DNA from: Ectothiorhodospiraceae bacterium
GTDB lineage: Bacteria > Pseudomonadota > Gammaproteobacteria > Nitrococcales > Aquisalimonadaceae
DNA length: 32,675 bases
Direction of reading: 5' to 3'
NCBI GenBank assembly: GCA_007125985.1
Contig: SLCE01000087.1
Span: forward strand, 1-32,675
Position numbers and translations under genes: made by a program. Below, in pieces: positions 1 through 32,675 of this stretch. Each line of letters opens with the position of its first letter. Positions within the stretch are counted from its first letter, which is position 1. The notes under the pieces were generated by a model. The model searched no databases. It was not told where the DNA came from and saw only the letters and a program-made list of their open reading frames with translations.

Positions 1-2
1 GG

Positions 3-491
3 AAGGTGCTGCTGCTGTGCGCAAGCCTGTCAGTGGTGTTCTATCTGAACGCACCGGACCCGGAGGCCGACGACACGGCGGAGGGAGGAGCACCTGGCGA
101 CGACACCCCCGGCGCGCCGGCTCCGGAAGCCGCGGCGACAGAAACTGCGGGCCATCTGTTTTTCCAGCGTCTGGAAAAACCGCTCCAGGGGCAGCTGCTG
201 TGCCTGGAAATGCAGGACCACTACATGATTGTCCACACCGCCGGGGGTCGGCAGGTCATCCTCTGCCGCATGGCGGATGCCGCGCGGGAACTCGATGGCC
301 TTGGGCAGCGCGTACACCGTTCCTGGTGGGTGGCGGACCGCGCTGTCACCGCGCGGGAACGGCAGCAGGGCCGGCTGGTGCTGACACTGGTGGATGGACG
401 CCAGGTGCCCGTGGGCCGCACCTATCAGCCCGCCGTCACCCACCTGCCACTGGCCACCGGTGTTCCGGATCGGCCAAAACCGCCGGGCTGA
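3..491 (+). CDS. LytTR-domain DNA-binding regulator, membrane-anchored (C-terminal part)
   Basis: The reading frame is open to the left edge, so only the C-terminal ~162 residues are present. A hydrophobic stretch (about LLLCASLSVVFYL) at the start looks like the last transmembrane helix. A 30-residue linker rich in Asp, Ala, Pro and Gly follows. Then comes a LytTR DNA-binding domain: FFQRLEKPLQG, LCLEMQDHYM, a central RMADAARELDG, VHRSWWV and GRQVPVGRTY are typical of its beta-strand recognition fold. Known LytTR proteins bind promoter direct repeats and act as transcription regulators. The membrane-anchored form without a receiver domain is a common variant. The signal sensed would lie in the missing N-terminal part. 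The gene converges on the TonB receptor with only 12 bases between stops and no visible terminator hairpin. Confidence 0.8.
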   Translation, partial: KVLLLCASLSVVFYLNAPDPEADDTAEGGAPGDDTPGAPAPEAAATETAGHLFFQRLEKPLQGQLLCLEMQDHYMIVHTAGGRQVILCRMADAARELDGLGQRVHRSWWVADRAVTARERQQGRLVLTLVDGRQVPVGRTYQPAVTHLPLATGVPDRPKPPG

Positions 492-503
492 GCCGCCGCC
501 TGA

Positions 504-2564
504 TCAGAACCGAACGCGCATCCCGGCGAAGAAATTCCGTTCCGGCGCGGGCTCGTAGTAACGCCCCCCGGCCGCATTGACGCGGATATTGCTGAAGTAG
601 TCCTTGTTCGTGAGGTTGTTGACGGCGACAAAGGTTTCCACGTCCAGCCGTTCTGTGCGGGCGGTGGTACCGACACGGGCGTTCAGCACCCCGTAGCCCG
701 GTACGCGCTCCGAGTTGGCGTTGTCCGCATAGACCTGGCTGGCCACGAGACCGTCGAGGATGGCGTAGACATCACCCTCCCGCCAGGCCAGCTCCGCGAA
801 CAGGGCATGCTCGGGCAGGCCCGGCAGCCGGTTGCCGTCAAAGCGGTCATCGCCGTCCTGGAAGCGGCGGAAGCGATAGCGGGACCAGGTGTAGGCGCCG
901 GACACGGTGAGCTGCGGCGTGAGGAAGTATTCAATGCCTGCCTCGACACCGTCGCGTCGGGTACGGCCGGCATTATCAAATTCATCCACGCCGCCCTCGG
1001 ACGACACCACCACGATCTCATCCCGCGTTTCCACCCGGAACACGGCCACGTCGTAGCGGGCGTTATCGCCAAGGAAGCCCTTCATCCCCAGTTCGTAGTT
1101 CACCGCGCGCTGGGAATCAATATCGCGACTGAAACCCACCCCACCCTCGGCGTCCTTGATCTCGGTGAACGTGGGTGTCTCGAAGGCGGTGCCCACATTG
1201 GCGTAGGCACGGTGGTCATCCGTTAACTGATAGCCCAGCCCCAGCGTGCCACTGAGCTCATCAAAGTTGCGGCGACCACTGCCCACCTGATCACCAAAAC
1301 GGTCGTCGATGGACAGCCGCACATGATCGAAACGCGCGCCCAGCGTGGTGGTCAGGCGGTCGGTCAGGCGGAGATCCAACTGCCCGTAGGCGCCGATGTT
1401 GGTGCCCTTCTGCAGTTCGTCCTGGGTCTGGTTATCCCGGTCGCCTTCGGCGGTGACGGTATAACGCTGACGATCGTCCCGCTGGCGGGCCATATCCACT
1501 CCGGTCGTATAGCGCAGCGGCAGGCCACCGGCGTCGATTGCATCGGTGTACTGGGCACCACCGCCGAAAAACTCCCGGCCGTATTCTATTCGGCTTGGGA
1601 AAAACGTGCTCGGCAGCTGCTGCTCGAAATCCCGGTTGGCGTAGAAGACGTAGAGCGCGAGTTCACCCGGTAGGGTGCCGGCATCGTCATACCGCAGACC
1701 AACCCGCTGTTGCTCAACCTCCTGGCGTGAATCCACCTGCGCGGCCTGGCCGCCCGCCTGACGGGGGTTCTCCCGGGCCTCGGCACGGGTCAGCGCTGAA
1801 GGGTCCTGCCCCACCGGCTGATCCAGCGCGGTCACAACCATCGTCAGGCTGCGTTCCGGATCGATGGCATAGCCAACCTTGGCATTGAACAGGGATTTTT
1901 CCGTGCGGCTCTGATCCCGATAGCCGCCATACTGCATATCCCAGGCGCTGACGTGTGCGCTCCAGGGGCCGCTCTGCCCACCGCCGCGCAGCCCGTAGCG
2001 CTGAAAATCGTAGCTCCCGACCGTGCCCCGCAGTTCGGTGTAGGGCTGGGCAGGTGCATCCATCGTCCGCACATCAATCACGCCCCCGGAGGCGTTGCCG
2101 TACAGGGCCGAGGACGGCCCGCGGATCACCTCCACGGACTGGGCGGATTCCAGATCAATGGCATCGACCTGCGACTGGCCGTCCGGCAGGGTTTCCGGAA
2201 AACCATCGGCGAGGATGCGTACGCCGCGTATGCCGAAGGGCGCACGCGCACCAAAGCCGCGAATGGACAAACGCAGGTTCTGGGCAAAGTTGTACCGATT
2301 CTGGAAATAGACACCCGGCACGCGGTTCAGGGCCTCGTCCAGCTGCAGTTGCTGCCGGCCCTGCTGTAATTGTTCCTCGTCCACCACGCCCACGGCGGCG
2401 GGCGTGTCCTGGAGATCCCGGCCTATGCGCGGTGCGGTGACCACGATGGGGTCCAGCATGCCATCCTGCTGCCCCAGCACTGGGCCGGCGGGCAGCCCCA
2501 GCAGCGGGATCAGGGCCAGGCCAACCAAGCGGCCGAGCACGACGGTTTTCCTCTCCCAGTCCAT
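504..2564 (-). CDS. TonB-dependent outer-membrane receptor
   Basis: A 686-residue protein. The chosen ATG is followed by a Sec signal peptide (MDWERKTVVLGRLVGLALIPLLG, cleavage near VLGQ). Earlier in-frame ATGs at 2660 and 2594 would put Cys-rich, charged residues before the signal. Next come a TonB-box-like DPIVVTAPR and a plug domain with LSIRGFGARAPFGIRG, ILADGFPETLPDGQ and VEVIRGPSSALYGNASGGVI. The rest is a 22-strand-type barrel ending in the outer-membrane signature Arg-Val-Arg-Phe. The family imports siderophores, haem, cobalamin or other large ligands with TonB-ExbBD energy. The substrate cannot be read from sequence. I see neither a Fur box nor a B12 riboswitch in the 128 bases upstream. 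It lies downstream of the FAH-family gene on the same strand and may be read from it. Confidence 0.9.
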   Translation of the reverse strand: MDWERKTVVLGRLVGLALIPLLGLPAGPVLGQQDGMLDPIVVTAPRIGRDLQDTPAAVGVVDEEQLQQGRQQLQLDEALNRVPGVYFQNRYNFAQNLRLSIRGFGARAPFGIRGVRILADGFPETLPDGQSQVDAIDLESAQSVEVIRGPSSALYGNASGGVIDVRTMDAPAQPYTELRGTVGSYDFQRYGLRGGGQSGPWSAHVSAWDMQYGGYRDQSRTEKSLFNAKVGYAIDPERSLTMVVTALDQPVGQDPSALTRAEARENPRQAGGQAAQVDSRQEVEQQRVGLRYDDAGTLPGELALYVFYANRDFEQQLPSTFFPSRIEYGREFFGGGAQYTDAIDAGGLPLRYTTGVDMARQRDDRQRYTVTAEGDRDNQTQDELQKGTNIGAYGQLDLRLTDRLTTTLGARFDHVRLSIDDRFGDQVGSGRRNFDELSGTLGLGYQLTDDHRAYANVGTAFETPTFTEIKDAEGGVGFSRDIDSQRAVNYELGMKGFLGDNARYDVAVFRVETRDEIVVVSSEGGVDEFDNAGRTRRDGVEAGIEYFLTPQLTVSGAYTWSRYRFRRFQDGDDRFDGNRLPGLPEHALFAELAWREGDVYAILDGLVASQVYADNANSERVPGYGVLNARVGTTARTERLDVETFVAVNNLTNKDYFSNIRVNAAGGRYYEPAPERNFFAGMRVRF

Positions 2565-2692
2565 GTCCGTCAATCCAGTCCTGGTATCCGCCATGCACTG
2601 GCGGCAGTCATCGATCTTGCGGACGGCATCCTTGGCACACTGCCCCCTCGTCCGGGCCATCCCCTACGGACCGATTGCCCGACCACGTGCCG

Positions 2693-3538
2693 CTAGGCTT
2701 CGGCGGGTACCACGGTCTGTTCCTGATACCCGAGCCCGTCCACCTCCAGCCGGACCTGATCGCCGGGCCTGAGGAAGCGCGGCGGCTTCTGGCCCATGCC
2801 CACGCCGGCGGGCGTTCCGGTGCAGATGATGTCGCCCGGGTGCAGCGTCATGAAACGGCTGACATAGCTGACCAGATGCCGGACCGGAAAAATCATGTCA
2901 GCGGTGGTGCCGTCCTGGAACACCTCGCCATTCACCGCCGCGGTGAGCCTGAGCCCCTGGGCATTCGCAATCTCATCCGCCGTCACAAGCCAGGGCCCGA
3001 TGGGGGCGAAGCTGTCAGCACTCTTGCCCTTGACCCATTGCCCGCCCAATTCCAGCTGGTAGGCACGCTCGGAGACATCGTTGACAATGGTGTAGCCGAG
3101 CACATGATCCATGGCGGTCGCTTCGTCCACTCGCGTGGCCTTGCGTCCGATCACCACGCCCAGCTCCACTTCCCAGTCCAGCTTCTCGGACCCCGGGGGC
3201 AGCAGAATGGGGTCATAGGGGCCGGTGATGGCCGAGGTGGCCTTCATGAACATGATGGGCTGCGGCGGCGGTTCCGCACCGGACTCCCGCGCATGGTCCC
3301 GATAGTTGAGGCCGATTGCGATGAGTTTGCCCACCCCGGCAATGGGCGGACCGAAACCGTCCACCGTGCCCGCGGAAGGCAACCCGGCCAGGTTGGCCGC
3401 GGCAACGGTGGCGGTGACCCCGGGCAGCTTGTGGGCATGCAGATCGTCCACCAGTCCGGACAGGTCGTGGACGTTTCCGTCCCGGTCCAGGATCCCGGGC
3501 CGGGTTCTTTCACCCTGACGGTATCTGACGAGTCGCAC
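2693..3538 (-). CDS. Fumarylacetoacetate hydrolase (FAH) family protein
   Basis: The product has 281 residues when started at the GTG at 3538, which is preceded by a very strong ribosome site (GGAGGAGGATAACG). An in-frame ATG further upstream at 3610 has no such site. An N-terminal cap domain is followed by the FAH catalytic fold: IGLNYRDHA near residue 75, the metal-binding DWEVELGVVIG, NDVSERAYQ, GKSADSFAPIGPWLV and the C-terminal CTGTPAGVGMG. These are conserved in the 2-hydroxyhepta-2,4-diene-1,7-dioate isomerase, acylpyruvase and 2,4-diketo-3-deoxy-sugar hydrolase branch, which cleaves or isomerises beta-diketo acids with Mg or Mn. The exact substrate is undetermined. It starts 86 bases downstream of the photoreceptor stop, so it could be a weakly attached tenth gene of that operon or have its own promoter. 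None was convincing. Confidence 0.9.
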   Translation of the reverse strand: MRLVRYRQGERTRPGILDRDGNVHDLSGLVDDLHAHKLPGVTATVAAANLAGLPSAGTVDGFGPPIAGVGKLIAIGLNYRDHARESGAEPPPQPIMFMKATSAITGPYDPILLPPGSEKLDWEVELGVVIGRKATRVDEATAMDHVLGYTIVNDVSERAYQLELGGQWVKGKSADSFAPIGPWLVTADEIANAQGLRLTAAVNGEVFQDGTTADMIFPVRHLVSYVSRFMTLHPGDIICTGTPAGVGMGQKPPRFLRPGDQVRLEVDGLGYQEQTVVPAEA

Positions 3539-3624
3539 CGTTATCCTCCTCCTTCCATGCTTTGGGTTTTGTGGATTCACCATAGCAGGAAGACGGACCC
3601 GGAGGCGCATCTGAATGCATACAC

Positions 3625-4578
3625 CTAGCCCACAGCCTTATGCTCCGAACGCCAAGCCTTGAGCGACTCCACCATCTGCTCCAGCGGGTCGATAATCCGA
3701 ACCCGCTCCGGCGGACTGCGCAGCGCACGCAAGCCTGCACCACCAGCCCACAGGGCCACCGATGCGGGCAGCAGGTCACGCAATGCGGACAGGCCTTCCA
3801 CGGCCTGCGGCGCCGGATAGGCGGCGCTGAAGGATAATGCGACCACGTCCGCCTGGTGACGGTCCACCGCGGCAATGATTTCGGTCATGGGCATCTGCGT
3901 GCCGAACGAACGCACCTCTGCACCGTGCAGCGTCAGCACCGTCTGGACCATTAGCAGCCCCAGGCTGTGCAGCTCGCCGGGTAATGTGGTCAGCACCACC
4001 CGGGGAGCCTCGGTGTGCTGGGGCAGACTTCCCATGGCCTGTCTCAGCACATTCTGCACCTGTTCGGTGTAGAGATGTTCCTGGAAAATACTGATCTGGC
4101 CATGCGCCCAGGCAACACCCACCGCCTGGTTGGCCTGCACCAGCGTTTCCATCACAAACCGTTGCAGCCCCTGCGAGGCCAGTTGGTGCTGCAGGTAATT
4201 GGCCATGGCCTGGGGCTGGCCCTCATGCAGCAGGCGCAGCAGTCGGTCATGACCGTCCAGGGCCGAGTCCGCTACGTGCTCAGCCAACAGCCGGCGCAGG
4301 GCCTCGGGGTCCAGGCGCACCACGCGACCGGGCCGCAGGCCCTCATCCACCAGTCGTTTCACCAACCGCAACTGCTCCACCTGTTCCGGTGGATAGAGCC
4401 GGTCGCCACTGCTGTCACGCCAGGGCCTGGGAAAGCCGTAACGGCGCTCCCACACGCGCAGCACATCCTTGGACAGCCCGGTCTCCCTTTCCACGGTACC
4501 GATGGACAGACCGCCTTCGCCGGTAACAGTCATGTGCGCGCCAGGTCCTTGTGTTGTTGTTGACCCGTTCTTATCCAT
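3625..4578 (-). CDS. MerR-type B12-dependent photoreceptor regulator (CarH/LitR family)
   Basis: A 317-residue protein. Residues 25-70 form a MerR winged helix (SIGTVERETGLSKDVLRVWERRYGFPR). Residues ~90-185 form a helical bundle carrying the Wx9EH signature of CarH (W157, E167, H168). The C-terminus is a Rossmann cobalamin-binding domain with GELHSLG, whose H204 matches the lower axial ligand (H177 in Thermus CarH). In that family, adenosylcobalamin holds a DNA-bound repressor tetramer in the dark, and light cleaves the Co-C bond and frees the promoter. Thermus H132, the ligand formed after light, is Ala158 here, with His159 next to it. It is the last gene of a nine-gene coupled operon whose promoter carries GTACAAAA repeats, suggesting autoregulation. 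The ATG at 4578 overlaps the preceding gene by 8 bases and follows GGGGAAGGGC. An alternative ATG lies at 4533. Confidence 0.88.
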   Translation of the reverse strand: MDKNGSTTTQGPGAHMTVTGEGGLSIGTVERETGLSKDVLRVWERRYGFPRPWRDSSGDRLYPPEQVEQLRLVKRLVDEGLRPGRVVRLDPEALRRLLAEHVADSALDGHDRLLRLLHEGQPQAMANYLQHQLASQGLQRFVMETLVQANQAVGVAWAHGQISIFQEHLYTEQVQNVLRQAMGSLPQHTEAPRVVLTTLPGELHSLGLLMVQTVLTLHGAEVRSFGTQMPMTEIIAAVDRHQADVVALSFSAAYPAPQAVEGLSALRDLLPASVALWAGGAGLRALRSPPERVRIIDPLEQMVESLKAWRSEHKAVG

Positions 4579-5008
4579 GCCCTTCCCCTGCCTTGCCGAT
4601 GCGCTTGCGGATCATGCGCAGCAACGCGCCCAGCATCGGTAACTTCTCGTACAGTTCCTCGGCGGCATCCCAGTAATCGCGGTGACGGACCACCAGACCT
4701 TCGGCATTGAAACCGAAATGTGTGGAACCGTGGATGCACCATTCCTTGCCACGAAAGCGGAAACGGAAATCCCAGATCAGCACAGCCTGATCGTGATCCA
4801 CGATCTGTTGCAGGATCTTGAACCGTGGCTCTTGCAGATTGCGGAACATTTCCCGGTACACGTCCATTAGCCGGTCCCGCCCACACAACTCGTGAAACGG
4901 ATCCTTGAACCACGCATCCTCCGCGTACAGCTCCTTCAGTGCCCCGAGCGTGTCCGGCCCCAGCCCCTGGTAATAGGCGACCAGCGTATGCACGACATCG
5001 CGGTTCAT
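4571..5008 (-). CDS. NTF2-like (SnoaL-type) nuclear transport factor 2 family protein
   Basis: A small 145-residue alpha+beta protein. VVHTLVAYYQGLGPDTLGALKELYAEDAWFKDPFHE is the usual N-terminal helix pair and cone of NTF2/SnoaL folds. It is followed by GRDRLMDVYREMFRNLQEPRFKI and a curved sheet (AVLIWDFRFRFRGKEWCIHGSTHFGF). The charged C-terminal tail (MLRMIRKRIGKAG) is peripheral. The family includes isomerases, cyclases and non-catalytic binding proteins, so no reaction can be assigned. The start at 5008 overlaps the TGA of the SDR in an ATGA arrangement, so it is probably translationally coupled. A GTG/ATG start further upstream would run inside the SDR. Similar small NTF2-like genes accompany SDR/CFA/DUF1365 clusters, so a role in the same lipid or stress pathway is inferred from context only. 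Confidence 0.8.
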   Translation of the reverse strand: MNRDVVHTLVAYYQGLGPDTLGALKELYAEDAWFKDPFHELCGRDRLMDVYREMFRNLQEPRFKILQQIVDHDQAVLIWDFRFRFRGKEWCIHGSTHFGFNAEGLVVRHRDYWDAAEELYEKLPMLGALLRMIRKRIGKAGEGHG

Positions 5009-5772
5009 GCGCCCGTCCCCCGCCGCACCAGCGGCAGATACAGCCAATAGGGCAGAATCCGCAGCAGTTTCAACGGCCAGATCAGGCGCTTGGGGAACGC
5101 GATTTCGAAGCGGCCACGCTCAATGCCGCGGAGAATCCGCTCGGCCGCCGCCTCGGGCTCCATCAGGCCCGGCATGGGAAAGGTGTTGCGCTCAGTAAGC
5201 GGCGTACGCACGAAGCCCGGGTTGACCAGGTGCACGTTCACGCCCCGGGGCACCAGGTCCAGGTACAGCACCTCCGCCAGATTGATCAGCGCCGCCTTGG
5301 TGGGCCCATAGGTCAAGGCCTGCGGCAGACCGCGATAACCCGCCACGCTGGAAACCAGCGCCACGCCACCGCCATCCCGCAACAGCCCCGGCAGCAGGCA
5401 GGCCAGGCCGTTGGTGACGCCCACGACATTGGTCTCCATTGTGCTGCGGGCTTCCGCCGCATCCAGCTCCCAGGCCCGGGTCGGGCGCCAGCTCGCCGCC
5501 AGGAACACCACCAGATCGATACCGCCCCAGGCCGCCAGCACACGGTCCCGCGCCTGCACCCAGGCATCCGCGTCGGTCACGTCCAGCGGCATGGCCAGCG
5601 CCTGTGCACCATGCCGCTGGACGAAGGCGTCCAGGGGCTCTGCGCGGCGCGCACTGACCGCCACCCGGGCACCACGACGGATCAGGACCTCTGCCAGGGC
5701 AGCGCCGATACCGCTGCTGGCGCCGGTGAGCCAGACCCGCAGCCCACGCCAATCACTGATTCGGCGATTCAT
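5005..5772 (-). CDS. Short-chain dehydrogenase/reductase (SDR), probable membrane-associated
   Basis: A 255-residue classical SDR. The nucleotide-binding motif TGASSGIG is at residues 16-23, and DVTDADAW follows at the usual position. The catalytic set is S142, Y155 and K159 (in SSVAGYRG and YGPTK). The usual NNAG motif is replaced by VFLAAS, and the substrate loop starts at NPGFVRTPLT. The C-terminus carries a basic-hydrophobic segment (FPKRLIWPLKLLRILPYWLYLPLV) that may sit on the membrane, which fits a lipid or other hydrophobic substrate. Family members reduce or oxidise carbonyl/alcohol groups with NAD(P)H. Both ends overlap neighbouring genes in ATGA arrangements, placing it inside the coupled photoreceptor operon. 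An SDR next to a DUF3833 lipoprotein, a GPH transporter and a chalcone-isomerase-like protein recurs in stress-lipid clusters. Confidence 0.88.
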   Translation of the reverse strand: MNRRISDWRGLRVWLTGASSGIGAALAEVLIRRGARVAVSARRAEPLDAFVQRHGAQALAMPLDVTDADAWVQARDRVLAAWGGIDLVVFLAASWRPTRAWELDAAEARSTMETNVVGVTNGLACLLPGLLRDGGGVALVSSVAGYRGLPQALTYGPTKAALINLAEVLYLDLVPRGVNVHLVNPGFVRTPLTERNTFPMPGLMEPEAAAERILRGIERGRFEIAFPKRLIWPLKLLRILPYWLYLPLVRRGTGA

Positions 5773-6323
5773 CGGGCTGGCGACTCCCCGTTACCGGAGT
5801 CCACCCGCTGGAACTGCACCGTCACATGCCCAAAGGTGATGCCGTACCAGCTCATCCGGGCCCGGTTGATCAATGTGTCCTCGTCCACCAAGTGCATCCA
5901 GTCATCCATGGAGACGTTGAACGTACGCCCGCCAATGGGCTGCATCAGCGTGTAGCGCAGCCGCATGGCATTGCCGGCCACTTCGGCCTTACCGACACCG
6001 GCCACATCCGCCGCGCGGGCGTTGTAGGTGCCATCCGGCAGTCGGCGCAGCGTCCACACCCGCCGATCCGTGGTGCCGTCGTCGTAATAGAACTTCTCAT
6101 CCAGCGTACCCACGTTGCCTTCCCACCAGGCATCGATGGTGACCACGAAGCGCCGCTGTACCCGGCCGAAGCGGTCCACAAACAGACCATGAGCAATCAG
6201 TTCGCCGTCAAAGTATTCCTCCAGCACCAGTTCCGGGGAATCATCCCGGTAGTCCTCCACGCTGACCGAGGCGCAACCAACGAGCAGCAGAGACAACAAC
6301 AGCACGAGGACCAGGCGGTTCAT
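5769..6323 (-). CDS. DUF3833 family lipoprotein
   Basis: A 184-residue protein beginning MNRLVLVLLLSLLLVGC. This is a type II signal with lipobox LLVGC, so the mature protein starts at Cys17 or 18 and is lipid-anchored in the envelope. Asp is absent at +2 (Cys-Ala-Ser), which favours outer-membrane sorting. The mature part matches the DUF3833 pattern: a short N-terminal acidic segment, EYFDGELIAHGLFVDRFGRVQRRF, then TLDEKFYYDDGTTDRRVW and WMHLVDEDTLINRARMSWYGITFG. The fold is expected to be a beta-barrel/lipocalin-like sheet, and its function is unknown. The start at 6323 forms an ATGA overlap with the transporter stop. A longer frame back to 6374 lacks a signal peptide and was rejected. Its own stop overlaps the SDR start the same way. 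Confidence 0.85.
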   Translation of the reverse strand: MNRLVLVLLLSLLLVGCASVSVEDYRDDSPELVLEEYFDGELIAHGLFVDRFGRVQRRFVVTIDAWWEGNVGTLDEKFYYDDGTTDRRVWTLRRLPDGTYNARAADVAGVGKAEVAGNAMRLRYTLMQPIGGRTFNVSMDDWMHLVDEDTLINRARMSWYGITFGHVTVQFQRVDSGNGESPAR

Positions 6324-7576
6324 GGCGTGACTCCTTGAGTCGACAGAGAGGGAGCCGGAGCGTGCCAGCGCCAAAGCGCCAGTGCGGCCAGCAGTTTGAG
6401 TACACAGGGCAACAGGGCGTAAACGGCGGCCAGCGTCACCAGCCCCTGCTGTGCCCCGGGCGAGTAACCCAGCACCTGCAACAGCGGCAGACTGAGGCCC
6501 GCGGCCAGTGCCAGACTGAGTTTGCCCAGCAACGTCCAGAGGCCGAAGTAGCTACCCGTGGCGCGGGCGGGCGCAATACCGGCCAGCAGCACCGGAGGCA
6601 GCGCCAGGTCCGCGCCCAGCGCCAGACCACTGAGCAGGCAGATGATCAGAAAGGGCAGCACGTCGCCTTCACCCAGGGTGAACGCCCAGGCGAAGGCGCC
6701 GATGGCCATCAGCATGCCGCTCAGCCAGGCGTGGCGAACACCCACCCGGCGGCCCAGACGCACCCAGAGGGGCATCCCCACCACGCCGGCGAGGAAATAG
6801 GCCACCAGGAAGGGGCCTGCCAGGGCCGGCCGCTGCAGCACACCTTCCACGTAAAAGAGAAACAGCGTGGCCGGTATCGCCGCCGCCGTGCCATTCAGAA
6901 GAAAGATCACGGCCAGGCGCCGAAAGGCGGGATCGCGCACCGCCGGCCACCAGGAATCCGCCCCTTCAGGCCTCAGCTGCCGGACCACCGGCGTTGCCAA
7001 CAGCGTGATCAGGGCCGCGCCGAACAGCAGCAGGACAAAAGCACCGCTGAACAGGCCCATGGCTGTGGTCGCGGGCAGCCATAGCACGAGCACGGGCGGC
7101 ACCATGGCCGCCAGCATCACACCGACCAGGGAGAATGCCTCGCGGGTTGCCGTGATCCGGGTACGCCCCGCCGCATCAGATGCCAGCTCGGCCCCCCAGG
7201 CGTGGTAGGGAATGGTGATCAGACTGTAGCCGCTGTAGGCCAGCAGCAATGCGCACGACATCCAGAGGGCTACGCCCGCTGTCGCAAACGGAGGCGGATT
7301 GAACAGGGCGATAAAGCCCAACGCCAGGGCAGGCACCCCCAGCGCCATCATGCCGCGACGCCCCAGGCGGCCACGATCACTCCAGGCGCCGAACAAAGGG
7401 TCCTGCACCGCATCCACAACCCGCGCGCCCAGCAGCAACACCCCGATCAACGCCAGCGACAGGGTGGTTTCATCCGCATAGAACTTCGGCGCCAGAACAT
7501 AAACCGGTAACGCGGCCATGGTCAGCGGCAGCGAGATGGCGGCATACGCCAGTAGGCCTCGCCGGTTCAGGCTCAC
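6320..7576 (-). CDS. MFS transporter of the GPH (Na+/melibiose-like) family
   Basis: A 418-residue polytopic membrane protein with about 12 hydrophobic helices. Family features include GARVVDAVQDPLFGAWSDR in the first cytoplasmic loop, the GPH version of the MFS signature (D-x-x-x-D-P-x-x-G-x-x-S-D). PYHAWGAELASDAAGRTRI matches the WGAEL/RTR motif of the central region, and GADLALPPVLLAGI appears in the second half. GPH carriers classically co-import sugars with cations, but members in this kind of operon have no demonstrated substrate, and a lipid or lipid precursor is possible. The start is a GTG at 7576 overlapping the preceding TGA (GTGA), so it depends on coupling. It sits between the chalcone-isomerase-like and DUF3833 genes. 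Confidence 0.87.
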   Translation of the reverse strand: MSLNRRGLLAYAAISLPLTMAALPVYVLAPKFYADETTLSLALIGVLLLGARVVDAVQDPLFGAWSDRGRLGRRGMMALGVPALALGFIALFNPPPFATAGVALWMSCALLLAYSGYSLITIPYHAWGAELASDAAGRTRITATREAFSLVGVMLAAMVPPVLVLWLPATTAMGLFSGAFVLLLFGAALITLLATPVVRQLRPEGADSWWPAVRDPAFRRLAVIFLLNGTAAAIPATLFLFYVEGVLQRPALAGPFLVAYFLAGVVGMPLWVRLGRRVGVRHAWLSGMLMAIGAFAWAFTLGEGDVLPFLIICLLSGLALGADLALPPVLLAGIAPARATGSYFGLWTLLGKLSLALAAGLSLPLLQVLGYSPGAQQGLVTLAAVYALLPCVLKLLAALALWRWHAPAPSLSTQGVTP

Positions 7577-8088
7577 CGTGAATCACCCAGCAAAGCCGAC
7601 CGCAGCCTGCCGTTCCGGGTGCGCTCATCCAGCCAGATGGCAAAAAACGCTTCAGCAAACCCGGCCTCGGTGACATGGCCGACCTGCTCATCATCGTGAT
7701 AGAACAGAACGCCACCATTCCCATCCGCCAACCCGGTGAGGCGTTCTCCGCTGCGCACGGAAGGGAACACCTCGCGCATGGCGCGCTCCCAGCGGCTGAC
7801 CTCCTCCGCCGCATAACCGAGCCGTTCCAGTTCCTTGGCACTGGCTGCGGAAAGCTGTTCACCGGTGAAATCCCGCCGGTAAACAATCTCCAAAGCAAAC
7901 GGGCGTTCCGGTGAGTAGCGACCTTCCGGCGCCCAGAGGGTTGCCTGATACACATTGAAACCAAACCAGCGCAGATCCCCCTGCCCCACCGTCTCCATCT
8001 CTGGAAAGCGGTGTTCCACCGGATCCGGCAACGCCAATGTCTGGGCGGCCAGCAGACAACCCGCAATGCAGACCATCAACCTAATCAC
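7573..8088 (-). CDS. Chalcone-isomerase-like periplasmic protein
   Basis: A 171-residue exported protein. The GTG at 8088 was chosen because GGAGG lies at the right distance upstream. The ATG at 8076 is too far from it, and longer frames lack a signal. A Sec signal peptide (VIRLMVCIAGCLLAAQTLALP) precedes a chalcone-isomerase-like domain. That domain has HRFPEMETVGQGDLRWFGFNVYQATLW, ALEIVYRRDFTGEQL, FPSVRSGERLTGL and the C-terminal FFAIWLDERTRNGRLRSALLG. Bacterial members do not make flavonoids. The fold is related to fatty-acid-binding proteins, so lipid binding is plausible but not shown. The start overlaps the methyltransferase stop by 8 bases. The stop overlaps the transporter start. Confidence 0.85.
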   Translation of the reverse strand: MIRLMVCIAGCLLAAQTLALPDPVEHRFPEMETVGQGDLRWFGFNVYQATLWAPEGRYSPERPFALEIVYRRDFTGEQLSAASAKELERLGYAAEEVSRWERAMREVFPSVRSGERLTGLADGNGGVLFYHDDEQVGHVTEAGFAEAFFAIWLDERTRNGRLRSALLGDSR

Positions 8089-9295
8089 GCCACACCTCCA
8101 ACTGGACAACATCAGTACGGCCATGCCGGAAACCGGCTTCGCAATAGGCCAGATAGAACCGCCAGAGCCGCTGGAACGGTTCATCGAGGCCGAGTTGGCC
8201 CACCTCGGCAAGACGGGTATCGAAACGCTCGCGCCACAGGCGCAACGTGCGGGCGTAGTCCAACCCGAAGGAGAAACGCTCGGACTCGCGGAGGCCGGCA
8301 TGGCTCACCAGTTGGGTCAGCCCGGTGGGGGGCGGCAGCATGCCGCCGGGGAAGATGTACTGCTGAATGAAATCACTGCCGCCCCGGTAGCGGGCGAAGT
8401 GCGTATCGTCCACCGTGATGGTCTGCACGATGGCGCCGCCACCGGGGCGCAGACGCTCCCGCAGCAGCCGGAAATAGTCGGACCAGTAGCGCTCGCCCAC
8501 CGCCTCCAGCATTTCAATGGACACGACGCGATCGTAGCTGCCGCTGTGATCGCGGTAGTCGCACAACTCGAAATTCACCTGCGCGTCCAGCCCCAGCAGC
8601 GCCACCCGTTCCCGACTGGCCGCCAACTGTTCCCGGGACAGTGTCAGGCCCGTGACCTTGCAACCTCGGGTGCGCGCGGCATATGTGGCAAAGCCGCCCC
8701 AGCCGCAGCCGATCTCCAGCACATGGTGCTCCGTCCCGACGTGCAGACGTTCCAGGATTCGCTCGTACTTGGCGATCTGGGCTTGCTCCAATGACTCCGT
8801 TCCGTCGGAGAACAGCGCAGAGGAATAGGTCATGGTGGAATCGAGCCAGAGCGCATAGAACTCGTTACCGATGTCATAGTGCGCGGAGATGTTGCGCTTG
8901 CTCCCCCGCCGGGTATTCGCCCGCCGCAGATGACGCAGACGGAACAGCAAGCGCGACCACCAGCGCCCGTGGATGGCGGTATGCAGCGCGGCCTCGTTGC
9001 GCAGCGCCAGTAGCAGCAGATCCGACAGATCCGACGCTTGCCAGCGGCCCGCCATGTAGGTTTCGGCACACCCCACATCCCCGCGGGAAAGCATGGTGCC
9101 GCAGACATCCCAATCGAACAGGCTGATGCTCACCGAGGGGCCGGACTCGCTGCCCTCGAACACCAACTGTTCACCATCCGGCGTGGTCAGCTCCAGGATG
9201 CCTGCATGCAAACGCTCCAGCATCTTCAGCATCACGCGGGCCGCGGACGGAACCGATTCCCGGCGCTCCGCGCCGACATCACTGATAAACCGCAT
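8081..9295 (-). CDS. Cyclopropane-fatty-acyl-phospholipid synthase-like SAM methyltransferase
   Basis: A 404-residue soluble enzyme. An N-terminal lipid-binding domain (residues 1-125) precedes a class I SAM methyltransferase with HYDIGNEFY (139-147), TMTYSSALF, the SAM loop LEIGCGWGG (193-201), GLTLSREQL and MLEAVGERYW (catalytic Glu264, E239 in E. coli Cfa). The C-terminus has FIQQYIFPGGMLP and the conserved LDYARTL Tyr. Two bicarbonate-site residues of E. coli Cfa differ: Cys139 is Ser, and His266 of LHTIG is Gln291. That makes a plain cyclopropane synthase less certain. A methyltransferase forming methyl-branched unsaturated chains (UfaM type, the first step to furan fatty acids) is an alternative. 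Substrates would be unsaturated acyl chains of membrane phospholipids plus SAM. The start overlaps the DUF1365 stop (TAATG). Confidence 0.9.
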   Translation of the reverse strand: MRFISDVGAERRESVPSAARVMLKMLERLHAGILELTTPDGEQLVFEGSESGPSVSISLFDWDVCGTMLSRGDVGCAETYMAGRWQASDLSDLLLLALRNEAALHTAIHGRWWSRLLFRLRHLRRANTRRGSKRNISAHYDIGNEFYALWLDSTMTYSSALFSDGTESLEQAQIAKYERILERLHVGTEHHVLEIGCGWGGFATYAARTRGCKVTGLTLSREQLAASRERVALLGLDAQVNFELCDYRDHSGSYDRVVSIEMLEAVGERYWSDYFRLLRERLRPGGGAIVQTITVDDTHFARYRGGSDFIQQYIFPGGMLPPPTGLTQLVSHAGLRESERFSFGLDYARTLRLWRERFDTRLAEVGQLGLDEPFQRLWRFYLAYCEAGFRHGRTDVVQLEVWRD

Positions 9296-10053
9296 TAGCG
9301 AACCTCCTCATGCGGGTGCGTCTCCGGCTGCTTGCCGTAAAACGGCACCTTCTTCATCCATAGGCGCAGAGCCTGGTAGTGGATACGAACCCACACCATC
9401 AGCGTAAACCAGCCATGACGCCCCACAGCGGCGGCAAGCGCCCTTCCCGTTAGCGGCGTGGTTTGCATGGTGAGGCCGGTACGCAACACTTCACCCTCGC
9501 CATCGTCATAGCGGATTTCCGCGACGCCGCCGTCCACGTCAAAACGGAAAGCATAGCCGCCCTCAACACGGAAGAAGGGGGATACATGCAGCGCCTTGTC
9601 CGCATGCAGCCAGTCCCCGGCCGCGATCGGGCGCCCGTCGGGATGTGCTACCAGGTATTGCCGGTGACCGCCGAAGGTGTTGTGCACATCGCAAAGCACA
9701 GCCCGTAGCTCCCCTGCGCGGTCATGGCAGAACCAGAAGCTGATGGGGTTGAAGCTGTAACCCAGCATCCGCGGCATGGTCTGGAGCCACACATCACCAT
9801 CCACATGCCCCAGGCCATGGGACTGGAGAAGCGCCCGGACCCAGGGCAGCAGGGGGGAGCCGTCCCTGGGCCCGTAATCCCGCTGCTGCAGGCTGATGAA
9901 CCCGGGACGGTCCACCCGGAGCAGCGATCGCTCGCCGGACTCGAGCCGGTGCAACGGCACCCGCACCTGAAGCAGCGGATAAACGAACGCGTGCCGCCGC
10001 GGCCGTAACCGCACATGCCAGACGCGCCCGCGCAGCAGATGCACGGTCATCAT
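9295..10053 (-). CDS. DUF1365 family protein
   Basis: A 252-residue protein with the family's hallmarks: HLLRGRVWHVRLRPRRHAFVYPL at the N-terminus, RVDRPGFISLQQRDYG, TMPRMLGYSFNPISFWFCHD in the middle, LCDVHNTFGGHRQYLV, ADKALHVSPFF and the C-terminal TLMVWVRIHYQALRLWMKKVPFYGKQP. Two start codons lie in tandem (ATGATG at 10053 and 10050). The first overlaps the FAD-protein TGA and is chosen. Biochemical function is unproven. The gene is almost always beside a CFA-like methyltransferase and an FAD-linked amine-oxidase-fold protein, so a step in modifying phospholipid acyl chains is the usual inference. I recall this trio within light- and singlet-oxygen-induced regulons and near the furan fatty acid genes, but cannot assign a ufa symbol. 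Confidence 0.88.
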   Translation of the reverse strand: MMTVHLLRGRVWHVRLRPRRHAFVYPLLQVRVPLHRLESGERSLLRVDRPGFISLQQRDYGPRDGSPLLPWVRALLQSHGLGHVDGDVWLQTMPRMLGYSFNPISFWFCHDRAGELRAVLCDVHNTFGGHRQYLVAHPDGRPIAAGDWLHADKALHVSPFFRVEGGYAFRFDVDGGVAEIRYDDGEGEVLRTGLTMQTTPLTGRALAAAVGRHGWFTLMVWVRIHYQALRLWMKKVPFYGKQPETHPHEEVR

Positions 10054-11321
10054 GCCGCTGCCCGTTCCTGCCAGGTGACCCGCGCGTCCAACGCCGTGGC
10101 CACCGCCAGCGCGGAGTTGAAGCCGTCCTCGTGAAATCCGTATCCGGTCCAGGCACCGGCAAACCAGGTACCGCGTCGGCCCTGGATGGTGGGCAGTGCC
10201 CGCTGGGCCCACCGGGCCGGGCCGTCCAGCAAGGGATGGGCGTAATCAAACGCGGCCAGGGTCTTCGCGTCATCCGGTTCCCTGTGAGGGTTCAGCGTGA
10301 CCATCACGGGCTGCTTGAACGGCAACGGCTGCAGGCGATTCAGCAAATAGGTGACCGCCACCGGCTGGCCGTCGGGACGGGCGAGACCGGAAGAGAAGTT
10401 CCAGGCCGACCACGCCAACTTGCGTCGCGGCAAAAAGCTCTGATCGGTGTGCAGCACGGCCCGATTCGGCTGGTAGCGAACCGCCCCTAGGATCCGCGCC
10501 TCGTCGGCATCCGCGTCGCCGAGCAGTGCCAGGGACTGATCGCTGTGACAAGCCATCACAATGGCGTCGAACCAGTCCTCGCCATCCGCACTCACCACAC
10601 GGACTCCCCGACCCAGGCGCTCCACCCGGTGTACCGGTGTGTTCAGACGAATGTCACCGATGCTCATGGCCATCCGCTCCACGTAGGTGCGGGCGCCCCC
10701 GGCCACCGTACGCCAGCGCGGCCGGTCGGAGATCTGCAACAGACCATGGTTGTGACAGAAGCTGAGGAAGGAATGCGCCGGGAAATCCAGCATCGCGCCA
10801 GTGGGCGATGACCAGATCGCCGCGCCCATCGGCAACAGATACCAATCACGGAATGCTTGCCCGTAGCGGTGCTGCTCCAGCAAATCGCCCAGACTCTGAT
10901 CCGTGCCCGCCGTCTCCTCAAGCAAGCGCGGCGCCGCCGCATTGAAGCGCAGAATATCCCGCAGCATGCCCAGAAACCGGGGACGGACCAGGTTTGTCGG
11001 CTGGGCAAACACCGTGGCCAGATTGCTACCAGCCCACTCCAAACCCTCGGATTCGAGTTGCACGCTGAAGCTCATATCCGACTCCACCGTGCGCACCCCC
11101 AAGGTGGCGAACAGGCTGATGAGATTGGGATACGTGCGGTCATTATGAACCAGGAAGCCGGTATCCACCGGCGCCATGGCACCGTCCAGTGTGACATCCA
11201 CCGTATTGGTGTGGCCGCCCAGGTAGTTCCCGGCTTCATACAGCGTGACCTGATGGTGCGGGCTCAGCAGCCAGCCGGCACCCAGCCCTGAAATTCCCGA
11301 ACCAACAATTGCAATTTTCAT
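10050..11321 (-). CDS. NAD(P)/FAD-dependent oxidoreductase, amine-oxidase fold
   Basis: A 423-residue flavoprotein. The ADP-binding GSGISGLGAGWLL is at residues 7-19, followed by the GG motif YLGGHTNTVDV. A middle substrate domain includes VDTGFLVHNDRTYPN and MLDFPAHSFLSFCHNHGLL. The C-terminal FAD site is GTWFAGAWTGYGFHEDGFNSALAVA. It belongs to the predicted flavoproteins that accompany CFA-like methyltransferases and DUF1365. In Rhodobacter a desaturase (UfaD) working on methylated acyl chains is part of furan fatty acid synthesis, and I believe it comes from this flavoprotein group, though this is recollection. It is the first gene of the nine-gene operon. Its ATG at 11321 follows AGGACAAAAT and lies ~26 bases after the predicted transcription start. 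Confidence 0.9.
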   Translation of the reverse strand: MKIAIVGSGISGLGAGWLLSPHHQVTLYEAGNYLGGHTNTVDVTLDGAMAPVDTGFLVHNDRTYPNLISLFATLGVRTVESDMSFSVQLESEGLEWAGSNLATVFAQPTNLVRPRFLGMLRDILRFNAAAPRLLEETAGTDQSLGDLLEQHRYGQAFRDWYLLPMGAAIWSSPTGAMLDFPAHSFLSFCHNHGLLQISDRPRWRTVAGGARTYVERMAMSIGDIRLNTPVHRVERLGRGVRVVSADGEDWFDAIVMACHSDQSLALLGDADADEARILGAVRYQPNRAVLHTDQSFLPRRKLAWSAWNFSSGLARPDGQPVAVTYLLNRLQPLPFKQPVMVTLNPHREPDDAKTLAAFDYAHPLLDGPARWAQRALPTIQGRRGTWFAGAWTGYGFHEDGFNSALAVATALDARVTWQERAAA

Positions 11322-11324
11322 ATT

Positions 11325-11353
11325 TTGTCCTAGACATAATTTGTCCTGGACAA
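11325..11353 (-). promoter_or_regulatory. Twin TTGTCC palindromes over transcription start and leader
   Basis: Plus-strand TTGTCCTGGACAA (11341-11353) is a perfect 6-bp inverted repeat around one base. TTGTCCTAGACAT (11325-11337) is an imperfect copy 16 bases away. The first covers the predicted transcription start. The second includes the AGGA ribosome-binding site of the FAD gene. They differ from the GTACAAAA direct repeats, so they may be operators for a second regulator or a leader structure. Confidence 0.45.
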
Positions 11354-11405
11354 AATGTATGCCTCCCTGAAAGCTTCGTCAAGAATTTTTGTACAACTTT
11401 TGTAC
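11354..11405 (-). promoter_or_regulatory. Promoter with CarH-like direct repeats for the nine-gene operon
   Basis: On the minus strand TTGACG (11382-11377) and TACATT (11359-11354) are separated by 17 bases, a good sigma70 promoter, with transcription expected near 11347. Just upstream are two direct copies of GTACAAAA (11405-11398 and 11394-11387) exactly 11 bases apart. A degenerate third position in the same phase falls on the -35 element. Thermus CarH is known to bind tandem 11-bp direct repeats that overlap the -35. The match in period and position suggests the operon's own photoreceptor (3625-4578) represses here in the dark. Confidence 0.72.
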
Positions 11406-11437
11406 CATGCATAACACGTTGGCTTTTCAGCTCCTTC

Positions 11438-11613
11438 TGCTGCGCTTCGCGTTCGGCTCGGAGCACCCTCCGGGGGCGGGGCTCGGGGCCGCGTGGCGGT
11501 TGGTTGGTGCTGGACGGACGTAGCGTGCCCTGAGCGCAGCGAAACGCACCGTGAGAGGGACGGCTGCGGTCCTTTTGGTGCGCTTCGCTTTCGGTCCAGA
11601 GCACCCTACGGGC
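11438..11613. repeat. Cluster of three REP-like elements
   Basis: Three related ~36-base units occupy most of the gap between the FAD and metallo-beta-lactamase-fold genes. Copies lie at 11438-11474 and 11577-11613 (+), both with GCGCTTCGC, TTCGG, GAGCACCCT and CGGG. An inverted copy lies at 11518-11552; its reverse complement has GGTGCGTTTCGCT, GGGCACGCTACG. The inverted middle unit is typical of REP/BIME clusters, which sit between genes and can stop transcription or protect mRNA ends. There is no gene in 11410-11641. Confidence 0.65.
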
Positions 11614-11641
11614 CTTTCCGATCGGGAGGGGCGTTGCGCCG

Positions 11642-12448
11642 TCAGGCTGTTGCGCGTTCGCCGCTCAGCAGGCGCTCCATGGTCAGCGCATTCGGCATGG
11701 TGGCTGGGCCTTGGGCATGCATGCCCGCCACATAGCCCAGCAGGTTCTCGGTGATACCGCGGGCGGCGGGCAGATGGCTGGACAGCACAACCGTCGGCGC
11801 GAGCCGGCGCACAGCATCCAGACTGTGCGCCAGGAACCGCTCATCCAGCTGGCTCAACCAGGGCGCGTCGATACCAGCCCAGGCCATCAGCCCGTCCCGC
11901 AGTTGGGACGCCGGGATTGCCGCCGCGTCCTCAGCGGGCTGGCCCAGCAGCGCACCAAAGGCATCGGCCGTGAAAAGCCCGGAGGAGGAAGTGTCATAGA
12001 ACCCCAGCGTCTCCGGCGCGTCATAGTACGGCGGACTCAGGGGAACGAGCTCGCGGTCGGGTAGCTGCAGACCTGAACCGGGCTCCAGGACGCGCACCCG
12101 GTCCACCGGCAGCCCCGCCAGCATCATCTTCCCCATGCCCAGGAAGTTCGTCACCACCCGGGCATTCGGCGCCTTCTCCAGCACCGACAGCAGATTCCCC
12201 ACATGATCCGCATCCATGTGGCTAAGCCAGACCCAGGCAAGATCCTTTGGGTCAATCAGTGCCTCCAGTGTCTCCATGAACGGCTCTCCGAGAGCAGCGA
12301 GACCGGTGTCCACCAGCACGGGCTCAGGGCCGCGAATCAGATAGGCGTTCACTGCCAGGATGCCCAGACCTGGCACAGGCATGCAGGACGGCAACTCATA
12401 GAAATCGGCGGCAATCTTGCGTGCCGCAAACAGGCTTGGCGTGTTCAT
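11642..12448 (-). CDS. Metallo-beta-lactamase-fold protein, flavodiiron/ODP-like
   Basis: A 268-residue protein with an MBL fold: NAYLIRGPEPVLVDTGL (strand and first Asp), the metal motif H77-M-D-A-D81-H82, then GLFTADAFG (D162) and LSSHLPAARG (H225). The H-x-D/E-x-D-H pattern with DAFG downstream is closer to the diiron MBL domain of flavodiiron proteins and bacterial oxygen sensor ODP than to zinc hydrolases (HxHxDH). The family's third His is not seen (Tyr-Tyr at 141-142). No flavodoxin domain follows. A redox, oxygen- or NO-related role is possible, while hydrolase activity cannot be excluded. GGAG lies 7 bases before the ATG. It is transcribed divergently from a TetR regulator, with shared operator-like repeats, and is probably its target. 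Confidence 0.82.
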   Translation of the reverse strand: MNTPSLFAARKIAADFYELPSCMPVPGLGILAVNAYLIRGPEPVLVDTGLAALGEPFMETLEALIDPKDLAWVWLSHMDADHVGNLLSVLEKAPNARVVTNFLGMGKMMLAGLPVDRVRVLEPGSGLQLPDRELVPLSPPYYDAPETLGFYDTSSSGLFTADAFGALLGQPAEDAAAIPASQLRDGLMAWAGIDAPWLSQLDERFLAHSLDAVRRLAPTVVLSSHLPAARGITENLLGYVAGMHAQGPATMPNALTMERLLSGERATA

Positions 12449-12478
12449 CAGGAATCTCCATGGCTTTGCTGGGAACTT

Positions 12479-12502
12479 TCATTGAACATGGATGATCAAT
12501 GA
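12479..12502 (-). promoter_or_regulatory. Operator-like inverted repeat in the leader of the MBL-fold gene
   Basis: TCATTGA (12479-12485) and TCAATGA (12496-12502) form a 7-bp inverted repeat around 10 bases. It lies just downstream of the predicted start of transcription for the MBL-fold gene (near 12505). The half-sites match those of the operator at 12544-12567, but in everted order. Confidence 0.5.
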
Positions 12503-12511
12503 ATATATGAA

Positions 12512-12539
12512 GCTATAGCCCACCAGAACGGCTTGTCAA
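12512..12539 (-). promoter_or_regulatory. Promoter of the MBL-fold gene
   Basis: On the minus strand TTGACA (12539-12534) and TATAGC (12517-12512) are 16 bases apart. This gives a predicted start near 12505 and a ~56-base leader that contains the TCATTGA repeats. Confidence 0.6.
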
Positions 12540-12567
12540 TATTTCAATAAACAAATATGTTCATTGA
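12533..12567 (+). promoter_or_regulatory. tetR promoter with 24-bp operator
   Basis: TTGTCA (12533-12538) and TATGTT (12556-12561), 17 bases apart, give a predicted start at about 12568. A strong palindrome covers the -10: TCAATAAACA (12544-12553), 4-base spacer, TGTTCATTGA (12558-12567), 9 of 10 pairs matching. Its size and symmetry suit a TetR dimer, so autorepression is inferred. Confidence 0.62.
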
Positions 12568-12568
12568 T

Positions 12569-13177
12569 ATGGGAAAACGTAAGTACAAGATGAGAAAACG
12601 GGCGGAATCACAGCAGGCCACCCGGGCACGCATCGTGGAAGCCCTGATAGAACTGCACGAGGAGTTGGGCCCGAGACAGACCACGGTCAGCGCCATTGCC
12701 GAGCGCGCGGGGGTACAACGGCTAACCGTCTACCGCCATTTCCCCGATGAGGCAGAACTTTTCCAGGCCTGCAGCTCCCGCTGGCGGGAACTGAACCCAC
12801 CACCGGATCCGGGCACCTGGGCGCACCAGCACGACGGACTAGAGCGCTGTCGGACCGCACTCCGGGCGCTTTACGCCTATTACCGTGGCACTGCCGGCAT
12901 GTGGGCCGCGTTGCTGCGGGATGAAACCAGTGTTCCGGCGTTACAGGGCCCGATGCGGGATTTCAGAGGCTATCTGACCGGGATCGCAGAGGATCTTGTA
13001 CAGGCCCTGCTCCCTCCTGCCGAACACCACCTGCCGACCGCGGCCACCACATCGCATGTGCTGCAATTCGAAACCTGGGCATCGCTGTCCGCGCAGGGCT
13101 TGAGCGACACCGAGGCGGCGGATCTGGCAACAGCCTGGGTTTCATCCACCGCATCAGCCGCCTTAAGGAAACACTGA
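12569..13177 (+). CDS. TetR/AcrR family regulator, divergent from the MBL-fold gene
   Basis: A 202-residue regulator. The basic arm KRKYKMRKRAESQQ leads into a TetR helix-turn-helix: TRARIVEALIELHEELGPRQTTVSAIAERAGVQRLTVYRHFPDEAELF. A helical ligand-binding domain follows (ALRALYAYYRGTAGMWAALLRDE). Start choice: the ATG at 12557 lies within the predicted -10 and operator. The ATG at 12569 keeps the family-like basic arm and falls directly after the predicted transcription start, implying a leaderless message. The ATG at 12590 is a third option. No start has a good ribosome site. The last codons (about LRKH) lie inside a 61-bp dispersed repeat, so the original C-terminus may have been replaced. 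The ligand is unknown. Confidence 0.85.
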   Translation: MGKRKYKMRKRAESQQATRARIVEALIELHEELGPRQTTVSAIAERAGVQRLTVYRHFPDEAELFQACSSRWRELNPPPDPGTWAHQHDGLERCRTALRALYAYYRGTAGMWAALLRDETSVPALQGPMRDFRGYLTGIAEDLVQALLPPAEHHLPTAATTSHVLQFETWASLSAQGLSDTEAADLATAWVSSTASAALRKH

Positions 13178-13226
13178 TCTATTCCCATGGTCCTCTGGCT
13201 TTGCAGCGTGTTTGGGGGCAAGGCGC
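13165..13226 (+). repeat. Dispersed repeat, copy 1
   Basis: This 62-base segment (GATCTATTCCCATGG, CTCTGGCTTTGCAGCGTGTT, GGGCAAGGCGC) is almost identical to the reverse complement of 16170-16230, with about five substitutions and one indel. It begins inside the last codons of the upstream tetR gene and runs into the intergenic region. It has no coding role. It looks like a scattered intergenic repeat or a MITE end. Confidence 0.75.
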
Positions 13227-13443
13227 GGCTCGCAGGCAATGGCCAGCCCTTGCCAAAAGCCGCAACGTAGAACCCGGACACGCCGCAAAGCCCCGCCGGG
13301 CGGGCCATTCGCGTACGCTGAACGGCATTGGCGTTCTTGCCAAGGGCGACGCGAACGCCGGCACGCGGGCAAGCGGTCCTGAGTTCCCGTGGTCACGGGC
13401 TGCTACATGTCCTCGCAACTCCGCTGTCGCGCCGCCGACTCTG
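13227..13443. other. Non-coding spacer following dispersed repeat
   Basis: I see no supportable gene here. Short frames on both strands have no ribosome site or recognisable domain. There is a small perfect inverted repeat, CCCGTG/CACGGG (13386-13399). Part of this stretch may be a longer version of the repeat at 13165, but no second full-length copy is present to prove it. Confidence 0.5.
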
Positions 13444-13493
13444 TTGACAGTCAGAAATTCCGGTCTAATCTTCTGATTAGACCGGTCGGTTTA
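13444..13493 (+). promoter_or_regulatory. Promoter and double operator of the AcuR/NemR-like regulator
   Basis: TTGACA (13444-13449) and TAATCT (13466-13471) form a promoter with a 16-base spacer. A perfect 11-bp inverted repeat (CCGGTCTAATC at 13460-13470, GATTAGACCGG at 13475-13485, 4-base spacer) covers the -10. An overlapping second palindrome, TAGACCG/CGGTTTA (13478-13493), resembles the TAGACC-GGTCTA boxes of NemR/AcuR-type repressors. Autorepression is expected. Confidence 0.72.
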
Positions 13494-13501
13494 GAGGGCT
13501 A

Positions 13502-14083
13502 ATGACTACCAAATCAACGCGAGAACGCTTGCTGGACGTGGGCCTGGAACTGCTCCTGCAACGCGGATACAACGACCTCGGCATCCAGGCGCTGCTGGAC
13601 GCATCCGGTGCGCCGAGGGGCTCGTTCTACCATCACTTCCGGAGCAAGGAGGATTTCGCTCTTCAGGTGATTGACCGCTACATGGTCGAGGTCCATCAGG
13701 GCCTGGATATGGCCCTCGGTGACGAATCACTTCCAACCCTGGATCGTGTGCGGCGTTTTTTCGAGATCAGTCAGGACAAATACGGACGGGACGGTTACCT
13801 GGGCTGCATGCTTGGCGGGCTTGGTCAGGAACTCTCGGGTGTCAGCGACGTGTTCAGGAAGAAGATCGAATGGTGTTTTTCCGAGATCGTGGAGCGCATC
13901 GCAGGCTGCCTGGACATGGCACGCCAACGGGGCGAATTACCCGCGGACACGGACACCCGCTACATGGCCAACCTGTTGCTGAATTGTTGGGAAGGAGCCG
14001 CGCTCCGCAGCCGCCTGCTCCGGGACCCCGCACCCTTGGAGGCAATGCTGGATTTCTATTTTTCCGCGGCGAAGACGGCGTGA
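13502..14083 (+). CDS. TetR family regulator, AcuR/NemR-like
   Basis: A 193-residue regulator with N-terminal helix-turn-helix: TRERLLDVGLELLLQRGYNDLGIQALLDASGAPRGSFYHHFRSKEDFALQVIDRY. The signature GYLGCMLGGLGQELSGVSDVFRKK in the ligand domain carries the conserved Cys seen in the AcuR/NemR group. Those regulators respond to acrylate or to electrophiles such as N-ethylmaleimide and methylglyoxal. The C-terminal part (YMANLLLNCWEGAALRSRLLRDPAPLEAMLDFYF) fits the TetR_C domain of that group. GAGGG lies close to the ATG. Two overlapping palindromes in its promoter match the group's operators. The natural target is unclear: the only downstream frame is a remnant of an FAD-linked oxidase, 136 bases away. 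Confidence 0.88.
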   Translation: MTTKSTRERLLDVGLELLLQRGYNDLGIQALLDASGAPRGSFYHHFRSKEDFALQVIDRYMVEVHQGLDMALGDESLPTLDRVRRFFEISQDKYGRDGYLGCMLGGLGQELSGVSDVFRKKIEWCFSEIVERIAGCLDMARQRGELPADTDTRYMANLLLNCWEGAALRSRLLRDPAPLEAMLDFYFSAAKTA

Positions 14084-14219
14084 ACCGTTCAGCCGCCCAA
14101 CGCGAGAAGCAGACACCACATCAACAAGCGCTTCCGGAGTTCCGGTCAGGCCATAGGATCCGTCCCAGGCAGGCGGAATAACAGGCCGAAACCAGCACCA
14201 GGGAAGCAGGAGGGGAACC

Positions 14220-14534
14220 ATGTTTGACGTCACCATTCGTCGGTCAACCGACAGTAGCTTGATACCGGTCAATATCGCGGCGCTCGCCGTCCAGGTGAGC
14301 GGGGATCTGCAGGTCCCGGACCAGGAGTCGAGAATCAACGGCCATGCCCGCGCCCCAGCTGTCATCGTCCGTTGCGCCAATGTGGACGATGCGCTGCAGT
14401 GCCTGGATTTCGCATCCCGGCTTGGGCTGCTGATCAGCATGCACAACAGCCACCAGAACCCCTCAGAGTGGTCGGACTGCGATAACGGTATCGCCGTGGA
14501 CCTCTCTGGCCTGTCCCGGCAGCTGCGGAACTAA
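14220..14534 (+). pseudogene. Truncated FAD-linked oxidase (BBE/FAD_binding_4) N-terminal remnant
   Basis: A 104-residue frame with a fine ribosome site (GGAGGGGAACC before ATG). APAVIVRCANVDDALQCLDFASRLGLLISMHNSHQNPSEWSDCDNGIAVDLSGLSRQLR resembles the start of the FAD-binding domain of berberine-bridge-type oxidases. In those, A-V-I-V-R-C-A, then a flavin-linking GGGH and later CDxGxxIDLS are usual. Here GGGH is replaced by Met-His-Asn-Ser-His. The frame ends where full-length proteins of ~450 residues would continue, and I see no continuation in other frames downstream. It is therefore most likely a decayed remnant. A small independent protein is less likely. It may once have been the AcuR-like regulator's target. 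Confidence 0.55.
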
Positions 14535-14547
14535 GGCAGGATGGGGA

Positions 14548-14594
14548 CCCGATCCGGAAACGGCATCCGTTCAACGATGATGTTCCGGATCGGG
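14548..14594. repeat. Long inverted repeat, 12-bp arms
   Basis: CCCGATCCGGAA (14548-14559) and TTCCGGATCGGG (14583-14594) are perfectly complementary, separated by 23 bases that hold a small inner hairpin (ACGG/CCGT). It follows the oxidase remnant by 13 bases. It could be a terminator without a T-tract, or a leftover of the event that truncated the gene. No gene lies in 14535-14766. Confidence 0.5.
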
Positions 14595-14766
14595 ATAGTT
14601 CTCGCATACACGACAGGACTCTAATGGCCTGTTCCCTGCGCTTCAGGGTCAAGCCGGAACCCCGGTACAACAGGTGACCCCGTACGGGTGACTCGGTTAA
14701 CATCTACTCCGCCATCCCCCGTGAGCGGCCAGGGGAACCGTTCACCGCCCGGAGCGAGACGCCTGT

Positions 14767-16074
14767 ATGTACGATAGCCTGATTACTGGCCTGGAAGGTG
14801 CCAGTGGACTGGATCTGCTTGTGCTCTGGGTGCGGGTCACGGCCTCCGGGGTGAGTTTTACGCTGCTCGCCATCGTCGCGACCTTTGCCATCGCCCTGTC
14901 TCGCCGGAACGACCGCCAGCGCACCGTGGCCAGTTGTTTCGCCCTGGCAAACCTATTTGCCGTGCTCTATATCGCCAGTGATACCGCGGTTCGCTTCGAT
15001 GTCCTGCTTGGCAACCATGACCTCACCCCATTCAAAATCCGCCTGGCTTTTGCCAGCGTGATCCTGGCCACGGCAGCCTATTTCAACTTCTACTGGGTGT
15101 TGGCCGCAAACCGGCGACTGCCCGCAAGGCGCATGCTTGCCGTGTACCTGGGAGGGCTAGTGATGGCGCTCACCCTTTGGGTCGAGCATCCGTTGCTGAT
15201 CATTGCCAGTAATACCCTGCAATTTCATGGCATGTCCGTCTTCCCCGAATATGGCGCCCTTGCCCCGGCCTTCTTCGCCTTGCTACTGGCGCTCGGCGCG
15301 GCCGTGCTCGTCATTCTCCTATGCTCACCCCTGCGGCACCGCAACCGCCTTGGCTGGAGCCTGAACCTGATCGGGTTTTCCGCACTGCTGCTCGCCGGGG
15401 CACATGATGCGCTGCGGGAGTTGGGGGTATTCATCCTGCCCATGGCGACCTTGTCCATCGGTTTCACCTGCTTCCAGGTAGGAGCGTTCTCATTCCTTGC
15501 ATTCCATTATGCCCGGCTCCTTCAGGAGCGCAGTGATCAACAGGTGCGTCTGCAGCGGATGTCTGATGCACTGGAGCGCGATCAGACCACGGGGCTGTTC
15601 ACCAAGTCGTTCCTGCAAAAGCATCTGGACAGGCTCGGCCCCAACGCACAAGGTGGGCTGCTCTTCATCGACCTGGATAATTTCAAGGCGGTAAACGACC
15701 AACACGGGCATCTCTGCGGCGACATCGTGATTGCGGATGTCGCCAATCTGCTGCGGCAGGAACTGCGCAGCAAGGATCTTCCCTGCCGCTGGGGCGGTGA
15801 TGAGTTCCTGGTCTATCTACCGGATACGGAGCCCCACCATGCCCGTGCACTCGGTGAGCGCCTAATGGGCCTGGTGGATGGCTTGCGGTTCGAGCGCGCG
15901 CCGGATCTGCGTATCCGTATGAGCATGGGCTACGCCCCGTTCGATGGCGGCGATTGGCGGGAAACCATCGCTCGGGCCGACGCAGCGCTTTATCAGTCCA
16001 AGCACAATGGCAGAAACCGGATCACGGTGTTCGAGCATGGATCGTCAGACACCACAGCGCTCGCGTTGCCCTAG
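14767..16074 (+). CDS. Membrane diguanylate cyclase (GGDEF)
   Basis: A 435-residue protein. Residues 1-250 contain about seven to eight hydrophobic helices (VSFTLLAIVATFAIAL, LAFASVILATAAYFNFYWVL, AFFALLLALGAAVLVILL, IGFTCFQVGAFSFLAF), forming an unassigned membrane sensor. A short coiled linker (ARLLQERSDQQVRLQRMSDALERD) joins it to a GGDEF domain with DQTTGLF, FIDLDNFKAVND, intact RWGGDEF (GGDEF 343-347) and MSMGYAPF. An inhibitory I-site RxxD (RSKD, 334-337) lies exactly five residues before the active site, so product inhibition by cyclic di-GMP is expected. The intact motif predicts synthesis of cyclic di-GMP from GTP. It is monocistronic. The gene before it is a remnant, and a dispersed repeat follows ~95 bases after its stop. 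Confidence 0.92.
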   Translation: MYDSLITGLEGASGLDLLVLWVRVTASGVSFTLLAIVATFAIALSRRNDRQRTVASCFALANLFAVLYIASDTAVRFDVLLGNHDLTPFKIRLAFASVILATAAYFNFYWVLAANRRLPARRMLAVYLGGLVMALTLWVEHPLLIIASNTLQFHGMSVFPEYGALAPAFFALLLALGAAVLVILLCSPLRHRNRLGWSLNLIGFSALLLAGAHDALRELGVFILPMATLSIGFTCFQVGAFSFLAFHYARLLQERSDQQVRLQRMSDALERDQTTGLFTKSFLQKHLDRLGPNAQGGLLFIDLDNFKAVNDQHGHLCGDIVIADVANLLRQELRSKDLPCRWGGDEFLVYLPDTEPHHARALGERLMGLVDGLRFERAPDLRIRMSMGYAPFDGGDWRETIARADAALYQSKHNGRNRITVFEHGSSDTTALALP

Positions 16075-16127
16075 CAACCGTCTGTCCGCCGATGCGGTAT
16101 GACCACAAGCCAACCCACATGCACTAA

Positions 16128-17621
<1,494 letters not shown>

Positions 17622-17634
17622 TCAGCCCCATCGA

Positions 17635-17663
17635 CCACCCGCCGCCACCCGGGCGGCGGGTGG
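17635..17663. terminator. Bidirectional hairpin between convergent gdhA and crotonase genes
   Basis: CCACCCGCCGCC (17635-17646) and GGCGGCGGGTGG (17652-17663) form a perfect 12-bp GC stem with a 5-base loop. AGCCCC/GGGGCT outside extends it with a bulge. It fills the 45-base gap between the two stops. No long T-tract follows on either strand, so it may rely on Rho or act as a 3' end protector. Confidence 0.7.
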
Positions 17664-17666
17664 GGC

Positions 17667-18464
17667 TCACTGCCCCTTGAATTCCGGCTTCCGCTTTTCC
17701 AGGAAACTCGCCATTCCTTCCTTGAAGTCCTCGGTCTGGAACAGCGGCAACAACTGCAGGAAGACATGGTGCACATGGTCGTTGAAGGTCTCGTTCATCC
17801 CCATGCGCATCATTCGCTTTGAAGCCTGAACCGCCAAAGGAGCGTTGGCTGCGATTTCCTGCCCCAGCGACTCGGCATAGGCCATCACGTCTCCCTGCGG
17901 CACAACGTGAGACACGAGCCCAAGTTCCAGGCACTCATCCGCCGTCAGCGTGCGGCCGGTGAAAATCAGTTCCGCCGCCTTCGACCAACCCAACAGGCGC
18001 GGCAACAGCCAGGTGCCACCAGATTCAGGCACAACACCACGGGCCGTGAATGCAGCCGCCAGCTTGGCATTATCTGCCATGATGCGGATATCGCAGCCCA
18101 GCGCCAGATCCATCCCGTAGCCGGCCGCGGAACCATTCAGTGCGCAGATCGTCGGCGTGTCGAGATTGTGCAGCACAGTAGGGGGCGCCGACCGCAAGTC
18201 GAGATTCCCCTTTGCGGTCGCACTGGAACCCGAAACCCGGCCGCTGCGCATATCCAGTCCGGCACAAAAGAAGCGGCCAGTGCCGGTAATGACAATGGCG
18301 CGAACGTCCGCATCCCTGTCGGCTTCAAGCAGGCGCTCGGCCAGCGCATCCAGCATTGGCCCTGAAATGGTATTCCGATCCTGCTCACGGTTGATGGTGA
18401 TGGTCGCGATCTGATTCGCGACCGTGTACAGCACATCGTCGTTGGACGCGGGTTGTTCTGCCAT
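17667..18464 (-). CDS. Enoyl-CoA hydratase/isomerase (crotonase) family protein
   Basis: A 265-residue crotonase. The start at 18464 has GGAG ~8 bases upstream. The frame to 18506 adds residues foreign to the fold. Motifs: ITINREQDRNTIS, the oxyanion-hole GRFFCAGLDMR and NGSAAGYGMDLALGCD, then ARGVVPESGGTWLLPRLLG, FTGRTLTADECLELGLVSHVV and FLEKRKPEF. The glutamates of classical hydratase (E144 and E164 in the rat enzyme) read as Asp and Phe. The GGTWLLPRL block and an acidic residue in PESGG resemble PaaG-type isomerase/hydratases. It acts on an acyl-CoA, probably in the pathway encoded downstream on the other strand. The tetR gene just upstream on the same strand is its probable regulator. 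Confidence 0.9.
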   Translation of the reverse strand: MAEQPASNDDVLYTVANQIATITINREQDRNTISGPMLDALAERLLEADRDADVRAIVITGTGRFFCAGLDMRSGRVSGSSATAKGNLDLRSAPPTVLHNLDTPTICALNGSAAGYGMDLALGCDIRIMADNAKLAAAFTARGVVPESGGTWLLPRLLGWSKAAELIFTGRTLTADECLELGLVSHVVPQGDVMAYAESLGQEIAANAPLAVQASKRMMRMGMNETFNDHVHHVFLQLLPLFQTEDFKEGMASFLEKRKPEFKGQ

Positions 18465-18556
18465 GGGTGATGCTCCAGCTTTGAGTCTGACGGAAAAAAA
18501 TGACACGTCGCCACCCTTTCAGCCGCCCTACGCGGCAGCGGCTTGGGCGCCAATAC

Positions 18557-18572
18557 AAGGCCATGAGGCCTT
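18557..18572 (-). terminator. Short hairpin after the tetR gene (possible terminator)
   Basis: AAGGCC (18557-18562) and GGCCTT (18567-18572) form a perfect 6-bp stem with a 4-base loop, directly after the tetR stop on the minus strand. It lacks a T-tract, so it may only attenuate transcription into the crotonase gene. Confidence 0.3.
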
Positions 18573-18576
18573 TCAG

Positions 18577-19254
18577 TTATTCAGCCCCAGTCGCCTGGCG
18601 GATCGGGTTCAGGCCGTTGACAATATGGTCGGAGAAGGCCGTGGCGATCTGCTCACCGCTTAGCGGCCCGCTCTCGCTAAACCAGCGGTTGATGTTGTTG
18701 ATCGCCCCCATGAAAAAGAACACAGCCAACTTGGGGTCACAGGGTGCGATCTCACCCGTTTCCACGGCCTGGCGGACGAGTTCCCGTAACCGGGTGTCAA
18801 GCCGCCGGCGACGCTGCTCGATCAGTTCATTGTGCTCCGGCGTCATGGAATAGTACTCAGTCAGCACAACGCAGGTCCCCAGTTCACTGGTCATGCGGGT
18901 GATATAGCCTTCGCAAAAACGGCGGATGCGGGCCAACGGCGACTCGACCTCCTGAACAGCCACATCGTAGGCCTCTTCCGCCATACCCACGGCGATACGA
19001 TGGCACTCATACAGGATTTCGTGCTTGTTCTTCACATAGCGGTACAGCATGGGTTTCGTGACCGAGAGTTGGGCCGCGATGTCATCCAGCGTCGTATTGT
19101 GGAACCCCCGATGGCCAAACGCCCGCCCTGCCGCCAGCACCAGAGCCCTCCTGCGCGCTTCACGCCGGTCAGCCGCTTCGGCCGGTGCGTCATGCCAGCC
19201 GGGAAAAGCATTTCGTCGACCATCTGTTGCCGTTTCGTTCATTACCTCTACCAT
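18577..19254 (-). CDS. TetR family regulator of the acyl-CoA cluster
   Basis: About 225 residues. ARRRALVLAAGRAFGHRGFHNTTLDDIAAQLSVTKPMLYRYVKNKHEILYECH is a TetR helix-turn-helix. It is followed by a long helical domain with CEGYITRMTSELGTCVVLTEYYSMTPEH and FFFMGAINNINRWFS, of the type seen in KstR2/FadR-like regulators of fatty acid or sterol catabolism, which usually bind acyl-CoA. The start is uncertain: ATGs at 19254 and 19242 are both possible, and upstream frames to 19332 look random. It lies divergent from the SDR-SDR-ligase-thiolase genes and upstream of the crotonase gene. A GTTACT/AGTAAC palindrome in the shared intergenic region is the likely operator. Confidence 0.85.
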   Translation of the reverse strand: MVEVMNETATDGRRNAFPGWHDAPAEAADRREARRRALVLAAGRAFGHRGFHNTTLDDIAAQLSVTKPMLYRYVKNKHEILYECHRIAVGMAEEAYDVAVQEVESPLARIRRFCEGYITRMTSELGTCVVLTEYYSMTPEHNELIEQRRRRLDTRLRELVRQAVETGEIAPCDPKLAVFFFMGAINNINRWFSESGPLSGEQIATAFSDHIVNGLNPIRQATGAE

Positions 19255-19379
19255 CCAGTCCGCTGTCGTAGCGCACGAATCCCTTGCCGATGTGCGGCGC
19301 CAGTTTATTGCAAGGCTGCAGCGACGGTCCAAGAACCCGTACCTCCTCGCCTGAAAACCCGCCTACCAATATGCGGTCA

Positions 19380-19437
19380 TTGACAATCCTGACCGGTGGT
19401 GCCTACTCTTGTCTGACAAAAGTTACTCGCCAGTAAC
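19380..19437 (+). promoter_or_regulatory. Promoter and TetR-type operator for the catabolic operon
   Basis: TTGACA (19380-19385) and TACTCT (19404-19409) are 18 bases apart, with transcription expected near 19416. GTTACT (19422-19427) and AGTAAC (19432-19437) are a perfect inverted repeat with a CGCC spacer just downstream. TTACT-N4-AGTAA sites are typical of TetR-type repressors of acyl-CoA catabolism. The rest of the 258-base gap (19255-19512) shows no gene. Confidence 0.6.
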
Positions 19438-19512
19438 ACCATCTTTATAGCAAGAATAACAAATGGCCACGGGTAGTCGCGGACTCGGGACCCCACCGCC
19501 GGAGGACAGGAG

Positions 19513-20298
19513 ATGATTCCCCCACAGACCCTTGAAGGTCGCGCCGCCGTTGTGACCGGAGGCGCCTCAGGGCTTGGCGCCGCCACTGCGGCCGCCTTGA
19601 TCCGGGCTGGTGCGAAGGTTGCGCTGATCGACGCTGATGCCGCCCGTGTGGAGCAGGCCGCCAGGGATCTCGGCGCAACCGGCTATGCCACGGACGTCTC
19701 CGACGAATCCGCGATTGAGGGGGTTTTCCGGGCGGTTCGCGAGCACATCGGACACGTTTCGATTCTGGTCAACTGCGCCGGCATCGCGACGCCGGGCTCT
19801 GTTGTCAGGCGCGGGACGCCAATGCCGCTTGACGAATACCGGCGGGTGATCGAGATCAATCTGCTCGGCACCATCAACTGCATTCGCTGCGCGGTACCGC
19901 AGATGATCGAGCGACGCTCCACACTCGCACCGGATGCGGAAGCAGGTGTCATTATCAACACCGCGTCCATTGCCGCGTTTGACGGCCAGATGGGGCAGGC
20001 CGCGTACAGTGCGTCCAAGGGCGGTGTTGCCGGAATGGTTTTGCCGCTGGCGCGGGAACTGGGGGATTACAGCATCCGCATCATGGGCATCGCCCCCGGT
20101 GTGTTCGAGACGCCGATGACCATGAACCTACCGGAAAAGTCCCGAAACACGGTTTTCGCGGCCGTGCCACCGTATCCGAAACGCGCGGGCCAGCCCCAGG
20201 AATTTGCCGATCTGGTTCTTGCCATCATCAATACGCCGATGCTGAACGGTGATGTGATCCGCCTTGACGGTGGTTTACGCATGCCGGCGCGGCTGTAG
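19513..20298 (+). CDS. SDR dehydrogenase, HSD10/3-hydroxyacyl-CoA dehydrogenase type II-like (first of pair)
   Basis: A 261-residue SDR. TGGASGLG near residue 15, a following Asp in LIDADAAR (NAD preference), NCAGIA, then the catalytic NTASIAAFDGQMGQAAYSASKGG (Ser, Tyr, Lys) and IAPGVFETPM. The overall pattern is that of type II 3-hydroxyacyl-CoA dehydrogenase (HSD17B10), which oxidises 3-hydroxyacyl-CoA or hydroxysteroids with NAD. The start has GGAGGACAGGAG upstream. The next gene (20323) is a clear paralogue with the same motif spacing. It is first in a four-gene operon with an acyl-CoA ligase and a thiolase, so the third step of a beta-oxidation spiral is inferred. Confidence 0.9.
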   Translation: MIPPQTLEGRAAVVTGGASGLGAATAAALIRAGAKVALIDADAARVEQAARDLGATGYATDVSDESAIEGVFRAVREHIGHVSILVNCAGIATPGSVVRRGTPMPLDEYRRVIEINLLGTINCIRCAVPQMIERRSTLAPDAEAGVIINTASIAAFDGQMGQAAYSASKGGVAGMVLPLARELGDYSIRIMGIAPGVFETPMTMNLPEKSRNTVFAAVPPYPKRAGQPQEFADLVLAIINTPMLNGDVIRLDGGLRMPARL

Positions 20299-20322
20299 GA
20301 CCAGGGAGCGGAGAACAGACAC

Positions 20323-21114
20323 ATGCACATTTCCGGAACAATTGCTGTGGTGACCGGTGCTGCGTCCGGACTGGGCCTTGCCTCGGTGAAGGCGCTGCTG
20401 GATCGCGGCGCGCATGTGGCGGCCATGGATCTGCCCGGCGAGCCCCTGGACCGTCTTGCCGAACTGGGCCCGGTGACCGCGCTGGCGACGGACGTCTGCA
20501 GTGGTGACGCCATGGAGGCCAGCTTCCAGCAGATCCATGAACACCTGGGCATCCCTCGCATTCTCGTCAACTGCGCAGGCATTCTCGGCCCTGCCCGCGT
20601 CTTCAGGACGGAGCCGGAGACGGGCGCCGTCCTGCCAAGAGGGCTGGACCGCTTCCGGCGCGTCATTGAAGTCAACCTGATCGGAACGTTCAACACCATC
20701 CGCCTGTTCGCTGCGGGGCTCAGCGATCAGCGTGGTGAAGCCGGCGAAGACAACGGCGTGATCATCAACACGGCCTCGGTCGCCGCCTATGAGGCACTTT
20801 CGGCGCAGGCGGCCTATGGTTCCTCCAAGGCAGGCGTTGCCAGCATGACCCTGCCGCTGGCCCGGGAATTGGCGCGCTTCGGCATCCGGGTGATGTCCAT
20901 CGCACCAGGGACGTTTGAAACCGGCATGTACGCCGTGGTGCCGGAGCACACCCGGCGCACGCTGATTGAGGACGTTCCGTTTCCGAACCGCCCCGGGCGC
21001 CCCGAGGAATTCGCCCATATGGTCATCGCACTGGTGGAAAACGGGATGATGAACGGGTCAGTGGTCCGAATTGACGGGGCGGTCCGCATGCGTGAGCCGA
21101 GTGTGCCGCGGTGA
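20323..21114 (+). CDS. SDR dehydrogenase, HSD10-like (second of pair)
   Basis: A 263-residue SDR starting 24 bases after its paralogue, with GGGAGCGGAG upstream. TGAASGLG, MDLPGEPL (Asp after strand 2, NAD preference), NCAGILG, catalytic NTASVAAYEALSAQAAYGSSKAG and IAPGTFETGM are present. The two paralogues share the stretch QAAY-x-SK-x-GVA-x-M-x-LPLAREL, so they arose by tandem duplication or were recruited from close relatives. Two HSD10-like enzymes side by side suggest two stereo- or chain-specific oxidation steps, for instance on a ring or branched substrate, but that is inference. Its TGA abuts a GTG that could begin the ligase. Confidence 0.9.
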   Translation: MHISGTIAVVTGAASGLGLASVKALLDRGAHVAAMDLPGEPLDRLAELGPVTALATDVCSGDAMEASFQQIHEHLGIPRILVNCAGILGPARVFRTEPETGAVLPRGLDRFRRVIEVNLIGTFNTIRLFAAGLSDQRGEAGEDNGVIINTASVAAYEALSAQAAYGSSKAGVASMTLPLARELARFGIRVMSIAPGTFETGMYAVVPEHTRRTLIEDVPFPNRPGRPEEFAHMVIALVENGMMNGSVVRIDGAVRMREPSVPR

Positions 21115-21134
21115 CCGAAGGGAGGCCAGCGACC

Positions 21135-22784
21135 ATGAAAGCCGCAGCTGTTTCCAGCCAACCTGACATCCGCCATCGTGCCTTGTTCGGGGACCGTGTT
21201 GTCCCTTGCTATCTGGGCGGCCCGGCAAACCTGGACGACATGCTGCGAGGCATTGTCAGTCGGGCCGGCGACCGCACGGCCATCACCGACGGCGACACAG
21301 TGCTCAGCTACCGGCAACTCGACCGGCAAGCCAGTCGTGTGGCAACGGCGCTGCGCGGGCGCGGCATCAACCCGGGGGACCGTGTCGCGCTGTTCCTTGG
21401 CAATCGCTGGGAATTCATTGCCGCGCTGTTCGCCATCTGGCGCCTCGGCGCCATTGCCGTGCCAATCGGAACACGCCAGGCAACCGCGGAACTGGACTAC
21501 ATACTGAACCAGTGCGGGGCCTCCGCCATATTCCATGAAACCGCGCTCAGTGATCGCCTGCCATCGCCAACAGACATTCCACAGGTGGGCACGCGGATCA
21601 GCGTCGGCGAACGTTCCGCCGCCACGCCTGCACCCCCGGGCTTCGCTGCCCTGCACTACGAAGAACTGGTTGACGAGGGCTCAGACACCTGTGCGCCGCC
21701 GGCAATCGACGATCAAGCGCCGGCCTGCATCATGTACACCTCCGGCACGACGGGGCGCCCCAAGGGCGCCATGTTGTCGCATCTGGGTTTTTTCCATACG
21801 GCGAAAAACTATGAACTCCGCTTCGGTTATACATCGGATGACCGGATGCTGCTGGTCATCCCGGCCACCCACATTTCCGGACTGTTGGCCTGTGTCCTGG
21901 TGATGATGCAAGTGGGCGGCTGCGTGGTCTGTATGCGGGAATTCAAGGCCGGGAACGTCCTGAAAACCATTGAGTCAGAACGTATAACGGCATCCACCAT
22001 GGTTCCCGCCATGTACAACCTCTGCCTGCTGGAACCGGATTTCGATAAACATGATCTGTCCTGCTGGCGCATTGGCCACTTCGGCGGCGCGGCGGTTCCG
22101 GTGGTCACCATTGAGCGCCTGGCGCGGAAACTGCCGGAGCTGCGTCTGCTAAACGGCTTTGGCAGTACCGAGACCACATCGGCCGTCACCCTCACAGACC
22201 CTGCCCACGCATCCGCCAACCTGGACTCAGTCGGGTCCGCACTTCCATGTATCGATATCCGTATTCTGGATGAATCCGGGCGGGAAGTACCCACCGGGGA
22301 GCCCGGGGAACTCTGGATACGCAGCCCGGGCAATGCCATCGGCTACTGGAACAACCCCGAAGCCACACGGCAGGCCTTCATTGCCGGCTACTGGCGCAGC
22401 GGCGATATCGGCAGCATTGACGGCCAGGGAATGGTTCGGGTCTTCGACCGCATCAAGGACATGATCAACCGCGGCGGATATAAGGTTTTCTCCGCGGAAC
22501 TGGAAAACGTCATCCAGCGCTTCCCCGGCGTCATCGAAGTTGCTGCAGTGGGCAGCCCATGCCCCATACTGGGTGAACGCGTGCATGTGTTTGTTCATGC
22601 CAATCAACCCATCGATACGGACGCCTTGCGGGCGTTCTGCGGCAAAGAACTGGCTGACTATAAAGTCCCTGATCTGGTCACGGTTACCGACGAACCGCTA
22701 CCGCGAAACCTGAATGGCAAGTTGACCAAGGCCCCGCTTCGTAAGGCCGCCCAGAGGATGGCGGCGCAACCAATCACCAGCTAA
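21135..22784 (+). CDS. Acyl-CoA synthetase / AMP-dependent ligase
   Basis: A 549-residue class I adenylate-forming enzyme that activates a carboxylic acid to its CoA ester with ATP. Core motifs: ATP-binding YTSGTTGRPKG (residues 201-211), LNGFGSTETTS, YWRSGDIGSIDGQGMVRVFDRIKDMINRGGYKVFSAELENVI and the C-terminal Lys in PRNLNGKLTK. The start at 21135 follows GGGAGG by nine bases. A GTG at 21111 that overlaps the SDR stop is the alternative. It resembles the acid-CoA ligases of fatty-acid, cyclohexanecarboxylate and aromatic/terpenoid degradation, so the chain specificity cannot be told. With the SDR pair upstream and a thiolase downstream it would feed the pathway. Confidence 0.92.
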   Translation: MKAAAVSSQPDIRHRALFGDRVVPCYLGGPANLDDMLRGIVSRAGDRTAITDGDTVLSYRQLDRQASRVATALRGRGINPGDRVALFLGNRWEFIAALFAIWRLGAIAVPIGTRQATAELDYILNQCGASAIFHETALSDRLPSPTDIPQVGTRISVGERSAATPAPPGFAALHYEELVDEGSDTCAPPAIDDQAPACIMYTSGTTGRPKGAMLSHLGFFHTAKNYELRFGYTSDDRMLLVIPATHISGLLACVLVMMQVGGCVVCMREFKAGNVLKTIESERITASTMVPAMYNLCLLEPDFDKHDLSCWRIGHFGGAAVPVVTIERLARKLPELRLLNGFGSTETTSAVTLTDPAHASANLDSVGSALPCIDIRILDESGREVPTGEPGELWIRSPGNAIGYWNNPEATRQAFIAGYWRSGDIGSIDGQGMVRVFDRIKDMINRGGYKVFSAELENVIQRFPGVIEVAAVGSPCPILGERVHVFVHANQPIDTDALRAFCGKELADYKVPDLVTVTDEPLPRNLNGKLTKAPLRKAAQRMAAQPITS

Positions 22785-22797
22785 AAGGACCCATTTC

Positions 22798-24033
22798 ATG
22801 TCAAACGCAGTCTACATCCTGGGTGGTCACCAAACGGATTTTTCCCGCAACGCCGCCCGTGAAGGAGAGGGGATGTTCGAGTTGCTCCGCGACGCCGTGC
22901 AGAAAACCATGGCGGATGCCCAACTGCACCCTTCCGATATCGAAGCCTGTCATGTGGGCAACTTCGCGGGGGAGCTGTTTACCGGCCAGGGCCAGCTAGG
23001 CGGCATGTTCGCGGCCATCGATCCCGGCTTCTACGGTACCCCCGCCGCCCGCCATGAGGCCGCCTGCGCCTCCGGCAGCATCGCCCTGCTCGCCGCCATG
23101 GCGGAAATCGAAGCCGGCCGCTACGACTGCATTCTCGTCACCGGGGTTGAGGTGGAGCGCAATGTCTCCGGCGAGCAGGCGGCCCAGCACCTGGGCGCGG
23201 CCATGTGGGTTGGTCGCGAAGGGCAGGAAGCCCGCTACCCCTGGCCGTATATGTTCCACTTGGTGGGGGAAGAATACGACCGGCGCTATGGGCTGCGCTA
23301 TGAACACCTGGGCCAGATCGCCGAAACCAACCTCACCAACGCGAAACGCAACCCCAACGCCCAGACCCGGAACTGGCGCTTCCAGCCGGAGAGTTTCACG
23401 GCGGATGACCAGGCCAACCCGGTGATCGAAGGCATGATCCGGCGCCAGGACTGCGGTCAGGTGACCGACGGATCCGCCGCCGTGGTCGTGGCCTCTGCCC
23501 GGTTCGCCCGGGAATGGGCGAAAAAGCGCAACCTGGCATTCGACTCAATCCCCTATATTGCCGGCTGGGGTCACCGCACGGCTCATCTGCGGCTGGAGGA
23601 GAAACTGGCCGTCAGCCGCGACAGCGACTACGTTTTCCCGCATGTTCGGGAAGCCATTCAGGGTGCCTTCCGCCGGGCCGGTATCAATGACGTTTCAGCC
23701 ATCGACGGCATTGAGACCCACGACTGCTTCACCACCACCGAGTACATGGCCATTGACCACTTCGGTATCACACCCCCGGGAGAGAGCTGGCGCGCGATTG
23801 AATCGGGCGACATCGCGATCGATGGTCGCAGTCCCATCAACCCGAGCGGCGGGCTGATCGGGCTTGGTCACCCCGTGGGCGCCACCGGCGTACGCATGGT
23901 GCTGGATGCCGCCCGTCAGGTCACTGACAGCGCGGAGGACTACCAGGTCGCCGGGGCACGGCGTTTCGCCACCCTGAACATTGGCGGCAGCGCCACGACA
24001 GTGGTGAGCTTCGTTATTCAGAGCGGGGCATGA
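22798..24033 (+). CDS. Thiolase family protein, SCP2/SCPx type
   Basis: A 411-residue thiolase-fold enzyme starting 13 bases after the ligase. The acylated nucleophile is C90 in HEAACASGSIAL. H308-D-C-F and H358 in GGLIGLGHPVGATG supply the catalytic histidines. The second Cys of classical thiolases (CxG near the C-terminus) is missing: the motif reads NIGGSATT. That pattern is seen in SCP2/SCPx-type thiolases, which cleave branched or sterol side-chain 3-oxoacyl-CoAs. It could therefore perform thiolysis of a branched substrate or work with a partner protein. It is the last enzyme of the operon. A hairpin lies 112 bases downstream. Confidence 0.9.
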   Translation: MSNAVYILGGHQTDFSRNAAREGEGMFELLRDAVQKTMADAQLHPSDIEACHVGNFAGELFTGQGQLGGMFAAIDPGFYGTPAARHEAACASGSIALLAAMAEIEAGRYDCILVTGVEVERNVSGEQAAQHLGAAMWVGREGQEARYPWPYMFHLVGEEYDRRYGLRYEHLGQIAETNLTNAKRNPNAQTRNWRFQPESFTADDQANPVIEGMIRRQDCGQVTDGSAAVVVASARFAREWAKKRNLAFDSIPYIAGWGHRTAHLRLEEKLAVSRDSDYVFPHVREAIQGAFRRAGINDVSAIDGIETHDCFTTTEYMAIDHFGITPPGESWRAIESGDIAIDGRSPINPSGGLIGLGHPVGATGVRMVLDAARQVTDSAEDYQVAGARRFATLNIGGSATTVVSFVIQSGA

Positions 24034-24144
24034 TAACGCCGCGTTTCGCGTTGTCGGCGGCGCCATGGGAGGAATGCTAACAGTTCAAGGACGAAGTCCT
24101 TCGCCACCATGAGGGACTCGATGCAGGGATGGCATGCAACGGAA

Positions 24145-24169
24145 AAGCACGTGGCAGCGCCGCGTGCTT
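24145..24169 (+). terminator. Hairpin between thiolase and TRAP receptor genes
   Basis: AAGCACG (24145-24151) and CGTGCTT (24163-24169) pair. They are continued by GGC/GCC after one mismatch and closed by a 3-base loop. It ends 27 bases before the TRAP receptor start. Without a T-tract it could be a terminator, an attenuator or an mRNA stabiliser. Confidence 0.4.
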
Positions 24170-24196
24170 CCGATCCAGCACGTGGAGGAGATCCGC

Positions 24197-25258
24197 ATGA
24201 CCGATAATATCAAAATGTCACGTCGCAAATTCCTTGGCACAGGCGCCAAAGCCACGGTCGGGGCCGCCGCCATTCTGGGTGCGCCGGCAGTCATCGCCTC
24301 GCCGAATCGCAAGATCAAATGGCGCATGCAGACGCACTGGCCTCGGGGAACCTGGTACTACCGGGATGTGTTCGAGGAATTCGCACGCCGCATTTACACC
24401 GCCACCGATGGCGAACTGGAAATCGAGACCCATGCACCCGGTTCGGTGGTCGGCACGGCCGACAAGATTACTGCAACCCGCCGCGGCACATTGGATGCCG
24501 CATTCACCTTCCCAGCCTACTGGATCGGGCAAATGCCGGTTGCCGGCCACCTGAACGGCAACCTGGGGACCTTCGACAGCAAAGTGGAGATGGAATACTT
24601 CATGTATGAAATGGGCGCCCTGGATATTATCCGGGAAGCCTATGCCGAGCGCGGCATCTACCTGTGCGGCCCGGTTGCATCAGGCGGGGTCACTGTTTTT
24701 GCCAAGGACCCCCTACGCAGCCTTGCTGATTTCCGCGGGTACAATATACGCACCACCGGCACCGCAGCGCGGGTGTTCGAGAAACTCGGCGCGGCCCCTG
24801 TCGCCATCGGTGGCGGTGAACTGTACCAGGCCCTGCAAACCGGTGTCGTCGATGCGGCGCATTGGGGCAGTGTGTCCGGCGGGATGAGCATGAGTTTCAA
24901 CGAGGTTACCTCGTATATCATGCAGCCTGAGTTTATCAATCCGACCAATGGCGAGATCTTTGTCTCCCTGGAACGGTGGAACGAACTGGGCAGCGATCAC
25001 AAGCAGATAGTTGATGATGCCGTTCGCGCCATCTCCAGCCATTACAATGCCAAGGTATTGCATCATGACCTGACCGGCATGCGCGATTTCGTGGAAAACG
25101 ACGGCGGCGAAATCATTCAGATGGACGACGAGGTGATGGAAGCCGTCCGGGTCCACTCCATGGAAGTGGTGGATGAGGTCTCCGATCAGGACCCGGATTA
25201 CTCGGGGCGTGTCGGTGCCTTGTTGCATGAGTTCATGGAACTGACCGGCAAGTTGTAA
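24197..25258 (+). CDS. TRAP transporter solute-binding protein (DctP/TakP type), Tat-exported
   Basis: A 353-residue periplasmic receptor. MTDNIKMSRRKFLGTGAKATVGAAAILGAPAVIA is a twin-arginine signal (Ser-Arg-Arg-Lys-Phe-Leu). The mature protein has WRMQTHWPRGTWYYRDVFEEFARRI, the VVGTADKITATRRGTLDAAF region, the DFRGYNIRTTGTAARVFEKLGAAPVAIGGGELYQALQTGVVDAAHW signature of DctP receptors (the Arg in the IRTTG strand normally binds the ligand carboxylate), and EFINPTNGEIFVS. Such receptors bind 2-oxo or hydroxy acids and other carboxylates. GGAGGAG precedes the start. No DctQ/DctM membrane genes lie nearby, so it is an orphan receptor in this window. It lies behind the thiolase operon and may supply its acid substrate. 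A strong hairpin follows. Confidence 0.92.
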   Translation: MTDNIKMSRRKFLGTGAKATVGAAAILGAPAVIASPNRKIKWRMQTHWPRGTWYYRDVFEEFARRIYTATDGELEIETHAPGSVVGTADKITATRRGTLDAAFTFPAYWIGQMPVAGHLNGNLGTFDSKVEMEYFMYEMGALDIIREAYAERGIYLCGPVASGGVTVFAKDPLRSLADFRGYNIRTTGTAARVFEKLGAAPVAIGGGELYQALQTGVVDAAHWGSVSGGMSMSFNEVTSYIMQPEFINPTNGEIFVSLERWNELGSDHKQIVDDAVRAISSHYNAKVLHHDLTGMRDFVENDGGEIIQMDDEVMEAVRVHSMEVVDEVSDQDPDYSGRVGALLHEFMELTGKL

Positions 25259-25272
25259 AGCGGTCGTAGAAA

Positions 25273-25302
25273 GCCTGCACACGGCAACGCCCGTGTGCAG
25301 GC
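25273..25302. terminator. Hairpin between TRAP receptor and Gfo/Idh/MocA genes
   Basis: GCCTGCACACGG (25273-25284) and CCGTGTGCAGGC (25291-25302) form a perfect 12-bp stem with a 6-base loop between two convergent stops (25258 and 25310). It is likely a bidirectional terminator, although only short T-rich sequence follows. Confidence 0.78.
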
Positions 25303-25309
25303 GACTGTG

Positions 25310-26368
25310 TCAACGCAAGGGCAATGAAACTCGCCCGGCGCCGCGCAGGGACTGCGTGACGGCGTCTGTCCACTCCATGTAGTGCACGCCAGTGGCGAAA
25401 TCCGTCAGCGTCACCGGGGTTCCGGTCCGGATGGCATCCACGAAGTCCTGCTCCACCCGCCAGTCACCACGCTTGGCCGGATCAATCGGCACCGGCTTCA
25501 GACTCTGCTCGCCCTTTCTTCCAGCCAGTAATTCCATTGCACCGCCCGGGGGCTGATAAAGCTGCAGGGTTCCGCGGGTGCCGTAGACCAGGATATCCAC
25601 CGGTGCCGGCGCATGTCCTGCTACCGTGGTGACGCACATGCGAAGTTGCCCGCCCTGCTCCAGTTCGCCGGTGATATCCACGTAATCCGGGATGGTCATC
25701 GCAACCCGCCGGCCCTGGGCGTTCCGGCGGTGATTCACCACCGCCTGCCCCACAGCCTGCACGGTCCTGGCCGGTCCGACCCAGCGGATCAGGCTTTCGT
25801 ACCAGATCCCCATGCTCATGATGTTGTTGCCGGACAGGGTGCGATCGTGCCGCCAGTGCGCCGGCGAGTCCTGGTCCGGGAAAGCGCTGCCCGCGGCGAT
25901 CCGGGCGTCCACGGCGATCACCTCGCCGATCTCGCCTGCGGCGATCATCTCCATGACGGTCGGATCGAAGGCGAAGGTCAGCGGCGCGGGTACAATCTGC
26001 GCCACCTGCCCCGGATGGGCCCGGGCCACGTCCAGCATGCGGTGGGCCTCGACGCTGTTCAGCGCCATGCGCGCCTCGCACAGCACGTGCTTGCCCGCCT
26101 CCAGCGCGGCGATGGTGATGGGCGCGTGCATGTAGGGCCAGGTGCCGATGCACACGGCATCCACCTGTTCATCGTCGATCACCGCACCCCAGTTCTCGGC
26201 AATTCGGGGAATGTTCCACTCCTCGGCAAACGCCTGGCTGGATTCCGGTGTGCGGTTGGCCACGGTGACCACCTCCACTCCGGGAATCGCCCGAAACCCG
26301 GGCATGTGGCGCTCCCGCATATTGCCACCAGCCCCGATCAGACCGACACGCAACGGCTGTTCTGTCAT
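25310..26368 (-). CDS. Gfo/Idh/MocA family oxidoreductase with altered EKP motif
   Basis: A 352-residue protein. The Rossmann loop GLIGAGGNMRERHMPG sits at the N-terminus, ANRTPESSQAF follows strand 2, and CIGTWPYMHAPITIAALEAGKHVLCEARMALNSVEAH contains the place of the family's EKP motif. It reads E98-A99-R100, so the conserved catalytic/NAD-binding Lys is absent. The C-terminal alpha/beta domain has IGEVIAVDARI, MSMGIWYESLIRWVGPARTV and VYGTRGTLQLYQPPGG. Family members oxidise or reduce sugar and cyclitol derivatives with NAD(P). Without the Lys the chemistry may be weakened or different. AGGAGGAG precedes the start at 26368, which argues against the frame extending to 26422. It is divergent from the BASS-type transporter. 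Confidence 0.9.
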   Translation of the reverse strand: MTEQPLRVGLIGAGGNMRERHMPGFRAIPGVEVVTVANRTPESSQAFAEEWNIPRIAENWGAVIDDEQVDAVCIGTWPYMHAPITIAALEAGKHVLCEARMALNSVEAHRMLDVARAHPGQVAQIVPAPLTFAFDPTVMEMIAAGEIGEVIAVDARIAAGSAFPDQDSPAHWRHDRTLSGNNIMSMGIWYESLIRWVGPARTVQAVGQAVVNHRRNAQGRRVAMTIPDYVDITGELEQGGQLRMCVTTVAGHAPAPVDILVYGTRGTLQLYQPPGGAMELLAGRKGEQSLKPVPIDPAKRGDWRVEQDFVDAIRTGTPVTLTDFATGVHYMEWTDAVTQSLRGAGRVSLPLR

Positions 26369-26556
26369 TGTTCTTTCTCCTCCTGTGGGCGGACGCCGAC
26401 ATCGCTTTGCCGACTTGTCCATCGGACTATGGAAGACTGTACCTATTCTTGGAGCTATGCGCCGAGTTCAATGCCCGCCGACACAGGAACACGAGCGATG
26501 CTGCGACCGGCACTGGGCAAACCCTTGGTCTGCGCCTGCCTGCAAAGGTCTCGCCC

Positions 26557-27516
26557 ATGCTGAGCCGCAGCACCCTGGAGCGCTATCAGGTCATTGCCTA
26601 TTTGCTGGCCATCGCCATCGGGCTGCTCGCTGGGGGACTGTTCCCGGCTGGGGCCGGCCCGCTCGAGGCCGCAGTGTGGCCGATCTTGGGGCTGTTGCTG
26701 TACACCACCTTCACCCAGGTTCCGCTGACGCGGCTACGCCTGGCGCTCTCCAGCGGGCGGTTCCTGGCAGCGGCACTGCTGGGTAATTTCCTGGTCATTC
26801 CCCTGCTGGTACTGGGGCTCCTGCTGCTGGCGCCGGATGACCCGGCCATCCGACTGGGCTTGCTGTTGGTGCTGCTGGTGCCCTGCACGGACTGGTTCAT
26901 CACCTTCTCCCACCTAGGGGGCGGCGACGCGCGGCATGCCCTTGCGTTCTCGCCGGTGAGCCTGCTGCTGCAACTGGTGTTGCTGCCGGTTTACTTGTGG
27001 CTTTTCCTCGACGTTGAAGTCTCCGCCAGCCTGGTGCAGCGGAACCTGCTGCTGGCCTTTTCCGGGCTTGTCCTACTTCCCCTTTTGGCAGCCTACGCCA
27101 CCGAACGCTGGGCGGAACGCAGCCCCGCCCGCGAGCGGCTGGTGGACAGCCTGGGATGGTTTCCCGTGCCGCTGCTGGCGCTGGTGGTCCTGCTCATCGC
27201 CGCATCCCAGGCCGCAGTCGTGATGGCTTCCATCGGTCTGCTGGCCCAGTTGTTGCCCATATTTGTGGGCTTCCTTGTCATCGCCGCACTGCTTGCCAGA
27301 TTACTCGCCCGCCTGTTGCTGCTGCCAACCTCCCAGGGCCGCGTGCTCGCGTTCAGCTTCGGCACACGCAACTCCTTCGTTGTGCTTCCGCTGGCGCTGG
27401 CGCTACCGGCCTCCTTTGAACTGGCGGTCGTGGTGATCGTCATGCAATCGCTGGTGGAACTCCTGGGCATGGCGGCCTATCTGTGGTGGATACCGAAACA
27501 CCTGTTTCCCGACTGA
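26557..27516 (+). CDS. Bile acid:sodium symporter/arsenite permease-like (BASS/ACR3 superfamily) transporter
   Basis: A 319-residue membrane protein with about ten hydrophobic helices. MLSRSTLERYQVIAYLLAIAIGLLAGG starts helix 1. LVPCTDWFITFSHLGGGDARHALAFSPVSLLLQ in the middle is the substrate-cavity segment typical of arsenic-resistance-type BASS proteins, and AFSFGTRNSFVVLPLALALP is the crossover helix of the second half. The start at 26557 follows AAGG by eight bases. In-frame codons back to 26368 encode a polar, non-family leader and overlap the divergent gene. It may export or import an organic acid or arsenite. No arsR, arsC or arsH is nearby, so an arsenic role is not supported by context. 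Confidence 0.85.
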   Translation: MLSRSTLERYQVIAYLLAIAIGLLAGGLFPAGAGPLEAAVWPILGLLLYTTFTQVPLTRLRLALSSGRFLAAALLGNFLVIPLLVLGLLLLAPDDPAIRLGLLLVLLVPCTDWFITFSHLGGGDARHALAFSPVSLLLQLVLLPVYLWLFLDVEVSASLVQRNLLLAFSGLVLLPLLAAYATERWAERSPARERLVDSLGWFPVPLLALVVLLIAASQAAVVMASIGLLAQLLPIFVGFLVIAALLARLLARLLLLPTSQGRVLAFSFGTRNSFVVLPLALALPASFELAVVVIVMQSLVELLGMAAYLWWIPKHLFPD

Positions 27517-27555
27517 CCAGACCGCCCATTCCATGACACCTCCATAGCCCAAACG

Positions 27556-27572
27556 GGTTAGTGGACTAATCC
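27556..27572. promoter_or_regulatory. Palindrome upstream of the lipoprotein gene
   Basis: GGTTAGT and ACTAATCC pair as TTAGT/ACTAA (27558-27562 and 27565-27569) around GG, 80 bases before the lipoprotein start. It may be an operator. No clear -35/-10 pair was found around it. Confidence 0.3.
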
Positions 27573-27650
27573 ATCTGGGGTATCCCGCCTTTACATCCCT
27601 CGCGCCCGGTCTATACGGTGGACCCGATCATGACATTAGGGAAAAACACG

Positions 27651-29474
27651 ATGACTACCAACGTTCAACGGAAGCTTCCCTTTCTGGCGCTGTGTTCCGG
27701 CGTATTCTTCAGCACGGTCCTGCTGACCGGGTGCCTCAGTGGATCGGACGGATCTGACGGATCGGATGGTGCCGATGGCGCGGCCGGAGCTGACGGCACC
27801 GATGGCGAGCCGGCTGGACCGGTTATCGCCAATATCTCCACGGTGGGCGCGCCGATCCTCCCGGGCGGGCAGGTACAGGTGTCCGTCTCGGCCAGCAGCC
27901 CGTCAGGCGAACCGTTGAGCTATGAATGGAACATCCCGGACGGCTGGACGGGAGACGACAGCGGCGACAGCCTGCTGGTGGTCACGGCGCCGGAGGACCA
28001 GGCCGCGAAGGCCGAGTTGAGCGTTGAGGTCAGCGACGGGGAGCGCACCCGCAGTGCCCACGTGATGCTGGCCACCCGCGGCCCGGCTATCGAGGATTGG
28101 TCTGCCGACGTGCCGGACGACGAACCGCTGGGCCCGGGAGACACCCTGGCCCTCACCGTGGACGCCTACAACCAGGATGGCACGGCACTGCGCCACCATC
28201 CCACCATTGGCGGCAAGCGCTTTGCGGATCGGGCGGACACGTGGAGCTGGTTCATTACCCCCAGGGCCATGGGCGGCATTTACCGCTGGGAGTCGGTTGT
28301 TGAAGACCCCAGCGGGCTGACAGCCCGCGCGGGGCAGAACGTCAGCATTCAGGGGGCCTCCGCCTGGCCCGCCTACGGCGGAAACCGTCAGCGTTCCGGC
28401 CATACGATCAGCCCGAATGCGGATACCGCGGAAGGCGATATCCGCTGGGATCGGGACGCGGGGTTAAATTTGGCATATCTGGCCGTTAACAGAACGACTT
28501 TGGGGGCTGATGATAGCGTCTACGTGGTTGAGCGACGCGGCGCCCTCGCTGCCCTGGATGCAGCGGACGGTGCTAGGACGGTCATCTTTGACAGTGACAG
28601 CACTTCGAACCGGATCTCGAATGCTGTTGCGGTCGGTGCCGATGGCACGCTTTACGCGGGCACCCTGGACGGTCGGGTGCTGGCCATTGACCCGGATCCG
28701 GACATGGAGCCGGAAGAGAACTATCGCGTTATCTACCAGGCCGATGACGAAATCACCACCAGTCCGGCTATTGGCGCGGATGGCACCGTGTTTGTTGGCT
28801 CAAGCAATCATAGTGTCTATGCGCTGAACCCGGATAACGACAAAAAATCCTGGCGGTTTGCAGCCGATGACCAGATTCACGAGGGTCCGGCACTGGGGCC
28901 GGATGGCACTGTCTACGTGGGCTCGGATGATGGCCATGTCTATGCCCTGAGTCGGGATACCGGTGAACCCGCCTGGCAGTTTGAAACCGATGATTCCTTG
29001 GGCAGCTCGCCCGTCGTGAGCGGGGACAACAGGGTCTACGTGGTTTCGGACGCCCCAACGGTATACGCGCTGGACGCCGTGGATGGAAGCAAGCACTGGA
29101 GTCACGAATTCCCCCAGGGTTCAGGGAGCACGCCCGCGCTGTCTGCAGACAACGCGACGTTATACGTGATGCCCAGCAGCCACGACACGCTCTACGCCCT
29201 GCATACCGCAGACGGTACCGAGAGCTGGCGACACACCGGGCTGGATACCCCATCAGGCGATGACCGCGCGTTGCGCATATCTCCCACGTTAGGAGCAGAC
29301 GGAACGGTCTACCTGGCGGACACCGATGACCTTTGGGCGCTGAACCCCGACACCGGCAACATTATCTGGCGTGAGGACTCACCTGGTGCCGGGACTCCGG
29401 CCGTGGGTAGCGATGGCACCGTTTATGTCGTTCAAGCGGAATTCATTTCCCCCGTCGCGATTGCCGTAGAATAG
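27651..29474 (+). CDS. PQQ-repeat beta-propeller lipoprotein with collagen-like linker
   Basis: A 607-residue surface or periplasmic lipoprotein. A lipoprotein signal ends in LLTGC (Cys28). A glycine-periodic linker follows (residues 31-56: Gly-Ser-Asp, Gly-Ala-Asp, Gly-Thr-Asp triplets), like collagen. Next come one or two PKD/Ig-like domains (about 60-235). Then at least seven PQQ-type propeller blades carry the repeated phrase GADGTVY/VYALN-DTG--W (for example ALGPDGTVYVGSDDGHVYALSRDTGEPAW). These repeats form a ring but show no quinoprotein catalytic residues, so it is probably a scaffold or adhesion/assembly protein. The ATG at 27651 has AGGG at the right distance. GTG at 27618 and ATG at 27630 are alternatives. 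The last 96 bases overlap the opposing gene. Confidence 0.88.
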   Translation: MTTNVQRKLPFLALCSGVFFSTVLLTGCLSGSDGSDGSDGADGAAGADGTDGEPAGPVIANISTVGAPILPGGQVQVSVSASSPSGEPLSYEWNIPDGWTGDDSGDSLLVVTAPEDQAAKAELSVEVSDGERTRSAHVMLATRGPAIEDWSADVPDDEPLGPGDTLALTVDAYNQDGTALRHHPTIGGKRFADRADTWSWFITPRAMGGIYRWESVVEDPSGLTARAGQNVSIQGASAWPAYGGNRQRSGHTISPNADTAEGDIRWDRDAGLNLAYLAVNRTTLGADDSVYVVERRGALAALDAADGARTVIFDSDSTSNRISNAVAVGADGTLYAGTLDGRVLAIDPDPDMEPEENYRVIYQADDEITTSPAIGADGTVFVGSSNHSVYALNPDNDKKSWRFAADDQIHEGPALGPDGTVYVGSDDGHVYALSRDTGEPAWQFETDDSLGSSPVVSGDNRVYVVSDAPTVYALDAVDGSKHWSHEFPQGSGSTPALSADNATLYVMPSSHDTLYALHTADGTESWRHTGLDTPSGDDRALRISPTLGADGTVYLADTDDLWALNPDTGNIIWREDSPGAGTPAVGSDGTVYVVQAEFISPVAIAVE

Positions 29475-32090
29475 GGAAGAGTCTTGGCAACAGCAGATCA
29501 ACCGCTGCTGCACCACGTCGGCCATCACCCGCAGGCCGCGGGCGCTGACATCGTGGAGACGGACCGCTGCCAGGACGGCGGCGTCCACGCCCTCGTCGTC
29601 GTCCGGCGGCAATGCGCAAGCGTCGGTCTGCTTCAGCCAGTCGGGCCGGTATTCGCAGTCCGGCTCGGAGGGGAACAGCGCCACGTAGCCGATGCGGGAT
29701 TCCACCAGGTCCTGGAAGAAGTGCGAACCGAAGGACAGGTCGGGCACCATGCCGGCGCCCAGTTCCGCCACTTCCACCAGCACGCTGATGTGGTTGATGT
29801 CCGAGAAGCGGACCGGGACGCCCAGGTCCGCGCTGCTGGTGCCCCAGCGTCCGGGGCCGATGAGCAGCGTCGGACAGTGTTCCCGATCCGCCATGCCGCG
29901 GTTCAACCGCCCGATCAGCCGGGCCACGGCATGCTTCCGGGCAGTGCTGAGGGCGCTGTAGGCCGGACCATCCACATGAATGACACGGGCAATGGGCAGG
30001 TCCATGTTGCCGCCCATGAAGTGCCCTTGGGTGGCGAAGTACAGGTGCTCGGCTGCCACCTGTGGCGGCAGCTGCACCTGCACGGACGGCCCCAGCGTGG
30101 CCAGCGGGCGGCATTGCACCAGGTTCAGCGCGGGCCCGCCGGCATCATCCAGGTGCACGGTGAATTCCACGTCCACCGGATGGGCATAGGCCCGTTCCAG
30201 CGTCTTGAGCATGGCCTGGGCGCGGTCGACGAACGCCGCATTGTCCAGTAGCGGCGCGAAACTCAAGCGCCACACGGGCTGGTCATCCCCCAGTTCCCGA
30301 GCGCGCCGGGTGGCCTCCCGATCCTGCTCGGCAAGCCACTGCAGCGGCAGATCCGGTGCCTCACGCACCAGTTGCCGCAGCGACACGGCCTGGTGCCGGT
30401 TTTCCGCCACGTCCAGCACGTCCACGGTGTGCTGGGCATAACGCCAGGCATCCTCGCGGTTTCGGAACGGGCGCTTGCGCGGCTGGTCCAGCGCGGCCAC
30501 GCAGGCATGGTCCCCTTCAATGCGGTCCACGGCCCGGGTACCCAGCCCCATGACCAGGCGCAGCATGCCAGCCTGGGGGTCCATGCTGGAATCCCAGACA
30601 AAGGTGTTCCAGGAAACACCCACGCCCGCGGCGTCCGGCAGGTAATAGCGGCCATGGTAGCGGCCATTGACCCGCTGAAGCAGCAGCGCCATGGGCTCTT
30701 CCTGGTCGGCCAGGCCGCGCTGGCGGCGGTAGTTGAGCGCATCCTCGCTCATGGTGGATGCGTAAACACGGCGGATGGCGTCCTCAAGCTGCGTCAGCCG
30801 TTCCTCCGGGCTGCCCTGGTTCACGCAGAAAACGCTTTCGTACTTGCCGGCAAAGGCATTGCCGAAGCCGTCCTCCAGCAGGCTGCTGGAGCGCACCAGG
30901 ATCGGATACTGGCCGTAGTGATCCAGCATGCGCTCCAGTTCCAGGCGAACCTCGGGCGGCATCTCGCCATGCAGCATGTCCTCGCGCAGGGCGCGGGCCT
31001 CCTCCAGGTAGCCGGCCTCGGTGCGCTGGCGCATGACCCGCGGCCACCAGCCGTTGTGTACCAGGTAAGCGTAATAGACGTCGGAACCCAGGTAGTGGGA
31101 ATCGTGGGGCTCCAGGGCCTCTTCCCAGCGCTGCGCATCCTCGTGCAGCAGGATCTGCCGCGCCACCAGCATGCCCACGGCCTTGCCGCCGATGTAGCCG
31201 CTGCCCACCATGCGCCCCCGGATCGACAGCAGTTCCTCCAGGCCCAGGTAGCGCCGCGCCAGGTCCAGCATGCGGGGATCGCGGCTGATCAGTACCTGCA
31301 GAATCTGCTCCTGGACGTCCGCCCGGCTTGCCGGCTCCGCATCGGCCATCACTGCTTCCGAGGCGGCCAGGAACAGCCGGTCCCAGTAGTCCAGCAGGCG
31401 TTGCTGGCTTTCCTGCCGGTGCTGCTGCTCCAGCTGGGCCTGCAGCCGGGTGGCCTCGCTGCTGTCCACCACGGGCAGGAACTGGTCGCCCCGTTGCCGG
31501 TGGGGCAGGAACATGGTGGGCGACTGGCGCCGCCACACCTTCACCGGCTGCACTTGCATCTCGTCCGCGGCGCGACGCACGTCGATCAGCACCTGGGTGG
31601 TCTCGCGGATGCGCGACAGGGTGATGTGGGAGTGGCTCTGCGGATGCAGGGCGAAATAGGCCACGGTATCCAGCTCGAACAGGTAGGGGCAGACCACGCG
31701 AAAGAAATTGCCCACCATGTGATCGGTGGCCCAGGCGCCCAGCAGGTCCGACAGGCAGTCGCAGACGTAAAAGGCGCCGCGGCCGTAATCGGTGATGAGC
31801 TGGTAGACGTGGCGGGTGAACGCCTCGAAGCCGCGCAGCGCGTCCACGTTGACGATGCGCACGCCAGGCCCGGCCTCCACCAGCGGCGCGTGCTGACCAT
31901 AACGCAGGTAGACGATGGAACGGCGCTGAGCAATGGCCGCTTCCACGAAGGGCTTAACGAAGCGCTGGTAATCAGCGATGTCATCCACCCGCCAGACCAC
32001 GTTGTCGCCGATACGCAGTCCGTCCAGCACCGTGTCCAGCCCGGCAACCCCCGTGGACACCCATTGCTCCTTCTCCGCTGCATCACTCAT
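29379..32090 (-). CDS. PEP/pyruvate-binding (PPDK_N ATP-grasp) protein with KaiC-like N-terminus
   Basis: A 903-residue protein. Residues ~10-190 resemble a KaiC/RecA-type domain (STGVAGLDTVLDGLRIGDNVVWRV), but the P-loop is replaced by DDIADYQRF. A Walker-B-like AFYVCDCLSDLL remains. A coiled segment (~210-245) leads to the ATP-grasp domain of PEP synthase/PPDK: IGGKAVGM (300-307), ILVRSSSLLEDGFGNAFAGKYESVF (397-421), VGVSWNTFVWDSS, MGLGTRAVDRI and VQCRPLATL (658-666). The phospho-histidine swivel and PEP-binding barrel of true PEP synthase are absent. A C-terminal family domain has GPGRWGTSSADLGVPVRF (745-762). The reaction is unknown, and ATP-dependent phosphotransfer to a partner is possible. 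The start at 32090 overlaps the DUF697 gene stop (ATGA). Confidence 0.82.
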   Translation of the reverse strand: MSDAAEKEQWVSTGVAGLDTVLDGLRIGDNVVWRVDDIADYQRFVKPFVEAAIAQRRSIVYLRYGQHAPLVEAGPGVRIVNVDALRGFEAFTRHVYQLITDYGRGAFYVCDCLSDLLGAWATDHMVGNFFRVVCPYLFELDTVAYFALHPQSHSHITLSRIRETTQVLIDVRRAADEMQVQPVKVWRRQSPTMFLPHRQRGDQFLPVVDSSEATRLQAQLEQQHRQESQQRLLDYWDRLFLAASEAVMADAEPASRADVQEQILQVLISRDPRMLDLARRYLGLEELLSIRGRMVGSGYIGGKAVGMLVARQILLHEDAQRWEEALEPHDSHYLGSDVYYAYLVHNGWWPRVMRQRTEAGYLEEARALREDMLHGEMPPEVRLELERMLDHYGQYPILVRSSSLLEDGFGNAFAGKYESVFCVNQGSPEERLTQLEDAIRRVYASTMSEDALNYRRQRGLADQEEPMALLLQRVNGRYHGRYYLPDAAGVGVSWNTFVWDSSMDPQAGMLRLVMGLGTRAVDRIEGDHACVAALDQPRKRPFRNREDAWRYAQHTVDVLDVAENRHQAVSLRQLVREAPDLPLQWLAEQDREATRRARELGDDQPVWRLSFAPLLDNAAFVDRAQAMLKTLERAYAHPVDVEFTVHLDDAGGPALNLVQCRPLATLGPSVQVQLPPQVAAEHLYFATQGHFMGGNMDLPIARVIHVDGPAYSALSTARKHAVARLIGRLNRGMADREHCPTLLIGPGRWGTSSADLGVPVRFSDINHISVLVEVAELGAGMVPDLSFGSHFFQDLVESRIGYVALFPSEPDCEYRPDWLKQTDACALPPDDDEGVDAAVLAAVRLHDVSARGLRVMADVVQQRLICCCQDSSLFYGNRDGGNEFRLNDINGAIATHGRSPGTR

Positions 32091-32675
32091 CGCGCCCGTC
32101 GCTCCAGGACCGCCTGCACGTCAGCCCGGGCCCGCGCCAGCAGGGCCTGGGTGTCCACCGTTTCCAGTACCGCCTGCACGGCGCGCTTTGGGCCGCCCGG
32201 GCCCCAGGAGCTGCCGTTGCGGAAGTAATCCTCGGCCACGCGCCCCAGAATCCAGGTGCTGGCATACCCCACCGCCCCCTGCGCGCTGGCAGTCAGCGCG
32301 GTGGAAAGGCCGCCGCTGCCGAGCTTCAATGCGGACGAGAACAGGCCCACGGTCCACAGGCTGCCCATCAGCGCACCCAGTTGCGTGATGATCACGGCAA
32401 GCAGGCGCCAGGATTCCCGGCGGGTGACCGGCAGGCCGTAGATACGCCCCAGGTGGGTGATCAGGGCGGCATCCAGCGCCGCGGCCGCCGCCAGATCCGC
32501 TGCTGGAACAGGGTTCAGCGCCACGGCAACGCCCTTGGCCAGCGCATAGTTGTCGGTGACCCGCCGGGCCATATCCCGGCGCAGAATGGTGATCCGCTCG
32601 GCCACCTGGTCGCTCAGGCGACTGGCGAGCAAGCCCGCGTTCATCGCCACCAGCGCCTGGCCCTGCCCGTCAACC
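32087..32675 (-). CDS. DUF697 protein, probable C-terminal part of a GTPase-DUF697 protein
   Basis: The frame is open to the right edge, so only the last ~196 residues are present. They match the DUF697 region: LASRLSDQVAERITILRRDMARRVTDNYALAKGVAVALNPVPAADLAAAAALDAALITHLGRIYGLP, then two hydrophobic helices (LLAVIITQLGALMGSLWTVGL and LSTALTASAQGAVGYASTWILG) and a C-terminal AEDYFRNGSSWGP. In many bacteria this domain follows an Era/dynamin-like GTPase domain, which would lie beyond the window. It is expected at the inner membrane. The TGA overlaps the ATG of the ATP-grasp gene, so the two are coupled and probably work together. A GTG at 32650 or an ATG at 32644 could be starts only if the gene were short, and the upstream frame (DGQGQALVAMNAG) still looks family-like. 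Confidence 0.78.
   Translation of the reverse strand, partial: VDGQGQALVAMNAGLLASRLSDQVAERITILRRDMARRVTDNYALAKGVAVALNPVPAADLAAAAALDAALITHLGRIYGLPVTRRESWRLLAVIITQLGALMGSLWTVGLFSSALKLGSGGLSTALTASAQGAVGYASTWILGRVAEDYFRNGSSWGPGGPKRAVQAVLETVDTQALLARARADVQAVLERRAR

Follow-up and report, generated by a model that had tools for sequence, protein, structure and literature searches.

What might a B12-type photoreceptor control from the last position of a nine-gene operon? This question is raised by a window of 32,675 nucleotides from an Ectothiorhodospiraceae bacterium (GCA_007125985.1, contig SLCE01000087.1, positions 1-32,675, forward strand), the window being the whole stretch of DNA that was analysed. 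The reading that we favor, with a probability of about 0.64, is that the locus is an operon for furan fatty acids, induced by light and repressed by CarH, a B12 photoreceptor of its own, and that the operon would feed back on itself. The original prediction had also put genes for furan fatty acids into one operon with a B12 photoreceptor of the CarH type, and this core is supported by our analysis. Beyond the anatomy of the DNA, each step of the mechanism draws on homology, and AdoCbl binding, the light response, the furan product and the roles of the accessory genes are the parts that we infer.

Nine ORFs run along the minus strand of the window from 11321 to 3625, and the overlaps at the eight junctions are, in order, 4, 1, 8, 4, 4, 4, 4 and 8 bp. 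The predicted nine-gene coupled operon is therefore borne out, all eight junctions overlapping by 1-8 bp, with the last one depending on the start chosen for carH. Two of the start codons are choices, namely GTG 8088 for the Chalcone_3 gene and ATG 4578 for carH; CarH homologues align from M16 (ATG 4533), and with this start the last junction would be a 37-bp gap rather than an 8-bp overlap. For all nine genes Pfam agrees with the families assigned previously: Amino_oxidase, DUF1365, CMAS, Chalcone_3, MFS_2, DUF3833, adh_short, SnoaL_2 and, in the last product, MerR with B12-binding_2 and B12-binding. The proposed span of 3625-11347 needs adjustment, since the genes occupy 3625-11321 within it but the control sequences reach about 11396. 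The gene order is kept in a congener, G002, and in a family member, G012, which lacks the DUF3833 gene.

The first three genes are those from which the furan product is predicted. In R. sphaeroides, UfaM, UfaD and UfaO act in turn on 18:1 to yield a methylated furan fatty acid, and UfaO is a DUF1365 protein (PMC7380195). In the window, ufaD (10050..11321, minus strand; 423 aa; Pfam Amino_oxidase, 3e-18) encodes a putative FAD-dependent acyl desaturase with the position and family of UfaD/RSP1091 (PMC7380195), and its product is 90% identical in G002 and 65% in G012. It is followed by ufaO (9295..10053, minus strand; 252 aa; DUF1365, 1.6e-69), which overlaps ufaD by 4 bp and encodes a UfaO-like monooxygenase, and by ufaM (8081..9295, minus strand; 404 aa; CMAS, 4e-81), which encodes a UfaM-like SAM methyltransferase. 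The FAD desaturase, the DUF1365 protein and the CMAS-type methyltransferase together make up the full pathway set, as assigned by family; the predicted fold of UfaO gave no significant match in the PDB.

We found that UfaM scored 278 of 600 and 251 of 400 bits against the NCBIfam CFA synthase models, under their cut-offs, and that relative to the CFA synthase 5z9o a Cys is changed to Ser, one His to Ala and another His to Gln. Such Cys and His residues hold bicarbonate in CFA synthase. The UfaM lineage keeps the change, with Glu-Met-x-Glu-Ala-Val-Gly in 74/74 sequences and Gln for His in 71/74. UfaM was therefore rejected as a true cyclopropane fatty acid synthase, on the grounds of the replaced Cys and His and of the curated scores. 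A related alternative, that the CarH-controlled operon makes a different modified acyl chain (methyl-branched or cyclopropane, for example) instead of a furan, seems to us unlikely: UfaM does belong to the CMAS family, and the three further genes of the R. sphaeroides RSP1091-1087 operon (RSP1089-1087) are dispensable for furan fatty acid (PMC7380195), so that the accessory genes may do other chemistry, but the UfaD-, UfaO- and UfaM-type genes found together are the full set needed, and the methyltransferase is without the CFA synthase Cys and His across its lineage.

The furan-fatty-acid reading leaves five genes between ufaM and carH, all on the minus strand. They encode a chalcone isomerase-like protein that is likely exported (7573..8088; 171 aa; Chalcone_3, 5e-10; 8-bp overlap from its GTG start), an MFS_2/GPH-like transporter (6320..7576; 418 aa; MFS_2, 4e-60; GTGA overlap), a DUF3833 lipoprotein (5769..6323; 184 aa; DUF3833, 5e-61), a short-chain dehydrogenase (SDR; 5005..5772; 255 aa; adh_short, 4e-38; ATGA overlap) and a SnoaL/NTF2-like protein (4571..5008; 145 aa; SnoaL_2, 4e-16; ATGA overlap). 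The DUF3833 lipoprotein has a near-invariant lipobox Cys17, and its predicted fold is a ten-strand barrel (pLDDT 91) with lipocalin- and nitrobindin-like ligand binders as its nearest relatives; the predicted barrel would fit lipid handling, although it proves nothing.

The last gene (3625..4578, its start maybe at 4533; minus strand) encodes the putative CarH/LitR photoreceptor-repressor, in which Pfam recognises a MerR HTH followed by four-helix and Rossmann B12 domains. The MerR, B12-binding_2 and B12-binding matches are all above the Pfam cut-off (E 2.8e-10 for the B12 Rossmann domain), and the presence of the Rossmann domain led us to reject an assignment to class II LitR. The protein matches the PDB CarH 5c8d with an E of 2e-30, the Thermus CarH alignment covers most of its length, and it is 72% identical in G002 and 58% in G012. 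CarH homologues are defined by the motifs Wx9EH and ExHxxG together (PMC8156234). The first, the cap motif, is intact as W157-x9-E167-H168, as it is in all readable homologues. The second, E202xH204xxG207-x41-S-x-S-x27-GG, agrees with ExHx2Gx41Sx(V/T)x22-27GG except for Ser at the V/T position, where Ser is also found in 74/78 homologues, and the Glu at the ExHxxG position is shared with Thermus CarH. No His directly follows the Trp, a feature common to the branch, and a bis-His bond like that in the light state of Thermus CarH is thus not expected. The best-named match was the NCBIfam TransRegCarH equivalog, at 138.6 bits against a naming threshold of 400, which indicates a divergent CarH-type branch rather than an equivalog of the modelled subgroup.

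These motifs bear directly on the possibility that CarH represses without a direct need for B12 or light, in the manner of myxococcal CarA or class II LitR, and that some other light or stress sensor relieves the repression. There are precedents for such an arrangement, as Pseudomonas LitRs control similar genes via a short LOV protein and without B12 (PMC9758184), and CarA binds B12 without needing it (PMC8156234). We nevertheless regard it as rather improbable here, because Wx9EH, whose loss largely explains the B12 independence of CarA (PMC8156234), is retained, along with ExHxxG, in this protein and in its readable homologues, and because both B12 domains are recognised by Pfam, unlike in class II LitR.

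A consensus scan of 2600-11700 gave a single sigma-70-like site on the minus strand, directly upstream of ufaD (putative promoter TTGACG-17-TACATT, 11354..11382), and two weak terminator-like sites on the same strand. Since the counts of both kinds of site in the scan are at chance level, the promoter call rests on position and on conservation in two relatives, G002 and G012, where the -35/-10 elements stand at the same place with the same 17-bp spacing and are followed by the same kind of sites. These are copies of the palindrome TTGTCCWGGACAA, located between the promoter and the ufaD start codon. Putative operator 1, TTGTCCAGGACAA (11341..11353; 13/13), is the sole exact site in the genome, and putative operator 2, ATGTCTAGGACAA (11325..11337; 12/13), is 16 bp from operator 1 and ends 3 bp before the start codon. 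With up to one mismatch allowed, the motif occurs in the window's genome at operators 1 and 2 only; exact copies in G002 and in G012 are likewise unique to the promoter of this operon, and none was found in G001, a congener without the operon. Upstream of the -35 element, a TTGTACAA palindrome (11389..11396), which resembles the LitR TGTACA half-site and is also present in G002, is a possible auxiliary site, and AGTTGTACA is the sole match in this promoter to the CarH consensus AnnTnnACA (PMC8156234). The stretch that separates the operon promoter from the next gene also holds a 43-bp direct repeat, 84% identical (window 11432-11474 and 11570-11612), which may be an intergenic repeat of the dispersed kind.

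When 84,980 species genomes were scanned with the alignment of CarH, 80 loci were returned, mostly from Betaproteobacteria. The motif was derived from the window and then counted in the other genomes, the G012 record being left out, and it was present upstream of carH in 73/79 loci. There were 129 sites in the 33 kb that precede carH and 26 in the other 1.27 Mb, an enrichment of 190 times over background; the loci having been chosen by likeness to this CarH, the association is one measured within its kin and not across all CarH proteins. Shuffled and reversed palindromes gave zero sites upstream of carH in the 79 loci. The B12-light control proposed originally is strengthened by this conservation, together with the intact CarH motifs. 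The distances between paired operators were most often 63 bp (23), 74 bp (10) and 64 bp (7), near six and seven helical turns. G012 has a 63-bp pair, whereas the sites are 16 bp apart in the window and 15 bp apart in G002, indicating a different site arrangement in the window branch. In locus L082 the genes carH and ufaD are not divergent, and ufaD has a 63-bp operator pair upstream of it.

The same sites were also seen before other genes. In Massilia sp. IC2-477 (L060, NZ_JAJFEQ010000017.1), a photoactive yellow protein gene (E 3e-52 to PDB 2kx6) situated about 3.3 kb from carH is closely preceded by two operators 72 bp apart (6660-6744), and one photoreceptor is possibly controlling another there. 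In L063 (5779-5853) and L088 (9387-9472) it is a glutathione peroxidase gene that has an operator pair in front of it. L063, a Porticoccus MAG, has two carH-like genes on one contig with operators before both, and an operator pair is common to its glutathione peroxidase gene and to the second, divergent carH-like gene. Across the 80 loci, a glutathione peroxidase gene is found within 3 kb of carH in 37, and FolE2 in 29. That operator-linked targets serve to sense light and to remove lipid peroxides is consistent with a response to photo-oxidation.

That CarH serves mainly as a sensor of cobalamin status, with repression at high and expression at low AdoCbl and light in a secondary role, is very improbable: AdoCbl-free CarH binds DNA poorly (PMC8156234), so that low B12 alone would derepress, and a genome search found no BtuR-type adenosyltransferase, but a PduO-type adenosyltransferase is present in the genome, the placing of the operator before photoactive yellow protein and glutathione peroxidase genes elsewhere fits light or peroxide stress better, and the window has neither a B12 riboswitch nor a BtuB above cut-off. 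A TonB-dependent receptor gene at 504-2660 was rejected as a B12 receptor, its product being far under the BtuB cut-offs and closest to PqqU models, whose cut-off it also fails to reach.

The gene set had been implied to be singular, and this did not hold, since the eight-gene module beside carH is widespread. Of the 38 loci that extend 9 kb or more to each side of carH, ufaD, ufaO and ufaM adjoin carH in 33, and all eight genes occur in the same order in 25. In the module loci, mostly from Betaproteobacteria, carH is divergent in nearly every case; only in the window, G002 and G012 was it seen to close the operon. Two of the three plasmid carH relatives examined, from Eleftheria and Comamonas, have no ufa genes beside carH, so that carH and ufa are not inseparable.

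In a concatenated UfaD-O-M tree, the window, G002 and G012 (support 1.0) group with the carH-linked beta type, apart from 12 further clusters, drawn from the family and order, which group on their own. Of these 12, five are linked to a photolyase and to a MerR gene without B12 motifs, and such a MerR-photolyase pair is present in the window's genome without ufa genes. Horizontal gain of the window's ufa cluster, replacing an older one, is likely on this tree, in which deep support ranges from 0.2 to 0.89 and the loci are CarH-selected. A difference in flanks between the congeners was rejected, because FAA hydrolase, metallo-beta-lactamase (MBL) and TetR neighbours are common to the window and G002. 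Upstream of the operon, the window carries a metallo-beta-lactamase-fold gene and divergent TetR-like genes (11642-14083), which are kept there in G002.

The window's genome is 98.9% complete. In agreement with the reported lack of sigmaE-ChrR, a ChrR search of the genome found stand-alone cupins only, under the ChrR cut-off. Two short stand-alone Cupin_7 matches were rejected as ChrR, as they match only the cupin part of the model and fall under its cut-off, and a third (C28) does not reach the ChrR model. A photolyase is indeed lacking from the window, but the genome has one on contig C137 (locus L039, about 6000-8800), directly after a second LitR-like MerR gene. The C137 MerR protein is without Wx9EH and ExHxxG, and no TTGTCCWGGACAA or TGTACA-N12-TGTACA site was found around this MerR-photolyase pair. 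A phototrophy check of the genome found no reaction-centre gene.

Under the light-induced furan-fatty-acid reading, AdoCbl-loaded CarH would bind the TTGTCCWGGACAA sites between the -10 element and the ufaD start codon in the dark and block RNA polymerase, and in the light the Co-C bond of AdoCbl would break and CarH would release the DNA. One transcript would then give all nine proteins: UfaM would methylate 18:1, UfaD would desaturate the product and UfaO would insert oxygen to form the furan, while the Chalcone_3 protein, the DUF3833 barrel lipoprotein and the transporter may carry or export lipids, and the SDR and NTF2-like proteins would also be made. Furan fatty acids would enter the membrane, and fresh CarH would rebind once loaded with AdoCbl in the dark. 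Since carH is the last gene, light would also raise synthesis of the repressor, so that a fast shut-off would be expected in the dark.

A wider reading, which we hold tentatively and at slightly worse than even odds, is that a proteobacterial CarH branch uses helically phased TTGTCCWGGACAA pairs to place synthesis of furan fatty acids, a membrane ROS scavenger, under B12-light control, together with glutathione peroxidase, FolE2 and sometimes photoactive yellow protein. Such a system would be a light-anticipating replacement for the damage-sensing sigmaE-ChrR, and the window's family would have captured it horizontally and rewired the sensor as the last gene of the operon. If this is true, the phased pairs would be a new operator type, usable as a blue/green-light switch. 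Of the hundreds of CarH homologues known, those that have been characterised control carotenoid genes, and many B12 light sensors have previously been target-less; for a large proteobacterial branch both the DNA site and the target would now be defined, and light sensing by CarH and damage sensing by sigmaE-ChrR could be compared as two control logics for the same pathway.

Among individual systems, plasmid pAZKH of Azoarcus sp. KH32C (NC_020548.1) carries these eight genes too, in compact form and unchanged order, beside a MerR gene with 47% identity and with operator-like sites TTGTCCTAGACAA and TTGTTCAGGACAA in the intergenic stretch; there carH is divergent from ufaD, whereas in the window it is the last gene of the operon. 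The class I LitR proteins, CarH of Thermus thermophilus, Bacillus megaterium and Myxococcus xanthus, share the domain order, Wx9EH, ExHxxG and an operator that overlaps the promoter (PMC8156234). They differ in controlling carotenoid genes, not furan-fatty-acid genes, and in binding tandem 11-bp direct repeats, whereas the operators here are conserved 13-bp inverted repeats and the sensor has no His after the Trp. The predicted link to Rhodobacter proved correct, in that RSP1091-1087 includes ufaD and ufaO, with ufaM at RSP2144, core sigmaE-ChrR targets of the same UfaD, UfaO and UfaM gene types (PMC7380195, PMC6852236). RSP1089-1087 (402, 186 and 245 aa) resemble the transporter, DUF3833 protein and SDR here by size only. 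In Rhodobacter, however, the genes form two loci under singlet oxygen control via sigmaE-ChrR, and no full ChrR was found in the window's genome.

In the literature searched, which did not include two key J. Bacteriol. papers on the LitR classes, a link between CarH and furan fatty acids was found only in a Pseudomonas study, where ufaM of a LitR-associated polycistron was induced 25-33-fold by light (PMC9758184). The pmlR1-pplR1 cluster of Pseudomonas mendocina/putida, which pairs a class II LitR with a short LOV protein, is also a nine-gene light-induced polycistron of overlapping or close genes, contains LitR, ufaM, an FAD oxidoreductase and an SDR, and has repressor sites around a sigma-70 promoter (PMC9758184). 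Its LitR has no B12 Rossmann domain and is LOV-switched, whereas both B12 domains are present here; its operator is TGTACA-N12-TGTACA rather than TTGTCCWGGACAA, and phrB lies inside the cluster but not in the window's operon (PMC9758184). The operon of the window is a B12-type variant of this Pseudomonas LitR/ufaM operon.
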